This document shows, piece by piece, positions 1 through 64,000 of a stretch of DNA of 64,000 bases. Under the pieces are notes generated by a model, which was not told where the DNA came from, did not search any database, and saw nothing but the letters and a program-made list of their open reading frames with translations. Both the position numbers and the translations under genes were made by a program. The first letter of the stretch is position 1. Each line of letters begins with the position of its first letter. This DNA comes from Solirubrobacter pauli (GTDB taxonomy: Bacteria > Actinomycetota > Thermoleophilia > Solirubrobacterales > Solirubrobacteraceae). The stretch covers positions 1,550,001 to 1,614,000 of the forward strand of contig NZ_RBIL01000002.1 of the NCBI RefSeq assembly GCF_003633755.1, given 5' to 3'.

Positions 1-1
1 C

Positions 2-376
2 CCGGCCGGGGCGAACGAGGTGCTCAGGACCCTCGCGCTGGAAGGCCGGGAGCTGGACCTGCTCGGCGTCCTCAACGACCGGATCGCCGACGGCCGCGAC
101 GTGTCCTGGGTGTGGGACGCCGACTGGGAGCTGCTCGTCGGCAGCGTCCGGCACTTCACCGCCTCCGGCACCCGCGCGGCCGAGCTGGCGCTGCGGATGA
201 AGTACGCGGGGCTGGACCCGGACCGCATCACCGTCGTCGACGACCTCGAGCAGGGCCTCGACCACGCGCTGTCCAGCGGCGACGGCCCGCTGTACGTCGT
301 CCCCACGTACACCGCGCTGCTCGAGCTGCGCGAGATCCTCACCCGCCGCGGCCAGGCGGAGGCCTACTGGCGATGA
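2..376 (+). CDS. murT: MurT, lipid II isoglutaminyl synthase ligase subunit, C-terminal part
   Basis: This is the 3' end of a gene that begins before the window; the frame is open from base 2. The visible ~124 residues match the C-terminal DUF1727 region of MurT, starting at the PAGANEVLRTL segment. MurT is a Mur-ligase-like ATPase that, with GatD, amidates the alpha-carboxyl of D-glutamate in lipid II using ammonia from glutamine. The Walker and central Mur domains lie outside the window. Its stop overlaps the next start by 4 bp (ATGA), and gatD follows one gene later, which strongly supports the call. Confidence 0.88.
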   Translation, partial: PAGANEVLRTLALEGRELDLLGVLNDRIADGRDVSWVWDADWELLVGSVRHFTASGTRAAELALRMKYAGLDPDRITVVDDLEQGLDHALSSGDGPLYVVPTYTALLELREILTRRGQAEAYWR

Positions 377-1083
377 CCCCGGAAGTCGCCGTCTGGCACG
401 ACGTGGAGTGCGGCCGCTACGAGGCCGACCTGCCGCTCTGGAAGGAGCTGGCGAGCGAGGCGCAGACCACGCTCGACATCGGCGCCGGCACCGGCCGGGT
501 CGCGCTGCGCCTGGCCTACGACGGCCACGCCGTGACCGCGCTCGACATCGATGGTGACCTGCTGGCGGTGCTCACCGAGCGCGCCACGGAGTCCGGCCTG
601 GCCGTCCCCACGATCACCGCCGACGCCACCGACTTCACGGTCGAGCGCCCGTTCGACCTGATCGCCGTCCCGATGCAGACCGTGCAGCTGCTGCCGGCGC
701 GCGACGGCTTCTTCGCCTCCGTCCGGCGCGCGCTCGCCCCCGGCGGCCGGCTGGCGATCGCGATCGCCACCGAGCTGGAGGCCTACGACGGGGCGCCGCC
801 GCTGCCGGCGCCGGACATCGGCCACGACGGCGGCTGGACGTTCATCTCGCAGCCCGTCGCGATCCGCGTCGACGACCACAAGGCCTCGATCGAGCGCGTG
901 CGTCAGCGCGTCGGCCCCGACCAGGAGCGGATCACGACCGAGGACCTGATCGAGCTCGCGGTCGTCACCCCGGGCCAGCTGGCCGAGGAGGCCGCCCAGC
1001 ACGGCCTCGAGGCCGAGGAGCTGCGTCACATCCCCGAGACGCTCGAGCACGTCGCGAGCCAGGTGGTGCTCTTCCGTGGCTGA
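373..1083 (+). CDS. Class I SAM-dependent methyltransferase
   Basis: A 236-residue Rossmann-type methyltransferase. Motif I is DIGAGTGRV near residues 36-44, followed by an acidic strand end (ALDID) and a post-motif region APGGRLAIAIA typical of small-molecule methyltransferases. The ATG at 373 lies in the murT stop and gives a protein of normal length for the family. The gene sits between murT and gatD with overlaps at both ends, so all three are probably co-translated. Substrate is unknown; a cell-wall precursor is possible from context only. Confidence 0.85.
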   Translation: MTPEVAVWHDVECGRYEADLPLWKELASEAQTTLDIGAGTGRVALRLAYDGHAVTALDIDGDLLAVLTERATESGLAVPTITADATDFTVERPFDLIAVPMQTVQLLPARDGFFASVRRALAPGGRLAIAIATELEAYDGAPPLPAPDIGHDGGWTFISQPVAIRVDDHKASIERVRQRVGPDQERITTEDLIELAVVTPGQLAEEAAQHGLEAEELRHIPETLEHVASQVVLFRG

Positions 1084-1816
1084 CGTCCTGCGCGTGTGCG
1101 CGCTCTATCCGGACCTGATGAACATCTACGCCGACCGCGGCAACCTGCAGCTGCTGCAGCGCCGCTGCGAGTGGCGCGGCCTCGGCTTCGAGCTGAGCGG
1201 CGTCGGCCTCGGCGACTCGCTCGACCCCGACGCGCACGACCTCTTTTACGTAGGCGGCGGTCAGGACCGCGACCAGGCCCTGTGCGCCGAGGACATGGCG
1301 TCCGACAAGCGCGAGGCGCTGCACAAGGCGGCCGACGACGGCAAGGTCATCTTCGCCGTCTGCGGCGGCTACCAGCTGCTCGGCCACGCCTACGACCTGG
1401 ACGGCACCAAGCTGCCGGGCGTCGGCCTGGTCGACCTGGAGACCGTGCGCGAGGACGGCCCGCGGCTGATCGGCAACGTCGCCATCGAGGTCGAGCTCGA
1501 CGGCACGCCGCACGTGCTCGCCGGCTTCGAGAACCACGGCGGGCGGACGCGCCTGGGAGCGCAGACGCGCCCGCTCGGCCGGGTCCTGAAAGGCCACGGC
1601 AACGACGGCCGCTCGGGCTTCGAGGGCGTCCGCGGCGGCGCCCACGGCACCGTCGTCGGCACGTACCTGCACGGCCCGCTGCTCCCCAAGAACGCGTGGT
1701 TCGCCGACTGGTTGACCGCAACGGCCCTGCACCTGGCGGTAAGTGAGCTGGCACCGCTCGACGACCGTCTCGAGGACGCCGCGCACGCCGCTGCCCGGCG
1801 TGCTGCCGGTATCTGA
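1076..1816 (+). CDS. gatD: GatD, glutamine amidotransferase subunit of the MurT/GatD complex
   Basis: A 246-residue class I (CobB/CobQ-type) glutaminase. The nucleophile elbow VCGGYQLLG places the catalytic Cys at about residue 96, and the catalytic His is in YLHGPLL near residue 199. It supplies ammonia to MurT for lipid II D-Glu amidation. The GTG start at 1076 overlaps the methyltransferase by 8 bp. A nearby murT and the absence of a CobQ-like synthetase domain favour GatD over a cobyric acid synthase. Confidence 0.9.
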   Translation: MADVLRVCALYPDLMNIYADRGNLQLLQRRCEWRGLGFELSGVGLGDSLDPDAHDLFYVGGGQDRDQALCAEDMASDKREALHKAADDGKVIFAVCGGYQLLGHAYDLDGTKLPGVGLVDLETVREDGPRLIGNVAIEVELDGTPHVLAGFENHGGRTRLGAQTRPLGRVLKGHGNDGRSGFEGVRGGAHGTVVGTYLHGPLLPKNAWFADWLTATALHLAVSELAPLDDRLEDAAHAAARRAAGI

Positions 1817-1861
1817 CTCGGTAGAGTCCCGCTTTCCCACCCCCGTTTCCGGGATTTCCTC

Positions 1862-2859
<998 letters not shown>

Positions 2860-2863
<4 letters not shown>

Positions 2864-3570
2864 GCCTCGTCCTGCTCGCCCAGCTCCAGCTCCGCGACCG
2901 GGAGAGCCAGCCGGCCACGTGCGTCGAGCGCAACGGGTTCTGCCCGGACTGGATCGCGGACAACTGGGAGCGGTACAAGACGCCGCTGATCGAGCACACC
3001 GAGCTGACGCTGATCAGCGTCGCGATCGGCTTCTTGATCGCCTTCGGCCTCGCGCTGATCGCGCACCGGCGGCGTTGGCTGATCCCGCCGATCACCCAGA
3101 TCACGGGCATCCTCTACACGCTGCCCAGCGTCGCGCTGTTCTTCCTGCTGCTGCCGCTCACCGGCCGCGGCAAGACGACCGCGATCATCGCGCTGGTCGC
3201 CTACTCGCTGCTGATCATCTTCCGCAACGTGATCACCGGGCTCGAGGAGGTGCCGGAGGAGGCGCGCGACGCCGGCCGCGGCATGGGCCTCACGCCGCGC
3301 CAGCTGCTGTGGCGCGTCGAGCTGCCGCTGGCGTTGCCGGCGATCATGGCCGGGCTGCGGATCGCGGTCACCACCACGGTCGGCCTGACCGCGCTCGTGT
3401 TCCTGGCCGGCGCGGGAGGCCTGGGCGAGGCGATCTTCGCGGACACGCAGTTCCGCTCGAACGTGGTCGTCGCGGGCGGGCTGTGCGTGCTGCTCGCGGT
3501 CGTGCTCGACCTCTCCGTGCTCGGCATCCAGAAGCTGATGACGCCGTGGACCCGCGGAGCGGCGACATGA
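2860..3570 (+). CDS. opuCB: Osmoprotectant ABC transporter permease (OpuCB/ProW type)
   Basis: A 236-residue permease with five to six hydrophobic segments. The cytoplasmic EAA loop is visible as EEVPEEARDAGRGMG near residue 130, where it contacts the ATPase. A TTG at 2860 overlaps the ATPase stop (TTGA) and is the only start that keeps the N-terminal segment ahead of the first membrane helix. The family imports glycine betaine, carnitine, choline or related compatible solutes. Confidence 0.85.
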
Positions 3571-4337
3571 GCGCGACGTTCGCCGCCCTGGGCGAGTTCG
3601 GGGACGCGATCTCGTTCATCTTCACCGAGCGCGAGAACCAGCGCGGGTCGCCGGTGGGCGGCGCGCAGAACCTGCCGCTGCTGTGGGAGCACCTCAAGCT
3701 CACCGCGGCGGCGATGGGTCTCGCGCTCGTCATCGCGCTCCCGCTCGGCCTCATCCTCGGCCACACCGGCCGCTTCTCGTTCCTGGCCATCAGCACCTCG
3801 AACGTCGGCCGGGCCGTGCCGAGCGTCGCGTTGATCGCGTTGTTCATCGCGTTCTTCCCGAGCAGCCCCGAGTTCCTGAACGTGACGCTCGCGCTGGCGC
3901 TGCTGGCGATCCCGCCGATCCTGACCAACGCCTACGTCGGCGTCCGCCAGACCGACCGTGACGCGGTGGACGCCGCGCGCGGGATGGGGCTGAGCGGCGC
4001 GCAGGTGATCCGCCAGGTCGAGCTGCCGCTGGCGCTGCCGCTGATCTTCGGCGGCATCAAGACGTCGACGGTCAACGTGATCGCCACCGCCACGATCGCG
4101 CCGCTGGTCGGCGTGGTCACGCTCGGCGACCCGCTCGTGGCCGCGTCCGTGTACGGGCGCGAGGGCCAGATCGGCGCCTCGATCATCGTCGCCGCGCTGG
4201 CGATCGCCGCGGAGGTCGGCCTCTCGGCCGTCCAGCGCGCGGTGACGCCCGCCGGCATCAAGCTTGCGCGCGGTCCCGAGGACCGTGCGCGCACTCGCTT
4301 CGGTCTTTCCAAGAGGAGGATTCAGACAGCACCATGA
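3567..4337 (+). CDS. opuCD: Osmoprotectant ABC transporter permease, second subunit
   Basis: A 256-residue integral membrane permease paralogous to the preceding one, with the EAA-type loop DRDAVDAARGMGLS near residue 130 and a hydrophobic core of five to six helices. The ATG is contained in the previous stop codon (ATGA). Two homologous permeases between one ATPase and one binding protein is the standard OpuC arrangement. The C-terminal ~30 residues are basic and cytoplasmic. Confidence 0.85.
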   Translation: MSATFAALGEFGDAISFIFTERENQRGSPVGGAQNLPLLWEHLKLTAAAMGLALVIALPLGLILGHTGRFSFLAISTSNVGRAVPSVALIALFIAFFPSSPEFLNVTLALALLAIPPILTNAYVGVRQTDRDAVDAARGMGLSGAQVIRQVELPLALPLIFGGIKTSTVNVIATATIAPLVGVVTLGDPLVAASVYGREGQIGASIIVAALAIAAEVGLSAVQRAVTPAGIKLARGPEDRARTRFGLSKRRIQTAP

Positions 4338-5323
4338 GACGTGCCCCCTACCTACTCGCGACCGCCTTCGCCTCGCTCGCCCTCGGCCTCGCCGCCTGCG
4401 GTGACGAGGAGGAGCCGGCGACCCCCGCCGGCGAGACGGAGGCCACGCCCTCCGCGACCGCGGAGGCCAGCGGCCAGATCACCAGCAACCCCGACAACGC
4501 GAAGATCACGCTGACGATCGGGTCCAAGAACTTCACCGAGCAGAAGGTGCTCGGCGAGATCTACGCCCAGGGCCTCGCGGCCGCGGGCTACACCACCAAG
4601 ACCGACTTGAACCTGGGCGACCAGGACGCCGCGCTCGCGGCGCTCAAGGCCGGCGAGATCTCCGCCTACCCGGAGTACACCGGCACGGCGCTGACCGTGT
4701 TCTTCGGCAAGGACGCGGCGGACCTGCCGAAGGACCCGCAGGCCGCCTACGAGGAGGCCAAGGCCGACTTCGAGAAGGAGGGCCTGACGGCCTTCCCGCC
4801 GACGCCGTTCACCTCGTCCAACGAGGTCGCGGTGACCAAGGAGACGGCCGACAAGTACGGCCTGAAGAACATCTCCGACCTCTCGAAGGTCGCGGACCAG
4901 CTCACGCTCTACGGCACGTCCGAGTGCCGCAAGCGCATGGACTGCCTGCTCGGGCTCGAGGAGGTCTACGGCCTCAAGTTCAAGAAGTTCACGCCCGTGT
5001 CCCCGGACCAGCGCCACGAGGTGCTGCAGTCCAGTCGCGCCGACGTGTCGATCGTCTACACGACCGACCCGCAGATCAAGCGCAACAACGAGGTCCTGCT
5101 CGAGGACGACAAGGGCATGTTCCCGCCGTACAACCCGGTGCTCGTCATGAAGGCCGAGACCGCCGAGCAGGCGGGCCCGGACCTGGCGAAGACGATCGAC
5201 CTGATCCAGAAGCCGCTGACCGACGACGCGATGCAGGAGCTGGACGCGCGCGTCGACCTGGACAAGAAGGAGCCGGCCGACGTCGCGAAGGAGTACCTGA
5301 GCGAGACCGGCCTGGTCAAGTAG
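4334..5323 (+). CDS. opuCC: Osmoprotectant-binding lipoprotein (OpuCC/ProX type)
   Basis: A 329-residue extracytoplasmic solute-binding protein. It has a lipoprotein signal peptide with lipobox LAAC (Cys at about 22), an acidic/Thr linker, and the IGSKNFTEQ signature that opens the mature domain of OpuC/ProX-type betaine and choline binders. The segment YPEYTGTAL follows as expected. A good ribosome-binding site (AAGAGGAGGA) ends 14 bp before the ATG, so it may also be translated independently of the upstream permease it overlaps. Confidence 0.88.
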   Translation: MRRAPYLLATAFASLALGLAACGDEEEPATPAGETEATPSATAEASGQITSNPDNAKITLTIGSKNFTEQKVLGEIYAQGLAAAGYTTKTDLNLGDQDAALAALKAGEISAYPEYTGTALTVFFGKDAADLPKDPQAAYEEAKADFEKEGLTAFPPTPFTSSNEVAVTKETADKYGLKNISDLSKVADQLTLYGTSECRKRMDCLLGLEEVYGLKFKKFTPVSPDQRHEVLQSSRADVSIVYTTDPQIKRNNEVLLEDDKGMFPPYNPVLVMKAETAEQAGPDLAKTIDLIQKPLTDDAMQELDARVDLDKKEPADVAKEYLSETGLVK

Positions 5324-5326
5324 GAC

Positions 5327-5348
5327 CGAGGGGGCTGCCGCCCCCTCG
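5327..5348. terminator. Hairpin between convergent genes
   Basis: Perfect 9-bp inverted repeat, CGAGGGGGC-TGCC-GCCCCCTCG, four bases after the binding-protein stop and just before the end of the convergent EAL gene. There is no T-tract on either side, so it is a candidate bidirectional, factor-assisted terminator, not a classic intrinsic one. Confidence 0.6.
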
Positions 5349-5360
5349 CGACTCCCCCGC

Positions 5361-7379
5361 TCAGGCCAGCGTCTGCAGCACCTGCTCGGGTAGCGAAGGC
5401 CGCCCGAGCAGGTAGCCCTGCACGAAGCCGCAGCCCGCGGCGCGCAGGAGCTCCAGCTGGTCCTCGGTCTCGACGCCCTCGGCGACGACGTTGAGGTCGG
5501 CGGCGCGGCCGATCGACACGGCCGCCTCGATGATCCGCCGGTCGCGCTCGCCGGTGTAGCGGGCCACGAACCCGCGGTCGAGCTTGATCGCGTTCAGCGG
5601 CAGCCGGGCGAGCCGCGTCAGGCTCGAGTAGCCGGTGCCGAAGTCGTCGAGCGAGACGTACATGCCATGGCGCGAGAGCTGCTCGAGGCCGCTGATGGCC
5701 GCATCCCCGCCCTCCATGAGGGTCGTCTCGGTGATCTCGAGGCCGATCCGCTCGGGCGCGGTGCCGGTCTGCTCGAGCGTGTCGATGATCCGCTCCGGGA
5801 AGCCCTCCTGCCCGAGCTCGCGGGCGGCGACGTTGACGCTGATCCGGATGTCCTCGGGGAACAGGCGCGACTCGATGCACGCGCGCCGCAGGACCCAGCG
5901 GCCGATGTCGGAGATCAGCTGGGCGTCCTGCTCGGCGACCGGCAGGAACCGGCCCGGGCCGAGCAGCCCCTCCTCGGGGTGCTGCCAGCGCACGAGCGCC
6001 TCCAGGGCGACCGTGCGCTGCGGCTCGAGCTGCACGATCGGCTGATAGACGAGGCGCAGCTCGTCCTTGAGGATCGCGCGCCGCAGGCCGTCCTCGATCC
6101 GCAGCCGGTCGCGCAGGCGGCCCTCCATCGCGCGGTCGAAGATCTCGAACGAGTTGCCGCCGCGCGCCTTCACGCGCTCGACGGCCGCGTCCGCGCCCTG
6201 GATGAGGTCGGCCGCGCTGTGGCCGGGCTCCTCGATCGCGATCCCGATCGAGGCCGTGATCTGGCTGCCGGTCTCCAGCGGCGCGCGGAACGTGCGGGCG
6301 AGCCGCGCGGCGACGTCCGCGGCCTCGCGCTCGTCGGCGCACTCGGAGAGCACGGCGAACTCGTCCCCGCCCATGCGGGCGAGCGGCTCGGCGACGTCGA
6401 GCACCTGGTGCAGGCGCGTCGAGACCTCGATCAGCACGTTGTCGCCGGCGCCGTGGCCGTGCGTGTCGTTGACGGCGCGGAAGCGGTCCAGCCCGAGCAG
6501 GAACACGGCGATCCGCTTGCGCTCGGAGCGCTTGAGCGCCTGGCCGAGGCGCTCCTGGAACAGCAGCCGGTTCGGGAGGCCCGTGAGCGGGTCGTGCAGC
6601 GCCTGGTGGGCGAGCTGCGCCTGCAGCCGCCGGGCCTCGGAGATGTCGGTCAGCGACGCCACCATCCCGGTGACCTCGCCGCTCGCACCGGTCCGCAGCG
6701 GCTGGTAGTTGGCGGAGATCGCGATCACCGTGCCGTCGGGGCGGGTGATCTGCTGCTTGACGTCGCGGACCGCCTCGCCGTGCACGATCGTGCGCGCCCA
6801 CGGGCTGTTGGCGCCGCGGTCGAGCGGATTGCCGTCCATGTCGCGCAGGCCGATCGCGTCCCACCAGCTCGGGTCGCCGAGCATGCGCTCGCGCGGGATG
6901 CCGAGGATGTCCTCCACCGCGGGGTTCACGTCGGTGACTTGGCCGCCGACGTCGATCGCCATCAGGCCGGCCTCGACCGTGGCGAGCACCGCGCGCAGGC
7001 GCTCCTCGTTGCCGCGCAGCTGCGTGATGTCCTCGGTGTGGGCGAGGACCAGGTCGGGCCCGACCGCGACGAAGCGGACGATCAGCCGCAGCCCGGCGCC
7101 GTTGTGGCCGCGCTCGTAGAACAGCTCGCGCTCGACCTGCGTGCCGTCGGCCAGGACGCGCTCGAGGTCCTGCTGCAGCTCGGGCCGATCGGCGAAGACC
7201 TCGGTGACCGGACGGCCGATCAGCGCGCTCACGCCCGCTCCGGCCGTGTCGAAGGCCGATCGGTTGGCGCGCTCCAGCACGAACGTGCCGTCGGCGTGCC
7301 GCCAGAAGTAGCAGGGCACGGGGATGGCATCGAACAACACCTGGACCTGATCCCTCCGGCTGGACACTGGCAAAAGCAC
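5361..7379 (-). CDS. PAS-PAS-GGDEF-EAL c-di-GMP signalling protein
   Basis: A 672-residue soluble protein: two PAS-like domains (about 10-115 and 125-245), GGDEF (about 255-415) and EAL (about 425-670). The EAL domain looks catalytically intact: EALVRW, ETTLMEG, DDFGTGYSSL, KLDRGF and VAEGVE are all present. The cyclase half keeps DPLTGLPNR and GGDEF, but the segment usually reading DLDxFK reads GLDRFR, so the first metal-binding Asp is Gly. No RxxD inhibitory site is seen. Net phosphodiesterase activity is therefore the likelier role, with GGDEF perhaps a GTP sensor. The GTG start is uncertain by a few codons. Confidence 0.9.
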   Translation of the reverse strand: MLLPVSSRRDQVQVLFDAIPVPCYFWRHADGTFVLERANRSAFDTAGAGVSALIGRPVTEVFADRPELQQDLERVLADGTQVERELFYERGHNGAGLRLIVRFVAVGPDLVLAHTEDITQLRGNEERLRAVLATVEAGLMAIDVGGQVTDVNPAVEDILGIPRERMLGDPSWWDAIGLRDMDGNPLDRGANSPWARTIVHGEAVRDVKQQITRPDGTVIAISANYQPLRTGASGEVTGMVASLTDISEARRLQAQLAHQALHDPLTGLPNRLLFQERLGQALKRSERKRIAVFLLGLDRFRAVNDTHGHGAGDNVLIEVSTRLHQVLDVAEPLARMGGDEFAVLSECADEREAADVAARLARTFRAPLETGSQITASIGIAIEEPGHSAADLIQGADAAVERVKARGGNSFEIFDRAMEGRLRDRLRIEDGLRRAILKDELRLVYQPIVQLEPQRTVALEALVRWQHPEEGLLGPGRFLPVAEQDAQLISDIGRWVLRRACIESRLFPEDIRISVNVAARELGQEGFPERIIDTLEQTGTAPERIGLEITETTLMEGGDAAISGLEQLSRHGMYVSLDDFGTGYSSLTRLARLPLNAIKLDRGFVARYTGERDRRIIEAAVSIGRAADLNVVAEGVETEDQLELLRAAGCGFVQGYLLGRPSLPEQVLQTLA

Positions 7380-7443
7380 TGGTTACCCGTCCAGATCGGT
7401 TCTAGACGTTCGGGTCTTTACCCCATTCGTCATATTCGATGGA

Positions 7444-8121
7444 GTGAGATCGGGGAATACCTTCGCCATGGACGCCTTCGACATCCCTCGCCTGCGCGGG
7501 GTCTCGCACGCTTACGCGTTCTTCGTCGCGGTCGTCGCCGCTGCGCTGTTGATCGTCTTCACCCCCGGTCGCGAGCCGCGGATGGCCGCCGCCGTGTACG
7601 GGATCGGGCTGTGCGCGTTGTTCGGCGGCAGCGCGCTCTATCACCGCTGGCGCTGGAACCCGTCCTGGCGGCCGTGGCTGCGGCGCGTGGACCACTCGAT
7701 GATCTACGTGTTCATCGCGGCGACGTACACGCCGGTGGGCTGGCTCGTGCTCAGCGGCGCGACGCAGTGGATCGTGCTGATCTCGGTCTGGGCGGGCGCG
7801 GCCGCGGGCGTCACCCTCTCGATCGCGTGGATCAACGCCCCGCGGTGGCTGTGCGCGATCTGCTATCTCGCGCTCGGCTGGGTCGCCGTCGTCGCGTTCC
7901 CGCAGATGCAGTCGGAGCTGGCGACGGTGCCGCTGACGCTGATCGGCCTCGGCGGCCTGCTGTACACGATCGGCGCCGTCATCTACGCGATGGGTCGGCC
8001 GAACCCGTGGCCGAAGGTGTTCGGGTTCCACGAGATCTTCCACGTGTTCGTGATCCTCGCGGCGGTCGCGCACTTCGTCGCCATGGCGGGCTGGATCGTG
8101 CCGTCCGGGCTGCACAGTTAG
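7444..8121 (+). CDS. Hemolysin III family (PAQR-like) membrane protein
   Basis: A 225-residue seven-helix membrane protein of the hemolysin III/TrhA/PAQR superfamily. The conserved metal-site motifs are visible: SALYH in the second helix, RRVDHSMIY in the third, and FHEIFH in the last. The GTG at 7444 or the ATG at 7468 could be the start; the ATG gives the more usual N-terminus. Divergent from the PAS-GGDEF-EAL gene across 64 bp. It ends in TAG directly before, and in the same frame as, the dut coding sequence. Confidence 0.87.
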   Translation: MRSGNTFAMDAFDIPRLRGVSHAYAFFVAVVAAALLIVFTPGREPRMAAAVYGIGLCALFGGSALYHRWRWNPSWRPWLRRVDHSMIYVFIAATYTPVGWLVLSGATQWIVLISVWAGAAAGVTLSIAWINAPRWLCAICYLALGWVAVVAFPQMQSELATVPLTLIGLGGLLYTIGAVIYAMGRPNPWPKVFGFHEIFHVFVILAAVAHFVAMAGWIVPSGLHS

Positions 8122-8553
8122 CTGTCGGCCATCGAAGTCCAACTGCTGCATCCCGATGCGCGGGTCCCCGGGCGCGGTCGCGACGGCGACGCCGCCTACG
8201 ACCTCGCGTGCGTCGAGCCGGTCACGCTCGCGCCGGGCGAGCGCGCGCTGGTGCCCACCGGCGTCGCCGTCGCGATCCCGCCCGGGATGTGCGGGCTCGT
8301 CCTCCCCCGCTCCGGTCTGGCGATCAAGCACGGCATCTCGTGCGTGAACGCGCCCGGCCTGATCGACCCCAACTACCGCGGCGAGCTGAAGGTGATCCTG
8401 ATCAACCACGGCGCCGAGCCGTGGTCCGCCGAGCCGGGCGATCGGATCGCGCAGCTGCTGCTGGTCGCCTTCGCCGCGCCCGCCTTGACGGTGGTGGACG
8501 CGCTGACGGACAGCGACCGCGGTGCCGGAGGGTTCGGCTCGTCTGGCCGCTGA
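8122..8553 (+). CDS. dut: dUTP diphosphatase (trimeric dUTPase), apparent CTG start
   Basis: Hydrolyses dUTP to dUMP and PPi. All five trimeric dUTPase motifs are present: DAAYDLAC (1), PRSGLAIKHG (2), GLIDPNYRGEL (3), GDRIAQLLL (4) and RGAGGFGSSG (5). The first GTG in frame, at 8251, lies after motif 1 and would remove essential sequence. No ATG, GTG or TTG exists upstream of it until the hemolysin III stop. The CTG at 8122, immediately after that TAG, gives a 143-residue protein of normal length. Translation may depend on coupling to, or readthrough from, the upstream gene. Confidence 0.85.
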   Translation: MSAIEVQLLHPDARVPGRGRDGDAAYDLACVEPVTLAPGERALVPTGVAVAIPPGMCGLVLPRSGLAIKHGISCVNAPGLIDPNYRGELKVILINHGAEPWSAEPGDRIAQLLLVAFAAPALTVVDALTDSDRGAGGFGSSGR

Positions 8554-8570
8554 GCGGCTAGATTGACGCA

Positions 8571-9320
8571 ATGACGCGTTCCCGACCGCGTTGGCTGCGC
8601 GTGCTGGCTGCGGCCGCGGTGCTTCTGGCCGCCCCGGTCACCGTCTTTTGGTTCTGGGTGCCGTCGGAGGCCGCCGGCTTCGTGGCGCTGGCCGTCCTCG
8701 GCATCTCGCCGATCGTCGCCATGCCGCTGCTCCGCGGTCGCTGGGACCGTGACGCGTTCGCCGTGCAGGGCTTCTTCACGGTCCTGCTGCTGGCGATCTA
8801 CGCGGCGATCGCCGTGCTCGCGGTCGACGGAGCCCGGGACGCGCTCGCCGCCCGCGACGTCCGGGCGACGCCCGCCGGCGAGTCCGCCGTGTGGGTGCTG
8901 ATGGCCGCCGAGAGCGTGCTCCTCGCGGCGCTCGTCTGCGCGACCGTGCCGGTGGCCGTCAACCGCCGCGTCCTCGTCCGGGTCGTGGGCGTGCTGGCGG
9001 TGCTCGGGTTCGGCACCGCGGGCGCGGCGGTGGCGATCGCCGGCTCGGACCCCTGCGAGCGGTTCGCGTTCGACCGCGCGGCGTGGCAGCGTGACCCTGA
9101 CCCGGTGGCGGACGGGCTCGTGCGCTGCGGCACGCTCGACGGGCTGACCGAGGCCGAGCTGCGGGCGCAGCTCGTCGACTGGCCGGGCGAGCGCGGCTGG
9201 CGCGGTGATCGGCGCGACGCCCTGTGGCTCGGCGGCCGGCTCGAGGTCGACTTCGGCGACGACGGCCGCGTCCGCTCGGCGGAGCTGCATGGGCCGGTGG
9301 ACGAGACGTGGATGGATTGA
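8571..9320 (+). CDS. Membrane protein with BamE-like C-terminal segment, paralog 1
   Basis: Unnamed 249-residue protein with about four predicted membrane helices (residues ~9-30, ~33-52, ~64-85, ~105-155), then an extracytoplasmic domain. This domain carries paired cysteines (DPCERF and VRCGTLDGL) and ends in a beta-rich stretch (LEVDFGDDGRVRSAEL). The pattern of a short helix, an LxGxxxxE segment and a closing strand resembles the SmpA/BamE fold by eye; that is inference. It overlaps a paralogous gene by 4 bp. Confidence 0.7.
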   Translation: MTRSRPRWLRVLAAAAVLLAAPVTVFWFWVPSEAAGFVALAVLGISPIVAMPLLRGRWDRDAFAVQGFFTVLLLAIYAAIAVLAVDGARDALAARDVRATPAGESAVWVLMAAESVLLAALVCATVPVAVNRRVLVRVVGVLAVLGFGTAGAAVAIAGSDPCERFAFDRAAWQRDPDPVADGLVRCGTLDGLTEAELRAQLVDWPGERGWRGDRRDALWLGGRLEVDFGDDGRVRSAELHGPVDETWMD

Positions 9321-10087
9321 GCCGGCCGATCTGGCTGCGGCTGACGGCCGCCGCGCTCGTGCTGGGCGCGTCGTTCGTCGTGGTCGTCTGGGCGTTGCTC
9401 GCGGCCCTGTTCGGCTCGGTGGCGGTCGCGCTGGCGGTGTTCGTGGCGGCGTGCTTGATGGCGCTGGCGGTCTGGCCCGTGCTCGCCGGACGCTGGGCGC
9501 GCGGAGCGCTGGTCGCCCCGCAGGGCATCGCCGTGCTCGCGGTGCTAGGCGCGTACGTCTTCGTGGCGCTGTTCGCCGCCGAGCAGGTCCGTGCCGGGTT
9601 GGAGGAGCGTGTCGCCCACGCCACGCCGAACGATGAGCTGGCGTTCTGGACCGCGCTGGCGCTCGGCGGGGTCCTGGCGGCGGTGATCGTCGCGGTCGCG
9701 CTGCCGGTCGAGCTGACGCGCCGGGTGCGGAGGCTGGTGACAGGCGTGCTCGCCGTCACCGGGCTGCTCGGCGCGGGCGCCACGGTGGCGATCGCGGCCG
9801 CCGGCGACCCGTGCGACGGGTTCCGGTTCGACGGGTCGGCGTGGCGGTCCGAGGACACCCGCGAGCGCGTTGGCGAAGCGCTCGTGCGCTGCCACACGCT
9901 GATCGGGATGCACCGCGACGAGGTCGACGACCTGCTCGGCGGCCAGTCCAGCACCTTGGGGTACCGCTCCTACACCCTCTGGCAGGGCACGGACGCCATG
10001 AGCTTCCCCAGCTACCGCACGCTGACCGTCACCTACGGCGACGACCAGCGGGTGCGGTCAGCCAGCGTGGGGCGCCATCACGGCTGA
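9317..10087 (+). CDS. Membrane protein with BamE-like C-terminal segment, paralog 2
   Basis: A 256-residue tandem paralog of the preceding gene, with the same arrangement of hydrophobic helices and the same two-cysteine domain (DPCDGF and VRCHTLIGM). The LIGMHRDEVDDLLG stretch closely follows the BamE-like pattern, and the end (LTVTYGDDQRVRSASV) matches the closing strand of paralog 1. The start is TTG 9317 within the upstream stop, or GTG 9308. It converges on hflX with a 10-bp overlap of the 3' ends. Function unknown. Confidence 0.68.
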   Translation: MSRPIWLRLTAAALVLGASFVVVVWALLAALFGSVAVALAVFVAACLMALAVWPVLAGRWARGALVAPQGIAVLAVLGAYVFVALFAAEQVRAGLEERVAHATPNDELAFWTALALGGVLAAVIVAVALPVELTRRVRRLVTGVLAVTGLLGAGATVAIAAAGDPCDGFRFDGSAWRSEDTRERVGEALVRCHTLIGMHRDEVDDLLGGQSSTLGYRSYTLWQGTDAMSFPSYRTLTVTYGDDQRVRSASVGRHHG

Positions 10088-11397
10088 CCGTTGAGCGAGT
10101 AGCGGCTGTAGCGCTCCGCCACGACCTTCGGCAGCCGCGCGGTCACCCGCACGCCCTCCGGGGTGTCCTCGCGGCCCATCTCGCCCGCGACGTCGTGCAG
10201 CTCCGACAGGAGCCCGCCCTCGCTGTAGGGCACGAGCAGGTCCACGTCCTGGAGCGTCTTCTCGAACTCGACGTGGATGCGCTCCTGCAGCTCCTCGAGG
10301 CCTTCGCCGGTCTGCGCGGAGACGAGCACGGCGTCCGGGTGGCGGAAGGACAGCTCACGGCGGCGCTCGTCGTCGAGCAGGTCCGCCTTGTTGAGCACGA
10401 GCATCCGCGGCGAGCCGCCGGCCTCGATCTCCTCCAGCACGTCCTCGACGGCGCGGGTCATCGCCTCGAGCTCCTCCTCGGGCGCGCCGGCGTCGACCAC
10501 GTGCAGGACCATGTCGGCCAGCACGGTCTCCTCCAGCGTCGCGGCGAACGCGTTCACGAGCTGATGCGGGAGCTTGCGGATGAAGCCGACGGTGTCCGTC
10601 ACGAGGAACGTGCGACCGTGCAGCTTGAGCGTGCGCGTGGTCGGGTCCAGCGTGTGGAACAGGCGGTTCCGCACGCCGACCTCGGAGCCGGTGAGCGCGT
10701 TGAGCAGCGTCGACTTGCCGGCGTTCGTGTACCCCGCGAGCGCGACGTTCGGCAGGTGCGCCCGCTCGCGCTCGGCGCGCTGCGTCGCGCGCGTGAGCTT
10801 CACCTGGTCCAGCCGGCGGCGGAGGACCGTGATCCGGTCGCGCGCGAGGCGGCGGTCCGTCTCGATCTGCGACTCGCCCGGGCCACGGGTGCCGATGCCG
10901 CCCACGCCACGGCCGGCGCCGAGACGCTCCAAATGCGTCCACAGGCCGCGCATGCGGGCCATGTTGTACTCGAGCTGGGCCAGCTCGACCTGCATCTTGC
11001 CCTCGGCCGTGTGGGCGTGCGAGGCGAAGATGTCGAGGATCACCGATGTGCGGTCGAGCACTGGGAGGTCGAGCTCGCCCTCCAGGTTGCGCTGCTGGCG
11101 CGGCGTCAGCTCGTCGTCGGCGACGACGACGTTCGCGTCCGCCCGTTTGAGCAGCGACTTGAGCTCGTCCACCTTGCCGGGGCCGAGATAGACGTTGGGA
11201 TGGGGCGAGTCGCGCTTCTGGACAAGCTCGCCCACGGTGGCGACACCGGCGGTGCGCAGAAGCTCCTTGAGCTCCTCCAGGTCCGTCGTCTCCTCCGAAG
11301 CGGCAATGCAGAAGGCGCGCTGCCGAGCCCGCGGCTCCGCCTTGGCGGCGTAGCTGGACTGGGTGGTGCGGCCATTGCGAGAGCGTTCCAAGACCAC
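10078..11397 (-). CDS. hflX: GTPase HflX
   Basis: A 439-residue ribosome-associated GTPase. The N-terminal HflX-specific domain contains NVYLGPGKVDEL and the glycine-rich GAGRGVGGIGTRGPGE linker. The G domain has G1 GYTNAGKST, G3 DTVGF, G4 NKAD and G5 SAQ. HflX binds the 50S E site and rescues or splits stalled ribosomes under stress. In many actinobacteria hflX follows miaB-miaA-dapF, as it roughly does here with interruptions. It is divergent from dapE across 22 bp. Confidence 0.95.
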   Translation of the reverse strand: MVLERSRNGRTTQSSYAAKAEPRARQRAFCIAASEETTDLEELKELLRTAGVATVGELVQKRDSPHPNVYLGPGKVDELKSLLKRADANVVVADDELTPRQQRNLEGELDLPVLDRTSVILDIFASHAHTAEGKMQVELAQLEYNMARMRGLWTHLERLGAGRGVGGIGTRGPGESQIETDRRLARDRITVLRRRLDQVKLTRATQRAERERAHLPNVALAGYTNAGKSTLLNALTGSEVGVRNRLFHTLDPTTRTLKLHGRTFLVTDTVGFIRKLPHQLVNAFAATLEETVLADMVLHVVDAGAPEEELEAMTRAVEDVLEEIEAGGSPRMLVLNKADLLDDERRRELSFRHPDAVLVSAQTGEGLEELQERIHVEFEKTLQDVDLLVPYSEGGLLSELHDVAGEMGREDTPEGVRVTARLPKVVAERYSRYSLNGQP

Positions 11398-11419
11398 TCA
11401 TTCTAGAGTCCTCGGACCT

Positions 11420-12478
11420 ATGCCCGTCGCCCCCGCGCCAAGCGAATCCGAGCTAGCTGATCGCCTCGCGGCGCGGACGCTCGAGCTGATCGACATCCCG
11501 TCGGAGTCCCGCGAGGAGGCGGCGCTCGCCGAGCACGTCGCCGGCGTGCTGCGCGAGGGCGGCGCCGTGGTCGAGGACCTGGGCGACTCGTGCGTGCTCG
11601 CCTACCCCGCCGAGACGCGGCCGTCGGTGCTGCTCGCCGGGCACCTGGACACCGTTCCGGCGCAGGACAACCTGCCCGGCCGGATCGAGCGCGGGCACGT
11701 GCACGGGCTCGGCGCGTCGGACATGCAGGGCGCGCTCGCGGTGATGATCGAGCTGGTGCTCGCCCGTGCCCCGTACGCGGCGCTGTTCTTCCCGCGGGAG
11801 GAGCTGCCGTCGAGCGAGAGCGCGCTGACGCCGCTGCTCGAGCGGCACACGTTCGAGCACGACTTCGTGGTCGTGATGGAGCCGACCGACGGCCAGCTGC
11901 ACGCCGGCTGCCTGGGCAACATCAACGCGACCTGGACATTCTCCGGCCGCTCCGGGCACTCGGCGCGGCCGTGGCAGGCCGACAACGCGATCCACCGCGC
12001 CGCGGTCGGCATCGCCGCGCTGGCGGCCGCCCCGTCGATCCCGATCGTGTCGGACGGCCTGACCTACCACGAGGTGGCGTCGGTGACGCGCGTCGAGGGC
12101 GGGATCGCGGCCAACGTCATCCCCGACCGCGCGACCGCGCACGTCAACTACCGCTACGGCCCCGGCAAGACGCCCGAGGAGGCCGAGAAGCGCCTGCACG
12201 CGATGACCGCCGGGCTCGGCGAGCTCGAGATCACCGGCAACTCGGGCTCCGCGCCCGCCGCGCTGGACCATCCGCTCGCCCAGAAGCTGATCAAGGCCGG
12301 CGACCTCGCCGTCGCCCCGAAGCAGGCGTGGACGCCGGTCGCCGAGTTCGCCGCCGCGGGCTTCGCGGCCGTCAACTTCGGCCCCGGCCAGACGTCGCAG
12401 GCGCACCAGCGCACGGAGTCGATCACGATCGACGGCCTCCTGCACGCCCACCGCGTCCTGGAGGCGTTCGGCTCGTGA
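11420..12478 (+). CDS. dapE: Succinyl-diaminopimelate desuccinylase
   Basis: A 352-residue M20 metallohydrolase of the actinobacterial DapE type. Zinc ligands and catalytic positions are visible: GHLDTVP, GASDMQG, FPREELPSSES, MEPTD and AHQRTE. It cleaves N-succinyl-LL-diaminopimelate to LL-DAP and succinate. The ATG at 11420 is chosen because upstream sequence in the same frame is the promoter region of hflX. Translationally coupled to dapC through a GTGA overlap. Confidence 0.9.
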   Translation: MPVAPAPSESELADRLAARTLELIDIPSESREEAALAEHVAGVLREGGAVVEDLGDSCVLAYPAETRPSVLLAGHLDTVPAQDNLPGRIERGHVHGLGASDMQGALAVMIELVLARAPYAALFFPREELPSSESALTPLLERHTFEHDFVVVMEPTDGQLHAGCLGNINATWTFSGRSGHSARPWQADNAIHRAAVGIAALAAAPSIPIVSDGLTYHEVASVTRVEGGIAANVIPDRATAHVNYRYGPGKTPEEAEKRLHAMTAGLGELEITGNSGSAPAALDHPLAQKLIKAGDLAVAPKQAWTPVAEFAAAGFAAVNFGPGQTSQAHQRTESITIDGLLHAHRVLEAFGS

Positions 12479-13584
12479 TCCGCCTGTCCCCGGTCCTCGA
12501 AGGCCTCGGCACCTACCCGTTCGTGAAGCTGGAAGCCGCCCGGGCGCGGCTGCGCGCGACGGGCATCGAGATCATCGACTTCGGGATGGGCGAGCCGCGC
12601 GAGGAGACGCCGGCGTTCATCCGCGAGGCGCTCGCGGCCGCGATCACGCCGCTGGCGCCGTACCCGACCGCGGTCGGCCTGCCCGCGCTGCGCGAGGCGA
12701 TCGCCGGCTGGGCGTCCCGCCGCTTCTCCGCCACGCTGGACCCGGACACGCAGATCGTGCCCACGCTGGGCTCCAAGGAGGCCGTCTTCGGCCTGGCGCA
12801 CGTCTTCGCCGGCGATCAGGTGGTCGTGCCCCAGCCCGCGTATCCGGTCTACGACCGCGGCGCGCGCTTCGCCGGCAAGGAGGTCGTCGAGCTGCCGTTG
12901 CGCGAGGCCGACGGCTGGCTCCCGGACCTCGACGCGGTCGACTGGTCGCGCGTGGCGATCCTGTGGCTGAACTACCCGAACAACCCGACGGGCGCCACCG
13001 CGCCGGTCGCGTTCTACGAGCAGGCCGCGGCGCTCGCTCGCGAGCACGGCTTCGTCCTGGCCAGTGACGAGGCCTACTCCGAGCTCTACTTCGGCTCTGC
13101 CGCGCCCGACTCCGCGCTCCAGCTGAGCGACCTCACGAACGTCGCGGTCTTCAACACGCTGTCCAAGCGCTCCTCGATGCCCGGCTACCGCGCCGGCTTC
13201 GTCGCGGGCGACCCGGACATCGTCGCCGCGCTGAAGAAGTACCGCCCGAACGTCGGCGTCGCGCCGCCCGAGGTGCTCCAGCGCGCCGCGATCGCCGCCT
13301 GGAACGAGGAGACCCACGTCACCGAGGTCCGCGCCCGCTACCGCGCCAAGCGGGACCTCCTCCTCCCCGCCCTGGAAGCGCTCGGCCTGCGCTCCGCCGG
13401 CGGCGACGCGTCGTTCTTCCTCTGGATGGAGGGCTCCGACGACCTCGCCGCGCAGTGGCTCGAGCGGGGCGTGATCGTCGCGCCCGGCTCGTTCTTCGGC
13501 CCGGCGGGCGAGGGCTACCTGCGGATCGCCCTCGTCCCGCCGCTCGAGGCGATCGAGCGTGCCATCGAGCGCATGGCACCTTGA
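12475..13584 (+). CDS. dapC: Succinyldiaminopimelate aminotransferase
   Basis: A 369-residue fold-type I PLP aminotransferase. It shows NYPNNPTGA, the SDEAYSELYF strand and the Schiff-base lysine in TLSKRSSMPGYR. It converts N-succinyl-2-amino-6-ketopimelate and glutamate to N-succinyl-LL-DAP. The function is assigned from overlap with dapE and proximity of dapD. The GTG start at 12475 lies in the dapE stop. Confidence 0.88.
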   Translation: MIRLSPVLEGLGTYPFVKLEAARARLRATGIEIIDFGMGEPREETPAFIREALAAAITPLAPYPTAVGLPALREAIAGWASRRFSATLDPDTQIVPTLGSKEAVFGLAHVFAGDQVVVPQPAYPVYDRGARFAGKEVVELPLREADGWLPDLDAVDWSRVAILWLNYPNNPTGATAPVAFYEQAAALAREHGFVLASDEAYSELYFGSAAPDSALQLSDLTNVAVFNTLSKRSSMPGYRAGFVAGDPDIVAALKKYRPNVGVAPPEVLQRAAIAAWNEETHVTEVRARYRAKRDLLLPALEALGLRSAGGDASFFLWMEGSDDLAAQWLERGVIVAPGSFFGPAGEGYLRIALVPPLEAIERAIERMAP

Positions 13585-13708
13585 CCGCGTCCGCGCCGAG
13601 TCGTTCGGCGCGGACCCGCACACCTACGAGCGCGCCCGCCCGGGACCGCCGCCGGCGCTGATCGACGACCTCGTGGCGCTCGCGCCGAGGCGAAGCTCGC
13701 CCGCGTAG
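13583..13708 (+). pseudogene. N-terminal relic of a SAM-dependent methyltransferase
   Basis: A 41-codon open stretch with no start codon, overlapping the dapC stop. It reads RAESFGADPHTYERARPG then ALIDDLVALAP, which closely resembles the N-terminus of class I methyltransferases of the type RARSFGA..YDRARPGYP..LVDDLLALAP. It breaks off at TAG exactly where the glycine-rich SAM motif should follow; a shifted frame continues for about 15 codons (to 13733). The rest of the gene is absent, so this looks like a deletion remnant. Confidence 0.55.
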
Positions 13709-13762
13709 CGACCGGCATGTTCGTCCAGCTATGAATGTTCCACGAGCGACCGTCGAGCTACG

Positions 13763-14719
13763 TCACTCGTTGGCGTGCAGTGCCGCGTTGAGGCCGGCCC
13801 AGTTGCCCGAGCGCGGCAGCGCCTCGACCGTGCCGGTCTTCGAGTTGCGGCGGAACAACAGGCCGGTCACGCCGCTGAGGTCGCGACCCTTGACCGTCTC
13901 CCCGTCCGGAAGCGTGATGATCGTGCCCGCGGTGACGTAGAGGCCGGCCTCGACCGTGCATTCGTCGCCGAGCGAGATGCCGATGCCCGCGTTCGCGCCG
14001 AGCAGGCAGCGCTCGCCGATCGAGATCACCTCGGCGCCGCCGCCCGACAGCGTGCCCATGATCGAGGCGCCGCCGCCCACGTCGCTGCCGTCCCCGACCA
14101 CGACGCCCGCGGAGATGCGGCCCTCGACCATCGAGGTGCCGAGCGTGCCCGCGTTGTAGTTCACGAAGCCCTCGTGCATGACCGTCGTGCCCTCGGCCAG
14201 ATGCGCGCCGAGACGCACGCGGTCGGCGTCGGCGACGCGCACGCCGGCGGGCGCGACGTAGTCGGTCATGCGCGGGAACTTGTCGACGCTGAAGACCTGC
14301 AGCGCGATGCCGTTCGCGCGCGCCTTCAGCTGCACCGCCGTGAGGTTCGCGGGGTCGATCGGCCCTACGCTCGTCCAGGCGACGTTCGGCAGCACGCCGA
14401 AGATGCCCTCGAGGTTGATGCTGCGCGGCTTGACGAGCCGGTGGCTGAGTAGGTGCAGGCGCAGGTAGGCGTCGGCCGTGTTGCGCGGCGGCTTGCCCAG
14501 GTCGGCGATGCGCGTGAGCACCGAGGCCTGGCGCACGTCGCGCAGGTCGTCGGCGCGCTGCGCGGTCGGCAGGCCGTGCTCGGCCGCCGCGTCCGCGCTC
14601 AGCTCGGTGAGCGCCGACTCGCCCTCGCCACCCAGCCGCGGCGCGGGGTAGAAGACCTCCAGGATGCGGTCGCCCGAGTACGTCGCCAGCCCGGCACCCC
14701 AGGCCCCACCTTCGATCAT
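13763..14719 (-). CDS. dapD: Tetrahydrodipicolinate N-succinyltransferase
   Basis: A 318-residue left-handed beta-helix acyltransferase of the actinobacterial DapD family. The hexapeptide repeat region runs from about 165 to 275 ([19 protein letters not shown], then [22 protein letters not shown]). It transfers succinyl from succinyl-CoA to tetrahydrodipicolinate, committing the pathway to the succinylase branch used by the neighbouring DapC and DapE. Its start overlaps the upstream nmrA-like gene by 4 bp. Confidence 0.93.
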
Positions 14720-15576
14720 GCCTGCTCCTTGAATGCGTCCACGTGGTCCTTCGCGAAGTCGTCGATCGTGCGGGGATCACGGCCCAGCGCGTCCTTGACG
14801 CCGGACGTCACCATCTGCAGCCCGCCGCTCGCGTAGAGCTCGAACTGCTCGCTCAGGCCCTCGGCGTTCCAGGGCGGGACCCCGGCGCGCACGAGCTCGC
14901 GCTTCAAGGCCTCGACCGGGATCTCCTCGACCTCGATCTCGCGCCCCGCGGCCGCGAACACCCGCTTCGCCTGGTCACGATAGGAGACGGCCTCCGGGCC
15001 GGACAGCCCGTACGCCTTGCCCTCGTGCCCGTCCTCGGTCAGCGCGACGGCGGCCACCTCGGCCACGTCGCGCGCGTCGACGAGGCTGAAGGCCGCGTCC
15101 GGGACCGGCGAGTAGAACGTGCCGTCGAGCACGCGCGCGCCCCAGGCGAGCGTGTTCTGCATGAAGCTCGTCGGTCGCAGCAGCGTCCAGGCCATGCCGG
15201 AGTCGCGCAGCGCCTGCTCGACGCGGGCGTGGGTGCGGGCGAACCGCAGCGGCGCCTCCGGGTTCGCGCCGATCACGCTGAGCTTGACCACGTGCTGGAC
15301 GCCCGCCTCCTTCGCGGTCTCCAGGAACGCCTGCTCGAACTCGGACTGCATCGGGCCGATCGGCGAGCACAGGTAGGCGCGGGTGACGCCCTCGAGCGCC
15401 GGGCCGAGCGTGCGCGGGTCACCGAGATCGCCCGTGACGGGCTCGAAGCCGAGATCGCGCAGGTGGTGGGCCTTGGTCTCGTCGCGCACGAGCGCGTGGG
15501 CCTCGGCGCCGCGGGCCTTGAGCGCCTTGATGACCTCCATCCCCGTCGTCCCGGTCGCACCGGTCACCAGCAGCAT
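14716..15576 (-). CDS. NmrA-like atypical short-chain dehydrogenase/NAD(P)-binding protein
   Basis: A 286-residue protein with an N-terminal dinucleotide fold ([16 protein letters not shown]) and the NmrA/ycf39-like layout: [25 protein letters not shown]. Family members act as NAD(P) sensors or quinone/ether-type oxidoreductases; no substrate can be assigned. It sits between dapF and dapD with overlaps or a 3-bp gap, so it is transcribed with lysine/DAP genes, but there is no sequence evidence that it belongs to that pathway. Confidence 0.82.
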
Positions 15577-15579
15577 CGT

Positions 15580-16392
15580 CTATTCGGCCTCCATCTCGTT
15601 CAGGAACTCCTCGCTCAGCTCGGCGCGGTAGATCGGCTTGGCCCATCCGGTCAGGTCCACGTGCAGGGCGTCGTCGACGTCCACCACGAGCTCACCGCCG
15701 TCCAGGTGGACGGTCACCGGCGACTCGCCGCCGCGGACCACGTGCGCCACCGCCGCGCCGCTCGCCCCGGTGCCGCTCGACAGCGTCTCCCCGACACCGC
15801 GCTCGAAGATGCGCGCGCGGATCGCGTCGGGGGCGATCTCGTGCCAGAAGGAGACGTTCGTGCGGTTCGGGAACAACGGGCTGTTCTCGATCCCCGGCCC
15901 GATCTCCTGCAGGTTCAGCGCGTCGGGGTCCGGGACGCGGATCGCGCACTGCGGGTTGCCGATGTGCACGTGCTGGAACGCGTAGCCAGCGACTTCACCG
16001 GTGCCGTCGGGCCCACCGGCCGGGTAGTTCGCCGAGGTGAGGCTCGCGCGGCCCATGTCCACACGGCACGTGGTCGGCGACGTGATCGTCGGGCGGATCT
16101 CCCCCGCCAGCGTCTGGATGCTGAACGTGTCGGCGTCCGTCCAGTGGCGGCGCAGGTACAGGATCGCCTCGCGCGCGCCGTTGCCGGACAGCTCGGCCTC
16201 GCTGCCGTCCGGGTTGTAGATCCGCAGCCGCGCGACGTACCCCGGCTCGTCCGGCCGCGTGAGGACGAGGACGCCGTCGGCGCCCGGCCCGAAGTGCGGA
16301 TCGCACAGCCGCTGCACCGTCTTCGCGGACAGCTCGACCTCCTCGAAGATGAGGTAGTCGTTGCCCAGCGCCTGCCACTTTTCGAAGCGCAA
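15580..16392 (-). CDS. dapF: Diaminopimelate epimerase homolog lacking both catalytic cysteines
   Basis: A 270-residue protein with the two-lobed DapF layout: GNDYLIF near the N-terminus, NPDGSEAE leading to the first active-site loop, and ERGVGETL leading to the second. In characterised DapF each loop carries a cysteine (CGNG and CGTG) that acts as acid/base. Here they read SGNG (Ser69, codon TCC) and SGTG (Ser206, codon AGC). It keeps the conserved miaA-dapF position in the actinobacterial gene order. It may be a very slow or altered epimerase, a different isomerase, or a non-catalytic homolog. Confidence 0.85.
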   Translation of the reverse strand: MRFEKWQALGNDYLIFEEVELSAKTVQRLCDPHFGPGADGVLVLTRPDEPGYVARLRIYNPDGSEAELSGNGAREAILYLRRHWTDADTFSIQTLAGEIRPTITSPTTCRVDMGRASLTSANYPAGGPDGTGEVAGYAFQHVHIGNPQCAIRVPDPDALNLQEIGPGIENSPLFPNRTNVSFWHEIAPDAIRARIFERGVGETLSSGTGASGAAVAHVVRGGESPVTVHLDGGELVVDVDDALHVDLTGWAKPIYRAELSEEFLNEMEAE

Positions 16393-16395
16393 GCC

Positions 16396-17253
16396 TTAGA
16401 TCATGGCGACAAGCTCGGCGGCGACGTCCTCCGGGCCCCGATCGGTCATGTCGACGAGGTGCGCTCCGGGCAGCTTGCGCAACCACGTGAGCTGCCGCTT
16501 GGCGTAGCGGCGGGTGTTGGTCTTCATGCGCTCGACGTCGCCGGCGAGCAGCTCCTCGAAGCCGACGGCCCGGCGGGCGGTGGCGCTCGCGCGGTCCGCC
16601 ACGGCGCGCACCTCGGCCTCCGCCCCGGCGGCGACCATCGCGTCCACGCGGGCGTTGATCCGCTCGTAGAGGCGCTCGCGGTCCATCACGAGCGCGGCGA
16701 GCAGCGTCGGGTGGCGCGTGTGCTCGGTCCACAGCTGGTCGCCGGACGGCGGCTGCTCCCCGACCGCGAGCAGCTCGTGCGCGCGGATGATCCGGTGCGT
16801 GTCGGTGGGCTTGATGCCCAGGCTCGCGGGCAGCTCGGCGTGGAGCTCGGCGATGTCACGCGCGGCCAGCCGGGCGCGGATCTCCGGGTCGACCGGTGGG
16901 CGCAGGTCGAGATCCGCCAGCGCGGCGCGCAGGTACAGGCCGGTGCCGCCGACGACGATCGGCCTCCTCCCCTGCGCGAGCAGCGCGTCGATCGTCGCGT
17001 GCGCATGCTTGGCGAACGCGCCCGCCGAGTACGTCTGGTCGACCGGGACGAACCCGAGCAGGCGGTGCTCGAGCTCCGCCTGCTCGTGCGCGTCGGCGGC
17101 GCCGGTGAGGATCGGCAGGCCGGCGTAGACCTGCATGGCGTCGGCGGACACGGCGACCGGATCCTCCCCGCGCGCACGCAGACGCTCCGCGACCGCGATG
17201 GCCACGGCGGTTTTGCCGACCCCTGTCGGCCCGAAGACGGCGATGACGCGCAC
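16396..17253 (-). CDS. miaA: tRNA dimethylallyltransferase
   Basis: A 285-residue P-loop enzyme that adds an isopentenyl group to A37 of tRNAs reading UNN codons; MiaB, encoded 9 kb away, then methylthiolates it. Walker A is GPTGVGKT; the SADAMQVY segment, the GGTGLYLRA strand and KTNTRRYAKRQLTW near the C-terminus are all characteristic. It lies 3 bp upstream of dapF on the same strand and is divergent from the FIST gene across 25 bp. Confidence 0.95.
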   Translation of the reverse strand: MRVIAVFGPTGVGKTAVAIAVAERLRARGEDPVAVSADAMQVYAGLPILTGAADAHEQAELEHRLLGFVPVDQTYSAGAFAKHAHATIDALLAQGRRPIVVGGTGLYLRAALADLDLRPPVDPEIRARLAARDIAELHAELPASLGIKPTDTHRIIRAHELLAVGEQPPSGDQLWTEHTRHPTLLAALVMDRERLYERINARVDAMVAAGAEAEVRAVADRASATARRAVGFEELLAGDVERMKTNTRRYAKRQLTWLRKLPGAHLVDMTDRGPEDVAAELVAMI

Positions 17254-17278
17254 GGGTGGGCAGTATCGTCACCCGGAG

Positions 17279-18445
17279 ATGCCCGTCCGCGTGGGAACCG
17301 GTCTGTCGACGCTCGCCGAGCCGCGCGCCGCGGCGCTGGACGCGGCCTCAGCGGCCGCCGCCGAGCTGGGCACGGACCGCTGCGACCTCGTCGTCCTGTT
17401 CGCCTCCGGCGGCGTGCTGGATGCGCCGGAGCTCGTCCTCGAAGCCGTGCACGAGATCCTGCGCCCGGAGACGCTGATCGGGTGCGGCGCCGGCGGCGTG
17501 ATCGGGCACGGCCGCGAGATCGAGAACGGCACCGCCGTGTCGGTCTGGGCCGCCTCGCTCGACGAGGGCCTCGCGACGTCGTTCCACGCGGCGGTCGAGG
17601 AGATCGAGTCGGGCACGGGCGCGCTGACCGGCATGGCCGACCTGACGGGCGCCGACGGCGCCGTCCTCCTCAGCGATCCGGTGACGTTCCCGACCGCTGC
17701 GGTGCTCAAGTTCCTGTCGGAATCGACGCCGATGCTGCCGCTGATCGGCGGCCTCGCCTCGGGACGCCGCGGGGCCGAGGAGGAGACGGTGCTGTTCATC
17801 GACGAGCGCGTCGTGAGCGAGGGCGCGGTGGGCGTGCGCCTCGACGGCGTCGAGATGCTGCCGGCCGTCTCCCAGGGCGCGTCGCCGATCGGACCCGAGC
17901 TGACCATCACCGCCGGCGAGGGGCACGTGATCGGCGAGCTGGCGGGCAAGCCGGCGCTCGAGAAGCTCCGTGACACGATCGAGGAGCTGCCGCCCGAGGA
18001 GCTCCGGCTCGTCCAGGGCGGGCTGCTCGTCGGCATCGTCGTGGACTCCAACAAGCCCGACTACCTGCAGGGCGACTTCCTCGTGCGCGGGCTGGTCGGG
18101 GCGGATCCGGAGACGGGCCAGGTGGCGGTCGCCGCCGATGTCCATCCCGGGCAGGTCGTCCGCCTGCACGCGCGCGACGCCGAGAGCGCGGACCGCGACC
18201 TGCGCGAGGCGCTGTCGATCCGGATGACCGCGCTGGGTGGCCGGCCACCGGCGGGTGCGCTGGTCTTCGCCTGCAACGGGCGTGGGCGCAGCCTCTTCGG
18301 CCGCCCGGACCACGACGCCGAGGTCGTCGCGGACGCGCTCTTCGGCGCCCCGGCCGCGGGCTTCTTCGCGGCGGGCGAGATCGGCCCGGTCGGCGGCGGC
18401 TACTTCTTGCATTCCTTCACGGCGACGGTGGCGGTGTTCGCATGA
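17279..18445 (+). CDS. FIST domain sensor protein
   Basis: A 388-residue protein with FIST_N (about 30-215) and FIST_C (about 225-365) domains, giving the typical LIGCGAGGVIGHG and RGLVGADPETGQVAVAADVHPGQ stretches and closing with FFAAGEIGPVGG. FIST domains are thought to bind small ligands for signal transduction. No output domain is attached. The ATG at 17279 follows a GGAG site. It is coupled to the following SDR gene through an ATGA overlap. Confidence 0.88.
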   Translation: MPVRVGTGLSTLAEPRAAALDAASAAAAELGTDRCDLVVLFASGGVLDAPELVLEAVHEILRPETLIGCGAGGVIGHGREIENGTAVSVWAASLDEGLATSFHAAVEEIESGTGALTGMADLTGADGAVLLSDPVTFPTAAVLKFLSESTPMLPLIGGLASGRRGAEEETVLFIDERVVSEGAVGVRLDGVEMLPAVSQGASPIGPELTITAGEGHVIGELAGKPALEKLRDTIEELPPEELRLVQGGLLVGIVVDSNKPDYLQGDFLVRGLVGADPETGQVAVAADVHPGQVVRLHARDAESADRDLREALSIRMTALGGRPPAGALVFACNGRGRSLFGRPDHDAEVVADALFGAPAAGFFAAGEIGPVGGGYFLHSFTATVAVFA

Positions 18446-19233
18446 ACCTCGATGGTGCGCGGGTGTTGTTGACGGGCGCGACGGGCGGCCTCGGCCAGGC
18501 GATCGCGCGGGCGTTGCACGCTCGCGGAGCGTCGCTGGTGCTCACGGGGCGGCGCGCCGACGTGCTCGAGCCGCTCGCGTCCGAGGTCGGTGGGCGCGCG
18601 GTGGCGTCGGATCTCGCCGATCCGTCCGCCGTCGACGCGCTGCTGGCGGAGGCGGGCGAGGTCGACGTGCTCGTCGCCAACGCGGGCCTGCCGGGCAGCG
18701 GCGGGCTGCACTCGTTCTCGGTCGAGGAGATCGACCGGGCGCTGACCGTCAACCTGCGCGCGCCGATGCTGCTCGCGCAGGCGCTGTCCCCGCGGATGGT
18801 CGAGCGCGGGCGCGGGCACCTGCTCTTCATGTCCTCGCTGGCGGGCAAGGCGGGCGCGCCGGGCTCGTCGGTCTACGCGGCCACCAAGTTCGGGCTGCGC
18901 GGGTTCGGCCTGGCACTGCGGGAGGACCTCGCCGACAAGGGCGTCGGCGTGTCCGTGGTCCTGCCCGGGTTCATCCGCGAGGCGGGGATGTTCGCCGAGT
19001 CCGGCGCGAAGCTCCCGCCGTTCGTCGGCACGAAGCGCCCGGAGGACGTGTCCCGCGCGGTCGTGAAGGCGATCGAGCTCAACCGCGCGGAGATCGACGT
19101 CGCGCCGGTCGCGCTGCGGGCGGGAACGCTGCTGGCCTCGGTGGCGCCGGGCCCGGTCGGCTCGGTCCAGCGCAAGCTCGGTGCCGTCAAGACGTCCGAG
19201 GCGATCGGGCGCGGGCAGACGTCGAAGCGCTAG
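18442..19233 (+). CDS. Short-chain dehydrogenase/reductase
   Basis: A 263-residue classical SDR. The cofactor motif is TGATGGLGQAIA, followed by VANAG and catalytic residues in the S-Y-K pattern (MSSLAG then VYAATKFGLRG). The C-terminal segment beyond residue 220 is basic. Substrate not assignable. Co-transcribed with the FIST gene; its stop overlaps the convergent mscS stop by 4 bp. Confidence 0.87.
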   Translation: MNLDGARVLLTGATGGLGQAIARALHARGASLVLTGRRADVLEPLASEVGGRAVASDLADPSAVDALLAEAGEVDVLVANAGLPGSGGLHSFSVEEIDRALTVNLRAPMLLAQALSPRMVERGRGHLLFMSSLAGKAGAPGSSVYAATKFGLRGFGLALREDLADKGVGVSVVLPGFIREAGMFAESGAKLPPFVGTKRPEDVSRAVVKAIELNRAEIDVAPVALRAGTLLASVAPGPVGSVQRKLGAVKTSEAIGRGQTSKR

Positions 19234-20177
19234 CCGTCGCTGATCCGGCCGGCGGCGGTGACGCCGTCGGTGCGGGGCACCTCGGTGGCGTTGCCGACCG
19301 CCGCGAGGACCTCGTCGGCGAGCTTGGGCCCGTCGGCATCCGACAGTGGCGTCGCCTGGATGCGGACCACGACCTCGTCGGCGTCCACCTCCTCCAGCGA
19401 GATGTTCGGCTCCCCGCGTGTGGGCGTGGTGATCGCCGCTTCGAGCATCGTCTGGATCGCGCTCGGGCGCACGTCGGGCCGGAGGCGGGCCCGGAGGTCG
19501 ACCGCCGCGGGCTCGCGCAGCGGGACGACCGCCGCGCTCAGGACGACGTTGTTCGGGACCATGATCGAGTCCTGGCCCTGGGCGAGCGTCGTGTAGAGCA
19601 GGCCGAGGCTGGACACGACGCCCTCGACCTGGCCGGCGAGGCCACCGGCCTGCAGGCGGACGCGGTCGCCGACCTTGAACGGGCGGACCGAGATCAGCAC
19701 GAGGCCCGCGATCAGGTTGCCGAGCGTCTGCTGGGCGGCGAGGCCGAGGACGACCGCCGTGATCGCGCCGCCGAACGCGAGCGTTCCGGGGTCAAGGCCC
19801 GCGATCCGCAGCGAGGCGACGGCGGCGATCACGAGGAACGCGAAGCGGATCAGGAAGCCCGCGGTGCCCGCGGTGCCCGGGTCCATCCGGCGGAACAGCG
19901 CGGGGGCGGTGAAGCGGCCCAGGTCGCGAGCGATCGCCCAGCCGAGCGCGAGCATCACGATCGCAGCAGCGATCCGGACGGGCGCGTCGAGGCCGAAGAT
20001 GCGCTCGCGCTCGACGAACGCGACGATCGTCAGGGCCAGGAGCGGGATGACCGCCGCCAGCTCCCACTTGGCGCGGCGGGCTTTCTTGGCGGTCTGCAGG
20101 GTCAATGAGCGCGCCTTGGGCGCGACGTGAGGTCGGTGGAGACGTGGCACTTCAGGGATCCACGCTTCCCGGCGCAC
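19230..20177 (-). CDS. MscS-family mechanosensitive ion channel
   Basis: A 315-residue small-conductance channel homolog with about three to four N-terminal helices. The pore-lining helix (TLAFGGAITAVVLGLAAQQTLGNL) carries the Gly/Ala packing pattern of MscS TM3. It is followed by the beta domain (VRPFKVGDRVRLQ and VPNNVVL) and an alpha/beta C-terminal domain. It relieves turgor after hypo-osmotic shock. The GTG start at 20177 could be replaced by a GTG ten codons in. A Crp-like palindrome lies 14 bp upstream of the start. Confidence 0.87.
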   Translation of the reverse strand: MRREAWIPEVPRLHRPHVAPKARSLTLQTAKKARRAKWELAAVIPLLALTIVAFVERERIFGLDAPVRIAAAIVMLALGWAIARDLGRFTAPALFRRMDPGTAGTAGFLIRFAFLVIAAVASLRIAGLDPGTLAFGGAITAVVLGLAAQQTLGNLIAGLVLISVRPFKVGDRVRLQAGGLAGQVEGVVSSLGLLYTTLAQGQDSIMVPNNVVLSAAVVPLREPAAVDLRARLRPDVRPSAIQTMLEAAITTPTRGEPNISLEEVDADEVVVRIQATPLSDADGPKLADEVLAAVGNATEVPRTDGVTAAGRISDG

Positions 20178-20190
20178 CGGGTTTCAGTCG

Positions 20191-20206
20191 CGTGATCTCG
20201 ATCACA
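20191..20206. promoter_or_regulatory. Candidate Crp/Fnr-family operator
   Basis: CGTGATCTCGATCACA contains the perfect palindrome GTGATC-TC-GATCAC and fits the GTGA-N6-TCAC consensus of Crp-family regulators, including mycobacterial Crp. It sits in the 106-bp divergent promoter region between mscS and phoA, so it could affect either gene. No binding data; call by consensus only. Confidence 0.45.
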
Positions 20207-20239
20207 AGTCGTTCACTCCGATCGCCCGGATTCCCGGCA

Positions 20240-20260
20240 GGGTCCTCCGCGGAGGGACCC
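20240..20260 (+). promoter_or_regulatory. 5' leader hairpin ahead of phoA
   Basis: An imperfect inverted repeat: core CTCCGCGGAG flanked by GGGTC and GACCC with one bulged G. It ends 23 bp before the phoA start and immediately upstream of the strong AATAGGAGGA ribosome-binding site. It would fold in the 5' untranslated mRNA without masking the ribosome-binding site. Confidence 0.4.
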
Positions 20261-20283
20261 AACTACAGGCAATAGGAGGAAAG

Positions 20284-22089
20284 ATGCGCGCAACGCGCAT
20301 TGCGGTTCTGGCCGCTGTCGGCGTGGCCGCGGCCGGGGCGACCGGGGTCGCCGTCGGGCAGTCGGGGCCCGACAAGAGCGCTTCGCTCAAGGCTTCGGTG
20401 GACATCTCGAAGCCCAAGAACATCATCCTGTTCATCGGCGACGGCATGGGTGACTCCGAGGTCACCTCGGGCCGCTACTACGCCAAGGGTGCTGCCGGGC
20501 GCCTGAACATGGACTCGCTGCCGTTCCGCGGCGACGTGACGACCTACAACGTCGGGCCGGCGGCCGCCGCGCCGTACCCGCCCAACTACGTGCCGGACTC
20601 GGCGCCGACCGCCGCGGCGTGGTCGAGCGGCATCAAGACGCTCGACGGTCGCCTCGGCCAGGGCCCGAGCTCGGGCGTCACCGTCCCGGGCACGAACTAC
20701 GAGACCTACATGGAGATCGCGAAGAAGCGCGGTCTCTCCACGGGCAACGTCTCCACCGCGGAGATCACCGACGCGACGCCGGCGGGCCCGTCGGCGCACA
20801 TCTCCCAGCGTGGGTGCCAGGGCCCGAACGACACGCGTTCGTCGTGCCCGACGGAGACCAAGGCGGCCGGCGGCCTCGGCTCGATCGCCGAGCAGCAGGC
20901 CGACAACCAGTTCGACGTCGTGCTCGGCGGCGGCCGCGCCCGCTACGCGCAGCCGCTCGAGCCGGGTGGCACGAAGAACGTCATCGACTACGCCAAGGAG
21001 AAGGGCTACAAGTACGTCGCCACCGAGGCGGAGATGAACGCGGTCGGCACGCTCGCCCCGGGTGAGCGCCTTCTCGGCCTGTTCCACGACTCCAACATGA
21101 CGACGGAGTTCCAGCCCCTGATCGCGTCCGACACCGGCGCCGGCTCGGCCACCACCAAGTGCCAGCCGTCCAACCGCGGCACCGAGCCCACCCTGGCCGA
21201 GATGACCGACAAGGCCATCAAGCTCCTCGAGGGCAACCAGAAGGGCTTCGTGCTCCAGGTCGAGGGCGCCTCGATCGACAAGCGTGACCACGCCTCCGAC
21301 GCCTGCGGCCAGATCGGCGAGCTGATCGGCATGGACGACGCCCTCGGCGTCGCCCAGGAGTTCCAGAAGTCCCACCCGGACACGCTGATCATCGTCAGCG
21401 CCGACCACTCCCACACGAGCCAGATCATCGGCCCGACCACGGTCCCGCGCGGCCAGTACACGACCCTGCAGACCGCTGACGGCGCCCCGATCCGCATCTC
21501 CTACGGCACCGCCGCGATCACCGGCTCCCAGTCCCACACCGGTGCCACCGTCCCGGTCTTCGCCTCCGGCCCCCGCGCCGCCGACGTGACCGGCACGATC
21601 GACCAGACCGCGCTGTTCCCGATCCTCACCAACACCCAGACGGGCACCGGCCCGGCGACCTCCACCCCGGTCGGCGGCGACGTCGGCGGCTCCGTCCCGG
21701 CGACCCTGGCGCTGACCGTCTCCGGCGCCGCCTCGTTCCCGGCCTTCGTCCCGGGCGTCGCGAAGGACTACGTCGCCGGTCCGCTCACCGCCAACGTCAC
21801 CTCGACCGCCGGCCTGGCCACCCTCACCGTGGCCGACGCCGGCACCACCAACCCGGGCACGCTCACCAACGGCACCTTCGCCCTGGCGCAGCCGCTCCAG
21901 GCCCGGGCCAAGGACGGCGCCTTCGCCGCCCTCGGCGCCACCCCGACGACCCTCGTCACCTACACCGGCCCGGTCGCCAACGACGCCGCGCCGATCGAGT
22001 TCAAGCAGTCCATCGCGAGCAACGAGCCGCTGCGGACCGGCACTTACGCCAAGACGCTCACGCTCACGCTGTCCACGACGACGCCGTAG
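20284..22089 (+). CDS. phoA: Secreted alkaline phosphatase with extra C-terminal domain
   Basis: A 601-residue PhoA-type phosphomonoesterase with an N-terminal signal peptide (cleavage near AVG-QS). Metal and active-site elements are present: FIGDGMGDSE, nucleophile Ser in VPDSAPTA, EGASIDKRDHA, SADHSH and SQSHTG. The catalytic domain ends near residue 455. A Gly/Pro linker then leads to a ~130-residue Thr/Val/Ala-rich beta domain ending LSTTTP, which is not part of canonical PhoA and may attach the enzyme to the cell surface. A strong AGGAGG-type site precedes the ATG. Confidence 0.92.
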   Translation: MRATRIAVLAAVGVAAAGATGVAVGQSGPDKSASLKASVDISKPKNIILFIGDGMGDSEVTSGRYYAKGAAGRLNMDSLPFRGDVTTYNVGPAAAAPYPPNYVPDSAPTAAAWSSGIKTLDGRLGQGPSSGVTVPGTNYETYMEIAKKRGLSTGNVSTAEITDATPAGPSAHISQRGCQGPNDTRSSCPTETKAAGGLGSIAEQQADNQFDVVLGGGRARYAQPLEPGGTKNVIDYAKEKGYKYVATEAEMNAVGTLAPGERLLGLFHDSNMTTEFQPLIASDTGAGSATTKCQPSNRGTEPTLAEMTDKAIKLLEGNQKGFVLQVEGASIDKRDHASDACGQIGELIGMDDALGVAQEFQKSHPDTLIIVSADHSHTSQIIGPTTVPRGQYTTLQTADGAPIRISYGTAAITGSQSHTGATVPVFASGPRAADVTGTIDQTALFPILTNTQTGTGPATSTPVGGDVGGSVPATLALTVSGAASFPAFVPGVAKDYVAGPLTANVTSTAGLATLTVADAGTTNPGTLTNGTFALAQPLQARAKDGAFAALGATPTTLVTYTGPVANDAAPIEFKQSIASNEPLRTGTYAKTLTLTLSTTTP

Positions 22090-22138
22090 CTCGGGCGTCG
22101 CTTCGTCGCCGCGTCGCCTCGATTCGGGGCGGCGCGGC

Positions 22139-22214
22139 GGCGCCGCGCTCCTCGTCGGCGCCGCGCTCCTCGCGTCGGTGCCGCAGCCTCGCGTCGGCGC
22201 CGTGGCGCTCAGCC
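22139..22214 (+). repeat. Imperfect ~19-bp tandem repeat
   Basis: Four adjacent units of 18-20 bp start with GGCGCCG or GGTGCCG. Units 1 and 2 share GGCGCCGCGCTCCTCG. Unit 3 is GGTGCCGCAGCCTCGCGTC, and unit 4 diverges after GGCGCCG. It lies just after phoA in the 764-bp stretch with no gene (22090-22853). Confidence 0.55.
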
Positions 22215-22244
22215 CAGGTGGCGCGCCGCGGGTCCTGCCCGCGT

Positions 22245-22616
22245 CGGGAAGCACGCCGCCTAGCGCCGCGGCCGGTGCGCTCTTGTGCGGGTGAGCGGCT
22301 CCGCCGGATTGCGGCCGGGCGCGGGCCGCGCGCGTCCCGGGCTCGAGTTCGCCGCGCGAACGTCAAGTTTTGTACCTATGCAGTCGGTTTCGCGACGTTC
22401 GCGTGCCGGACGCCGCGCGAGTGTTCACTTTTCCACCTGTGCGGTGCGAAAGTGCACGCTCGGTGCGGCTGAGCCCGCGGGCGCGGGTTGGCCCCGCGCG
22501 GGGGCTCGCCGGCCCCAGCCGGCCTGACCAGCCCAGAGCACGCCGGCCGCGGCGGGTCAAGCGGCTCGCCGCGAAGCGCGAGTTGCTTGACGCGACGCCC
22601 GACGGTGTGCTCCCCG
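22245..22616 (+). repeat. Dispersed intergenic repeat, copy 1 (MITE-like)
   Basis: Occupies half of the geneless stretch after phoA. It is bounded by inverted termini CGGGAAGCACGCCGCC (22245-22260) and GGTGTGCTCCCCG (22604-22616). Three internal blocks match copy 2 near 62.7 kb in reverse orientation: 22277-22300 (24/24 identical), 22415-22437 (23/23) and 22463-22535 (67/73). The core 22426-22454 is a hairpin (CACTTTTCCACC, loop TGTGC, GGTGCGAAAGTG). A third terminus-like segment at 22536-22547 and a GTCAAGC/GCTTGAC hairpin (22556-22591) suggest a composite. No coding potential seen. 22617-22820 holds only GC-rich sequence. Confidence 0.75.
22352..22420 (+). repeat. Nested insertion with 9-bp direct repeats inside repeat copy 1
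   Basis: The 9-mer GCCGCGCGA occurs at 22352-22360 and 22412-22420 and brackets about 51 bp that has no counterpart in copy 2. The inserted segment carries a perfect 10-bp inverted repeat, CGCGAACGTC (22355-22364) and GACGTTCGCG (22394-22403), with an unusually AT-rich 29-nt spacer. This is the appearance of a very small element that duplicated its target, but no mobility gene is present. Confidence 0.5.
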
Positions 22617-22820
22617 AGCGCGGCACGACGAACCAGCCCGTCGCGCGTTGACCGCCACGGCAGCGACGGCTGTGCGCCGGCGAGCCGGTGCACGCGCTCG
22701 GAAGTAGTGGCGCCGCCGACACCGCGCCGCGCCGCGCCGCGCCGGTAGCGAGCGGCAACGCGCCAGCTCGACGAAACCGGCTAAAGGTCCGCGGACGACC
22801 TGCCGATAACAAGGATTAGA

Positions 22821-22840
22821 CCGCCCGCCGAGGCGGTTTT
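22821..22840 (+). terminator. Intrinsic terminator
   Basis: CCGCC-CGCCGA-GGCGG followed by TTTT, oriented for plus-strand transcription; it lies 14 bp beyond the end of the convergent radical SAM gene. It would stop plus-strand transcripts leaving phoA and the repeat region. Confidence 0.6.
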
Positions 22841-22853
22841 CGCGTTTCTGGGG

Positions 22854-25241
22854 CTAGAACAAAGTCTCCTGCTTCAGCGGGCGTGGCGGGAGCGTCGGAA
22901 GCAGCGGCGGCGGTTGGCGGAGGCCTCCGCGGTGGCGGCGGAACGGGTCCATGCCCTCGCGCGGCTTGAGCCACGGTGCGCCGGCGGCCAGCTCGATCTT
23001 GTGGCGCTCGGGCGGTGAGAGGCGCGAGCCCTTCGCGTAGAGGCGCTCGTAGCGAGGGACGAGGTCTGGGCGGTAGTCGCGGAGCCAGTCCATGAAGATG
23101 CGGCGGACCGCGGTGGACAGGAACAGCGTCTGGCCGCCGATGTAGGTGGCGCCCGCCTCGGTGGCCAGCTCGACGATCTTCTCGACCTGATCGGGCGCGT
23201 CGTTGATGCCCGGGATGAGCGGGGCCATGAGGACGCCGGTCGGGATGCCGTTGCGGTTGAGCTCCGCGACCGCCTCCAGGCGAGCGCGGGGGTGCGGCGT
23301 GTGCGGCTCGGTGGCACGCCACGCCTTCTCGTCCAGGGTCGGGACGGACAGGCAGGCGCTGATGTCGGAGACCGCGGCGATCTCCTGCATCAGGTCCAGG
23401 TCGCGCAGCAGCAGCGGCGACTTCGTCAGGATCGAGCACGGGTTCTCCGCGTCGCGCAGCGCCTCCCAGATGCCGCGCATGAGCTTGTAACGGCCCTCGA
23501 CCCACTGGTAGGGGTCGGTGTTCGTGCCGAGCGCGACCGTCTCCCCGGTCCAAGACGGCCGGCGCAGCTCGGCGCGGAGCACCTCGGGCACGTTGACCTT
23601 GACGACGATCTCGCGCTCGAAGTCCCGCCCCGCGTCCAGCTCGAGGTACTCGTGGGTCGGCCGGGCGAAGCAGTTGTGGCTGACCACGCCGTTGGCGATG
23701 AAGTCCCCCGTGCCGGTCGTGATGTCGAACATCGGCATGTCCACGCCGAGCGGCTCGATCGACGTGACCCGCAGCGACCCCGGGAACTTCACGGCGCGGC
23801 CGTCGATCGTGCACTTGCGCCGGATCGCCGGCGCGACCGTGTGGAAGAACCGCAGGTGCTCGGCCGCCCCGCCCAGCAGGCGAAGCGTGCTCGCGTCCTC
23901 CGAGACGGAGTGGAAGCCGAGCACGCGCAGGCTGTCAGCCGCCCTGCGGAGCACCGCCGGGTCCGAGTTCGCGAGCCGCAGGGCTTCGCCGCTCGAGCCG
24001 TCGGCGTCGAACACGCCCGCCAGGAAGCCCTTGCACCACTCCTGGCTCGGGTCCCACGGCCACGCCAGCACGTGCCGCATCGACTCGCCCGACGGTCGGT
24101 CGACCCGCATCTCGCGGTAGCCGGCGACCGCGGCCGCGCTCATGGTGAGCCCGAGCTCGGCGAGGTAGAGCTCCACGCGCTCGAGGGCCTCGCGACCCGC
24201 CGGCGTGAGCCGGAACAGATGGTCGTCGCCGTGGACGGCGCCGCACAGGTAGCCGCGCCGATAGTCCGCGTCCTCGACCGGCGCCGCGGCGAACTTGCCG
24301 ACGCCGCCGATCCGGTCACCCACCTGCAGGACGGGACGCTGGGTCCGCGCGACCACGCCGCCCAGGATGCGACGGCGGGAGACCGCGGACGCGGCCTCGG
24401 CGAGTGCGACGCCGCTGTCCGAGCCCGACGGACGGGGACCGCGAGCCTCGGCCGCGCCGTACCCGCGCCTCGGGACCGCGCCGGACGCATCGGCCACCCA
24501 GCGTCCCGCGACCGCGCCGGACCCACCGGCCGCCCCGCGCCCCGGGGCCGAGCCGGACGCCCCCGCCGCAACCGCGGCCAACGCACCGTCCGCGTGCGGC
24601 ACGGTGCCCGTGCCGGGCACGGAGAAGGCGCCTGAGGCGAACCGAGGTCCGCTGGCCGAAGCCGAAGGCGCCACGCGGCCGCCGACCGTCACGGTGCGGT
24701 CAGCGGCCGCGAGGCCCGGGCCCGCGACGGGGCCACTGACCGTGGCGGGCCCGGCCTCGGTGCCGGCGGTGACGTAGCGCCAGCCGCGGCGGGTGAGGAA
24801 GCGGTGGTCTCCGCTCGCCACGAGCTCCGTGCCGTCCTCGAGGGAGACGCGGTAGGCGGGCTTGAGCGTGGACCAATGCGCAAGGACCTCCGTGCGCACG
24901 AAGCGGCGGGTGCGGCCGACGCGGCGGGTGCCGTAGATGCGGTCTCCCGGACGGAGGTCGGCCAGAGCGCGTGTGCGGCCGTCCGCCAGCAGGATCTCGG
25001 TATCTCCCGCGAGGCAGTAGACGCACGCGTGCGAGCAGCCGCGGTACGGGTTGACGGTCCAGTTGAAGGGCAGCCGTGAGGCCGCCGGGACGCGGTTGAG
25101 CGCCGACTTGGTGCGCACCTCGTGGAAGCGCATGTCCAGCGCCTCCGGCGCGTCGAACCGGCGGACCACCGTGTCCCCCAGGCCGGGGAGCTGCCCGGCG
25201 TCGTCTCGCTCGATGACCTGTGATGACCAGCGCACGAACAC
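22854..25241 (-). CDS. Rv2578c-type radical SAM protein interrupted by an intein
   Basis: A 795-residue precursor. After splicing, a ~347-residue radical SAM protein of the SplB-like/Rv2578c family remains. The cluster motif Cys69-x3-Cys73-x2-Cys is split so that the third cysteine (Cys524 of the precursor) is the residue after the intein. The protein is therefore inactive until splicing restores CSHACVYCFARPTHEYL. The N-terminal extein (1-75) and the C-terminal extein (524-795) both match the family. Function of the family is unknown; a nucleic-acid repair role is sometimes suggested by SplB similarity. Confidence 0.92.
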   Translation of the reverse strand: MFVRWSSQVIERDDAGQLPGLGDTVVRRFDAPEALDMRFHEVRTKSALNRVPAASRLPFNWTVNPYRGCSHACVYCLAGDTEILLADGRTRALADLRPGDRIYGTRRVGRTRRFVRTEVLAHWSTLKPAYRVSLEDGTELVASGDHRFLTRRGWRYVTAGTEAGPATVSGPVAGPGLAAADRTVTVGGRVAPSASASGPRFASGAFSVPGTGTVPHADGALAAVAAGASGSAPGRGAAGGSGAVAGRWVADASGAVPRRGYGAAEARGPRPSGSDSGVALAEAASAVSRRRILGGVVARTQRPVLQVGDRIGGVGKFAAAPVEDADYRRGYLCGAVHGDDHLFRLTPAGREALERVELYLAELGLTMSAAAVAGYREMRVDRPSGESMRHVLAWPWDPSQEWCKGFLAGVFDADGSSGEALRLANSDPAVLRRAADSLRVLGFHSVSEDASTLRLLGGAAEHLRFFHTVAPAIRRKCTIDGRAVKFPGSLRVTSIEPLGVDMPMFDITTGTGDFIANGVVSHNCFARPTHEYLELDAGRDFEREIVVKVNVPEVLRAELRRPSWTGETVALGTNTDPYQWVEGRYKLMRGIWEALRDAENPCSILTKSPLLLRDLDLMQEIAAVSDISACLSVPTLDEKAWRATEPHTPHPRARLEAVAELNRNGIPTGVLMAPLIPGINDAPDQVEKIVELATEAGATYIGGQTLFLSTAVRRIFMDWLRDYRPDLVPRYERLYAKGSRLSPPERHKIELAAGAPWLKPREGMDPFRRHRGGLRQPPPLLPTLPPRPLKQETLF
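23673..25016 (-). other. Intein with LAGLIDADG homing endonuclease
   Basis: Precursor residues 76-523 (448 aa). Block A begins Cys-Leu-Ala-Gly-Asp; block B is ASGDHRFLT; the terminal block is FIANGVVSHN with the required His-Asn before a Cys+1. Two LAGLIDADG helices are visible, GYLCGAVHGDD (about 330-340) and GFLAGVFDADG (about 405-415), both with acidic residues, so endonuclease activity is plausible. Between block B and the first helix is a ~140-residue Ala/Gly/Pro/Arg-rich low-complexity stretch (about 160-300) not typical of inteins. Confidence 0.93.
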
Positions 25242-25282
25242 ATGTTCGCACGGGGGCCGGATGGAATGGCGAACGCCTGTTC

Positions 25283-25819
25283 TCAGCCGGTGGGCAACAG
25301 GCTATAGAGGACCGTGTCGCGGCGTCCGCCCTTGAACGGCAGGTGCGACCGGAGCAGGCCTTCGCGCCTGAACCCGCACCGCTCGGCGACCCGTTGGGAC
25401 GCGTGGTTGTCCGGCCCGCAGGTCAGCTCGAGGCGTGCCACGCCGAGCTCGCCGAAGGCCCACCGCGCCAGCAGGCGGACGGCGTGCGTCGCGGCGCCCC
25501 GACCGCGAGCCGCGGGTGCCAGCCAGTACCCGACCCCCGCGCGGCCCTCGACGAAGCCGTAGAGCGAAGCCCCGCCGAGCACGGCGTCGTCCGCGTCGAC
25601 GACCGCGAAGTCGATCTGCTCACCCCGGCGGCGCGCCGCCTCGAGCTGCACCTGGTGCTCGCGAACCGACGCCTCGTCCAGCGGCGCCCAGTCCGAGAAC
25701 CGCTGGAACACCGGGTCGTGGAACGCAGCCAGCTTGACCGGGACGTCCGCGCCACGCCAGGGGCGCAGCGCGACGACCTCGTCGGCGAGCGGCGGCGACG
25801 GCCATGGCAGCTCGGCCAT
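25283..25819 (-). CDS. GNAT family N-acetyltransferase
   Basis: A 178-residue RimJ/RimL-like acetyltransferase. The acetyl-CoA pyrophosphate loop is APAARGRGAATHA near residue 100; motif B is NHASQRVAERCGFRREG. Substrate unknown. It lies 10 bp downstream of miaB on the same strand and may be transcribed with it. Confidence 0.87.
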   Translation of the reverse strand: MAELPWPSPPLADEVVALRPWRGADVPVKLAAFHDPVFQRFSDWAPLDEASVREHQVQLEAARRRGEQIDFAVVDADDAVLGGASLYGFVEGRAGVGYWLAPAARGRGAATHAVRLLARWAFGELGVARLELTCGPDNHASQRVAERCGFRREGLLRSHLPFKGGRRDTVLYSLLPTG

Positions 25820-25829
25820 GGCCCGAACG

Positions 25830-27149
25830 CTACGCCACGCGCGAGAGCAGCGACTCGCTGCCCGTCAGGGACTGCGACGTCGCCGTCGCGATCTCGACGG
25901 CGACGATCTCGCCCGGTGCGGCGAGGCCGTCGAAGTTGACGACCTTGTTGTGCGTGGTGCGCCCGCGCAGCTGCGCCGGGTCGTACCGCGACGGGCCCTC
26001 GACGAGCACGTCCAGGGTCCGCCCGACGAAGCGCTGCGCACGCTCGCGGGCCCGCCGCTGGACGGCCTCCACCAGCCGCTCCATGCGCTCGACCTGCTCC
26101 TCGTGGGGCACGAACTCGTCGACGAACTCCGCCGCCTCGGTGTCCCGCCGCGGCGAGTAGATGAACGTGAACGCGCCGTCGAAGCCGACCTCCTCGACGA
26201 CCTCGAGCGTCTCCACGAAGTCCGCCTCGGTCTCCCCCGGGAACCCGACGATGATGTCGGTCGTGATCGCGCAGTCCGGCACGTGCTCGCGGATCAACGC
26301 GACCCGGTCCAGGAAGCGCTCGCGTCCGTAGGTCCGCCGCATGCGCTTGAGCACGCGCGAGGAGCCGGCCTGCAGCGGCAGGTGGATGTGCTGGCAGACG
26401 CTGTCGAGCTCCGCGTGCGCGAGGATCACGTCCTCGGTCATGTGCGCGGGGTGCGGGCTCGTGTAGCGGATGCGGTCGATCCCGTCGATCGCGTCCACGG
26501 CCCGCAGCAGCTCGGAGAACTTGCGCGGCTCCGGGCGCAGGCGCGTGCCGTAGGAGTTGACGTTCTGCCCGAGCAGGGTGACCTCGCGCACGCCCTCGGC
26601 GGCCAGCTGGCGCACCTCGTCCACCAGCTCCTCGAACGGCCGCGAGACCTCGCGGCCGCGCGTGGACGGCACGATGCAGTACGAGCACTTCATGTTGCAG
26701 CCAGCGCTGATCTGCACCCACGCGTGGACGTCCCGCGCGCGCTTGCCGGGCAGATGGCCGGTGAAGCCCTCGAACTCGAAGAAGCCCTGGGCGGTGAGGC
26801 TGTCGCTGGTCAGGAACTCGGCCAGCTTGTGCACCTGGCCAGGGCCGAAGGCGACGTCCACGAACGGGTAGTCGCGGAAGACCTGGTCCTTGACCGACTG
26901 CGCCCAGCAGCCGCCGACCCCGATCACCCGCTCGGGGTCACGCCGCTTGAGCGCGCGGGCGTCGTACAGGTGGCTGACGAACCGCTCGTCGGCCTTCTCG
27001 CGGATCGAGCACGTGTTGAACAGGATCAGGTCCGCTTCCTCGCGCACCGACGCCTCGGCGTACCCGAGTGACTCGAGCATGCCCTTCATGCGCTCGGAGT
27101 CGTGCTCGTTCATCTGGCACCCGAAGGTGGTCACGTGGAAGCGCTTCAT
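25830..27149 (-). CDS. miaB: tRNA-2-methylthio-N6-dimethylallyladenosine synthase
   Basis: A 439-residue radical SAM methylthiotransferase. Three N-terminal cluster cysteines occur in TFGCQMNE, FNTCSIRE and GVGGCWAQ. The radical SAM motif is CNMKCSYC, and a C-terminal TRAM domain (about 370-435) completes the family layout. It methylthiolates i6A37 made by MiaA. The ATG at 27149 begins MKRFHVTTFGCQ; a longer open frame upstream is antisense to nothing coding and overlaps rny. Located 5 bp after rny, so the two are co-transcribed. Confidence 0.95.
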   Translation of the reverse strand: MKRFHVTTFGCQMNEHDSERMKGMLESLGYAEASVREEADLILFNTCSIREKADERFVSHLYDARALKRRDPERVIGVGGCWAQSVKDQVFRDYPFVDVAFGPGQVHKLAEFLTSDSLTAQGFFEFEGFTGHLPGKRARDVHAWVQISAGCNMKCSYCIVPSTRGREVSRPFEELVDEVRQLAAEGVREVTLLGQNVNSYGTRLRPEPRKFSELLRAVDAIDGIDRIRYTSPHPAHMTEDVILAHAELDSVCQHIHLPLQAGSSRVLKRMRRTYGRERFLDRVALIREHVPDCAITTDIIVGFPGETEADFVETLEVVEEVGFDGAFTFIYSPRRDTEAAEFVDEFVPHEEQVERMERLVEAVQRRARERAQRFVGRTLDVLVEGPSRYDPAQLRGRTTHNKVVNFDGLAAPGEIVAVEIATATSQSLTGSESLLSRVA

Positions 27150-27154
27150 GTCGG

Positions 27155-28618
27155 CTAACGAGCGTAGTCGGTGGCCCGGGATTCCCGGATGACGGTGACC
27201 TTGATCTGGCCGGGGTACTCGAGCTCCTGCTCGATCTCGCGGGCGATCGAGTGGCTGAGCAGGACGGCGCCGTCGTCGTCGAGCGTGCCCGGCACGACCA
27301 TCACGCGGATCTCGCGGCCGGCCTGCATGGCGTAGACCTTGTCGACGCCGTCGTGGCGCGTGGCGATCTGCTCGAGGTCGCGCAGGCGCTTGACGTACTG
27401 CTCCAGCGACTCGCCGCGGGCGCCCGGGCGGGCACCGGAAAGCGCGTCGGCGGCCTGGACGATCACCGCCTCGACGGTCTGCGGCTCGACCTCGTTGTGA
27501 TGGGCTTCCATCGCGTGCGCGACCGCCTCGGACTCGCCGTGGCGGCGGGCCAGGTCGCCGCCGACGAGCGCGTGCGGGCCCTCGACCTCGTGCGAGACCG
27601 CCTTGCCGATGTCGTGCAGGAGCGCGGCGCGACGGGCGGTCTTGGGGCTCGCGCCCAGCTCCTCGGCCATCATCGCGGCGAGGTGCGCGCACTCGATCGA
27701 GTGCGCGAGGACGTTCTGGCCGTAGCTCGTGCGGTACTTCAGTCGGCCGAGGATGCGGATCAGCTCCGCGTCGAGGCCCTGGACGTTGGACTCGAGCGCG
27801 GCCTGCTCGCCCGACTCGACGATGTGCGACTCGAGCTCGGACTTGGCCTGGTAGTAGGTCTCCTCGATCCGCGCCGGGTGGATGCGGCCGTCCTGCAGGA
27901 GCTTCTCGAGCGTCATGCGGGCGATCTCGCGGCGGACGCCGTCGAAGCCGGAGAGGATTACGGCGTTGGGGGTGTCGTCGATGATGAAGTCGACGCCGGT
28001 GAGGTGCTCGAGCGCGCGGATGTTGCGCCCCTCGCGGCCGATGATGCGGCCCTTCATGTCGTCGGCCGGGAGCTGGACGACGGACACCGTGGTCTCGGCG
28101 GCGTGGCCGGCGGCGAGGCGCTGCATGACGACCGCGAGGATGTTGCGGACGCGGCGGTCGGCGTCGCGCTTGGTCTCGTCCTCGATTTGGCGGACGAGGC
28201 GTGCGGAGTCGTGGCGGATCTGGTCCTCGAGCTCCTTGAGCAGGAGCTGCTTGGCCTGGGACGCGGAGTAGCCGGACGTGCGCTCGAGTGCCTTGACGTG
28301 GCGCTCGTGGGCCTCTTCCGCCCGCTGCGTGTGCTCGGCGAGGACCCGCTCGCGCTCGTCCAGCTCGGCGGCGCGGGCCTCGAGCGCCTCCTCCCGGGCG
28401 ACCAGGCGCTCTTCGAGGCGCCCGATCTCCTGCCGGCGGTTGAGTGCGTCGTCCGTCTCGGCCGCGCTGGCGGCGGTCTCGGCCGGCCCCGCGGTGCTCC
28501 GCGGCCCGGCGGACGCGGTGCTGCCCGCGGCCGCGAGCCCAGGGGCCCGTCTGACCAGCAGGAGTGCCGCGACCACCAAGCCGACCGCGAGCACGGTGGC
28601 CGCGATCACAGTTTCCAT
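27155..28618 (-). CDS. rny: Ribonuclease Y
   Basis: A 487-residue membrane-anchored endoribonuclease. Order: N-terminal transmembrane helix (about 4-22), Ala/Thr linker, coiled coil (about 60-160), KH domain with [15 protein letters not shown] (about 190-200), and HD domain with LLHDIGKA (about 340). It initiates mRNA decay. AGAGAGGA precedes the ATG. Length is slightly below the usual ~520. RNase J is also encoded in this window. Confidence 0.94.
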
Positions 28619-29018
28619 TTCCAGTGTCCTCTCTCCGTACGCCGCCCTGCAGGGCGCGGCGAGATCCGATGCTTCGATTTCGTGAGGCGGCAGATCGGGT
28701 CGGCCCGGGGGTCCCGAAGCGAGGGATCAGCATGAAGACGGCCGCGATCCGGCCGTCGCGTCAGATGGCGGTCAGTGAGAGTGTTCGAAGGGTCCGCAAC
28801 GGGCACCGGAGCCCGCTCGGTGGGCGTTCTCGCCCGGGTTGTTGCGTGGTGGCCGTCAAGACTGAAGCTGCTGGATCACACGTGAAATTGGCTGATTTGC
28901 TGCTGGTTTCAAGGGGTCCGTGCGGACCCGGTCTGTCGCTGCGGCGGATCGTAGTACCGCCGGTGGTCGCGTGCAACGCGCGACTGACCGCTGTCAGCGC
29001 TCGACCGGTGAGCGCAGG
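28619..29018 (-). promoter_or_regulatory. 400-bp rny leader/recX trailer region with several hairpins
   Basis: No gene is supported here. Four short perfect inverted repeats are present: GCCCTGCAGGGC (28644-28655); GACGGCC/GGCCGTC (28737-28757, 7-nt loop); GGGCG/CGCCC (28822-28835); and GGGTCCG/CGGACCC (28914-28929). The rny promoter should lie here; a TTGACG hexamer at 28855-28860 (minus strand) could be a -35, but no convincing -10 follows. A long structured rny leader would fit autoregulation, which is inference. Confidence 0.4.
28914..28929 (-). terminator. Candidate recA-recX terminator hairpin
   Basis: GGGTCCG-CA-CGGACCC on the minus strand, about 90 bp after the recX stop. The two-base loop is tight and the following CTTGAAACC is only weakly U-containing, so termination efficiency is doubtful. 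Confidence 0.35.
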
Positions 29019-29870
29019 TCAACCTTCGACGGCAGACGCCGCGTGGCGGCGCAGCGCGTCGTGCGCCAGCTCGAGGTCGAACCCCTTGCGCACGAGGAAG
29101 CCGAGGGCCTTCTCACGGTCCCGCGGCTGCTCCGGCGGGACCGGGTAGCGGCGCGCGAGGAGCGCCGTGGCCGCCGCGAGCTCGTCGTGGTCGCCCGCCG
29201 CGAGCGCGGCGGCGATGTGCCGGCGGTCCACCCCGAGCTCACGCAGGCGGCGCTCGATCCGGTCGGCGCCCCAGCCGTCGAGGTTGCGCCGGTCCTCCGC
29301 GAAGCGCTGCGCGTAGCCCGCGTCGTCGACGTAGCCGCCGGTACGCAGCTCGTCGAGGACCTCTTCGACCAGCGCCGCCTCGACGTCGTTGCGCTCGAGC
29401 CGAGCGCGGACCTCGGCCTCGGTGCGCTCGCGACGGGCGATGAACCGCCACGCCGCGTTGAAGGCCTCCTCGCGGCGCTGCTCCGCGGAGATGGCGGGCG
29501 GCTCGGCCGCCAGGGCACCGAGCGACTCGGGCGCGAGCTCCGCGGCGAGGCCGTCGAGCGCGAGCTGGGAGTCGGCGGGCGCGGCGGCGGCAGGGCCGGC
29601 GGCCGCGTCGGCAGCGGGAGCGTCGGGCCCGTCGGCAGCGGGACCGGCCGGCTCGTCGGCACCGGGACCGGCGGACTCGGCCGGAGAGGCCGCGACGGGG
29701 TTGGCGGGCGCGGCCGGGGCCGACGGCTTGGCGTCGGCGGAAGAGGTGGGCTCGCCGCCGCGGGACGCGGCGGCGAGGCCCGGAAGGGCTGCGCCGGGCG
29801 ACTGGTCCGTGTCGGCGGACCGGTCGCCCTGCGGGGTTGCGGGGCCCGTAGGACCCGCGGCGCTGCCCAT
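29019..29870 (-). CDS. recX: RecX, regulator of RecA, with long N-terminal extension
   Basis: A 283-residue protein whose C-terminal ~150 residues form the RecX three-helix repeats ([23 protein letters not shown], then [15 protein letters not shown]). RecX binds RecA filaments and limits their extension. The first ~125 residues are Ala/Pro/Gly-rich low complexity, unlike the ~150-residue canonical RecX. A later start could exist, but CAGGAG precedes this ATG. It follows recA by 22 bp. Confidence 0.9.
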
Positions 29871-29892
29871 GCTCGGAACGGCTCCTGAGCGC

Positions 29893-30960
<1,068 letters not shown>

Positions 30961-30967
30961 GGCCAGC

Positions 30968-31024
30968 AAACTACGAGCAGCATCGGACGGACACGAACGT
31001 CTGTGCGCTTTTGGCACACAAAAG
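30968..31024 (-). promoter_or_regulatory. recA promoter with LexA-box-like site and adjacent dyad
   Basis: Within the 77 bp between the kinase stop and recA. The sequence CGAAC-GTCT-GTGCG (30995-31007) matches the actinobacterial SOS box (CGAAC-N4-GTTCG) at 9 of 10 positions. Directly adjoining is a perfect dyad CTTTTG-GCACA-CAAAAG (31008-31024). A -10-like TAGTTT (minus strand, 30968-30973) would place transcription initiation at or near the ATG. Assignments are by consensus only. Confidence 0.45.
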
Positions 31025-31037
31025 AGGCACTTTCGTG

Positions 31038-33464
31038 TCAGTCCGTGGGCAACGTGAACCAGAAGGTCGAGCCGGCGCCCTCGACGCTCTCGAACCCCAT
31101 CGTCCCGCCGTGCGCGATCACGATGTCGTGCGCGAGTGCCAGGCCGAGGCCCGTCCCGCCCACGCGCACCGCCTCCTCGCGCGCGACGCGGAAGAACTTC
31201 TCGAACACGCGCGCCTGCTGGCCGACCGGGATCCCGAGGCCCTCGTCGGACACGCTCACCCGCACCTGCTCGTCCGTGCACGACGCGTCGATCCGCACCG
31301 TGCCGCCGTCCGGCGAGTACTTGATGGCGTTCGAGAGCAGGTTCGCGACGACCTGCGAGATCCGCGAGCGGTCCCCCACGGCGATGACCGGCGACGCGCA
31401 CGGCGACAGCTCGAGCGTGTGCGCCTCGCTCTGCCCGCCGAACACGGCCACCGACTCCGCCAGCAGCTCGCCCACGTCGAACGGCGCGAGCGTCAGCTGC
31501 AGCCGCTGCTCCTCGATCGTCTGCAGGTCCAGGAAGTCGTCGATCAGCGAGGACAGCCGCTTCGCCTCACGGTGCACCGTGCCGAGGATCTCCGCGCGCG
31601 AGCCCTCGTCCAAGGGCCGCGTCCGCAACAGGTCCGTGTAGCCGACCACGGACGCCAGCGGCGTGCGCAGCTCGTGCGAGACGGTCTGCATCAGCGTCGA
31701 CTTCAGCTGGTCGACCTCGCGCTCGCGCGTCACGTCACGCAGCACCACCAGGCGCCCGATCCGCGCGCCGCGCTCGTCGTCGATCGGCGCGGTGTAGCGC
31801 TCCAGCACGAGCCCCGCGACCGCCAGCTCGTCCGCCGTCGGCTCGTCGGAGTCGGCGAGCACGGTCTCCCAGTTCTCGAAGTAGGCGTCGAAGTCCGAGG
31901 ACGGCGACAGCCCGCGGTCGGCCCCGATCGCCGCGCCGATCGGCATCGCCAGCCGCCCGGCCAGCTCCTCCATCGCGGCGTTCGCGAACACGAGCTCGTG
32001 GTCCAGGCCGACCAGCGCGATGCCCTCGCGCACGCCGTCGAGGACGGCCGCGTTGACCTGCGAGAGCCAGCCCTGCTGGGTCAGCGAGTCGGCCTCGGCC
32101 AGCGCCGTCGCCGCCTGCCCCGCCAGCCGCAGCACGCTCTCGCTCTCGGCGGTCGAGAACCCGTCCGACGTCACGCCGCCGAGCGTCGCCACCCCGATCG
32201 AGCGCTCGCCGATCTGCAGCGGCACGTGCAGCTCCCACCGGACCTCGACCTCGCCGGAGAGACCGCGCACGCGGAACGAGGACGAGTCCAGCGCCAGCAC
32301 GTCGCGCGCGCTCACGGCCCGCGCCACCGCGCCCTCGCCGCCCGCCGCGACGCGCTCGGGCAGGGACGCCGGATCGAGCCCGACCGCCGCCGCCCGCGCC
32401 CACCGCTCCGAGTCCCGCCAGGAACCGGCGTACAGCACGCCCACGTCCGCCCCGGCCGCCTCGACGAGCCCGGACAGCGCGATCCATGCCAGCACGCCGG
32501 TCTCCCGCTCGGACGCGAGCGAGTCGGCGAACGCGGCGTACACCTCCGCGCGCCGCTTCTGATCGGCGAGCTGCGCGGCGGTCGCCGACAGCTCGTCGCG
32601 TTGCGCCCGCAGCTCGTCGCTGGACGCCGACAGCTCCTCCTGGCGCTCCTCGAGCTCGATCGCCTGCATCTCGAGCTCGGTGTTCTGACTCTCCAGCTCG
32701 TCGCGCGACTGCTCGAGCGAGCGCGCCATGGCGTTGAAGGTCGCGCCCAGCCGGCCGAGCTCGCCGCGCCCCGACGTGGCGACCGTCGCGTCGAGGTCGC
32801 CCTGGCGCACCCGCTCGGCGGCGGCCGCGAGCTGACCCACCGGCCGCACGATCCGCCGCGCGACGTAGGACGTGACCAGGCCCAGGCCCAGCATGCATGC
32901 GATCAGGCCCGCGAAGGAGACGAGGAAGGCGCGGTCGGTCGCCTGGTCGGCGCGGTCCGCCTGGCGCGCCGACTGGTCCTGCTCGGCCTCGGTCAGCTCG
33001 GCGATGCGCGCCTCGACCGCGTCGGCGCGCGCGGTGCCGTCGGCCGCGCTCGCGAACGCGCGCCCCGCCGAGACTCCGTCCTCGCGCGTGCGCGCGATGA
33101 CCGCGTCGGCGTAGTCGTTGATGTAGGAGAGCGCCTCGGCGCGGATCGTCTGCGCCCGTCGCAGCTGCGCGCGGTCGTCGTCCACGAGCGCCTCGAGGTC
33201 CAAGGTCGCGTCCGGCAGGGCGGCGCGGGCCTGGCGGTACGTCTGCAGCAGGTCCTCGTTGCCCGAGATCAGGTAGCCACGGATGTTCGTCTGGACCGCG
33301 AGCAGCCGTTGCTGGGTCAGGTTGCCGGCCGCGATCACGGACTGCGATTCGCGCGCCTGCCGTGCGGTCTTCTGCTGGACCGCGATCGCCCAGGTCAGCA
33401 GCCCGATGACGGTCGCCACCAGCACGACGAGGCCGAGCGAGCCGAAGATCGTGCGGCGCGTCAC
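31038..33464 (-). CDS. CHASE3-HAMP-GAF-PAS sensor histidine kinase
   Basis: An 808-residue hybrid-input kinase. It has TM1 (about 7-28), a CHASE3-type extracytoplasmic helical domain (about 35-170, with [15 protein letters not shown]), TM2 (about 180-200) and HAMP with a coiled coil rich in Glu/Leu (about 205-310). GAF-like (about 315-450) and PAS (about 470-580) regions follow. HisKA has the phospho-His in [12 protein letters not shown], and HATPase has [14 protein letters not shown] and [12 protein letters not shown]. No receiver is fused. The GTG start overlaps the cheR-like stop (GTGA), so the kinase is coupled to that methyltransferase. Confidence 0.9.
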
Positions 33465-34189
33465 CCGTCCACCCGCTCGTAGGCGTGAGGCGCGATCGCG
33501 CGCAAGCCGAACGCGCCCGGGTCGACCAGGCGCTCGCTGCGGCCGAGCAGGAGCACGCCGCGGCGCGCGAGCGCGGCCACGAGGTTGCGGTAGAGCCGCT
33601 GCCGGGCCCCCGGGCCCATGTAGATGGCGACGTTGCGGCAGAGCACGAGCCGCCAGCGGCCGGGTGGCGGGCCATCCGTCACGAGGTCCCGCTGCTCGAA
33701 GCGCACGCGTGCCCGCACAGAGTCGGTAACGCCGTCGATGGCGCCGACTTGCGCCAGCGCGAGGTTCTCCTCCAGCAGGTCGCTCCCGAGCAGCAGCGCG
33801 CGCTCGAGGGCGCCGAGGCGCTCGAGCAGGAGCGCGAGCGAGTACAGCTCCGATCCGTCCGAGCAGCCCGCGGACCAGGCGCTGACCCGCGCGCCGCCCG
33901 CGAGCAGGCGCGGCAGCAGCTCGTGCTCGAGCAGCGCGAACTGGTGCGGGTCGCGTGACATCGCGGTGTGCGAGATCGCGATCGACCGCCGGAAGCGCCG
34001 CCGCTCGCCCGCGTCCGCGCGCAGGACCCGCGCCAGCGAGGCCGGGTCGTCGACGTCCAGGCGGCGGCACGCGCGAGCCACCTGCTCGTCGACGTGCTCA
34101 TCCCGGAAGTTCGTCAGCGGCAGTCCGCTGACGCGCTCAAGCTCACCCACCGAAGCGGACCGTACCGGTGCGGAACCGTCAAAGCCCAC
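33461..34189 (-). CDS. CheR-like methyltransferase, divergent
   Basis: A 242-residue CheR-type protein. The SAM-binding site reads WSAGCSDGSELYSLA in place of the usual WSAGCSTGEEPYS, and the VLCRNVAIY strand is conserved. The N-terminal regulatory helical domain is shortened. It lies upstream of, and overlaps, a sensor kinase and is far from the main chemotaxis operon, so it may act in a non-chemotaxis signalling complex. Catalytic competence is uncertain because the GEE element is altered. Confidence 0.8.
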   Translation of the reverse strand: MGFDGSAPVRSASVGELERVSGLPLTNFRDEHVDEQVARACRRLDVDDPASLARVLRADAGERRRFRRSIAISHTAMSRDPHQFALLEHELLPRLLAGGARVSAWSAGCSDGSELYSLALLLERLGALERALLLGSDLLEENLALAQVGAIDGVTDSVRARVRFEQRDLVTDGPPPGRWRLVLCRNVAIYMGPGARQRLYRNLVAALARRGVLLLGRSERLVDPGAFGLRAIAPHAYERVDG

Positions 34190-34205
34190 ACCGGATTCGA
34201 GAGTG

Positions 34206-36053
34206 TCAGCGCGCCAACGCGGGAAGCTCCGGAAGCCGCAAGCGAGGTTGCAGGACGCTCGCGGAGGCGGCGGATCCGCGCACCACGACGCGTTTGCCGC
34301 CGAGCGTGCCGGTCCATCCCCGCCGGGTGAGCCGGAGCGTGCCCTTGGCGGCCTGGGCGCCCGCGATGCGGAACGTGAGCGTGCGCGTCCCGCCGCCGCT
34401 CACGGTCACGCCCGTCACGGCCTGGTAGTCGCGCAGGCTGATCCGGCTGCCGCTCACGCGCCAGGACCCGCCGCGGAGGCCGCCCCCGCCCGTCGTCAGG
34501 GCGGTCGAGAAGACGCGGTCGAGGTCGGCGAAGGTGGCGATCACGCCCATCAGCGTGCGGCCGACCTTGCCCGAGTAACCCGGGACCGGCCGCAGGTCGC
34601 TCACCGCGACCGGCGCGACGGGACCGCCGGGCACGCCCGTCGGGACGCGCTTGCAGGTCTTCGGCGGCGTCTTGCCGTCGAGGAAGCGGGTGATCGCGCG
34701 CGCGGCGCACGAGCGCGGCTCGCTCACGGTCGAGTGGCCGACGCCCGGGATGACGATGCGGTACGCGCCGGGGATCCGGGCCGCGACGTTCGCCGACCAC
34801 TCCGGCGCCGTGCGCAGGTCCTCGCCCCCCTGCAGGATCAGTGTCGGCGCCGTCGGGTACGGCGACGGCGGCGCGGTGGCCGGCGCGCGCGGCACGTCCG
34901 GCCAGCGCAGGCAGAGGTTGATCTCGTCCTCGACGACCATGGCCGGGTCGAACGGCGCGAAGGCGGTCGGCGCGAGCGTCCCCACGAGCTGCTGGACGAA
35001 GTCCGGGCGGTTCGCGATCGGCGTGCCCGCGGGCCACGGCAGCGGGGTCGTCTCGCACACGGTCGAGTAGCGCGCGACCGAGAAGTCCCGCGGGGAGCCG
35101 AGGCCCTCGAGTCGGCGCGAGTCGCGGATCAGGCGCGCGAGCAGGGCGCCGTCGCCGCGGAGCGCCGCCTCGACGCCCGCGGGGATCGAGGCGCGGAGCC
35201 CCGGCAGGTAGTCCGACACGAGCATCAGGTCGAACAGCGCGGTCGGCGTGATGCTGACGCGATGCGATCGACCGAGCGAGTCGTAGGCGAACGCGCGCAG
35301 CGGCTGCGTGCGCAGCTGGGCGACGAGCTTGCCGAGGTCCCCGCCCGGGTCCTGCGAGATGTTCCGGCAGCGGCTCGGGCACAGCGAGCGCAGCGACGGG
35401 CTCATCGCGCGGAACATGGCCGTCCCGAACGGGTCGGGGTCGTCGTAGTCGACGACCGAGTCGAGGATCAGCCGCTCGACGTGCTGCGGGAAGGTGCGTG
35501 CGTACGCGACGGCGAGCTCGGTGCCGTAGGAGATGCCGAACAGCGTGAGCTTCTCGACGCCGAGCTGCTGGCGGATCGCCTCCATGTCCTGGACGGAGTC
35601 GGGCGTCGTGTAGAAGCGCCGCGCCGGGCCGATCCGGTTCGCGCAGTCCTCGGCCGCGCCGGTGTCGCGCAGGTGCGGGTCCTTCTCCAGACGCGGGCAG
35701 CGCAGCAGGCCCGAGCGCCCGGTGCCGCGCTGGTCGTAGCCGATCAGCTGGTAGTCCTCGACGAGCGACGGGAGCGCGGTGCCGACGACGGTCAGCATCT
35801 CGCTCACACCCGCGCCGCCCGGCCCGCCGGACAGGTACATCATCGTCTTGCCGGAGGTCTTGCCGATCCGCGCGATCCGCAGGGGGACCGTGCCCGGGAG
35901 CGTGTTCGTCCGGTCGAGGGGCACGTCGAGCGTCGCGCAGCGGACGCCCTCGAAGTCGACGCAGGACCGCCACTGCAGGGCGGCGTGGGACGCACTCGGG
36001 AGGGCCAAGAGCGCCGCGAGGGCGAGCAGCGCCCCAAGGAAGAACCTCCGCAT
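34206..36053 (-). CDS. Secreted alpha/beta hydrolase, tripeptidyl aminopeptidase type
   Basis: A 615-residue exported serine hydrolase of the SlpD/TAP-like class. It has a signal peptide (about 1-24), oxyanion segment LSGGPGGAG, nucleophile in GISYGTE (about 170), acid in GGEDLRTAP and catalytic His in GVGHSTVSE. A TAP-like C-terminal region ends near residue 490, followed by ~110 residues of Gly/Thr/Arg-rich beta sequence of unknown role. It interrupts the usual cinA-thpR-recA order. Confidence 0.87.
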   Translation of the reverse strand: MRRFFLGALLALAALLALPSASHAALQWRSCVDFEGVRCATLDVPLDRTNTLPGTVPLRIARIGKTSGKTMMYLSGGPGGAGVSEMLTVVGTALPSLVEDYQLIGYDQRGTGRSGLLRCPRLEKDPHLRDTGAAEDCANRIGPARRFYTTPDSVQDMEAIRQQLGVEKLTLFGISYGTELAVAYARTFPQHVERLILDSVVDYDDPDPFGTAMFRAMSPSLRSLCPSRCRNISQDPGGDLGKLVAQLRTQPLRAFAYDSLGRSHRVSITPTALFDLMLVSDYLPGLRASIPAGVEAALRGDGALLARLIRDSRRLEGLGSPRDFSVARYSTVCETTPLPWPAGTPIANRPDFVQQLVGTLAPTAFAPFDPAMVVEDEINLCLRWPDVPRAPATAPPSPYPTAPTLILQGGEDLRTAPEWSANVAARIPGAYRIVIPGVGHSTVSEPRSCAARAITRFLDGKTPPKTCKRVPTGVPGGPVAPVAVSDLRPVPGYSGKVGRTLMGVIATFADLDRVFSTALTTGGGGLRGGSWRVSGSRISLRDYQAVTGVTVSGGGTRTLTFRIAGAQAAKGTLRLTRRGWTGTLGGKRVVVRGSAASASVLQPRLRLPELPALAR

Positions 36054-36061
36054 ATGAGGGC

Positions 36062-36703
36062 TCAGCGTACCCGCTGGGTGACGAGCGGCTCGTAGCGCGC
36101 GCCGCGCGGATGGAGGCGGGACGCATAGAGCGTGACGGCCCGTCCGGCGAAGGCGATCGGCTCGAGGTCCAGCGGCGCGTCACGCGGCGAGCGGACGCGG
36201 GGCCGGAGCCGCGCGATCGTCACGTGCGCGCGGAAGGGGCGCGCCTCGGGCGTGTAGACGCCGGCGGCCTCCAGGCCCGCTGAGACGCGGGCCTGCAGCT
36301 CCGCGAGCGGGCCGTGGACCTCGACGGTGAGGACCCGCGCGCGACGCGGCGGGAGCAGGAGCACGTCGCCGAGGACGAGCTGCGGCGCGACGGACTCGGC
36401 GTGCAGGACCGGCGCGATCCTGTCCACGTCGCCAGGCGGGCGCGGCCCCAGGAAGGCGAGGGTGATGTGCAGCGCCTCGGGCGGGACGGGACGCCACACG
36501 TCGGGGTCGGCGGCCCGGCCGGCCGCGGCGAGGGCGTCGCGCACGTCGTCGGGGAGGTCGAGCGCGAGGAAGAGCCGCAGGGGCCGCGCCGCGTCGCCTG
36601 GCGACGAGGACGCGGCGGGCGACGAGGGCGCGGCAGGCGCGGCAGGCGGCGAGGGCGTGGCGGGCGCGCCGCGGTCCTCCCGCCCGCGCGCGCCTTCGGT
36701 CAT
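36062..36703 (-). CDS. thpR: RNA 2',3'-cyclic phosphodiesterase
   Basis: A 213-residue 2H phosphoesterase of the LigT/ThpR family with the two HxTx motifs, HITLAFLG (about 80) and HVTIARLR (about 158). The first ~42 residues are Ala/Pro-rich and precede the conserved start RLFLALDLP. It hydrolyses 2',3'-cyclic ends in tRNA halves and similar RNAs. The ATG overlaps the cinA stop (ATGA). cinA-thpR-recA clustering is common in actinobacteria. Confidence 0.9.
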   Translation of the reverse strand: MTEGARGREDRGAPATPSPPAAPAAPSSPAASSSPGDAARPLRLFLALDLPDDVRDALAAAGRAADPDVWRPVPPEALHITLAFLGPRPPGDVDRIAPVLHAESVAPQLVLGDVLLLPPRRARVLTVEVHGPLAELQARVSAGLEAAGVYTPEARPFRAHVTIARLRPRVRSPRDAPLDLEPIAFAGRAVTLYASRLHPRGARYEPLVTQRVR

Positions 36704-37944
36704 CGCCGTTGCAGCAGCGCGTGGAGCATGTGCAGCGCGACCGTGGTCGTGCGGTCGCGCACGTCGGTGCGGGAGCCCGGGAGGCGCACCGTGCGCTCCT
36801 CCACGCCCCACGGGGCGGCGACGCTCAGGCAGACCGTGCCGACCGGCTTCTCGGGCGTGCCGCCGCCCGGGCCGGCGATGCCGGTGATGCCGATGCCGAG
36901 GTCGGCGCCGAACCGGGCCCGCGCGCCCGCCGACAGCGCTGAGGCCACCTCGGGCGAGACGGCGCCGTGCGCGGCGATCAGCTCCGCGGGGACGTCGGCG
37001 AAGGTGGTCTTGGCCTCGTTGGAGTAGACGACGACGCCGCCGAGCACGTAGGCCGAGGAGCCGGCGAGGTCGGTCAGCCGGCCGGCCATCAGCCCGCCCG
37101 TGCAGGATTCGGCGGTGGCGATCGTCAGGCCGGACAACAGCCCGGCGATCACCTCATCGATCGTGGCGCCGTCGTCGGAGAAGAGCACCTCGCCGTGCCG
37201 GGCACGCAGCTCCTCCTCGAACGCCGCGTACGCCCCAGCGGCCGGCTCGTCGTAGACGGAAGCCACCTCCAGCTCACCACGCCGCAGGCAGGTCGTGATC
37301 TCGAACGGCAGCGCGTCCGCGTCCAGCTCGCGCAGGGTCGCCGCGATCTGCGGCTCCGACAGCGGGAAGAAGCGCAGGATCCGCTGCTCGAGCGACCCCG
37401 CGGACGCGAGCAGCGCGCGCAGCGGCTCGGTCTCCACGGCGTCGCCCCACATCGCCTGCAGCTCACGCGGCGGCCCCGGCAGCACGGCCACCAGCGGCGA
37501 CGCGCCGATCAGGAACCCGGGCGCGGTGCCGCGCGGCTCGAGCACGACGGCGCCGACCGGCACGTGCGCCTGCTTGCGCGCACCCGCCCGCATCGGGGCC
37601 TCCTCGCCGCCGATCCGCTTGCGCAGGCCGTTCACGATCGCCCAGATGCGCTCCTCGAGCGCCGGGTCGAGCTCCATGTGCGTGCCCGCCCAGGAGGCCA
37701 CGACCTCGGCCGTCAGGTCATCCGCGGTCGGCCCGAGACCGCCGCTCGTCAGCACGAGGTCGACGTCCGAGAAGAAGTCCAGCGCGCGGCGAAGGTCCTC
37801 GGGCCGGTCGCCGACGACCACGATCTCGCGCAGCGAGACGCCCGCCTCGCGCAGCTGCTCGGACAGCCATGGCCCGTTCGCGTCCCGGATCAGCCCGGAG
37901 AGGACCTCCGTGCCGGTGACGATGATCCCCGCTCGGACGGTCAA
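36700..37944 (-). CDS. cinA: CinA family nicotinamide-nucleotide amidohydrolase
   Basis: A 414-residue two-domain protein. The N-terminal MoCF/COG1058 domain (about 5-170) has TGTEVLSG and TSGGLGPTADD. The C-terminal NMN deamidase domain (about 255-410) has TAESCTGG, YSNEAK and GIAGPGGGTPEKPVG. It recycles NMN to nicotinic acid mononucleotide and is historically linked to competence. Overlaps the rodZ-like gene by 4 bp and thpR by 4 bp. Confidence 0.94.
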   Translation of the reverse strand: MTVRAGIIVTGTEVLSGLIRDANGPWLSEQLREAGVSLREIVVVGDRPEDLRRALDFFSDVDLVLTSGGLGPTADDLTAEVVASWAGTHMELDPALEERIWAIVNGLRKRIGGEEAPMRAGARKQAHVPVGAVVLEPRGTAPGFLIGASPLVAVLPGPPRELQAMWGDAVETEPLRALLASAGSLEQRILRFFPLSEPQIAATLRELDADALPFEITTCLRRGELEVASVYDEPAAGAYAAFEEELRARHGEVLFSDDGATIDEVIAGLLSGLTIATAESCTGGLMAGRLTDLAGSSAYVLGGVVVYSNEAKTTFADVPAELIAAHGAVSPEVASALSAGARARFGADLGIGITGIAGPGGGTPEKPVGTVCLSVAAPWGVEERTVRLPGSRTDVRDRTTTVALHMLHALLQRR

Positions 37945-38732
37945 GACGCGCAGAGCCCCGTGCGGACCGACTCCTTGAGCCGCTTGGGCTTCTTGCCCGG
38001 CCGCAGCTCATAGCCGATCGGCTGGCCGATGTTGGCCGCGGAGTAGCGCTTGCCGCCGTAGGTCATGCGGACCGAGCTGTTGCCCAGGTTGACCCGGAAG
38101 TACCGGGACCGGAACGTCTTGGTGCTCGCGCCCTTCTCGATGTACTCGCCATCGACCACCGCTTTCCCCGTCGCGTCGACCAGGCACACATAGACGCGCT
38201 CCGACGCGGTGATCTTCACGGACACGCGGGTCGGCGCCGCCTTCTTCTTCGACTTCTTCTTCGAGCCCGACGACGTCGACGCGGGCGTCGCGGTCGCCGT
38301 GGCGGTCGGCGTCGGCGTGCTCGTCAGGTTGCGCTCGGGATCGTTCTCATCCCCCAGCGCGCCCAGGAGGTACAGCGCACCCAGCACGATCACGATCCCG
38401 AGCCCGACGACGATGAACGGCCCGATCGACCGCCGCGGCCGCTGGCGCTGACGGCCGCCGCGCTCCCGCCGGAACGGCGTGAGATCCTGCGTCGTCGGCC
38501 GCTCGAAGCGCTGCCGGTACTCCTCCACGAGCAGGCGTGGGTCAAGTTCCAGGTACTCCGCGTACGTGCGCAGGAACGTCTTGACGAAGGTGGGCCCGGG
38601 CAGCAGGTCCCACTCCTCGTTCTCGAGGGCGCGCAGGTACTTGGCACGGATCTTCGTCGCCGCCTCGACCTCGGTCATGTCGATGCGGCGGCGCATCCGT
38701 GTCTCGCGAAGCGTCTCACCGATCTCCGGCAT
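37941..38732 (-). CDS. RodZ-like helix-turn-helix membrane protein
   Basis: A 263-residue protein with an N-terminal HTH_25 domain (about 1-70: GETLRETRMRRRIDMTEVE, KYLRALENEEWDLLP), basic juxtamembrane region, one TM helix (about 103-123), Thr/Pro linker with a Lys-rich patch, and an extracytoplasmic beta domain (about 165-250). This is the RodZ architecture, associated with MreB and cell shape in rods. Position between ftsK and cinA is typical for actinobacterial homologs. No mreB is in the window. Confidence 0.85.
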   Translation of the reverse strand: MPEIGETLRETRMRRRIDMTEVEAATKIRAKYLRALENEEWDLLPGPTFVKTFLRTYAEYLELDPRLLVEEYRQRFERPTTQDLTPFRRERGGRQRQRPRRSIGPFIVVGLGIVIVLGALYLLGALGDENDPERNLTSTPTPTATATATPASTSSGSKKKSKKKAAPTRVSVKITASERVYVCLVDATGKAVVDGEYIEKGASTKTFRSRYFRVNLGNSSVRMTYGGKRYSAANIGQPIGYELRPGKKPKRLKESVRTGLCAS

Positions 38733-38757
38733 CAGCTTCTACGAGGCTACAAACGCC

Positions 38758-41271
38758 CTACTCGGGCGAGACATCGTCGTCAGGCACCTTCGCCGGCGAT
38801 TTCGACAGCGATTCGAGCACCCGCGGGACATCCGCCTCCGTCACGAGCACCTGACGTGGCTTGGAACCTTCGTATCCGGAGATCACGCCGCGGCGCTCGA
38901 GCATGTCGATGAGCCTCCCAGCTCGGGTGTAGCCGAGCCGCAAGCGACGTTGCAGCATCGAGGTCGAAGCGGTCTGCATCTCGGCGACGAGGCGGATCGC
39001 GTCCTCGAGCAGCGGGTCCTCGTCCGGATCGAACTCGTCGGGCGCTCCCTCCGCCTCCGCGGTGGACTCCTCCTCGACCTCCTCGAGCAGGTCCTCGCGC
39101 AGCTCCGGCTCGCCCTGGTCGCGCCACGCGCCCGTGATCGCCTCGATCTGCGGCTCGTCGATGTACGCGCCCTGGATCCGCTGCAGCCGCGAGGAGCCGA
39201 CCGGCGAGAAGAGCATGTCGCCCATGCCGAGCAGCGCCTCGGCGCCGTTCTGGTCGAGGATCACGCGGGAGTCCGTCTGCGAGGACACCGCGAACGCGAT
39301 CCGCGACGGCACGTTGGCCTTGATCATGCCGGTGATGACGTCCACGCGCGGCGACTGCGTGGCCAGCACCAGGTGGATGCCGACCGCGCGCGCCTTCTGG
39401 GCGATGCGGATGATCGAGTCCTCGACGTCGGCCGGCGCGACCATCATCAGGTCCGCGAGCTCGTCGATCACGCACAGGATGTACGGCAGCGGCGGCTGGT
39501 CCCGCGTGGCGCGGACCTTGTTGAGGTCCTTCAGCGTGCGGGTCCGTGCCAGCGCCATCGCGCCGTAGCGCTGCTCCATCTCGCGCACGAGGTTCTGCAG
39601 GGCGGTCGCGGCCTGGCGCGGTGAGGTGATCACCGGCGTCAGCAGGTGCGGGATCGAGTCGTAGTGCGTGAGCTCGACCTGCTTGGGGTCCACCAGCACC
39701 ATCCGCACCTCGTGCGGGGTCGCGCGCAGCAGGATCGACGAGAGCATCGCGTTCACGCACGCGGACTTGCCCGCGCCGGTGGTGCCGGCGACGAGCAGGT
39801 GCGGCATCTTGGCCAGGTCGGCGCCGATCGCACGGCCCGCGACGTCCTTGCCGAGCCACACCGTGAGCGGCGACCAGTCCTCGGGCGGCTGCCCGTAGAT
39901 GTCGCCGAGGTGCACGATCCGGCGGCGCGCGTTCGGCACCTCGATGCCGACCGCCTGCTTGCCCGGGATCGGCGCCAGGATGCGGATGTCGGCCGCGGCG
40001 AGCGCGTACGCGAGGTCGTCCTTGAGCTGGGCGACCTTGCCGACCTTGATGCCCGGCGCGAGCCGCAGCTCGTAGCGGGTGATGTGCGGGCCGGCCACCA
40101 TGCCGATGACCTTGGCCTCGATCTTGAAGTGCTGGAGCGCCTCGATCAGCTGCGCGGCGACCTTCTCCTGGCCGGCCGTGTCCGGGCGCGACGCGTCCTC
40201 GGACGAGCGCTCGAGCGCGTTCGCGTCCGGCAGCTCCCAGACGAAGTCGGGCGAGTCGGTGACCTCGGAGCGGTAGCGGCCCTGCGGCGTGAGCTGCTCC
40301 GGGTCGACCGGCTTGGCGGGGCCGCGCGTGACGCCCGGCTCGTCCTGGTCCTCGGCGAGGCGCTCGAGCTCGGGCACCTCCTCGATCTCCGGCTCCGGCT
40401 CGTCGTCCTCGGGCTCCGGCTCGAACTCCATGACCGGCTCGGGCTCGGGTTCCTCGTCGGGCTCGATCAGGAGGCGCTCGGGCTCCGGCGCCGGCTCATC
40501 CTCGGGCGGCGTGTCCCAGAGCGACGAGAACTCCGGCGGCTCGTTGATCTCCGGCGTCGCCGGCGCCTTCGTGGACACCTTCACACGCGTGGAGCGCTCC
40601 AGCGTCGCCAGGTCGTCGCGGACCCGCGGGCGCGGACGCGGCCGCGGCGCGTTCTTGGCCGCCGTGCGCAGCTCACGCGTGGTCGACGACACCGAGTCGG
40701 TCGTGAACTTGACGACGCTCGCCACCGACGCGCCGGTCAGCAGCAGCACGCCCGCGATGAACAGGAACACCGCGACGATGTGCGCGCCGACCGCGCCGAA
40801 CAGGGTCTCGAGCCCCCAGTCGAGGGTCTCCCCCACCATGCCGCCGCGCGTCTTGACCCACGCCGCGTCCCACCAGTCCGGACGCGCGCCCTCCGGCCCG
40901 AGGCCGAGCGTGCCCGCCGACAGCGCCAGCGTGACGGCCAGGAACAGGCAGATCGCGCCCGACCGGAACGGTCGGACGGCGGGCAGGACGGGGCGCAGCA
41001 TCACGATCGCGCCCGCGGCGACGAGCGCCATCGGCACGAGGTAGTGCCCCGCGCCGAGCAGCCATTTGAGGGCTTCCACCGCCTGCGAGCCCACGCGTCC
41101 GCCCTCCCAGCCGGCGTACACGAGGAACCCGAAGAACAGGCCCAGGCCGACGAGGCCGAGGCCGATCAGGTCGAGCTGGCGCTGCTCCAGCGCGGGCAGT
41201 CCGAGTCCCGGCGCCGAGCGGCGCGCACGGGCAGCGGGCTTCTTCTTGGGCTTCTTCTTGGCGGCAGGCAT
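38758..41271 (-). CDS. ftsK: DNA translocase FtsK/SpoIIIE
   Basis: An 837-residue translocase that clears chromosomal DNA from the division septum. It starts with a Lys-rich N-terminus and four membrane helices (about 35-230), followed by an acidic Pro/Glu-rich linker (about 270-350). The motor domain has Walker A GTTGAGKSACVN (about 510) and Walker B VIDELADLM, and the C-terminal gamma winged helix recognises DNA (TSMLQRRLRLGYTRAGRLID). The ATG at 41271 (MPAAKKK) is preferred to an upstream GTG because the former is preceded by AAGGGG. In many actinobacteria rnj directly precedes ftsK; here ~17 kb separates them. Confidence 0.95.
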   Translation of the reverse strand: MPAAKKKPKKKPAARARRSAPGLGLPALEQRQLDLIGLGLVGLGLFFGFLVYAGWEGGRVGSQAVEALKWLLGAGHYLVPMALVAAGAIVMLRPVLPAVRPFRSGAICLFLAVTLALSAGTLGLGPEGARPDWWDAAWVKTRGGMVGETLDWGLETLFGAVGAHIVAVFLFIAGVLLLTGASVASVVKFTTDSVSSTTRELRTAAKNAPRPRPRPRVRDDLATLERSTRVKVSTKAPATPEINEPPEFSSLWDTPPEDEPAPEPERLLIEPDEEPEPEPVMEFEPEPEDDEPEPEIEEVPELERLAEDQDEPGVTRGPAKPVDPEQLTPQGRYRSEVTDSPDFVWELPDANALERSSEDASRPDTAGQEKVAAQLIEALQHFKIEAKVIGMVAGPHITRYELRLAPGIKVGKVAQLKDDLAYALAAADIRILAPIPGKQAVGIEVPNARRRIVHLGDIYGQPPEDWSPLTVWLGKDVAGRAIGADLAKMPHLLVAGTTGAGKSACVNAMLSSILLRATPHEVRMVLVDPKQVELTHYDSIPHLLTPVITSPRQAATALQNLVREMEQRYGAMALARTRTLKDLNKVRATRDQPPLPYILCVIDELADLMMVAPADVEDSIIRIAQKARAVGIHLVLATQSPRVDVITGMIKANVPSRIAFAVSSQTDSRVILDQNGAEALLGMGDMLFSPVGSSRLQRIQGAYIDEPQIEAITGAWRDQGEPELREDLLEEVEEESTAEAEGAPDEFDPDEDPLLEDAIRLVAEMQTASTSMLQRRLRLGYTRAGRLIDMLERRGVISGYEGSKPRQVLVTEADVPRVLESLSKSPAKVPDDDVSPE

Positions 41272-41375
41272 CTGGCCCCGGCCCCTTCGACACAACCTCC
41301 CCGACCCCTGCCAACCCTCATGAGCAGGTAAAAGGTTGGAGCGTTTCCGCCGCCTCCCGCGTACCATCTTTAGGA

Positions 41376-42065
41376 ATGGATGCCGCCAGCCGTCCCGTGC
41401 GCGTGCTCGTCGTCGAAGACGACGAGGAGATCGCCCAGGTTCTCCAGCGCTCGCTGCGCCTGGAGGGCTACGAGGTCAAGCTCGCCGCCGACGGCGTGCG
41501 CGGCCTCGACGAGGCTCACGCCTTCCTGCCGGACATCATCGTTCTGGACCTCGGCCTTCCGCGCCTCGACGGCATCGACGTCGCCAAGCGGCTGCGCGAG
41601 GACGGGGACGAGACGCCGATCCTCATGCTCACCGCGCGTGACGCCCTGGAGTCGCGCGTCGAGGGCCTGGACGTCGGCGCCGACGACTACCTGGTCAAGC
41701 CGTTCGAGCGCCAGGAGCTGCTGGCCCGCCTGCGCGCGCTGCTGCGCCGGCGCCCCCCGCGCGGCATGGCCCCGCTGCGCGTGGGTGACCTCACGCTCAA
41801 CCCGGACACGCACGAGGTCGCGCGCGGCGACCGGCAGATCGACCTGACCCAGCGCGAGTTCGAGCTGCTCGAGTACCTGATGCGCAACGAGCGCCTCGTG
41901 ATCAGCCGTCAGAAGCTGCTCGACGAGGTCTGGGGCTACGACCCGTTCTCGATCACGAACACCATCGAGGTGTTCGTGTCCAACCTCAGAAGGAAGCTCG
42001 AAGCCGGTGGCGAGCCCCGTCTCCTCCACACGGTCCGCGGCGCGGGCTACGTACTCCGCGTATAA
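41376..42065 (+). CDS. OmpR/PhoB-family response regulator
   Basis: A 229-residue regulator: receiver domain (acidic pair VVEDDEE, phospho-acceptor Asp58 in VLDLGLP, Lys in LVKPF) and winged-helix DNA-binding domain (LTQREFELLEYLM, then NTIEVFVSNLRRKLE). It overlaps its kinase partner by about 59 bp. Divergent from ftsK across 104 bp. Target genes unknown. Confidence 0.93.
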   Translation: MDAASRPVRVLVVEDDEEIAQVLQRSLRLEGYEVKLAADGVRGLDEAHAFLPDIIVLDLGLPRLDGIDVAKRLREDGDETPILMLTARDALESRVEGLDVGADDYLVKPFERQELLARLRALLRRRPPRGMAPLRVGDLTLNPDTHEVARGDRQIDLTQREFELLEYLMRNERLVISRQKLLDEVWGYDPFSITNTIEVFVSNLRRKLEAGGEPRLLHTVRGAGYVLRV

Positions 42066-43446
42066 GCGTCAACCGATCCGCTGGCGCCTCGCCGGCGGAT
42101 CCGCTGCGCTCACGCTGATCATCCTGCTCGGCTTCGCCGTGATCGTCGGCACGCTCACGACGCGCGCGATCCAGGCCGACTTCAACCGCCAGGTGTCCTC
42201 GGCGGCCGACCGCCTGCAGCAGCGGCTCGAGTACACGCCCGTCGGCCGGGACGACAACGGCAACCCGCAGTTCCGCAGCAACACGGACCTGGACGCCTAC
42301 ACGTCCGGCAGCAACGCGGTGGTCCGCGTCGTCTACACGAACGGGGCGCGCTTCGACGGGTCCTCCAACGCGCCGAGCTTCGGCGAGCCCGCGGTCGGCG
42401 GGCGCGAGATCGACGGCTGGCGCGTCGAGACGCGCGAGCTGCGCCTGTTCCCGGGTGACTCGGCGGTGTACCTGTTCGTCTACGTGCAGTACGCGCGCCG
42501 CCTGTCCGACGTGCAGGCCACGGCCAACCGCGTGAAGGTCTTCCTCGGCCTCGGCGTGCTCGGAGGCACCGGGCTCGCGCTGCTGGCCGGCCTGGCCACG
42601 GCCCGGCGCGCGATGGAGCCGATCGCGGAGCTCACCGCCGCGGCGCGCGAGGTCGAGCGCACGCGCGACGCCTCGCTGACGATCCCCCGTCCGGAAGCCG
42701 AAGACGAGGTCGCCGAGCTGGCGACGACGCTCGAGAGCATGCTGCACGCGCTCGACGAGGCCCGTGCGGAGACCGAGCACTCGCTCGCACGCCAGCGGGA
42801 GTTCGTCGCCGACGCCTCGCACGAGCTGCGCACGCCGCTGACGTCCGTGCTGGCCAACCTGGAGCTGCTGGAAGAGACGCTGACCGGCGAGCACAAGGAG
42901 GCGGCGGCGTCGGCGTTGCGCTCGAGCAAGCGGATGCGCCGGCTGGTGGCCGACCTGCTGCTGCTCGCGCGCCAGGACGCCGGGCGCACGCCGATCCAGC
43001 ACCGGCCCGTGGATCTGTCGGAGGTCGTGGCCGCCGCCGCGTCGGAGCTGGAGCCGGTCGCCGGCGACCACGACATCTCGATCACCGCCGCGCCCGGGGC
43101 CGAGGTCGAGGGCGTGCAGGACGAGCTGCACCGCCTCGTCCTGAACCTGATGGAGAACGCCCTGCGCCACACCGATCCGGGCACCGCGGTCGAGGCGTCG
43201 GTGGAGCGCCAGAACGGCCACGTGGTGCTGGCGGTCGAGGACGACGGACCGGGCATCGCGCCCGAGCTGCGCGAGAAGGTGTTCGAGCGGTTCTTCCGCG
43301 CCCACGGCGATCGCAGCGGCTCGTCCGGGCTCGGTCTAGCGATCGTCAAGGCGGTCGCCGAGAGCCACGACGGCAGCGTGTCGCTGGAACCCCCGCTCGA
43401 CGGGCGCGGCGCCCGCTTCGTAGTGCGGTTCCCAGCCCTCCCCTGA
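42007..43446 (+). CDS. HAMP sensor histidine kinase
   Basis: A 479-residue classic kinase: TM1 (about 32-55), extracytoplasmic sensor (about 60-170), TM2 (about 178-200), HAMP (about 200-255), HisKA with [12 protein letters not shown] (His near 276) and HATPase with LMENALRHT and SSGLGLAIVKAV. The GTG at 42007 lies inside the response regulator gene; there is no suitable later start before TM1, so the long overlap seems real. Pairs with the preceding regulator. Confidence 0.92.
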   Translation: MASPVSSTRSAARATYSAYKRQPIRWRLAGGSAALTLIILLGFAVIVGTLTTRAIQADFNRQVSSAADRLQQRLEYTPVGRDDNGNPQFRSNTDLDAYTSGSNAVVRVVYTNGARFDGSSNAPSFGEPAVGGREIDGWRVETRELRLFPGDSAVYLFVYVQYARRLSDVQATANRVKVFLGLGVLGGTGLALLAGLATARRAMEPIAELTAAAREVERTRDASLTIPRPEAEDEVAELATTLESMLHALDEARAETEHSLARQREFVADASHELRTPLTSVLANLELLEETLTGEHKEAAASALRSSKRMRRLVADLLLLARQDAGRTPIQHRPVDLSEVVAAAASELEPVAGDHDISITAAPGAEVEGVQDELHRLVLNLMENALRHTDPGTAVEASVERQNGHVVLAVEDDGPGIAPELREKVFERFFRAHGDRSGSSGLGLAIVKAVAESHDGSVSLEPPLDGRGARFVVRFPALP

Positions 43447-43499
43447 ACGGTCGGCAGCCCTCTCAAGCCGCGGCCCGTTTGGCCGATGCACAGAGGGAC

Positions 43500-43943
43500 A
43501 TGTCTGACACCTCATCTCAGCAGCTCGTCGTCTTCAGCCTCGGGTCCGAGGAGTACGCGCTCCCGATCGGCTCAGTCCACGAGATCATCCGCTTTTCTGA
43601 GCCCCGCTCGGTGGCTTCCGACGTGCCGTGGATCCGCGGCGTCATCGGCCTGCGCGGCAAGATCATCCCGATCTACGACCTGGCCTCGCGCATCGGCATC
43701 GACGCCGGCGACGCCGAGTTCGGCAAGATCGTGATCGTCGAGACGGGCACCGGCCAGGCCGGCGTCGTCGTCGGCGACGTCGAGGAGGTCCTCACCGTCA
43801 CGGCCGAGCAGCTCGAGGCCGTGCCGTCCGCCGACCTGCAGACGATCGAGTCGATCGCCAAGATCGGCGACCGCCTGGTCATCCTGCTCAACCCGGAGGG
43901 CCTCTTCGCCGGTTCCGGCGTTGACGAGCTCGCTGCCGCGTAG
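43500..43943 (+). CDS. cheW: Chemotaxis adaptor CheW
   Basis: A 147-residue CheW domain (LVVFSLGSEEYALPI, then IRGVIGLRGKIIPIYDL) that links chemoreceptors to CheA. The ATG at 43500 follows AGAGGGA and is preferred to an in-frame TTG 21 bp upstream. First gene of a nine-gene chemotaxis/flagellar-switch operon. Confidence 0.93.
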   Translation: MSDTSSQQLVVFSLGSEEYALPIGSVHEIIRFSEPRSVASDVPWIRGVIGLRGKIIPIYDLASRIGIDAGDAEFGKIVIVETGTGQAGVVVGDVEEVLTVTAEQLEAVPSADLQTIESIAKIGDRLVILLNPEGLFAGSGVDELAAA

Positions 43944-43954
43944 TCCCTAGTCCG

Positions 43955-45052
43955 GTGGCCAGCCTCCCCAACACGAGTGCGCGTCCGCGAGTCGTCGTCG
44001 CCGACGACTCGCGCCTGATGCGCCGCATCCTCTCCGACGCGCTCTCTCGCCAGGGATTCGACGTGGTCGCCGGTGCGGCCAACGGCGATGAGGCGCTGGC
44101 CGCCTGCAACGAGCACCGGCCCGACGCGATGACCCTCGACCTGCACATGCCCGGCCTCGACGGCCTGGGCGTGCTGCGCGCGCTGAAGGCCGGCAAGGCC
44201 ACAAGCGTCCCGGTCATCGTCGTCTCCGCGTTCTCCCCCGCCCACGGCGCCCGCGCGGTCGACGCGCTGGCCGAGGGCGCGTTCGACCTCGTCGCCAAGC
44301 CCGCGATGGGCGAGTCGATGGACGAGTTCACCAAGGAGCTCGCCCGCAAGGTCAACGACGCGGCCGACAGCGGCAAGGCCCGTGCCCGCCGGCGGCTGAC
44401 GCCGCCGACGAAGCCCGCCAAGGTGACGCCGCTCGTCAACAAGCCCGCCACGCCCCGCGCGGCGGCGGCACGCCCGGCTCGCACCGGCGGCAAGAAGTTC
44501 GTGATGATCGCGTCCTCGACGGGCGGCCCGAAGGCCCTCGGCGAGCTGATCCCGAAGCTGCCGTCTCCGCTGGGCTCCGGCTCGGTCATCGTCCAGCACA
44601 TGCCGCCCGGCTTCACCGCCTCGCTGGCGACCCGCCTGGACGGCACCTCGCGCCTGAGCGTGGTCGAGGCCAAGGCCGGTGACGCGGTCGACCCCAAGCG
44701 CCTCCTGCTGGCCCCCGGCGGCGCGCACCTGCGCATGGAGAACGACGGGCGCGTGCGCCTGTCCGACGACGCCCCGATGGGTGGCCTGCGCCCGCGTGCG
44801 GACCTCACGATCGAGGACGTCGCGAAGATCTACGGCTCCAACCTGCTGCTGGTCGTCCTGACCGGCATGGGCAAGGACGGCCTGGAAGGCGCGAAGGCGG
44901 TCAAGAAGGCCGGCGGTCGCATCCTGGTCGAGGCCGAGTCCACCTGCGTCGTCTACGGCATGCCGCGCGCGGTGGCCGAGGCCGGTCTCGCCGACGAGAT
45001 CCTGCCGCTCAACGAACTGCCCGCCGCTATTGCCCGGGAGGCCGGCGCATGA
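43955..45052 (+). CDS. cheB: Chemotaxis protein-glutamate methylesterase CheB
   Basis: A 365-residue CheB: receiver domain (VADDSRLMRR, phospho-Asp in LDLHMPGLDG, Lys in VAKPAMG), a Lys/Pro/Ala linker (about 140-180), and methylesterase domain with the triad in ASSTGGP (Ser), QHMPPGF (His) and GMGKDG (Asp). It removes methyl groups from receptors and deamidates some receptor glutamines. The GTG start is 11 bp after cheW. Confidence 0.93.
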   Translation: MASLPNTSARPRVVVADDSRLMRRILSDALSRQGFDVVAGAANGDEALAACNEHRPDAMTLDLHMPGLDGLGVLRALKAGKATSVPVIVVSAFSPAHGARAVDALAEGAFDLVAKPAMGESMDEFTKELARKVNDAADSGKARARRRLTPPTKPAKVTPLVNKPATPRAAAARPARTGGKKFVMIASSTGGPKALGELIPKLPSPLGSGSVIVQHMPPGFTASLATRLDGTSRLSVVEAKAGDAVDPKRLLLAPGGAHLRMENDGRVRLSDDAPMGGLRPRADLTIEDVAKIYGSNLLLVVLTGMGKDGLEGAKAVKKAGGRILVEAESTCVVYGMPRAVAEAGLADEILPLNELPAAIAREAGA

Positions 45053-46026
45053 CCCCTCCGCCCCGCACGCCCCGCACCCCGCTGACGCCGCGCACGCCCA
45101 CGGCGCCGCGCACGCCGCTGGCCACGCGCACGCCGATCACGCCCAAGGGCGTCGAGCGCCCCGCGCGCACGCCGCTCGCGCCGCGTCCGGCCGTCACGCG
45201 CCCCGCGGCGGCCGCCCCCGCGCGCCCGTCGGTCGGCACCGCGAGCCTCAAGAGCGACGACTTCACCGCGCTCTGCGAGCTCGTCCGCTCCCTCTGCGGC
45301 GTGGACCTGCTCCAGTACAAGCGCAACCAGATGGAGCGCCGCGTCCGCACGTGGACCGAGCGCCGCGGCACGCCGGACCTGACCGAGTACGGCAAGATCC
45401 TGCGCAAGGACTCCGAGGAGCTCGACGCCTTCCTGGACCGCGTGACGATCAACGTCTCGCACCTGTGGCGCCACGAGGACCAGTTCGAGGTCCTGCGCAA
45501 CAAGATCCTCCCGGAGCTCGCCGAGCGCAAGCGCCTGAAGATCTGGAGCGCCGGCTCGTCGTACGGCGCCGAGGCGTACACCATCGCCGCGGTCTGCCGT
45601 GAGACGATCCCGAACATCCCCGTGGAGATCGTCGGCACCGACCTCGACAAGCGCATGGTCGCCCGCGCCCGGGAGGGCTACTTCACGCCCGAGGACGCGC
45701 GCACCTCGCCGAAGGCGATGCTGCAGAAGCACTTCACGCCGCGCACCGACGGTGGCTGGCAGGCCAAGCCCGAGCTCAAGCGCATGGTCCGCTTCGAAAG
45801 TGGGGACCTTCTGCGTATGGCGGTCCCGTCCGCACGGTACGACGTGGTCTTCTGCCGCAACACCGTGATCTACTTCACCGAAGAGGTCCGGGATGCGCTG
45901 CACGAGCGACTCGTGAAGGCGATGTCCCCCGGCGGCTACCTGGTCGTCGGAACGTCGGAGCGCGTCTCCGACCCAAAGGCCCTCGGCCTCACTTCCCCCT
46001 ACCACTTCATCTACCAGAAGAGCTGA
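45049..46026 (+). CDS. cheR: Chemotaxis protein methyltransferase CheR
   Basis: A 325-residue CheR: helical N-terminal domain (about 70-150, with NVSHLWRHEDQF) and SAM-dependent methyltransferase domain (WSAGSSYGAEAYTIA, GTDLDKRMVARA, FCRNTVIYF). The SAM loop has Ser for the usual Cys and GAE for GEE. The first ~65 residues are a Thr/Pro/Arg-rich stretch built on repeats of R-T-P, unusual for CheR and perhaps an unstructured tether. Overlaps cheB by 4 bp. Confidence 0.9.
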   Translation: MTPPPRTPRTPLTPRTPTAPRTPLATRTPITPKGVERPARTPLAPRPAVTRPAAAAPARPSVGTASLKSDDFTALCELVRSLCGVDLLQYKRNQMERRVRTWTERRGTPDLTEYGKILRKDSEELDAFLDRVTINVSHLWRHEDQFEVLRNKILPELAERKRLKIWSAGSSYGAEAYTIAAVCRETIPNIPVEIVGTDLDKRMVARAREGYFTPEDARTSPKAMLQKHFTPRTDGGWQAKPELKRMVRFESGDLLRMAVPSARYDVVFCRNTVIYFTEEVRDALHERLVKAMSPGGYLVVGTSERVSDPKALGLTSPYHFIYQKS

Positions 46027-48065
46027 TGGACGAGTATCTCCCGATGTTCCTGGCCGAGGGGCGCGAGCACCTGCAGGAGCTCAACCTCGCGGTCGTCCAG
46101 ATCGAGGAGACGCCTGACGACCAGGCGACCGTCGACGAGATCTTCCGCATCGCCCATTCCATGAAGGGGATGAGCGCGACGATGGGCTTCGGCAAGATGG
46201 CGGCGCTCACGCACGAGATGGAAGACGTCTTCGAGCTGCTGCGTCAGCGCCAGGGCGGCCTCTCACGGATCGCCATCGACGTCCTCTTCCAGTGCCTGGA
46301 CGCGCTGTCCGCGGCGGTCGAGTCGATCGACGAGACCGGTTCGGAGAACATCGAGCCGCAGGCGCTGATCGAGAGCCTGCAGGGCCTGGTGCGCGAGCGC
46401 ACGCCCGAGCAGGAGGCCGAGCGGGTCGGCGTCACGCCGCCCGCCTCGGACCTGAGCGAGCTGGCCGACGGCCGCCGCGTGATCCAGATCTCCGCGCGCC
46501 TGGACGACGACGTGTCGATGCCGGCCGTGCGGGCCTACATGGTCCTGTCGGTGATCGCCGGCTACGGCGAGACGCTCAAGTGCAACCCGTCGCCCGAGGA
46601 CGTCGAGACCTTCGACGGCCGCGACGTGGACGCCTGGGTGGTCTCCGAGCGCGCCGACACCGAGATCCAGGACGCGGTCGCCTCCGTGCCCGAGGTGGCC
46701 GAGGTCCACGTGTTCGAGGCCGCCGCCGACGCCGCCCTGGACGCGCCGGACGAGGTCGCCGAGCCGGTCACGGCGCCCCCGGCGCCGCCGGTCGAGGCGC
46801 TGGCGCCCGACGTGCCCGCCGGCGAGGCGCCCGCCGCGCCCGAGGCCGCTCCGGCCGCCCCCGCGGCGCCGGCGAAGGCCGACAAGCCGCAGGAGAAGAA
46901 GGCCCACGGCGGCTCCTCCACGGTCCGCGTGGACGCGGAGCGCCTGGACCAGCTCATGCACTTCATGGGTGAGCTCGTCCTGCACCGCACGCAGGTCGAG
47001 GCGCTCATCCAGCAGGCCGACGTGCCGGGTCTCTCGCAGGCCATGCAGAACCTGACGCGCACGTCGCACGCCCTGCAGTCGATGGTCATGCAGGTCCGGA
47101 TGATCCCGGTGGAAGCCGTCTTCCTGCGCTTCCCGCGGCTCGTGCGCGACCTCTCGACCAAGCTCGGCAAGCAGGTCGACCTGCAGCTCGTGGGCAAGGA
47201 CACCGAGCTCGACCGCACCGTGGTCGACGCGCTCGGCGACCCGCTCGTGCACCTCGTGCGCAACTCGCTCGACCACGGCCTCGAGGGCCCGGAAGAGCGG
47301 GTCGCGGCCGGCAAGCCCGCCCAGGGCATCCTCGAGATCTCCGCCCGCCACGCCGGCGGCAACGTGATCATCACGGTCGCCGACGACGGACGTGGCATCA
47401 ACGCCCGCAAGGTGGCCGAGAAGGCCGCCGAGAAGGGCCTGATCGACCCGCTGAGCGTCGACTCGATCGACATGGCACGCGCCGTCGAGCTGCTCTTCAC
47501 CCCCGGCTTCTCCACGGCCGAGGTCACCAGCGACATCTCCGGCCGCGGCGTCGGCATGGACGCCGTCCGGGCCGCCATCCGCGGGCTCGGCGGCGAGGTC
47601 ATCATGACCTCCGAGCCGGGCAAGGGCACGAGCTCCCAGATCCGCCTGCCGCTGACGCTGGCGATCATGGCCGCGCTGATCGTCGAGGCCGACAACCGCC
47701 CGTTCGCGATCCCGCTGGACCGCATCGAGCGCACCGTCCGCGTCGCCGACCACGCCGTCCGCTCCGTCGCCGGCCGCAAGATGCTGGTGCTCTCCGACGG
47801 CGTGCTGCCGGTCGTGGACGCCTCCGAGCACTACGGCGGGCCGACGAACCCCGACGCCGAGTACGCCGTCGTCGTCCGTGGCAACGGTGACCGCTTCGCG
47901 TTGACCGTCAGCCGCATGATCGGCCAGCACGAGCTGGTCACCCGCCCGCTGCCGCCCGAGGTCTCGGACGGCGCCGCTCTCTCGGGCGCCGCGGTGCTGT
48001 CCGACGGCCAGATCGCCCTCATCATCGACTGCGACGCCGTCGTCGACGTCCCCGTCTCCGCCTGA
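46026..48065 (+). CDS. cheA: Chemotaxis histidine kinase CheA
   Basis: A 679-residue CheA with P1 (phospho-His44 in AHSMKGMSATMG), a P2-like CheY-binding domain (about 150-235), an Ala/Pro linker (about 240-295), and P3 dimerisation (about 300-365). The P4 kinase has LVHLVRNSLDHGLE and the P5 CheW-like domain runs to the C-terminus. It phosphorylates CheY and CheB. The start shares one base with the cheR stop (TGATG). Confidence 0.95.
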   Translation: MDEYLPMFLAEGREHLQELNLAVVQIEETPDDQATVDEIFRIAHSMKGMSATMGFGKMAALTHEMEDVFELLRQRQGGLSRIAIDVLFQCLDALSAAVESIDETGSENIEPQALIESLQGLVRERTPEQEAERVGVTPPASDLSELADGRRVIQISARLDDDVSMPAVRAYMVLSVIAGYGETLKCNPSPEDVETFDGRDVDAWVVSERADTEIQDAVASVPEVAEVHVFEAAADAALDAPDEVAEPVTAPPAPPVEALAPDVPAGEAPAAPEAAPAAPAAPAKADKPQEKKAHGGSSTVRVDAERLDQLMHFMGELVLHRTQVEALIQQADVPGLSQAMQNLTRTSHALQSMVMQVRMIPVEAVFLRFPRLVRDLSTKLGKQVDLQLVGKDTELDRTVVDALGDPLVHLVRNSLDHGLEGPEERVAAGKPAQGILEISARHAGGNVIITVADDGRGINARKVAEKAAEKGLIDPLSVDSIDMARAVELLFTPGFSTAEVTSDISGRGVGMDAVRAAIRGLGGEVIMTSEPGKGTSSQIRLPLTLAIMAALIVEADNRPFAIPLDRIERTVRVADHAVRSVAGRKMLVLSDGVLPVVDASEHYGGPTNPDAEYAVVVRGNGDRFALTVSRMIGQHELVTRPLPPEVSDGAALSGAAVLSDGQIALIIDCDAVVDVPVSA

Positions 48066-48083
48066 GCCTAGAAAGGACGCACG

Positions 48084-48668
48084 TTGACCCGCTACACGGA
48101 TACCCAGCTCGACGCCCTGCGCGAGTTGGCCAACATCGGCTCGGGCACGGCCTCGACCGCGCTCTCGGGCATGCTCGGCAAGAGCGTCGACATCTCGGTG
48201 CCGAACGCCTTCGTCCTGCCGATGGCCGAGGCCGTCGGCTCGATCGGCGACCCGGAGTCCGACTCCACGGGCGTCGTCCTGGGCATCGTCGGAGAGATGC
48301 CGGGCTCGGTGCTGCTGCTCTTCACGCCCAAGGACGCCGAGCTGATGTGCGGCCTGCTGGGCGTCGAGGCCGGGAGCGAGTACGGCATCTCCGCGCTGAT
48401 GGAGATCGGCAACATCGTCGGCGCGTCGTACATCAACGCGCTCGGCCAGATGATCGGCATGGAGCTCGAGCCGACACCGCCCGCCGCGGCGACGGACATG
48501 CTGGGCGCGATCGTGCAGTCCGTGCTCGCCGAGCGCGCCGGCGCCGGTGACGTCGCGCTGCTGCTGGACTCGGACCTCGTCGTCGAGGGCGAGGACTGCT
48601 CGGTGTCGTTCCTGCTGGTCCCCGACCAGGGCGGCGTCGAGCAGATGCTCGAGCGCCTGGGCGTCTAG
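48084..48668 (+). CDS. cheC: CheY-P phosphatase CheC
   Basis: A 194-residue CheC with both active-site helices intact by eye: ALRELANIGSGTA near the N-terminus and LMEIGNIVGASYIN about 100 residues later, each with the required Glu and Asn. It dephosphorylates CheY-P and is stimulated by CheD, encoded next. The start is TTG at 48084 after GAAAGGA. Confidence 0.92.
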   Translation: MTRYTDTQLDALRELANIGSGTASTALSGMLGKSVDISVPNAFVLPMAEAVGSIGDPESDSTGVVLGIVGEMPGSVLLLFTPKDAELMCGLLGVEAGSEYGISALMEIGNIVGASYINALGQMIGMELEPTPPAAATDMLGAIVQSVLAERAGAGDVALLLDSDLVVEGEDCSVSFLLVPDQGGVEQMLERLGV

Positions 48669-48671
48669 CCG

Positions 48672-49175
48672 ATGGCCGAGACGATGGTCAGGATGGGCGA
48701 GCTCGCCACCTCGGCCGTCGCCGGTGATGTACTCGTGTCCCTCGGGCTGGGCTCCTGCATCGGTCTCGCGCTGCTGGACCGGCGACTCGGCGTCGCGGGG
48801 CTCGCGCACGTCGTGCTGCCGTCCTCCGGCGGCAATGCGCCCCTGGGCTCGTGGAAGTTCGCGGACTACGCCGTCCCCGAATTGGTCGATCGGGTGGTAA
48901 AGCTCGGCGCTCGCCGGCCGATGCTTGAGGCAGTGCTTGTCGGTGGTGCCAGCATGTTCGCCGTGTCAAAGTCCTCGCTCGAGGTTGGGCAGCGCAATGA
49001 AGCCGCTGTGCGTGAGCTGCTGCGCGAGCAGCACATCAACGTGATCGCCAAGGAGACCGGTGGGTCCCGTGGGCGCACGATCCGCGTCTACGTCGGGTCG
49101 AACAAGGTCACCGTCAAAGAAGCCGGCGGCACCGAGAAGCCGCTGATCGCGGGCGCCTCCGTGGTGGCCGCATGA
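48672..49175 (+). CDS. cheD: Chemoreceptor glutamine deamidase CheD
   Basis: A 167-residue CheD with the catalytic Cys in LGLGSCIGLAL and His in GLAHVVLP. It deamidates receptor glutamines and regulates CheC. Overlaps fliM by 4 bp. Confidence 0.93.
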   Translation: MAETMVRMGELATSAVAGDVLVSLGLGSCIGLALLDRRLGVAGLAHVVLPSSGGNAPLGSWKFADYAVPELVDRVVKLGARRPMLEAVLVGGASMFAVSKSSLEVGQRNEAAVRELLREQHINVIAKETGGSRGRTIRVYVGSNKVTVKEAGGTEKPLIAGASVVAA

Positions 49176-50164
49176 CCGGCGCCGGCGGACCCGTCCTCAG
49201 CGAAGACGCGATCGCGGCGCTCGTCGACGCCGCGCGCGACGGCCGCCTGCCGGAGGACAAGCCGACCCCGCAGCGGCGTCGCCGCATGCGCGCGGTCGAC
49301 TTCACGCGCCCGACGAAGTTCACCGCCGAGCAGGAGCGCCGCCTGGGCCGCACGCTCGAGGCGTTCTGCCGCACGGCGTCCACGCGCCTGTCGGCCGAGC
49401 TGCGCGTCCCGCTCGAGTTCGAGCTGCTGACCTCCTCCCAGCTGACGTGGGCGAACGCCCACTCGCAGGTGCCGTCCTCGTCGACGGCCGCGATCTTCAA
49501 CGTCGAGCCGATCGGCACCAAGATGCTGCTCTCCACGGAGAGCTCGCTGCTGCTCGGGGCGATCGAGCTGCTGCTCGGCGGGTCGATCGACGGCGGCGTC
49601 AAGGACCGCCGGATGACGGACATCGACCAGGCGCTGGGCCGGCACTTCTTCGAGCGCCTGCTCGCGCAGCTGACGCTGATCTGGACCGACGTCGCCGGGC
49701 TGGAGCTGCAGCTGGAGACCGTCGACCAGCACCTGGAGACCGCGCAGATGGTCTCGGTGTCCGAGCCGACGCTGTCGATGATGCTCGAGGCGCGCCTCGG
49801 CGGCATCTCCGCGACGCTGGCGCTGCTGATCCCGTGGTCGGCGATCGCGCCGGTGGCCGACCGCTTCGGCTCGCGCGAGGACTCCAACGGCCCCCGCAGC
49901 GAGGACGAGGCGTCGTCCGTCCGCCAGGCCGTCGGCACGGTTGAGATGATGGTCCGCGCCGAGGTCGCCTCGGTGATGATGCCGATCGAGTCCGTGCTGG
50001 CCCTCAAGGAGGGCGACCTGCTCCGCCTGAACTCACCCGCCGCCGCGGGCATCACGCTGTATGCCGACCAGGTGCCCGTGCACACGGGCCGCCCGGGGCG
50101 CAGCGGGAGCCGCCGCGCCGTGCAGGTCACCAACAACATCGCCAAGGGCAAGGGTCCGCGATGA
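49172..50164 (+). CDS. fliM: Flagellar motor switch protein FliM
   Basis: A 330-residue C-ring protein. The N-terminal LSEDAIAALVDAA matches the CheY-binding LSQxEIDALL motif; the CheC-like middle domain spans about 50-235, and the C-terminal FliN-like domain follows (GTVEMMVRAEVASVMMPIES to VPVHTG). It binds CheY-P and sets rotation direction. Overlaps fliY by 4 bp. Confidence 0.92.
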   Translation: MTGAGGPVLSEDAIAALVDAARDGRLPEDKPTPQRRRRMRAVDFTRPTKFTAEQERRLGRTLEAFCRTASTRLSAELRVPLEFELLTSSQLTWANAHSQVPSSSTAAIFNVEPIGTKMLLSTESSLLLGAIELLLGGSIDGGVKDRRMTDIDQALGRHFFERLLAQLTLIWTDVAGLELQLETVDQHLETAQMVSVSEPTLSMMLEARLGGISATLALLIPWSAIAPVADRFGSREDSNGPRSEDEASSVRQAVGTVEMMVRAEVASVMMPIESVLALKEGDLLRLNSPAAAGITLYADQVPVHTGRPGRSGSRRAVQVTNNIAKGKGPR

Positions 50165-51078
50165 GCTCGACCGAGGCCCTGACGAAGCTCGGAGAGTCGA
50201 CCGGCGAGGCCTGCCTCAGCGTGCTCGAGATGTTCGCCGCGGACAAGGTGTCCGTCGGCGAGGTCACCACCTTCGAGGAGACCAAGGGCGCCTTCGCGGG
50301 CACGCCCGTCCCGTGCGTGGCGATGTCGGTCTCGTACGTGGACGGCGTCACGGGCGGCAACGTCTTCCTGATCACGCTCGACGGCGCGCGCAACCTCGCC
50401 GCCTCGATGATGGGCATGGATGAGCCCGAGGACCCGGACGCCGAGGAGCTGTCCGAGCTCGAGCTGTCCGCCGTGTCCGAGGCGATGAACCAGATGATGG
50501 CCTCGGCCGCCGCCGCGACGTCCGTCGTGCTCGGCAACGAGGTCGAGATCGGCACGCCGGACACCAAGACGTTCACCGCGGGCGACGACATCGCCGCCTC
50601 CTACGCCAAGACGCCGTACGCCGTCCGGATCGCGATGTCGATCTGCGGCGAGCCGGCGCGGCTCGTCCAGCTCGTCCCCAACGCGTTCGTCGTGCGCATG
50701 TCCAGCGCGCTCGACGACATCGGCGCGGACATCTCCGGCACGGTGCCGGACCCACCGACCGCGGCCGGGACCGGCCCGCGCGGGTCGACCGTCGCCAAGC
50801 CGTCCCTGTCGGGCATCCCGGTCCGGGTCTGGGCCGAGCTCGGGCGGGCGCGGATGCCTTCGGCGCAGATCGTCGGCCTCCCCGCCGGGGCGGTCGTCGA
50901 GCTGGACCGGATGGCCGACGACGCGATCGACCTGTACGTGAACGGAACACGCTTCGCCACCGGCCGTCTGGTAGTGGTGGACGGGACGGACTGGGCCGTG
51001 CGCATCGAGCACGTGCTCGACAATGCCAACGACAGTGATTCTGGAATGGAGGTGGCCGGATGGCCCGAATCCTGGTAG
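50161..51078 (+). CDS. fliY: Flagellar switch phosphatase FliY (CheC-like plus FliN domain)
   Basis: A 305-residue protein. The N-terminal CheC-like domain contains one recognisable active-site helix (LSAVSEAMNQMMAS, about 98-112); the first potential site (LGESTGEAC) lacks the expected Asn. The C-terminal FliN domain (about 220-295: IPVRVWAELGRARMP, then NGTRFATGRLVVV) builds the C-ring. Like Bacillus FliY it probably dephosphorylates CheY-P at the motor. Overlaps cheY by 19 bp. Confidence 0.9.
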   Translation: MSSTEALTKLGESTGEACLSVLEMFAADKVSVGEVTTFEETKGAFAGTPVPCVAMSVSYVDGVTGGNVFLITLDGARNLAASMMGMDEPEDPDAEELSELELSAVSEAMNQMMASAAAATSVVLGNEVEIGTPDTKTFTAGDDIAASYAKTPYAVRIAMSICGEPARLVQLVPNAFVVRMSSALDDIGADISGTVPDPPTAAGTGPRGSTVAKPSLSGIPVRVWAELGRARMPSAQIVGLPAGAVVELDRMADDAIDLYVNGTRFATGRLVVVDGTDWAVRIEHVLDNANDSDSGMEVAGWPESW

Positions 51079-51419
51079 TCGACGATGCCGCCTTCATGCG
51101 GAAGATGGTCTCTGACGCGCTGACCAAGGGCGGCCATGAGGTCGTCGGTGAAGCCGGCAACGGCGTGGAGGCGCTCGAGCGCTTCCAAGAGCTCAAGCCC
51201 GAGCTCACGACGCTCGACATCACGATGCCCGAGAAGGACGGCCTCGCCGCGCTGAAGGAGATCATCGAGCTGGACCCCAGCGCCCGGGTGATCATGTGCT
51301 CGGCGCTCGGGCAGGAGTCCAAGGTGCTCGAGTCCATCAAGCTCGGTGCCCGCGACTTCGTCGTCAAGCCGTTCAAGCCCGAGCGCGTGCTCGAGGCCGT
51401 CGGCAAGGCCTTGGCCTAG
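51060..51419 (+). CDS. cheY: Chemotaxis response regulator CheY
   Basis: A 119-residue single receiver domain: acidic pair in VVDDAAF, phospho-Asp53 in TLDITMPEKDG, Thr/Ser switch in MCSALGQE, and Lys in VVKPFKP. Phosphorylated by CheA, it binds FliM. The ATG lies in the 3' end of fliY, and the gene ends the operon; no clear terminator follows. Confidence 0.94.
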   Translation: MARILVVDDAAFMRKMVSDALTKGGHEVVGEAGNGVEALERFQELKPELTTLDITMPEKDGLAALKEIIELDPSARVIMCSALGQESKVLESIKLGARDFVVKPFKPERVLEAVGKALA

Positions 51420-51443
51420 CCACGCCCGTTGGGGTAGACGAGG

Positions 51444-52145
51444 GTGGTGCACACCATCCTCGTCCCTGGCCTGCTCTGCTCCCCCCGCCTCTACGCGCCG
51501 GTCCTGCCCGCCGTGTGGCGCTTCGGCGCCGCCACGGTCGCCGACACGCGTCGTGACGCGACCATCGCCGGGATGGCCGCCCGTCTCCTGGCCGACGCGC
51601 CGGAGCGATTCGCGCTGGTCGGCCTGAGCATGGGCGGCTACGTGGCGCTCGAGGTCATGCGCCAGGCGCCCGAGCGCGTCGTTGCGCTGGCGCTGATGAG
51701 CACCTCCGCGCGCCCGGACGCGCCGGAGCAGACCGCGGCGCGCCGCGAGCAGATCGCCCTGGCGCGGTCCGGACGCTTCGAGGCGCTGGTCGACGCCGCG
51801 TTCCCGCGGCTCGTCGCCCCCGACCGGGCCGACGACGCCGGGCTGCTCGCGACGACGCGGGCCATGGCCGCCGACGTCGGTCACGACGTCTACGTCCGCC
51901 AGCAGGAGGCGATCATCGGCCGCGCCGACGCACGCCCGCTGCTGGCGACGATCACCTGCCCGGCGCTGGTCGTCCACGGGACGGCCGACCAGCTGATCGC
52001 GCCCGGGCACGGCGAGGAGCTCGCCGCGGGCATCCCCGGAGCCCGCTACGAGCCGCTGGAGGGCTGCGGGCACTCGTCGTCGCTGGAGCGGCCCGAGGCG
52101 TGCGCGGCGGCCCTGGGCGCGCTGCTGGAGCTTGTAGCCGCCTGA
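51444..52145 (+). CDS. Alpha/beta hydrolase
   Basis: A 233-residue hydrolase with oxyanion loop LVPGLLCSP, nucleophile elbow GLSMGGY (about 58), acid in VHGTADQLI and His in CGHSSSLE. No specific substrate can be named. The GTG start is 24 bp after cheY. Its 3' end overlaps, antisense and codon-in-register, the 3' end of the convergent SDR gene. Confidence 0.85.
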   Translation: MVHTILVPGLLCSPRLYAPVLPAVWRFGAATVADTRRDATIAGMAARLLADAPERFALVGLSMGGYVALEVMRQAPERVVALALMSTSARPDAPEQTAARREQIALARSGRFEALVDAAFPRLVAPDRADDAGLLATTRAMAADVGHDVYVRQQEAIIGRADARPLLATITCPALVVHGTADQLIAPGHGEELAAGIPGARYEPLEGCGHSSSLERPEACAAALGALLELVAA

Positions 52146-52844
52146 GACCTCGATCACCTCGCCCGTGACCCACGCGAGGTCGTCGGAGACGAGGGCGGCG
52201 ATGGCCTTGCCGATGTCGTCGCCCTCACCCAGGCGCCCGAGCGTCGTCTCGGCCACGATCGGCGGGATGAACTCCGGGTAGGCGTCGATGCCGCCGTCAC
52301 CCAGGTTCGTGCGCGTGGGGCCCGGGGCCACCGCGTTGACGCGGATGCCACGCGGGGCGAGCTCCTTCGCCAGGTACCGCGTGAGCATGTCCAGGCCGCC
52401 CTTCATGGCCGCGTACGCGGCGTAGCCCTCGGTGGTCACGCCCGGGCGTGTCGAGCTGCTGCTGGTGTTGACGATCGCGCCGCGGTCGCTCAGCAGCGGC
52501 AGCAGCGCCTGCGTGAGGAAGAACGGGCCCTTGAGGAGCACGCGGTGGTAGCGCTCGTAGGCCTCGTCGGTGGTGGTCGCGAACGGCGACGGACCGCCGA
52601 TGCCGGCGTTGTTGACCAGGTAGTCGAACGAGTCGCGGCCCCAGTGCTCGGCGAGCGCGGCGCGGACGCGGTCGGTGAAGGCCGGGAAGCTCGTCGTGTC
52701 GGCGACGTCGAGCGGCAGCGACACGAAGTCGGCGGGGCTGCGGTGGTGGGTCGTGATCACCCCGACGCCGCGATCGTGGAGCTGCTGGGCGGTTGCGCGG
52801 CCAATGCCTGATCCTGCGCCGGTCACGAGAGCGATCTTGGTCAT
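52128..52844 (-). CDS. SDR family oxidoreductase lacking its own stop codon
   Basis: A ~239-residue classical SDR core: TGAGSGIGRATA, VNNAGIGG, catalytic YAAYAAMKGG and the C-terminal VTGEVIEVSGGYKL at which such SDRs normally end. No stop codon follows: the frame stays open for another ~509 codons to 50601, antisense to the hydrolase and cheY. The coordinates given are the conserved core. Divergent from an AraC regulator across only 18 bp, which probably controls it. Confidence 0.75.
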
Positions 52845-52862
52845 GCGTGTAGTGTCTGTCGC

Positions 52863-53762
52863 GTGGCCGCCACAGTGGGAGAACAGAACTCGCCGATCCA
52901 TGCACATTCCTGCTTGGATGAGCTGCGAGCGCTGATCGCGCGGCACGCGCGGCCCGACGAGACGACCGCGATCGACGGCGTGCTGCTCTCGGTCACGGCC
53001 GAGGCCGGCGAGCCACGCGCGTCGACCACCGGCACGGTGTTCGCGCTGATCGCGCAGGGCTCCAAGCGGCTCGCGCTGGGTGAGCGCACGTTCGACTACG
53101 GGCCCGGGCAGTACCTGGTCGCCTCGGTCGACCTACCGATCACCGGCCACTACACCGAGGCACCGGCGCTCGGGTTCGGGTTGGTGCTGCGCCCGTCGGT
53201 GATCGCGCAGCTGCTGCTCGACGGCGCCGCGGCCGGCCCGCCGCCCGCGGGCCTCGGCGTGGCGGACGCGCCGCCAGAGCTCCTCGACGCGGTCGTGCGG
53301 ATGGTCCGGCTGCTCGACCATCCCGCCGACCAGGCCGTGCTCGCGCCGATGCTCGAGCGCGAGATCCTCTGGCGGCTGATCAACGGTCCGCTGGGCGCCG
53401 GCGTCCGCCAGATCGGCATGACGGACTCGAGCCTCACCCACATCGGCCGCGCCGTGCGCGCGATCACGTCCGAGCCCGCGCGGTCGTTCCGCGTCGAGGA
53501 GCTCGCGCGGACGTGCGGCATGAGCGTCTCGGCCTTCCACCGCGGCTTCCAAGCGGTCACCGCGCTCAGCCCGATCCAGTTCCAGAAGCAGCTGCGGCTC
53601 CGGCAGGCGCGGCTGCTGCTGCTCAGCGGCGCCGACGACGTCGCCACGGTCGCGTTCCGCGTCGGCTACGACAGCGCGTCGCAGTTCAGCCGCGAGTACC
53701 GGCGCGAGTTCGGGCTGCCGCCGGGCCGTGACGCGGCGCGACTACGGGCGGTCGCCGCGTAG
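52863..53762 (+). CDS. AraC family transcriptional regulator
   Basis: A 299-residue regulator with an AraC_N-type ligand/cupin domain (about 30-180) and two C-terminal helix-turn-helix motifs (FRVEELARTCGMSVSAFHRGF and VATVAFRVGYDSASQFSREYRREFG). The GTG start is 18 bp from the divergent SDR start, so the promoters must overlap the coding regions. Likely activates the SDR gene. Confidence 0.9.
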   Translation: MAATVGEQNSPIHAHSCLDELRALIARHARPDETTAIDGVLLSVTAEAGEPRASTTGTVFALIAQGSKRLALGERTFDYGPGQYLVASVDLPITGHYTEAPALGFGLVLRPSVIAQLLLDGAAAGPPPAGLGVADAPPELLDAVVRMVRLLDHPADQAVLAPMLEREILWRLINGPLGAGVRQIGMTDSSLTHIGRAVRAITSEPARSFRVEELARTCGMSVSAFHRGFQAVTALSPIQFQKQLRLRQARLLLLSGADDVATVAFRVGYDSASQFSREYRREFGLPPGRDAARLRAVAA

Positions 53763-53924
53763 CGCACGGCCGTCGAGCAGGCAGACGCCGGTCGGCGCCC
53801 AGTGCGTGGCCTGCGGGCCGTCACCGGCGGTCATGTCCTCGGCCACGGCGGCGCCGACCGACAGCCCGACCGCGAACACGGCGGCGGCGAACCCGGTGGC
53901 GATGACGCGGAGCCTGGACCTCAC
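53742..53924 (-). CDS. Small putative secreted or membrane protein
   Basis: A 60-residue ORF with a basic N-terminus, a hydrophobic stretch (VIATGFAAAVFAVGLSVGAAVA) and an AVA-ED signal-peptidase-like site, leaving ~31 mature residues with one Cys. GTG start with GGAGG directly upstream (tight spacing). It overlaps the AraC 3' end by 21 bp and lies 42 bp downstream of the PP2C phosphatase gene. Could be chance in GC-rich DNA; the signal peptide is the main support. Confidence 0.4.
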   Translation of the reverse strand: MRSRLRVIATGFAAAVFAVGLSVGAAVAEDMTAGDGPQATHWAPTGVCLLDGRALRGDRP

Positions 53925-53966
53925 CCTCCGGATGATCGGCGCGCCCTGAGGCCGCTTGAGCGACCG

Positions 53967-55118
53967 TCAGCGCGCGACGCGGCGGCTGAACACGAGCACG
54001 CAGACGTCGTCGTCGCCCTGGCGGCCGTCGTCGAGGGCCAGCGCCAGCGCCTCCGGGGTCGCCTCCCGCGCGACCGCGGCCAGCAGCCGGTCCAGCCCGA
54101 CGTCGATGCTCTCCCCGCGGCGCTCGACGAGGCCGTCGGTGTAGAGCACCAGCTGCCCGCCGGGTGGCAGGTGCAGCGTGTCCTCCATCCGCGGCATGGC
54201 GTCGACCTCGATCCCGAGCGGCGTCGAGCGCGCACCCATGAACAGCTGCGGCTCGCCGCCCGCCGAGACCACCACCGGCGGGAGATGCCCGGCCACCGAC
54301 AGCGTCACGGCCCCCGAGTCGGGCTCGACCTCGGCGTACACGAGCGTGGCGAACCGGGCGGTCGGGACCTGCTCGACGAACGTGTCCAGGTAGCGGACCA
54401 CCTCCAGCGGCCCCACCCCCGTGACCGCGAGCGCGCGGACGGCGCTGCGGAGCTGGCCCATCGCCGTCGCCGCCATCAGCCCGCGGCCGACGACGTCCCC
54501 GACGACGACGCCGACGCGGCCGTTCGGCAGCGCGAACGCGTCGTGCCAGTCCCCACCCACCTCGAGCTGGGAGACGGCCGGGTGGTAGAGCGCGGCGACG
54601 TTGAAGCGCTCGTCGCGCGGCGGCTCGTCGGCCAGCAGGCTCTGCTGCAGCGTGTGCGAGATCGCGCTGGTCTGCTCGTGCCGGCGCTCGAGCGCGCGGC
54701 GGGCGGCGCGTTCACGGTCGCGCGCCAGGCGCAGCTCGCGCTCGTAGGCGCGGCGCTCGCGCACGTCGAGCACCGTCGTGCGCACGAGCTGCGGCTCGCC
54801 CGCCTCGTCGGTCACGAGCACCGAGTTCACGAGCACCGGGAGCCGCTGGCGGTCCGCGGTGACGATGTCCATGGCGATCTCCCGGACGCTGCCCTGCATC
54901 CGCAGCAGCGGCGCGTAGTGCGTCTCGTGGTAGATCCGGCCGCCCGGGCTGAGCAGGTCCTGGAACCGGCGGACGTTGACCAGGTTCTCGCGGTTGAAGC
55001 CGGTCCAGCGCAGGAACGTCTCGTTGACGCGCACGATCCGGCCGTCCGGCGCGGTCGACAGGTAGCCGCACGGGGCGTTCTCGTACAGGTCCTCGGCGCT
55101 CGGGTCCGCGAAGCTCAT
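53967..55118 (-). CDS. PAS-PP2C phosphatase, RsbP-like
   Basis: A 383-residue protein: PAS domain (about 8-125, with APDGRIVRVNETFLRWTG), a helical linker (about 125-160), and a SpoIIE/PP2C phosphatase domain (about 165-380: EVGGDWHDAF, VGDVVGRG, LVLYTDGLVERRG, GDDDVCVLVF). In Bacillus RsbP dephosphorylates RsbV to activate a stress sigma factor and needs RsbQ. An rsbQ-like gene lies 10 bp upstream on the same strand, supporting a stress partner-switching role. Confidence 0.87.
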   Translation of the reverse strand: MSFADPSAEDLYENAPCGYLSTAPDGRIVRVNETFLRWTGFNRENLVNVRRFQDLLSPGGRIYHETHYAPLLRMQGSVREIAMDIVTADRQRLPVLVNSVLVTDEAGEPQLVRTTVLDVRERRAYERELRLARDRERAARRALERRHEQTSAISHTLQQSLLADEPPRDERFNVAALYHPAVSQLEVGGDWHDAFALPNGRVGVVVGDVVGRGLMAATAMGQLRSAVRALAVTGVGPLEVVRYLDTFVEQVPTARFATLVYAEVEPDSGAVTLSVAGHLPPVVVSAGGEPQLFMGARSTPLGIEVDAMPRMEDTLHLPPGGQLVLYTDGLVERRGESIDVGLDRLLAAVAREATPEALALALDDGRQGDDDVCVLVFSRRVAR

Positions 55119-55128
55119 CGCGGCGGCG

Positions 55129-55920
55129 TCAGAGGAAGGCCCGGATGGCGTCGATCGTCTCCTGCGGCGCGCTCAGGTTCGGGCAGTGGCCGGTGGCCGC
55201 CATCCGCACGAGCACGGAGCCCGGGATCTGCGCGTGCACGTAGTCGCCGACGGGCGTCGGCGCGATCACGTCGTCGCTGCACTGGAGCACGAGCGTCGGG
55301 ACGTCCACGTCGTCGAGGTCCGCCCGGTTGTCGGACAGGAACGTCACGCGCGCGAAACGGGCCGCGATCTCCGGGTCCATGCGGCAGAAGCTGCTGGTCA
55401 GCTCCTCCCCCAGCTCCGGGCGGTCGGGGTTGGCCATGATGACCGGGGCCATCGCACTCGACCAGCCGAGGAAGTTGCTGTCCATGGAGTCGAGCAATTC
55501 CGCAATGTCCTCCTGCTGAAACCCTCCGACGTAGCCGTCGTCGTCCAGGTAGCGGGGGGACGGTCCGATCAGGACGAGCGTGCCGATCGCGTCCGGGGCG
55601 CGCTTCGCCGCGAGGACGCCGATCATCGCGCTCACGGAGTGGCCGACGAACACGGCGTCGGAGAGGTCCAGCGCGCGGCAGATCTCGACCACGTCGTCGG
55701 CGTACCCGGCGAGGGTGCCGTACCGCTCGGGGTCATAGGCCCCCGGGTCCGAGCCGCCCGCGCCCACGTGGTCGAACAGCACGATCCGGTGGTCGGCCGC
55801 GAACGCCGGCGCGACGAAGCGCCACATGTTCTGGTCGCAGCCGAAGCCGTGCGCGAAGAGGATCGGCCGCGCATCCGATTGTCCACCGACATGGACGTTG
55901 TTGCGTTCGAGAACGCTCAA
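55129..55920 (-). CDS. Alpha/beta hydrolase, RsbQ-like
   Basis: A 263-residue hydrolase with FAHGFGCDQNMWR, nucleophile in GHSVSAMIG (about 95), acid in CSDDVIAP and His in TGHCPNLSAP; the GHSVS elbow and overall layout are those of RsbQ. RsbQ is thought to supply or modify a small ligand for the PAS domain of RsbP, which is encoded next. TTG start at 55920; a GCGTTC-GA-GAACGC palindrome lies in its first codons. Confidence 0.87.
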   Translation of the reverse strand: MSVLERNNVHVGGQSDARPILFAHGFGCDQNMWRFVAPAFAADHRIVLFDHVGAGGSDPGAYDPERYGTLAGYADDVVEICRALDLSDAVFVGHSVSAMIGVLAAKRAPDAIGTLVLIGPSPRYLDDDGYVGGFQQEDIAELLDSMDSNFLGWSSAMAPVIMANPDRPELGEELTSSFCRMDPEIAARFARVTFLSDNRADLDDVDVPTLVLQCSDDVIAPTPVGDYVHAQIPGSVLVRMAATGHCPNLSAPQETIDAIRAFL

Positions 55921-55958
55921 GCCGCCTGGAGTTTAAGAACCCCGGCCGCTTGGGCGCC

Positions 55959-55982
55959 AAAGTGTACGCATGCTGACACTTT
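55959..55982. promoter_or_regulatory. Perfect AAAGTGT/ACACTTT dyad
   Basis: Seven-base perfect arms separated by 10 nt, 38-62 bp upstream of the rsbQ-like start and just before the structured plus-strand region. The spacing of about one and two-thirds helical turns between arm centres suits a dimeric regulator; it could equally be an RNA hairpin. Confidence 0.45.
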
Positions 55983-56114
55983 AGGTTCTCTGGACATTCA
56001 TCCGATTTGGATTACTTCGTCCAGCCCGCATTATGTGTCCAGTCGAAGGGAACACACCTCAAGGTCTCGGAAACGGCGTTGCAGCGCCATTTTCGAGCGG
56101 GAAAGGAGCCTGTC

Positions 56115-56132
56115 ATGGGTTGGAAGATGTAA
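56115..56132 (+). CDS. Five-codon micro-ORF (MGWKM)
   Basis: ATG to TAA with AAAGGAG ending 6 nt before the ATG, an optimal Shine-Dalgarno arrangement and stronger than that of most genes here. It is followed 20 bp later by the terminator stem. It may be a leader-like peptide or a ribosome-loading device controlling the RNA fold. Confidence 0.35.
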   Translation: MGWKM

Positions 56133-56152
56133 TCCACGACCAGCTTTGCGAG

Positions 56153-56183
56153 CGAGCGCCTCAGTGGCGCTCGTTCTCTTTAA
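56153..56183 (+). terminator. Intrinsic terminator
   Basis: CGAGCGCC-TCAGT-GGCGCTCG (perfect 8-bp stem, 5-nt loop) followed by TTCTCTTTAA. The T-rich side is on the plus strand, so it terminates the plus-strand structured transcript; on the minus strand it could help end the HD-GYP gene. Confidence 0.7.
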
Positions 56184-56219
56184 CGGCCAGTTCGTCGCAT
56201 CCCTTGATCGAACGAACGT

Positions 56220-57590
56220 CTACGCCGCCGCAAGCCTGGGCTGGGCGTAGTCCGCGACGCGCTTCTCGAAGGCCAGCTCGGCCTCGAAGTCGACCTCGTC
56301 GGTGTGGCTGAAGGCCACGCCCTTCTCGAGGATCATCCGCTCGAAGACGTCGACCACCGCGGGGTCCAGCTGCGTGCCCGCCACCCGACGCAGCTCCGCG
56401 AGCGCCGCCTCCGAGCTGACGGGGCGGCGGTAGGAGTCGCGCGAGGTCATGACGTCGTAGGTGTCGGCGACGGACAGGATGCGCGCGCCGAGCGGGATGT
56501 CCTCGCCTGCGATGCCGGCCGGGTAGCCGCCGCCGGCGAAGCGCTCGTGATGGTGCAGGACGATCTCGGCCACCGGACCGTAGCCCTCGATGCGCTCGAC
56601 GAGCTTGGCGCCCTGCTCCGGATGGAGCTTGATCAGCTGCCACTCCTCGTCGGTCAGCTTGCGGTTCGCGAACAGCACGGAGTCCGGGAGGATGAACTTG
56701 CCGATGTCGTGCAGCAGCGCCGCGGTGTGGATGAGGTCCTGCTCGCGCGCGTCGAGGCCCAGCATCGCTGCCACCTCGCGCGAGTAGCGGGCCACTGCCG
56801 CCGAGTGGCGGGCCGTCATCGCATCGCGCATCGACAGCGTCTGCAGCACCGTCGAGAGCAGGCCCATCTGCAGCGACGCGAGCTCGCGCGTCCGCTGCTC
56901 GAGCTCTTCGCCGCGCTCGTCCGCCGCGATGCTCGTGCGGACGATGTACAGGAACACGAACAGGACGACCGCGGCCAGCGCGATCGAGCCGATGCCCAGA
57001 TAGGCGTAGGTGAAGGCGACGCTGGCGGTCAGCAGCGCCGTCGCGAACTCCGAGGGCAGCGCGGTGACGAACGAGCGCAGCATCAGCCGCGGCGGGACGT
57101 CGTAGGCGAACCAGCTTCCCGCCGCGACCATGGCGAAGTTCAGCGCGTTGGCCAGCAGGAACGTCGTGAGGACGACGGCGCCGAACCACAGCGCCTCGCT
57201 GCCGCCGACCTCGAAGTCGCCGGCCAGCGCACGGATCGTCAGCCCGCCCACGAGCGGGAAGACCGCGAAGGTGGCGAGGTTCGTGATCGTGCGATCGATC
57301 GACCGGCGGGAGATCACCGCGTCGACGACCGAGCACGCGACGCCCATCACCGCCGCGGGCGCGGGGCCGAGGAGCGCCATCGCCAGCACGAGCGCGAGGA
57401 ACGAGCCCGAGAGCCGCAGGCCCCGGAGCTCGAAGCTCAGCATCTCGCTGCCGGCCGCGAGGACGAACAGCAATCCGAACAGCGACAGCGACTGCCAGTC
57501 ATCGGCGCGGCTCACCAGCGCAGCACCCGCCAGCGCGCACGCGAGTAGCGTGGCCGAGACAAGGGACAAGGTGACCTGGCGCCGAGGCAT
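56220..57590 (-). CDS. Membrane HD-GYP c-di-GMP phosphodiesterase
   Basis: A 456-residue protein with about seven to eight N-terminal membrane helices (residues ~6-225), a short coiled coil (about 235-255) and an HD-GYP domain. The HD motif is LLHDIGKF, then HPEQGAKLVE, and the GYP motif is HHHERFAGGGYPAGIAG. It hydrolyses c-di-GMP. The ATG at 57590 (MPRRQVTLS) follows GAGGGTGAG. With the EAL protein at 5.4 kb this is the second c-di-GMP hydrolase in the window. Confidence 0.9.
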   Translation of the reverse strand: MPRRQVTLSLVSATLLACALAGAALVSRADDWQSLSLFGLLFVLAAGSEMLSFELRGLRLSGSFLALVLAMALLGPAPAAVMGVACSVVDAVISRRSIDRTITNLATFAVFPLVGGLTIRALAGDFEVGGSEALWFGAVVLTTFLLANALNFAMVAAGSWFAYDVPPRLMLRSFVTALPSEFATALLTASVAFTYAYLGIGSIALAAVVLFVFLYIVRTSIAADERGEELEQRTRELASLQMGLLSTVLQTLSMRDAMTARHSAAVARYSREVAAMLGLDAREQDLIHTAALLHDIGKFILPDSVLFANRKLTDEEWQLIKLHPEQGAKLVERIEGYGPVAEIVLHHHERFAGGGYPAGIAGEDIPLGARILSVADTYDVMTSRDSYRRPVSSEAALAELRRVAGTQLDPAVVDVFERMILEKGVAFSHTDEVDFEAELAFEKRVADYAQPRLAAA

Positions 57591-57648
57591 CCACTCACCC
57601 TCATCGGCACCACTCGGAAATTCCGAAGGCAAATTTTCGACGAGAGAC

Positions 57649-58944
57649 GTGGTTGTCCTCCAAGCGGGGTACAGTGCCCCCGGAGTGCGGAGGCGCCTTG
57701 AACCGCTGCGGGTGCGGCCGTTCGGCCAGTTGCTGGGGTCGTACACGGTCAACGACTTGGGGGACTCGATCGGGGTCGTGGCCCTGTCGATCCTTGTCTT
57801 CGACCGAACGGGTGATGTCGCGCCGACCGCCGGCTTCTTCCTGGTGGCCAAGTTCCTGCCCGCCCTGCTCTCCACCGGGCTGACGGCGCACCTGGACCGG
57901 ATGTCGCTGCGCCGCGTGCTGCCGGCGATCTACGTGATCGAGGCGCTCGTGTTCGCCGCGCTCGGCTTCCTGGCCATCGGCGACCGGTTCTTCCTGCCGC
58001 TGATCCTGCTGCTGGGGCTCGTGGACGGGACGCTGGCGATCACGGGGCGCGGGCTCACCCGCGGGGCCGTCGCGGCCACGCTGCAGCCGCACGGGCTGAT
58101 CGCCGAGGGCAACGCGCTGATGAACCTCGGCTTCGCGGCGTCGTCGGTGTTCGGTGCCGCGCTCGCGGGCGCGCTGATCGCGGCCTTCGGGGTCTCCACC
58201 GCGCTGTTCGTGGACGCCGCGTCGTTCCTGATCATCGCGGCGCTGCTCGCGAGCACCCGCCAGCTGCCGCAGGTCGAGCACCACGAGTACGAGCCCTGGC
58301 GCACGCGTTTCCGCGCCGGGCTCTCGTTCGCGCGCTCGCACCCGCTGATCCGCACGCTGCTCGTCGGCCAGTCGCTCGCGTTGATCTGCTTCACCGTCGT
58401 CGTCCCGATCGAGGTCATCTACGCCAAGGAGTCGCTCGGCACCAACAGCGCCGGGTTCGGGCTGCTGCTGAGCGCCTGGGGCGCCGGCATCGTGCTCGGC
58501 TCGCTGCTCTACATCGGCCTCAAGAACCGCTCCGGGTTCGGGCTGATCGTCTTCTCCAGCGCGATGGTGGGCGTCGCCTACCTCGGGATGTCCCAGGCGC
58601 ACGTGCTGTGGCTCGCGTGCGCGATGTCGGTCGTCGGCGGCGCCGGCAACGGCATCCAGTGGGTGGCGGTGATGACCGCCATGCAGGAGGCGACGCCGCC
58701 GGAGTTCCAGTCGCGGATGTCCGGGCTGCTGGAGTCGATCGGCGCCGCGATGCCGGGCATCGGGTTCCTGCTCGGCGGCGTGCTGACGGTGCTGGGCTCC
58801 CCGCGCACCGCCTTCGCGTTCGCGGGCGCGGGGATCCTGCTGCTGGCCGGCCTGGCGCTGCTGCTACGGCCGGCGGCCGAGCGGCGCGCTCAGACCTCGA
58901 CCACGACCGGCAGCACCATCGGGCGGCGCTTGAGCCGGTCGTAG
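57649..58944 (+). CDS. MFS transporter
   Basis: A ~431-residue major facilitator with about 12 helices of the EntS/macrolide-efflux-like type (LLGSYTVNDLGDSIGVVALSILVF; HLDRMSLRRVLP loop between helices 2 and 3). GTG 57649 is the earliest plausible start; a later GTG near 57687 would also keep helix 1. The last ~18 residues are hydrophilic and are encoded on the strand opposite the rnj 3' end, with a 55-bp overlap. Substrate unknown. Confidence 0.86.
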   Translation: MVVLQAGYSAPGVRRRLEPLRVRPFGQLLGSYTVNDLGDSIGVVALSILVFDRTGDVAPTAGFFLVAKFLPALLSTGLTAHLDRMSLRRVLPAIYVIEALVFAALGFLAIGDRFFLPLILLLGLVDGTLAITGRGLTRGAVAATLQPHGLIAEGNALMNLGFAASSVFGAALAGALIAAFGVSTALFVDAASFLIIAALLASTRQLPQVEHHEYEPWRTRFRAGLSFARSHPLIRTLLVGQSLALICFTVVVPIEVIYAKESLGTNSAGFGLLLSAWGAGIVLGSLLYIGLKNRSGFGLIVFSSAMVGVAYLGMSQAHVLWLACAMSVVGGAGNGIQWVAVMTAMQEATPPEFQSRMSGLLESIGAAMPGIGFLLGGVLTVLGSPRTAFAFAGAGILLLAGLALLLRPAAERRAQTSTTTGSTIGRRLSRS

Positions 58945-60557
58945 ATGAACTGCGCGAGGTCGTCGTGCAGATGGTTCTGCAGGACGTCGACCTCGGTGAT
59001 CTGCTGCTCGGCGGCGGCGTCCAGCGAGTCCTCCACCGCTTCGCGCAGGTCGTCCGTGAACTGGTCGTTGCCTTCCAGGAACGGGACGCCGCGGGCGATC
59101 ACCTCCGGCGGGACGACGGACGAGCCGTCCTCCTCGGAGATCGTCGCCACGATGATGAAGATGCCGTCCGCGGACAGCATGCGGCGGTCACGCAACGCGA
59201 CGTCGCTGACGTCGCCGATGTCCACGCCGTCGACGAAGATCATCCCGGAGTGCTCGGGGGTGCCGAACTTCGCGCCCTCGGCCGTGATCTCCAGCGGCGT
59301 GCCGTTCTCGCTGCGGAACACGTGCGAGCGGGGCACGCCGACCGCCTGCGCGAGCTCACCGTGGATGAGCATGCGCTTGAAGTCGCCGTGGACCGGCATC
59401 ACGTACTTCGGGCGGGTGAGGTTGATCATCATCTTGACCTCCTCCGCGTAGCCGTGGCCTGAGGCGTGGATCGGCGCGTCGCGCGCGGTCACCACGCTGC
59501 ACCCGATGTGGTACAGGCGGTCGATCGTCTCGTTGACGGCGCGCTCGTTGCCGGGGATCGGCGTGGCGCTGAAGACGACCGTGTCGCCCTCTTTGAGCTC
59601 CACCTGCGGATGGTCGCGGTAGGCCATCCGGCGCAGCGCGGACAGCGGCTCGCCCTGGGAGCCGGTGGAGATCACGACGATCTTGTCGTCGGCCCACTGG
59701 TCGATCTCCCGCGGCGGCACGAGCATGCCCTCGGGGATGTCGATGTGGCCCAGGCTGCGGCCGATGTTGACGTTCTTGCGCATCGACCGGCCGACGAGGG
59801 CGACCTTGCGGCCGTGCTTCTCGGCGGCGTGCACGACCTGCTGCACGCGGTGGATGTTCGAGGCGAAGCAGGTGACGACGATGCGCCCGTCGCAGCGGCC
59901 GAACACGCGGTCCAGGTGCGGGCCGACGATCGACTCGCTGTCGCTGATGCCGGGGCGGTCGGCGTTCGTCGAGTCGCCGCACAGGAGCAGCACGCCCTCG
60001 CGGCCGAGCTCGGCCAGGCGGCTCATGTCCGCGGGCGCGCCGATCACGGGCGTCTGGTCGAACTTGTAGTCGCCGGTGAAGAAGACGGTGCCGAGCGGGG
60101 TGCCGATCGCGACGCCGCTGGCGTCCGGGATCGAGTGCGTGAGGTGCACGCGCTCGAGCGTGAACGGGCCGGCCTCGACGACGTCGCCGATCGGCAGCAC
60201 CTCGAGGTTGACGTCGCGCAGCTTGTGCTCGTCGAGCTTCGAGCGGGCCATGGCGACCGTGAGCTGGCCGCCGTAGACGACCGGGATCTTGTCCTCGCCC
60301 AGGTCGCGGATCACCCACGGGAGCGAGCCCAGGTGGTCCTCGTGGCCGTGCGTGATGATGATCGCGTCGATCGCGTCGACGTTCTCACGCAGGTACGTGA
60401 AGTCGGGCAGGACGAGGTCGATGCCCATCATCTCGGCCGTCGGGAAGCGCAGGCCGCAGTCGACGACGACGATCCGGCCGTCGTACTCGACGACGGTCAT
60501 GTTCTTGCCGATCTCGCCGACGCCCCCCAGCGGGAGGACTCGAACGGTGCCGCTCAA
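58890..60557 (-). CDS. rnj: Ribonuclease J
   Basis: A 555-residue metallo-beta-lactamase/beta-CASP ribonuclease: zinc motif HGHEDH, then LTHSIPDAS, TGDYKFD, CGDSTNADR, beta-CASP STGSQGEP, SGHGYAEE, PVHGDFKRM, and a C-terminal dimerisation domain. It has 5'-3' exo- and endonuclease activity in mRNA and rRNA maturation. TTG 60557 lies in the dapA stop (TTGA). dapA-rnj is a conserved actinobacterial pair. Confidence 0.95.
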   Translation of the reverse strand: MSGTVRVLPLGGVGEIGKNMTVVEYDGRIVVVDCGLRFPTAEMMGIDLVLPDFTYLRENVDAIDAIIITHGHEDHLGSLPWVIRDLGEDKIPVVYGGQLTVAMARSKLDEHKLRDVNLEVLPIGDVVEAGPFTLERVHLTHSIPDASGVAIGTPLGTVFFTGDYKFDQTPVIGAPADMSRLAELGREGVLLLCGDSTNADRPGISDSESIVGPHLDRVFGRCDGRIVVTCFASNIHRVQQVVHAAEKHGRKVALVGRSMRKNVNIGRSLGHIDIPEGMLVPPREIDQWADDKIVVISTGSQGEPLSALRRMAYRDHPQVELKEGDTVVFSATPIPGNERAVNETIDRLYHIGCSVVTARDAPIHASGHGYAEEVKMMINLTRPKYVMPVHGDFKRMLIHGELAQAVGVPRSHVFRSENGTPLEITAEGAKFGTPEHSGMIFVDGVDIGDVSDVALRDRRMLSADGIFIIVATISEEDGSSVVPPEVIARGVPFLEGNDQFTDDLREAVEDSLDAAAEQQITEVDVLQNHLHDDLAQFIYDRLKRRPMVLPVVVEV

Positions 60558-61420
60558 CGGGCGGAGACCTCGGCCAGCAGCCCGTGCTGGGCGAGCGCGT
60601 TGTACACGGTCTGGCGTTCCTGCTCGTCGCATTCGACCAGCGGCAGGCGCAACGCGCCGGCGGGCTGGCCGAGCATCTCCAGAGCGGCCTTGACCGGCGC
60701 GGGGCTGGCCGTCACGAACATCGCCTCATAGATCTCCTGCAGCGACGCGTCGATCTCGGCGCGGTTGTCGGGCTCTTCATACATCTTGCGCATCTCCGGC
60801 CCGACGACGTGGCTGGCGACGCAGATGCCGCCCGTGCCGCCGATCTCCAGGCACTTTCCGTAGATGTCGTCGTTGCCGGCCATGACCGCGAGGCCGTCGA
60901 TCAGCTGCAGCTCGTCGCTGTTCGCCTGCTTGACGGCCTCGATGTTCTCGATCTGCGCCAGCTCGGCGAGCAGATCGGGCGGCATGTTGACGACGCACCG
61001 GCCGGGGATGTTGTAGAGGATCACGGGCGTGTCCCCCGCGGCTTTCGCGACTTCCCTGAAGTGCGCGATGATCCCCCGGCGGTTGGGCTTGTTGTAGTAC
61101 GGCGTGACGGACAGCACCGCGTCCACGCCGGCCTCCACGGCCTTCTCGGTCAGGTGGACGGCGTGGCGCGTGTCATTGGACCCGGTGCCGCCGACGACCG
61201 TCGCCTCGTCCCCGAGCTCGGAGGCGATCAGCGCGATGAGCCCGAGGTGCTCCTCGTCGGTCATCGTCGCCGCCTCGCCAGTGGTCCCGGCCACGACCAG
61301 CCCGTGCGACCCGTTCGCGAGCAGATGGCGGCCGATCGCGACCGCACCCTCCTCGTCGACGGAGCCGTCAGCACGGAACGGGGTGATCATGGCCGTGAGC
61401 AGGCCTTCGTAGGGACGCAT
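60554..61420 (-). CDS. dapA: 4-hydroxy-tetrahydrodipicolinate synthase
   Basis: A 288-residue class I aldolase: GTTGEAATM phosphate/pyruvate loop, SVTPYYNKPN with the catalytic Tyr, YNIPGR, and the Schiff-base Lys in AVKQANSDE. It condenses pyruvate with aspartate semialdehyde, the first committed step of lysine/DAP synthesis. It feeds the dapD-dapC-dapE branch encoded at 11.4-14.7 kb. Confidence 0.95.
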   Translation of the reverse strand: MRPYEGLLTAMITPFRADGSVDEEGAVAIGRHLLANGSHGLVVAGTTGEAATMTDEEHLGLIALIASELGDEATVVGGTGSNDTRHAVHLTEKAVEAGVDAVLSVTPYYNKPNRRGIIAHFREVAKAAGDTPVILYNIPGRCVVNMPPDLLAELAQIENIEAVKQANSDELQLIDGLAVMAGNDDIYGKCLEIGGTGGICVASHVVGPEMRKMYEEPDNRAEIDASLQEIYEAMFVTASPAPVKAALEMLGQPAGALRLPLVECDEQERQTVYNALAQHGLLAEVSAR

Positions 61421-61446
61421 GCGTTAGAGGATGGCACGCGAGCCGG

Positions 61447-62553
61447 TCAGCCCGCGAGTGGATCCCCCGAGCTGAGCTTCGGCGGCGCGTACGACGGCTG
61501 GTTGGGATCCTCCGTCGACGACGGCGCACCGGGCACGGCGGGTGCCTTGCCCTCCCCCGCGACCGGCGGCTGAGGTGTTCCCGAAGGGACACCGGGCGCC
61601 TGCGGCGGCGCGGTCGAGCCCTCGACCGGCGCGGGCGGACCGCTCGGCGGCTCCGTCGGCGGAACCCCCGGCGTCGCAGGCGGAGCCCAGTCCGCGGGCG
61701 CGCTCGGCGGAGCCGGCGGAGGGGGAGTCAACGGCTCGCCGAACTCCGGCCCGGGAGGCGGCGCGGCAGGCGCGCTCGGGGCCGCACCGGCCAGCGGGTC
61801 ACCGTGCGGCGGCGACGCCGGCGGGCCGCTCGGCGGGTCCCACGACGGTGCGGACGAGCCGGTGGCACCGGCCAGCGGGTCACCGTGCGGCGGTGACGCG
61901 GGCGGGCTGCCCGGGGCGGGCGCGTGCCCCGGGAGCGGGCCACCCTGAGCAGGCGGCTCCCACGCGGCCGAGCCGGGCGGTGCCGGCGCGGGCGCGGCCG
62001 GGCCGCTGGGCGGGGCCCAGTTGGACGGAGGCGGCGCCGACGGGCCGGTGGGCGGCGGCGCGGACGCCGCGCCCGCGAGCGGGTCGCCGTGCGCGACCGG
62101 CGGCGGCGCGGGCGTCGCCAGCGGGTCGCCCGAGGCCGGGGACGGCGTCGGCGGGCCGGAGTAGCCCGTCGGGATGCCTGGGGAGTGCGGCGGCGCGGGC
62201 GGCGGCGGCGGGGTGCTGTGCCCCGGCGGCGGCCACGCGGGGCTCTGGGACTGGCCGGGCCAGGCCGGGCCGCCCGCGAGCGGGTCGCCGTGCGGTGCGG
62301 GCGCCGCGGGGTCCGGGACCGGGCCGGGCGTGGCCGGCGGACCCGGGTGCGGACCCGCGAGCGGATCACCGTGCGGCGGCGACGCCGACTGCTGCGGCGG
62401 GATCGGACGACCGTGCTTGTCGTACTCGACGTACCCGCCCGGCTGCTGCGGACCAGGCCGGGAAGCGCCCTGCTGGTTGATCTGGGACTGCACCTCGTCG
62501 AGCTTGGTCTGCGCCTGCTCGGCGAGCTTCTTGGCCTTGTCAAGGAAGCCCAT
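61447..62553 (-). CDS. Pro/Ala-rich protein with seven GDPLAG motifs
   Basis: A 368-residue protein of unknown function. The first ~28 residues form an amphipathic, coiled-coil-like helix (FLDKAKKLAEQAQTKLDEVQ). The rest is Pro/Ala/Gly/Ser-rich and probably disordered, containing the hexapeptide GDPLAG six times plus one GDPLAT; five copies are preceded by His. The last copy is exactly the C-terminus. No signal peptide or membrane segment is visible. The short recurrent motif in a disordered chain suggests a multivalent binding scaffold. Located 26 bp downstream of the dapA start, transcribed toward dapA. Confidence 0.75.
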   Translation of the reverse strand: MGFLDKAKKLAEQAQTKLDEVQSQINQQGASRPGPQQPGGYVEYDKHGRPIPPQQSASPPHGDPLAGPHPGPPATPGPVPDPAAPAPHGDPLAGGPAWPGQSQSPAWPPPGHSTPPPPPAPPHSPGIPTGYSGPPTPSPASGDPLATPAPPPVAHGDPLAGAASAPPPTGPSAPPPSNWAPPSGPAAPAPAPPGSAAWEPPAQGGPLPGHAPAPGSPPASPPHGDPLAGATGSSAPSWDPPSGPPASPPHGDPLAGAAPSAPAAPPPGPEFGEPLTPPPPAPPSAPADWAPPATPGVPPTEPPSGPPAPVEGSTAPPQAPGVPSGTPQPPVAGEGKAPAVPGAPSSTEDPNQPSYAPPKLSSGDPLAG

Positions 62554-62663
62554 GGCACGACGGTACCCGGTTCGGGCGTGTGCTCGCGTGGTGCTAACCG
62601 GCGTCTCTTGTGGCCGAGCCGCGTGGAGCTCAGCTCGGGTGGCGGGCGTCGGGCTTCATCGCG

Positions 62664-62882
62664 CCGGGGAGCACACCGGCCTGGGCTGGTCAAGCCGGCC
62701 GGGACCGGCGAGCCCCCGCGCGGGGTCAACCCGCGCTCACGGGCTCAGCCGCACTGAACGATCACTTTCCCACCTGTGCGGTGGAAAAGTGAACACTCGC
62801 GCGACGCGCGGCCCGCGCGCGGGCGCACCCGGCGCAAGCCGCTCACCCGCACAAGAGCGCGCCGCCCGACGGGGTGCTCCCG
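62664..62882 (-). repeat. Dispersed intergenic repeat, copy 2 (MITE-like)
   Basis: Reverse-oriented partner of the repeat near 22.4 kb. Termini CGGGGAGCACACCGGC (62665-62680) and GGGGTGCTCCCG (62871-62882) are inverted. Blocks 62682-62754, 62780-62802 and 62837-62860 correspond to copy 1 blocks. The core hairpin 62763-62791 is near perfect (CACTTTCCCACC, loop TGTGC, GGTGGAAAAGTG); its loop is inverted relative to the flanks when compared with copy 1. It occupies most of the 399-bp stretch without a gene (62554-62952); the remaining ~180 bp show no gene. Confidence 0.75.
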
Positions 62883-62952
62883 AACCACGCCAGGCACCGG
62901 CGCGCGCCACCCGCACTGAACTCCACGGGTGACGCGCTCCGGGTACGTGGTG

Positions 62953-64000
62953 CTAGGCCGCCGTGAGGCGGAAGTGCCCGACCAGCGCCTCGAGGCGCTC
63001 GGCGGTGATGGCCAGCTCGGCCGCGCTGGAGGCGATCTCCTGCGTCGACGCGCTGGTCTCCTGGGTGGAGGCGGAGACCTGCTCGGCGGAGGCGGAGGAC
63101 TCCTCGGCGACGGAGGCGATCTCGGCGATCTCGTCCTGGGTGCGCTCCGAGTCGGCGGAGATCTGCTCGCTGGCGGCGGCGATCTCGGCGACGCGCTCGG
63201 CCATCGAGGCGACGGCCACGTCGATGCGCTGGAAGGCGTCGCGGGTCTGCTGGACGGTGACGACGCCGTCCTCGGTGCGGCGGGCGCCTTCCTCGACGAC
63301 GATGACGACGGAGTTGGTCTCGGTCTGCATCTCGCCGATCAGGCTGGAGATCTGCGAGGCGGCCGCCTGGGACTCCTCGGCCAGCTTGCGGACCTCTTCG
63401 GCGACGACGGCGAAGCCCTTGCCCTGCTCGCCCGCGCGGGCAGCCTCGATGGCCGCGTTGAGCGCCAGGAGGTTGGTCTGCTCGGCGATGCCGGTGATCG
63501 TGTCGACGATGCCGCCGATGCGCTCGGAGCGCTGGGCGAGGCCCTCGATCGCGGTCGTGATCTCGCGCGAGGCGTCGGCGACGTGCTGGATGGCGTCCGT
63601 GGCCTGCTCGGCCGCGGCGACGCCGTGACGGGCGACCTCGCCCGCGTCACCGGCGACGGTGGCGGCCTCGGACGCGGCCGTCGAGGACGCGCGCGCGGCG
63701 CGGGTGGTCTCCAGCGCGGTGTCGCGCGCGGTCTCGACCATGCGGACCTGGCGCTCGGCGCCCTGGGCCACGTCGCCCACGGCGGACGCGATCTCGGTGA
63801 CGGCGCGGCCGGCCTCCTCGGAGGTGGACGCCATCTGCTGCGACGCGGAGGCAACGCTGCCGGCGCTCGCGCTGACGTCGCCGACCACGCGCTCGAGGTC
63901 CACGACCAGCCGCTGCATGGCGACGCCGAGCAGGTCGCGCTCGGAGCGCGGCTTCGGCTCCACCGTCAGGTCGCCCGCGGCGACGCGCTCGGCGACCTCG
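62953..64000 (-). CDS. Methyl-accepting chemotaxis protein, C-terminal part
   Basis: The gene runs off the window; 349 residues are visible. They comprise the end of a HAMP domain ([14 protein letters not shown]) and the full cytoplasmic signalling domain, a long heptad coiled coil. The highly conserved hairpin tip [21 protein letters not shown] (here split around 63.45 kb) and the [17 protein letters not shown] stretch are present. It would signal through the CheW/CheA encoded 15-20 kb away. Sensor and membrane parts lie outside the window. Confidence 0.94.

What the first reader, a model, noticed from the sequence alone, without database searches (positions are those of the whole stretch)
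15580..16392. DapF homolog with both catalytic cysteines replaced by serine
Seen: the two active-site loops read SGNG (Ser69, TCC) and SGTG (Ser206, AGC). Established: DapF epimerisation uses two cysteines as acid/base, and single Cys-to-Ser changes largely abolish turnover. Both are changed together while the surrounding motifs and the miaA-dapF position are preserved, so this is not random decay. Inference: either a Ser/Ser enzyme variant with different chemistry, a different substrate, or a lineage in which LL-DAP is used directly and another enzyme makes meso-DAP.
Basis: partly seen in the sequence, partly recalled or inferred. Interest (0 to 1): 0.85.

Follow-up and report, generated by a model that had tools for sequence, protein, structure and literature searches.

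The report
Cell-wall epimerase with serines for cysteines
The only copy of a cell-wall enzyme thought to need two reactive cysteines carries serines in both places, not just here but in every member read of a whole bacterial order and in some distant relatives, and close relatives still contain the product the enzyme should make, so the textbook mechanism may not be the only one.

Summary
In detail: dapF (15580-16392, minus strand) encodes Ser69 (TCC) and Ser206 (AGC) at both catalytic cysteine positions. It is no oddity of one genome: all 99 genomes of the order (Solirubrobacterales) whose dapF was read complete are Ser/Ser, as are two further families of the class and many Acidobacteriota; six other families of the class keep Cys/Cys. 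It is the only DapF in the genome; DAP dehydrogenase, the known bypass, is missing here and in 100 of 101 order genomes. The known DAP-binding residues are kept. The gene sits beside miaA and the genes that make LL-DAP. Conexibacter woesei (recognised by exact genome length) has the Ser/Ser gene and documented meso-DAP in its wall. All six serine codons occur at these sites, so serine itself is selected. Most likely this is the working DAP epimerase, with a Ser/Ser pair doing the proton transfer. Activity is inferred, not shown: in an ordinary Cys/Cys relative a single Cys-to-Ser change leaves under 0.1% activity. The main rival is an unknown epimerase, with this protein doing something else. 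New variant of a known kind; one purified-enzyme assay would settle it.

The parts
15580..16392 (-). dapF, Ser/Ser variant (270 aa from TTG; stop included)
   Evidence: TIGR00652 195.1 bits over cut-off 114.65; AlphaFold2 pLDDT 96.1; best solved match 9mro_A, DapF with DAP analogues
16186..16188 (-). codon of Ser69 (TCC), in place of the first catalytic Cys (Anabaena DapF Cys75)
   Evidence: alignment; directly before helix 71-84 of the model
15775..15777 (-). codon of Ser206 (AGC), in place of the second catalytic Cys (Anabaena DapF Cys224)
   Evidence: alignment; directly before helix 208-220 of the model
16396..17253 (-). miaA, directly upstream of dapF
   Evidence: TIGR00174 over cut-off; adjacent in all 12 neighbourhoods compared
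14716..15576 (-). NmrA-like NAD(P)-binding protein between dapF and dapD
   Evidence: PF05368/PF13460; no homologue found in the 12 other neighbourhoods, so probably not part of the pathway
13763..14719 (-). dapD, tetrahydrodipicolinate N-succinyltransferase
   Evidence: TIGR03535 468.9 bits over cut-off 441.5
12478..13584 (+). dapC-like aminotransferase (N-succinyl-DAP)
   Evidence: TIGR03537 374.5 bits, best family but under its cut-off 453.6
11363..12478 (+). dapE, succinyl-DAP desuccinylase, gives LL-DAP (true start probably downstream of 11363)
   Evidence: TIGR01900 325.4 bits over cut-off 304.2, matched from residue 33

Best explanation
This is the orthologous, working diaminopimelate epimerase of the organism, in a naturally thiol-free form. 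LL-DAP made by DapD/DapC/DapE binds as in any DapF (supported: all ligands conserved). Two serines at the N-terminal ends of the two active-site helices, one on each face of the substrate carbon, replace the thiolate/thiol pair and carry out the 1,1-proton transfer to meso-DAP (inferred). The chemistry would have to rely on the closed, water-free site, the helix ends and backbone amides to lower the cost of the serine oxyanion, with the substrate's own ammonium group helping (inferred). meso-DAP then feeds MurE and LysA (genes shown).
For: Only DapF-family gene in the genome; one gene per genome in nearly all of 101 order genomes (two domain hits per gene). No DAP dehydrogenase here or in 100 of 101 order genomes; 1 of 249 over cut-off in the class sample. 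Complete succinylase route beside it; in Conexibacter woesei dapF overlaps a LL-DAP aminotransferase gene. C. woesei (G196, contig of 6,359,369 bp = published genome length) is Ser/Ser (L033) and has A1gamma peptidoglycan with meso-DAP; [quoted passage not shown] LysA in 20 of 20 Ser-type genomes tested, over cut-off in 19, plus own. DAP ligands N12, N61, G71, N72, N147, N180, E198, R199, G208 invariant and T209 T/S in all Ser/Ser groups. All six Ser codons used. Model closest to DapF bound to DAP analogues, TM 0.91. Precedent in the fold: a Ser/Cys 4-hydroxyproline epimerase is active (eLife 03275).
Against: In the enzymes studied, one Cys-to-Ser change nearly abolishes activity (PddB under 0.1%, citing Mt-DapF; HisR; Ala mutants of C. 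glutamicum DapF), and both are changed here. No new conserved acid/base was found to replace the thiols. No member has been assayed as far as the library searched shows. meso-DAP data are chemotaxonomic and not for this very strain.
Confidence: 0.7

Rival explanations
1. The protein has lost epimerase activity and does something else with DAP (binding, elimination, one-sided proton exchange, or regulation), and an unrelated, unrecognised epimerase or racemase makes meso-DAP in these lineages.
For: Cys-to-Ser mutants of Cys/Cys relatives are nearly dead. Thr replacement turned a hydroxyproline epimerase relative into a dehydratase (PMC8142540; eLife 03275), so changed residues can mean a changed reaction.
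Against: No such enzyme was found: no second DapF, no DAP dehydrogenase. It would have to exist in the Ser/Ser lineages of Thermoleophilia and of Acidobacteriota. DAP ligands are fully kept, LL-DAP genes stay adjacent, and DAP lacks the beta-leaving group that dehydratase relatives use (own knowledge).
Confidence: 0.22
2. The enzyme is a substrate-switched DapF relative, like the histidine, Dab or O-ureidoserine racemases.
For: The DapF fold has given rise to such enzymes.
Against: The distal-end ligands of DAP (N61, N147, N180, E198, R199) are invariant; it scores as TIGR00652 equivalog; it is the only family member in the genome and lies in the DAP cluster. The switched relatives cited here work with cysteines.
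Confidence: 0.06
3. Sequencing error or decay of one gene in one genome.
For: None found.
Against: Order-wide strict conservation, including the finished C. woesei genome; open frame; six-codon usage.
Confidence: 0.01

Closest known systems
Diaminopimelate epimerase DapF (TIGR00652/PF01678; H. influenzae, C. glutamicum, Anabaena enzymes)
   Same: Fold, length, DAP-binding residues, helix placement of the two catalytic positions, genomic role
   Different: Both catalytic cysteines are serines; Met of the C-terminal M-T-G motif is Leu; the residue before the second catalytic position is mostly Ser instead of Ala
Ser/Cys 4-hydroxyproline 2-epimerase and Ser/Thr trans-3-hydroxyproline dehydratase (proline racemase superfamily, eLife 03275)
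   Same: Related fold; a natural serine replaces one catalytic cysteine, with activity shown
   Different: Only one Ser in the epimerase; another substrate; hydroxyproline epimerases are far in sequence (13-16% identity)
Engineered DapF C73S and C217S (PDB 2q9h, 2q9j)
   Same: Cys-to-Ser at the same positions
   Different: Man-made single mutants of a Cys/Cys enzyme; here both are natural and fixed across an order
DAP dehydrogenase (Ddh, TIGR01921)
   Same: Would supply meso-DAP without DapF
   Different: Absent here and in nearly all of the order

Membership tests
DapF (diaminopimelate epimerase) | Family profile and fold | tested here: met
   TIGR00652 195.1 bits over 114.65; foldseek TM 0.91 to 9mro_A
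DapF (diaminopimelate epimerase) | Two catalytic cysteines | tested here: not met
   Ser69 and Ser206; Ser/Ser in 99 of 99 order genomes read complete
DapF (diaminopimelate epimerase) | DAP ligands (Anabaena N66, N164, N197, E215, R216, G76, N77, G225, T226, with N13; PMC12039745, PMC5296763) | tested here: met
   All present; invariant in all Ser/Ser groups apart from T/S at T226
DapF (diaminopimelate epimerase) | Place in the DAP pathway | tested here: met
   dapE, dapC-like, dapD beside it; LL-DAP aminotransferase next to it in C. woesei; LysA and MurE in the genome
DapF (diaminopimelate epimerase) | Epimerisation of LL-DAP to meso-DAP | not testable with these tools
   Needs purified enzyme
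DAP dehydrogenase bypass | Ddh gene in the genome | tested here: not met
   No match in the own genome; 1 of 101 order genomes over cut-off
Proline racemase superfamily, Ser/Cys type | One Ser and one Cys at the catalytic positions | tested here: not met
   Both Ser here; Ser/Cys DapFs do occur in Acidimicrobiaceae and others

The most novel reading that the evidence does not exclude
A cofactor-independent amino-acid epimerase that works with a Ser/Ser pair and no thiol at all, fixed in several bacterial lineages (Thermoleophilia, Acidobacteriota), perhaps because it cannot be shut off by oxidation as the Cys/Cys enzyme of C. glutamicum is by peroxide.
Probability: 0.65. Interest if true: 0.85.

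Novelty: new variant of a known kind. Interest (0 to 1): 0.7.

Why it matters
DapF is a model for thiolate/thiol proton transfer at an amino-acid alpha carbon, and the standard account is that serine is too weak. If the sole, conserved DapF of an order with meso-DAP walls works with two serines, that account is incomplete, and this becomes directly testable with one purified enzyme. Annotation by profile alone would also be hiding a change of chemistry, and thiol-reactive DapF inhibitors would have a naturally insensitive target. If instead the protein is inactive, these lineages must hold an undiscovered route to meso-DAP.

Tried and rejected
Second DapF in the genome: none. DAP dehydrogenase: none; the weak hits under cut-off are mostly short N-terminal stretches. 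A conserved substitute cysteine: Cys31, Cys110 and Cys150 (P0001 numbering) are common in the order, but 7 of 127 Ser/Ser homologues have no cysteine at all. New conserved acid/base in Ser/Ser proteins: none found; only the two Ser positions separate the groups completely. One origin of all Ser/Ser: the tree groups the Acidobacteriota apart from Thermoleophilia, but the AU test does not reject one clade (p 0.167); one origin within Thermoleophilia is compatible (p 0.874). The tree kept the two catalytic columns, so it is not fully independent of the trait. Pocket distances could not be measured: no coordinates are given out. Paper searches found no report of a Ser/Ser DapF, but subscription journals are not covered. 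Searches on meso-DAP in Bryobacter and Gaiella occulta brought no direct report, so meso-DAP in the f7 and acidobacterial Ser/Ser lineages is untested. No Rfam element in 11000-20500.

Full report
What is there. The minus-strand frame 16392-15580 encodes a 270-residue protein (TTG start, three bases after the miaA stop) with Ser69 (TCC) and Ser206 (AGC) in the loops that hold the two catalytic cysteines of diaminopimelate epimerase. It is DapF by profile (TIGR00652 195.1 bits over 114.65; PF01678), and its AlphaFold2 model (mean pLDDT 96.1) is closest to a cyanobacterial DapF bound to DAP analogues (TM 0.91, 34% identity). Both serines sit at the N-terminal ends of helices 71-84 and 208-220 (P0001 numbering), where the cysteines sit in DapF.

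How widespread it is. Coordinates of the homologues came from a class-wide search and the DNA was read. All 99 genomes of the order with a complete read are Ser/Ser (families f1-f4; L178, a second, Cys-type copy in G307, is counted apart). Families f7 (21 genomes) and f11 (4 genomes) are also Ser/Ser; f5, f6, f8, f9, f10 and f12 are Cys/Cys, with one f9 genome (G042) Ser/Cys. The scan selected for Ser at the first loop only, so the second-loop Ser in Acidobacteriota is independent information. In 28 of 30 such genomes it is the only DapF match. Frequencies outside the class cannot be taken from this biased scan.

It is under selection. At the two sites all six serine codons occur, TCN and AGY, while the amino acid does not change. 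Passing between the two boxes takes two base changes. The two sites are the only ones that separate Ser/Ser from Cys/Cys completely. No new conserved acid or base appears.

Substrate. The residues that hold DAP in crystal structures (PMC12039745; mutants in PMC5296763) are all present and invariant across the four Ser/Ser groups (165 sequences, a few of them repeat reads of one genome), except T/S at one place. The contacts to the distal carboxylate and amino group, which define DAP as substrate, are among them.

Pathway. The window carries dapE, dapC-like and dapD next to dapF. miaA-dapF adjacency holds in all 12 neighbourhoods compared, and an aminotransferase of the LL-DAP/DapC type or dapE lies nearby in all of them; in C. 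woesei the LL-DAP aminotransferase gene overlaps dapF. LysA, which needs meso-DAP (own knowledge), is present in the own genome and in 20 of 20 tested, one of them under the cut-off; MurE carries DNPR. No DAP dehydrogenase in the own genome, 1 of 101 over cut-off in the order.

Product. G196 is a single contig of 6,359,369 bp, the exact length published for Conexibacter woesei DSM 14684; that paper gives A1gamma peptidoglycan with meso-DAP and states that meso-DAP is diagnostic for all members of Solirubrobacterales (PMC3035278). Its dapF is Ser/Ser (L033). A Solirubrobacter species has meso-DAP too (PMC10722151). The identity of G196 rests on length alone, but to the base.

Origin. Within the tree the order plus f11 form one group, f7 another, Acidobacteriota a third. 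One origin within Thermoleophilia is compatible with the data, and even one origin of all Ser/Ser is not rejected. Either way the state is old.

Mechanism. Shown: position, ligands, context, absence of the known bypass, product in a close relative. Inferred: that the two serines do the 1,1-proton transfer. The tension is real: Cys-to-Ser in PddB leaves under 0.1% activity, and the authors cite the same for Mt-DapF (PMC8225329). But those are single changes in an enzyme tuned for thiols, and a natural Ser/Cys epimerase of a related fold is active (eLife 03275). A possible benefit is insensitivity to oxidation: C. glutamicum DapF is shut off by peroxide through a disulfide between its two catalytic cysteines (PMC5296763). 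That is a guess.

Verdict. Real, old, selected, and at odds with the textbook mechanism. Filed as a Ser/Ser variant of DapF rather than as a DapF in the strict sense, because the defining cysteine pair was tested and not met. Confidence that it is the working epimerase: 0.7.

Noticed in passing
G254:C1:345697-346665 (L133): The one order genome with a full DAP dehydrogenase (444 bits) also keeps the Ser/Ser DapF (L050): a natural test of whether DapF decays when bypassed.
   Followed up: partly
L113 / L148 (G042, family f9): A single Ser(AGC)/Cys(TGC) DapF among Cys/Cys relatives: a possible intermediate state.
   Followed up: partly
L200, L201, L217 and other Acidimicrobiaceae-like loci: A large Ser/Cys DapF group with Trp in place of Glu before the second catalytic loop (G-x-G-W-T-x-A-C-G-T-G).
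   Followed up: no
L178 (G307:C165): A second, Cys/Cys DapF of distant type in one order genome; contamination or transfer not resolved.
   Followed up: no
L174-L184 (family f7): Ser/Ser DapFs of about 230 residues, some 40 shorter than usual.
   Followed up: no
G016, G028, G064 (family f8): Nearly complete genomes (96-97%) without any DapF match.
   Followed up: no
window 14716-15576: NmrA-like gene between dapF and dapD, not seen in the other neighbourhoods compared.
   Followed up: partly
L316-L324: Next to dapF the order switches between the succinylase genes (dapC/D/E) and a single LL-DAP-type aminotransferase gene.
   Followed up: partly

Follow-up and report, generated by a model that had tools for sequence, protein, structure and literature searches.

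Interspersed palindromes are common in bacteria; to our knowledge, only REPs, together with their REP-associated tyrosine transposases (RAYTs), have a plausible spreading enzyme. REP/BIME elements with RAYTs are also the concept nearest to the repeats described here (PMC2817692). The second relevant system is that of AbiEi, which represses its own promoter by binding to inverted repeats there; two such repeats, of 23 bp, lie in this promoter, which drives a two-gene toxin–antitoxin operon (PMC3985639).

Here, we analyze two related intergenic repeats from a 64,000-nt stretch of a Solirubrobacter genome (the window), originally predicted from the sequence to be MITE-like or to be structured repeats with a role at mRNA ends. 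We are confident that they belong to a real, mobile family of nested palindromes located at gene ends.

Structure of the two copies in the window

When the two copies are compared by BLASTN, the predicted inverted repeat pair (22245–22616 vs. 62.66–62.88 kb) is borne out: one inverted match covers 137 bp at 85% (E 7e-43), a second one covers 134 bp at 74% (E 2e-19), and there are shorter ones besides. The predicted CGGGgAGCACaCCG ends are present in the sequence, and so is the CACTTTT..GAAAGTG core, but the latter is one of two adjacent hairpins (22353–22405 and 22417–22462), which in copy 1 sit within further side hairpins. The location of the copies was given correctly and their limits were not: the real spans are approximately 22202–22660 and 62622–62927, since the AGCACACCG arm lies within an outer one, GTGGCGCTCAGC../..TGAGCGCCAC. 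The features of both copies are as follows.

22202–22660, plus strand: copy 1, entire nested palindrome, in a convergent gap
22202–22225, plus strand: copy 1 outer arm A, 5' side, GTGGCGCTCAGCCCAGGTGGCGCG; pairs with 22640–22660 and forms the edge of most copies
22640–22660, plus strand: copy 1 outer arm A', 3' side, GTCGCGCGTTGACCGCCACGG
22245–22258, plus strand: copy 1 arm B, 5' side, CGGGAAGCACGCCG; the terminus given in the original prediction
22600–22616, plus strand: copy 1 arm B', 3' side, CGACGGTGTGCTCCCCG
22556–22591, plus strand: copy 1 side hairpin C, GTCAAG..CTTGAC; 36–63 nt in other copies
22275–22299, plus strand: copy 1 arm E, GTGCGCTCTTGTGCGGGTGAGCGGC; fold partner 22500–22541
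22500–22541, plus strand: copy 1 arm F, GGGGGCTCGCCGGCCCCAGCCGGCCTGACCAGCCCAGAGCAC
22353–22405, plus strand: copy 1 inner hairpin H2, 53 nt, ends CACGCGA/TCGCGTG; fixed-length class
22417–22462, plus strand: copy 1 inner hairpin H3, GCGAGTGTTCACTTTTCCACC TGTGC GGTGCGAAAGTGCACGCTCG
62622–62927, minus strand: copy 2, entire nested palindrome in reverse orientation, without H2 and hairpin C
62622–62644, plus strand: copy 2 outer arm A, CGTGGAGCTCAGCTCGGGTGGCG
62901–62927, plus strand: copy 2 outer arm A', CGCGCGCCACCCGCACTGAACTCCACG
62663–62679, plus strand: copy 2 arm B, GCCGGGGAGCACACCGG
62865–62882, plus strand: copy 2 arm B', CCCGACGGGGTGCTCCCG
62680–62725, plus strand: copy 2 arm F
62838–62862, plus strand: copy 2 arm E
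62752–62799, plus strand: copy 2 core hairpin H3, GATCACTTTCCCACCTGTGCGGTGGAAAAGTGAAC

Each copy is a palindrome made of palindromes, ~110–1,100 bp long, with swappable hairpin modules arranged around common outer arms. Going inwards, the outer arm pair GTGGCGCTCAGC../..TGAGCGCCAC is followed by the pair GGGGAGCACACCGTCGGGCG../..CGCCCGACGGTGTGCTCCCC, by side hairpins C, by arms E and F, and by the centre. The centre of family copies consists of one or two hairpins, and side hairpin C (GTCAAG..CTTGAC) is found on one or both sides. Copies are distinguished by whole modules: the smallest one, at locus L125, has little beyond the outer arm, while locus L075 has two central hairpins, both of the 53-nt class considered below. 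The interiors of hairpin C are swapped yet complementary (AAACCC/GGGTTT, AAACTC/GAGTTT, CAATTC/GAATTG). The two window copies fold more stably than shuffled sequences (z -5.2 and -4.5), and the opposite strand also folds strongly.

Both copies were expected to be gene-free, and mapping of the flanking genes with a gene finder agrees with this. The gap that contains copy 1 (22090–22853) is convergent, between a plus-strand gene ending at 22089 and a minus-strand gene at 22854–25241; copy 2 is flanked by the 3' end of a minus-strand gene at 62953 on one side and by the 5' end of a minus-strand ORF (61447–62553) on the other. A 10-bp direct repeat CGTGGTGCTA brackets copy 2 (62587–62596 and 62946–62955); the edges of the copy are fuzzy, and the repeat may be a target duplication or chance. 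It is a hint only, and no clean target-site duplication was defined for the family.

Size, position, and turnover of the family

A search of the genome of origin (G000; 7.1 Mb, four contigs) with 22200–22660 as the BLASTN query yields 48 matches at ~20 loci, the best one being 92% over 397 bp (E 6e-158), and a second query built of diverged copies adds ~7 loci. Hence, the window pair is not due to chance, and a family is implied; the claim that such a pair means many genomic copies holds, with ~30 related loci, and the outcome of no further copies is excluded. Among 61 genomes (the own genome and 60 relatives), strong matches are seen only within the genus Solirubrobacter, and those outside it are weak and short. 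The exact end motif GGRAGCACACCGTCGGGCG has many matches in Solirubrobacter phytolaccae and S. taibaiensis. A broad distribution of the exact family was rejected, as the single end-motif matches in a few unrelated records look like chance, and so was a viral origin, as the exact motif was not found in viral contigs. A second set of nested elements (L083, L087, L081, L126, and L127) has GGGGGTG..CACCCCC hairpins; arms B and C are common to this set and the window family, and the inner hairpins differ.

The family copies are found between convergent genes in 14 of 23 cases, between tandem genes in nine, and never between divergent genes. Gene orientation here comes from a simple, home-made, codon-based gene finder, by which some genes are missed, and the background from the window together with 400 kb sampled at even spacing, where convergent and divergent gaps comprise 17.5 and 30.5% of intergenic bases, respectively. 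Relative to this background, the excess of convergent positions has p 4e-6, and the deficit of divergent ones p 2e-4. The convergent background is overestimated, because most large convergent gaps in the 400-kb sample looked like missed genes; these gaps were also considered as additional families and for the most part rejected. In many copies, a stop codon lies within ~30 bases of the start. What speaks for the proposed role in mRNA ends is position, i.e., the 14 convergent and zero divergent cases of 23 and the short terminator-like hairpins of relatives at the same spots; no T-tract was seen in the element sequences read.

Orthologous sites are filled differently in the relatives. At the uvrA site, the own genome has an 889-bp gap containing an element, G003 has a family member whose inner hairpins differ, and in G004 the place is taken by a nested palindrome of 308 bp that is unrelated; G001 has one perfect hairpin there, and G005 has 28 bp. 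The site of copy 2 is occupied by short unrelated hairpins in G003, G001, G004, and G005; the site of copy 1 in G004 is a 139-bp gap with one short hairpin; and at two more sites the neighbour genes abut or overlap in relatives. Therefore, the elements come and go, arising where relatives have short terminator-like hairpins. The family is mobile, and it is turned over one hairpin at a time. The description as a non-autonomous, dispersed, structured intergenic repeat fits these observations well (~30 copies, and orthologous sites that are variously occupied, empty, or filled with something else). At the site in G003 orthologous to copy 1 (L152, ~1340–1500), three tandem hairpins with ends GATCCGTCAGTTG..AAGTGACGGAT are located within the family element.

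Fixed-length hairpins and gene starts

The pattern CACGCGAR..YTCGCGTG occurs at 29 places in G004, 17 in G003, seven in G000, and four each in G001 and G006, compared to two to five places for the reversed-pattern control (four in G004, three in G003), and the true matches have, nearly without exception, a length of exactly 53 nt. Of the inner-stem cells of 34 unique 53-nt sequences, 0.70 are Watson–Crick, vs. 0.49 (maximum 0.56) when the 3' halves are dealt among the sequences, and three or four types are seen for several of the stem pairs. Hairpin H2 of the window is a member of this class, its left end differing by one base. The class length is 53 nt in Solirubrobacter and 45 nt in three other genera.

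In some cases, a stand-alone member of the class extends across a gene's start codon: ATGC-CACGCGAACGTTCAGTTCGTCAACCAGGAGTTGACCAAGCCATCGCTCGCGTG is translated as MPRERSVRQPGVDQAIARVA, and in the protein whose start codon lies in the palindrome, residue 14 is the first one of the AbiEi_4 domain. The partner proteins combine AbiEi_4 (winged helix) with DUF559/MTES_1575, predicted restriction-endonuclease-like (Vsr-like nuclease) domains; they are named by weak domain matches only, and the nuclease activity is a prediction. AbiEi_4 matches at E 3e-9 and 8e-10, and PADLOC AbiEi models also match, indicating an AbiEi-type winged helix; no relative of known structure was found by sequence for the AbiEi–DUF559 protein.

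Each Solirubrobacter genome has 3–14 DUF559 genes. Strong start hairpins are observed in 15 of 26 such genes in Solirubrobacter, vs. 39 of 376 control starts (p 3e-8). These hairpins are mostly 47–57 nt long, with the start codon inside or beside the 5' arm, and ~40% of the genes have no obvious start hairpin. Since the pattern was noticed first and then tested in the same genus, the test was repeated in other genera of the family, where 13 of 24 such genes have strong start hairpins (p 6e-7); control starts in both comparisons are all from G000.

For 11 of the 17 Solirubrobacter start hairpins, there is a dispersed intergenic hairpin that matches at z ≥4, z being derived from stem permutations that preserve pairing and composition. 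Thus matched, loop included, are the start hairpin of the L209 gene of G000 and an intergenic copy at L126 in the same genome; in G003, the C80 gene begins with a near-perfect 53-nt hairpin. For the window, comparison with gene-start hairpins gives z 5.6 for H2, with 0 of 300 permutations as good, a suggestive z 3.8 for H3 of copy 1, and z 3.6 for H3 of copy 2 (one of 300 permutations as good in either case). Modules C and F match no gene-start palindrome in the same comparison, and the outer arms are traced to no gene; therefore, the link to genes covers the inner hairpins only. For these, as far as sequence comparison goes, partnership with AbiEi–DUF559 genes appears well supported.

Two side observations concern the genes themselves. 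In G001 (L205, 1204 onwards), the orthologue of the L186 DUF559 gene looks degraded (frameshifted or deleted), with the start hairpin kept. Many AbiEi–DUF559 genes (L206–L240) are preceded by an upstream motif, approximately GGCACA..N..CGCG(T/C)GTAGATCCGT or TCTTGTTCCGT, that resembles a common promoter.

Independent genera

The pattern CGAGTGGN{23,47}CCACTCG, with only the outer seven bases fixed, was run over the 61 genomes. Some of the genomes show an excess: there are nine copies in G023 (control, one) and, in G028 as well as in G015, four palindromic 45-nt copies per genome, of which one is a DUF559 gene start. The interiors of dispersed copies agree with the own genome's gene at 0.74 (G023), 0.81 (G028), and 0.88 (G015), and with the genes of the other two genera at 0.26–0.38. 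In these three genera, gene and dispersed palindromes are matched by lineage, as REP/RAYT pairs are. Most dispersed 45-nt copies in other genera lie between convergent genes, and in G015 the bases flanking the palindrome are also common to the gene and the dispersed copies. The palindrome is present at both ends of the gene in one clear case (G023); most DUF559 genes are not flanked on both sides, the others with the palindrome having it only at the start. We infer a pairing of the REP/RAYT kind, but with an unrelated protein.

Origin and spread of the family

The explanation that we consider the best, holding it with about as much confidence as doubt, is a composite REP/BIME-like palindromic repeat that spreads at gene 3' ends and is linked to the AbiEi–DUF559 protein. 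By analogy with AbiEi, the start-codon palindrome would be the DNA site recognised by the winged helix of this protein, and its Vsr/PD-(D/E)XK-like domain would nick or process hairpins extruded at palindromes or terminators. New hairpins would be copied into or beside existing ones, resulting in nesting; existing terminators and palindromes would be the preferred entry points, which would explain both the nesting and the position at gene ends. The host would tolerate the result or use it as a two-way transcription terminator. The AbiEi–DUF559 protein may thus control or spread the dispersed hairpins, and their mobilisation by it is plausible. More tentatively, AbiEi–DUF559 proteins might be the autonomous partners of a widespread unnamed class of palindromes, the winged helix binding the palindrome and the nuclease copying it into gene-end hairpins, which would make a non-HUH, REP-like system.

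The same hairpins could instead be two-way terminators or stabilisers of mRNA 3' ends that benefit the host and were spread by gene conversion or duplication, the AbiEi–DUF559 genes having recruited a hairpin as an operator or translational switch. We find this rather unlikely. Copies do lie directly after stop codons and between convergent genes, short terminator-like hairpins occupy the same sites in relatives, and both strands fold strongly; however, a 20-bp hairpin would suffice for termination, yet the elements reach 400–1,100 bp with nested modules, lack a T-tract in the sequences read, and have conserved ends, fixed lengths (53/45 nt), and lineage-matched interiors that exceed the needs of a terminator. 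Still more doubtful is a family of non-autonomous MITEs mobilised by a conventional transposase (DDE or Y1) that the genome lacks or that escaped recognition there, as the lengths and interiors of the elements change by whole hairpins and a search for a gene flanked by two family ends gave none, although the dispersed copies, inverted ends, and empty sites are what would be expected of such a family. A classical MITE with a matching transposase is not supported, in that none with such ends was found, Y1 having been searched, and no clean target duplication was defined. The only Y1 transposase of G000 has different ends, TTAAACGTCCAGGACGTTTAAGTT; hence, being single-copy and with other palindromic ends, this IS200-like gene was rejected as the mobiliser, and no cognate Y1 tyrosine transposase with matching palindromes was found. 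Its ORF (L185, ~1400–2020; G000:C1 near 2721885) has TTAAACGTCCAGGACGTTTAAGTT on both sides, the left copy beginning one base later.

The multi-branched fold and the complementary swapping of hairpin interiors would also be expected of a large structured non-coding or cis-regulatory RNA, with hairpins covarying under RNA selection, but we regard this origin as very improbable. The only match in an Rfam covariance-model search is a nearby c-di-AMP riboswitch (L087, 4197–4338; RF00379, 69 bits), the elements themselves having none. In the gene-start palindromes, read in the coding orientation, G–T pairs (21) are not above A–C pairs (31), whereas selection on RNA would predict an excess; this points weakly to DNA, rather than RNA, as what is selected. 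Moreover, the C hairpins on the left and right of an element are reverse complements of each other, so G–T in one is A–C in the other, which also argues against RNA.

Comparison with known systems

The matching of palindromes to AbiEi–DUF559 genes in four genera provides a second, unrelated candidate for a spreading enzyme, and it would offer a role for a large group of genes, orphan "antitoxin" and DUF559 ones, whose present annotation is unknown or defence. The nested hairpins also illustrate a way in which a terminator could develop into a long composite element. The literature search turned up no report that connects dispersed palindromes with DUF559 or AbiEi proteins; subscription literature was mostly outside the search, and novelty is not proven.

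Like MITEs, the elements are short, non-coding, and dispersed, and have inverted ends; unlike MITEs, they change by whole hairpins, and no transposase with matching ends was found. They share with bidirectional intrinsic terminators the presence of hairpins between convergent genes, but are far longer, are nested, and contain repeated family sequence as well as modules of fixed length. What is shared with the AbiEi system is an AbiEi-type winged helix whose gene has inverted repeats at its 5' end; in contrast to that system, here a single long palindrome covers the start codon, the C-terminal domain is nuclease-like, and there are dispersed copies. As in REP/RAYT systems, the palindromes are extragenic, form mosaic assemblies, and match a cognate gene of the same genome. 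The differences from REP/RAYT are that units of 45–57 nt are nested in long composite palindromes, copies number ~10–30 rather than hundreds, the palindrome covers the start codon and is usually found at one gene end only, and the candidate partner is a winged-helix protein with DUF559, not a Y1/HUH transposase.

What the first reader, a model, noticed from the sequence alone, without database searches (positions are those of the whole stretch)
55985..56183. Possible undescribed small RNA with a five-codon ORF and terminator
Seen: ordered inverted repeats, an optimal AAAGGAG site, ATG-GGT-TGG-AAG-ATG-TAA, and a strong terminator with a U-rich tail, all on the plus strand with no plus-strand gene after it. 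TGGATTAC at 56008 can pair locally or with GTAATCCA overlapping the micro-ORF stop, so ribosome occupancy could switch the fold. It adjoins a stress module (RsbQ/RsbP) and an HD-GYP gene.
Basis: partly seen in the sequence, partly recalled or inferred. Interest (0 to 1): 0.72.

Follow-up and report, generated by a model that had tools for sequence, protein, structure and literature searches.

The report
Five-codon peptide gene beside HD-GYP
The flagged stretch looks like a tiny stand-alone gene whose five-codon reading frame is conserved beside membrane HD-GYP signalling genes across one family of soil bacteria, so it probably makes a very short peptide rather than being a purely non-coding RNA.

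Summary
The feature is real and larger than reported. The plus-strand unit at about 55963-56187 (strong ribosome site, ATG-GGT-TGG-AAG-ATG-TAA, 11-pair hairpin) is conserved in all six other Solirubrobacter genomes held, and one leader hairpin shows compensatory changes. The micro-ORF reaches at least six genera of the family: beside 37 of 69 examined HD-GYP genes lies a 5-6-codon ORF of the form fM-[GSAV]-[WFY]-[KRH]-x-stop, 24 convergent and 13 on the HD-GYP strand. Strictly scanned, 21 of 60 regions carry it, against 0.035 in shuffles. The window's genome has two pattern matches, both beside HD-GYP genes. Codons vary synonymously (Ser as AGC, AGT, TCT), so selection acts on the peptide. Rfam has nothing; a phylum sample shows no signal outside the family. 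The partner HD-GYP carries a predicted membrane domain with the fold of transporter S-components. Best reading: a leaderless pentapeptide micro-gene tied to its HD-GYP. Selection on the translated peptide is well supported; action on HD-GYP is inference. The proposed TGGATTAC/GTAATCCA switch is not supported and the RsbQ/RsbP neighbourhood is not conserved. Transcription and translation are untested.

The parts
55963..55978 (.). TGT-N10-ACA palindrome, possible CRP/FNR-type operator (label recalled)
   Evidence: Read from alignments: same spacing in 6 of the 7 copies compared, not seen in S. pratensis copy 1. Function inferred.
55991..56008 (+). TGGACATTCATCCGATTT: GGAC-N4-GTCC palindrome followed by CCGATTT; possible operator and -10 region (sigma28-like by recall)
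   Evidence: Conserved in 6 of 7 copies; changed in S. pratensis copy 2. Promoter role inferred; no promoter called.
56066..56097 (+). leader hairpin with UUGC/UUGCAG loop
   Evidence: 8 of 13 pairs with two-sided changes; for hairpin plus terminator 0 of 500 shuffles reach the covariation score
56102..56108 (+). Shine-Dalgarno sequence AAAGGAG
   Evidence: purine-rich SD before the ORF in all 37 loci tabulated
56115..56132 (+). five-codon ORF MGWKM-stop
   Evidence: family fM-[GSAV]-[WFY]-[KRH]-x
56150..56187 (+). terminator-like hairpin (56150-56176) and tail
   Evidence: 11 pairs, 98.7% of cells paired in 7 copies; not called by the simple scan
56220..57875 (-). partner gene: HD-GYP phosphodiesterase with N-terminal S-component-like membrane domain (conserved stretch 56223-57590)
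   Evidence: Pfam HD_5, E 5e-41; catalytic residues invariant in 15 sequences; fold of the first 200 residues

Best explanation
A stand-alone micro-gene. A short RNA (inferred about 56010-56185) is made from its own promoter, ends at its own hairpin and carries one strongly initiated five-codon ORF. Its product, a leaderless formyl-pentapeptide (fMGWKM here; family fM-[GSAV]-[WFY]-[KRH]-x), is what selection maintains. The gene belongs to a family attached to HD-GYP genes that carry an S-component-like membrane domain, and the peptide most likely acts on or through that neighbouring phosphodiesterase, for example as a ligand or regulator of its sensor domain. Shown: conservation, peptide-level selection, linkage, covariation of one leader hairpin. 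Inferred: transcription, translation and any action on HD-GYP.
For: 21 of 60 HD-GYP downstream regions carry the strict micro-ORF, 200 shuffled sets average 0.035 (maximum 2), and in 241.5 kb of control DNA all 6 hits are this same element. SD-led ORFs of 5-8 codons have an aromatic third residue in 26 of 33 cases beside HD-GYP, against 5 of 30 in control DNA, all 5 being the element. 37 loci: position 3 W20 F13 Y4, position 4 K22 R8 H3; Gly GGT/GGC, Lys AAG/AAA, Ser AGC/AGT/TCT, stops TAA/TAG/TGA. Own genome: 2 pattern matches, both beside HD-GYP genes; reversed pattern 0 in 7 genomes. Linkage holds in both orientations, 24 and 13. The S. pratensis copy that is not beside an HD-GYP has lost the ORF. 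The partner has a sensor-like membrane domain with the S-component fold (VIA Z up to 16.4).
Against: No transcript or peptide data. 26 of the 69 examined HD-GYP genes have no such ORF and six have divergent ones, and HD-GYPs without it share the N-terminal domain. One S. soli HD-GYP has a degenerate copy without the ORF (L191). No export or import route was examined. Linkage may partly be inherited synteny.
Confidence: 0.5

Rival explanations
1. Translation, not the free peptide, is the function: the aromatic-basic codons make the ribosome pause or drop off on the micro-ORF, and the parked ribosome controls stability, folding or 3' end formation of a regulatory RNA.
For: Strong SD, ORF near the 3' end and a conserved hairpin after it; a structured leader; early peptidyl-tRNA drop-off is documented in E. 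coli (PMC10192219, passages).
Against: Leaders differ between lineages and gave no common fold; there is no downstream gene on the strand to control; linkage to HD-GYP in either orientation is not explained.
Confidence: 0.27
2. A base-pairing small RNA with an incidental ORF, perhaps antisense to the end of HD-GYP or acting on flagellar mRNAs like sigma28-dependent sRNAs.
For: Covarying hairpin, flagellar genes fliM, fliY and cheY nearby, sigma28-like boxes read by eye in the MGFKF group.
Against: The ORF outlasts the leader across genera and varies synonymously; 13 of 37 units are on the HD-GYP strand, so antisense action cannot be general.
Confidence: 0.13
3. Neutral remnant: a conserved terminator region between convergent genes with a chance ORF.
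For: Short SD-led ORFs occur in ordinary DNA (30 of 5-8 codons in the control set, 5 of them the element).
Against: Shuffle, control-DNA and reversed-pattern controls.
Confidence: 0.04

Closest known systems
Leaderless communication peptides (SIP/LCP) with RopB in Firmicutes (PMC10518010, passages read)
   Same: Ultra-short SD-led ORF without leader, encoded beside one kind of regulatory or receptor gene, orientation variable, many peptide variants.
   Different: 5 codons rather than 8-9 residues; partner is an HD-GYP protein with a membrane domain, not an RRNPPA regulator; another phylum; signalling not shown. That survey looked only at ORFs of 6-100 residues.
Peptide-coding and dual-function bacterial sRNAs (PMC5521070, passages read)
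   Same: Small structured transcript-like unit with a selected ORF.
   Different: That survey looked at ORFs of 10-50 residues; here 5 codons, and a fixed tie to one gene family.
Sigma28-dependent flagellar sRNAs MotR, FliX (PMC10578931, search listing and abstract start only)
   Same: Possible link to the flagellar regulon.
   Different: No selected micro-ORF is known to me for those (recalled); the sigma28-like boxes here are read by eye.
Minigenes and short resistance or leader peptides such as the cat leader pentapeptide and 23S rRNA E-peptide (recalled, no call)
   Same: Five-codon ORFs with effects on the ribosome.
   Different: Here a conserved separate unit with no resistance gene downstream.

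Membership tests
Leaderless communication peptide systems | Ultra-short SD-led ORF without a leader, beside a partner gene | tested here: met
   37 loci beside HD-GYP genes; length 5 codons (one of 6), below the published 8-9
Leaderless communication peptide systems | Partner is a RopB/Rgg-type (RRNPPA) regulator | tested here: not met
   The conserved neighbour is an HD-GYP protein (Pfam)
Leaderless communication peptide systems | Peptide secreted, reimported and bound by the receptor | not testable with these tools
   needs experiments
Rfam families, including c-di-GMP riboswitches | Match at gathering score | tested here: not met
   0 matches for the window, 0 up to E 10 for 55880-56260, 0 for 13 homologous loci
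Dual-function sRNA | ORF under selection | tested here: met
Dual-function sRNA | Separate base-pairing function | not tested
   no target search was run
Leader-peptide transcription attenuator | Regulated gene downstream on the same strand | tested here: not met
   The HD-GYP gene is antisense to the read-through here and in 24 of 37 loci
HD-GYP phosphodiesterase (partner protein) | HD and GYP catalytic motifs | tested here: met
   HDIGK and HHE..G.GYP conserved in 15 aligned sequences; PDB HD-GYP relatives to E 2e-44. Activity not tested.
ECF transporter S-component (partner's N-terminal domain) | S-component fold | tested here: met
   VIA Z 12.8-16.4 to NikM2, FolT, RibU, ThiT, BioY and others; model mean pLDDT 79, pTM 0.50; Foldseek support weak, E 0.013
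ECF transporter S-component (partner's N-terminal domain) | Match to a curated S-component sequence family | tested here: not met
   FolT-family model 15 bits, cut-off 60

The most novel reading that the evidence does not exclude
A genetically encoded, leaderless pentapeptide (fM-G-[WF]-[KR]-x) is a signal read by the S-component-like membrane domain of the neighbouring HD-GYP protein, so that a five-codon gene tunes cyclic-dinucleotide levels: a peptide-receptor pair without processing, and the shortest conserved protein-coding gene family I know of (recalled).
Probability: 0.3. Interest if true: 0.93.

Novelty: new variant of a known kind. Interest (0 to 1): 0.77.

Why it matters
Surveys of short ORFs set floors above this length (6 and 10 residues in the two papers whose passages I read). 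Here comparative evidence says a five-codon ORF is kept across genera beside a c-di-GMP-type phosphodiesterase. If it is a ligand, it gives these HD-GYP proteins a defined, testable input; if it is a ribosome device, it shows amino-acid-level selection on a minigene. Either way the same scan (ultra-short SD-led ORFs beside sensor genes) can be run on other signalling families.

Tried and rejected
TGGATTAC/GTAATCCA switch: the stem is weak across relatives (outer arm by eye). General antisense control of HD-GYP: orientation varies. Known RNA family: no Rfam match. Mobile or multi-copy element: one copy in the own genome, although inverted GGAC..GTCC motifs flank it. Spread beyond the family: the strict pattern found 2 matches in 395 other genomes of the phylum sample, the reversed control also 2. 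The g14 leaders gave no consensus fold. Pattern was too narrow (0 matches, also missing the window's own copy). Literature: searches listed nothing on an HD-GYP-linked micro-ORF; of PMC10518010, PMC5521070 and PMC10192219 I read passages only, of all other papers search listings with abstract starts. No covariance model was built, since leaders differ between lineages. Locus L005 came in contig orientation and was misaligned; corrected. Scans differed in stringency: the strict one gave 21 of 60; the 37 adds the seven Solirubrobacter loci beside the first HD-GYP, relaxed SD or position-4 rules, one TTG start and wider regions. 32 of the 101 HD-GYP matches were not examined; the counts of 69, 101, 6 and 26 were made by hand from the listings.

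Full report
Observation. The named elements are all in the sequence. The region lies between two minus-strand genes, an HD-GYP gene (56220-57875) and an RsbQ-like hydrolase (55129-55920), with an RsbP-like gene behind it. The plus-strand RNA folds better than shuffles (z -4.0; trimmed form: z -2.8). Rfam gives nothing. The element is single-copy in its genome.

Conservation in the genus. A DNA search of 61 genomes found it in all six other same-genus genomes (E 2e-49 to 3e-8). An exact-pattern scan of genome contigs for the hairpin found 7 stretches, all Solirubrobacter, two of them in Ca. S. pratensis. Alignments show an upstream palindrome, a TGGAC..TCCGATT motif, a leader, the SD, the micro-ORF and a nearly invariant hairpin with GTTAACGG. 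The ORFs read MGWKM (window, S. phytolaccae, S. soli), MSWKI (S. taibaiensis), MGWRF (sp. CPCC 204708, S. deserti) and MSWKF (S. pratensis, the copy beside HD-GYP). The second S. pratensis copy lies beside cheY, not beside an HD-GYP, and has lost the motif and the stop (MGSEVC...). On 7 copies one leader hairpin has 8 of 13 pairs with two-sided changes; for hairpin plus terminator 0 of 500 shuffles reach the covariation score. The long closing stem does not stand out. RsbQ/RsbP are adjacent in two of the seven genomes, while an HD-GYP gene is adjacent in all seven.

Beyond the genus. A pattern search of 232 genomes of the order gave 10 matches in 9 genomes, against 2 reversed-control matches in one genome; the matches in two other genera sit beside HD-GYP genes. 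I therefore searched the HD-GYP protein in 146 genomes of the family (matches in 75 genomes, 101 rows by my count) and read the DNA downstream of 69 of the 101: seven already held, 60 new regions and two more. With a strict rule (ATG/GTG, SD at least 5 of 6, 5-6 codons, aromatic at 3, basic at 4) 21 of 60 regions score, against 0.035 on average in 200 shuffled sets and at most 2; in 241.5 kb of control DNA the only six hits are this same element. Ignoring the peptide and asking only for SD-led ORFs of 5-8 codons, 26 of 33 beside HD-GYP genes have an aromatic third residue, against 5 of 30 in control DNA, those 5 being the element. With relaxed rules 37 loci carry fM-x-[WFY] ORFs; six more regions of one genus have divergent micro-ORFs in the same place (MAKWPHY, MAEWPRG, MVIVSWPRW, MRKPHGG, MEPHGK, MIRSK); 26 have none.

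The linkage is to the HD-GYP gene, not to a strand. In 24 loci the unit points at the end of HD-GYP; in 13 it lies on the same strand 84-360 bp after the matched end. The window's genome has a second HD-GYP (C1:3507348-3508667) with a micro-ORF MGFKF on its own strand, and these two are the only matches of the family pattern in 7.1 Mb. Its third close HD-GYP (C1:1996295) has none. Codons vary synonymously, including serine as AGC, AGT and TCT, and all three stop codons occur. Leaders of the g14 genus gave no consensus fold, so SD, ORF and a following hairpin are the common core. In that genus the unit has a TGGACA - about 17 - TAnTAT promoter-like pair followed by AACCTACTCA (boxes read by eye), which fits independent transcription. 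Outside the family a strict pattern gives only background.

Partner. The HD-GYP protein has conserved catalytic residues and PDB relatives that act on c-di-GMP or 3'3'-cGAMP. Its first 200 residues, unassigned by Pfam, are predicted as a helical domain (mean pLDDT 79, pTM 0.50) resembling ECF S-components and NikM (VIA Z 12.8-16.4), with weak Foldseek (E 0.013) and NCBIfam (15 bits, cut-off 60) support. S-components bind small molecules (established knowledge), so a peptide ligand is conceivable, but HD-GYPs without the micro-ORF have the same domain.

Mechanism. Supported: the ORF is under peptide-level selection and tied to HD-GYP genes. Inferred: it is transcribed, translated, and its pentapeptide acts on or through the HD-GYP protein. 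The leading rival is that ribosome behaviour on the ORF, not the free peptide, is the function. Both predict loss of function on start-codon mutation; complementation in trans by peptide separates them.

Novelty. The closest known kind is the leaderless communication peptide beside its receptor (PMC10518010, passages): similar gene logic, but different length, partner and phylum, and signalling is unproven here. The literature searches listed nothing describing this.

Noticed in passing
L125 (own genome C1:3506690-3507420), L119, L120, L126, L128: A second HD-GYP in each of five Solirubrobacter genomes has MGFKF or MGFKY on its own strand, with sigma28-like boxes (read by eye) upstream in most.
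   Followed up: partly
L034:1460-1560 (own genome C1 near 2243390): Another GGACGAACGTCCGATT site just after a gene, with a GC hairpin further on and no micro-ORF seen; perhaps another small transcript of the same regulon.
   Followed up: no
L191 (S. soli, last 300 bases): A second HD-GYP has a degenerate copy of the element: leader hairpin kept, micro-ORF and terminator lost.
   Followed up: partly
window 55991-56008 and about 56200-56222: The TGGAC..GTCCGATT motif recurs inverted after the hairpin at the end of HD-GYP, in relatives and in another genus (L114); role unknown.
   Followed up: partly
L177 and L183: MGWRN-stop with an SD in S. phytolaccae and S. soli, not beside an HD-GYP gene and in unrelated surroundings; possibly chance.
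   Followed up: partly
window 56223-57590, N-terminal part of the protein: HD-GYP protein with a predicted S-component/NikM-like membrane domain not covered by a Pfam model.
   Followed up: yes
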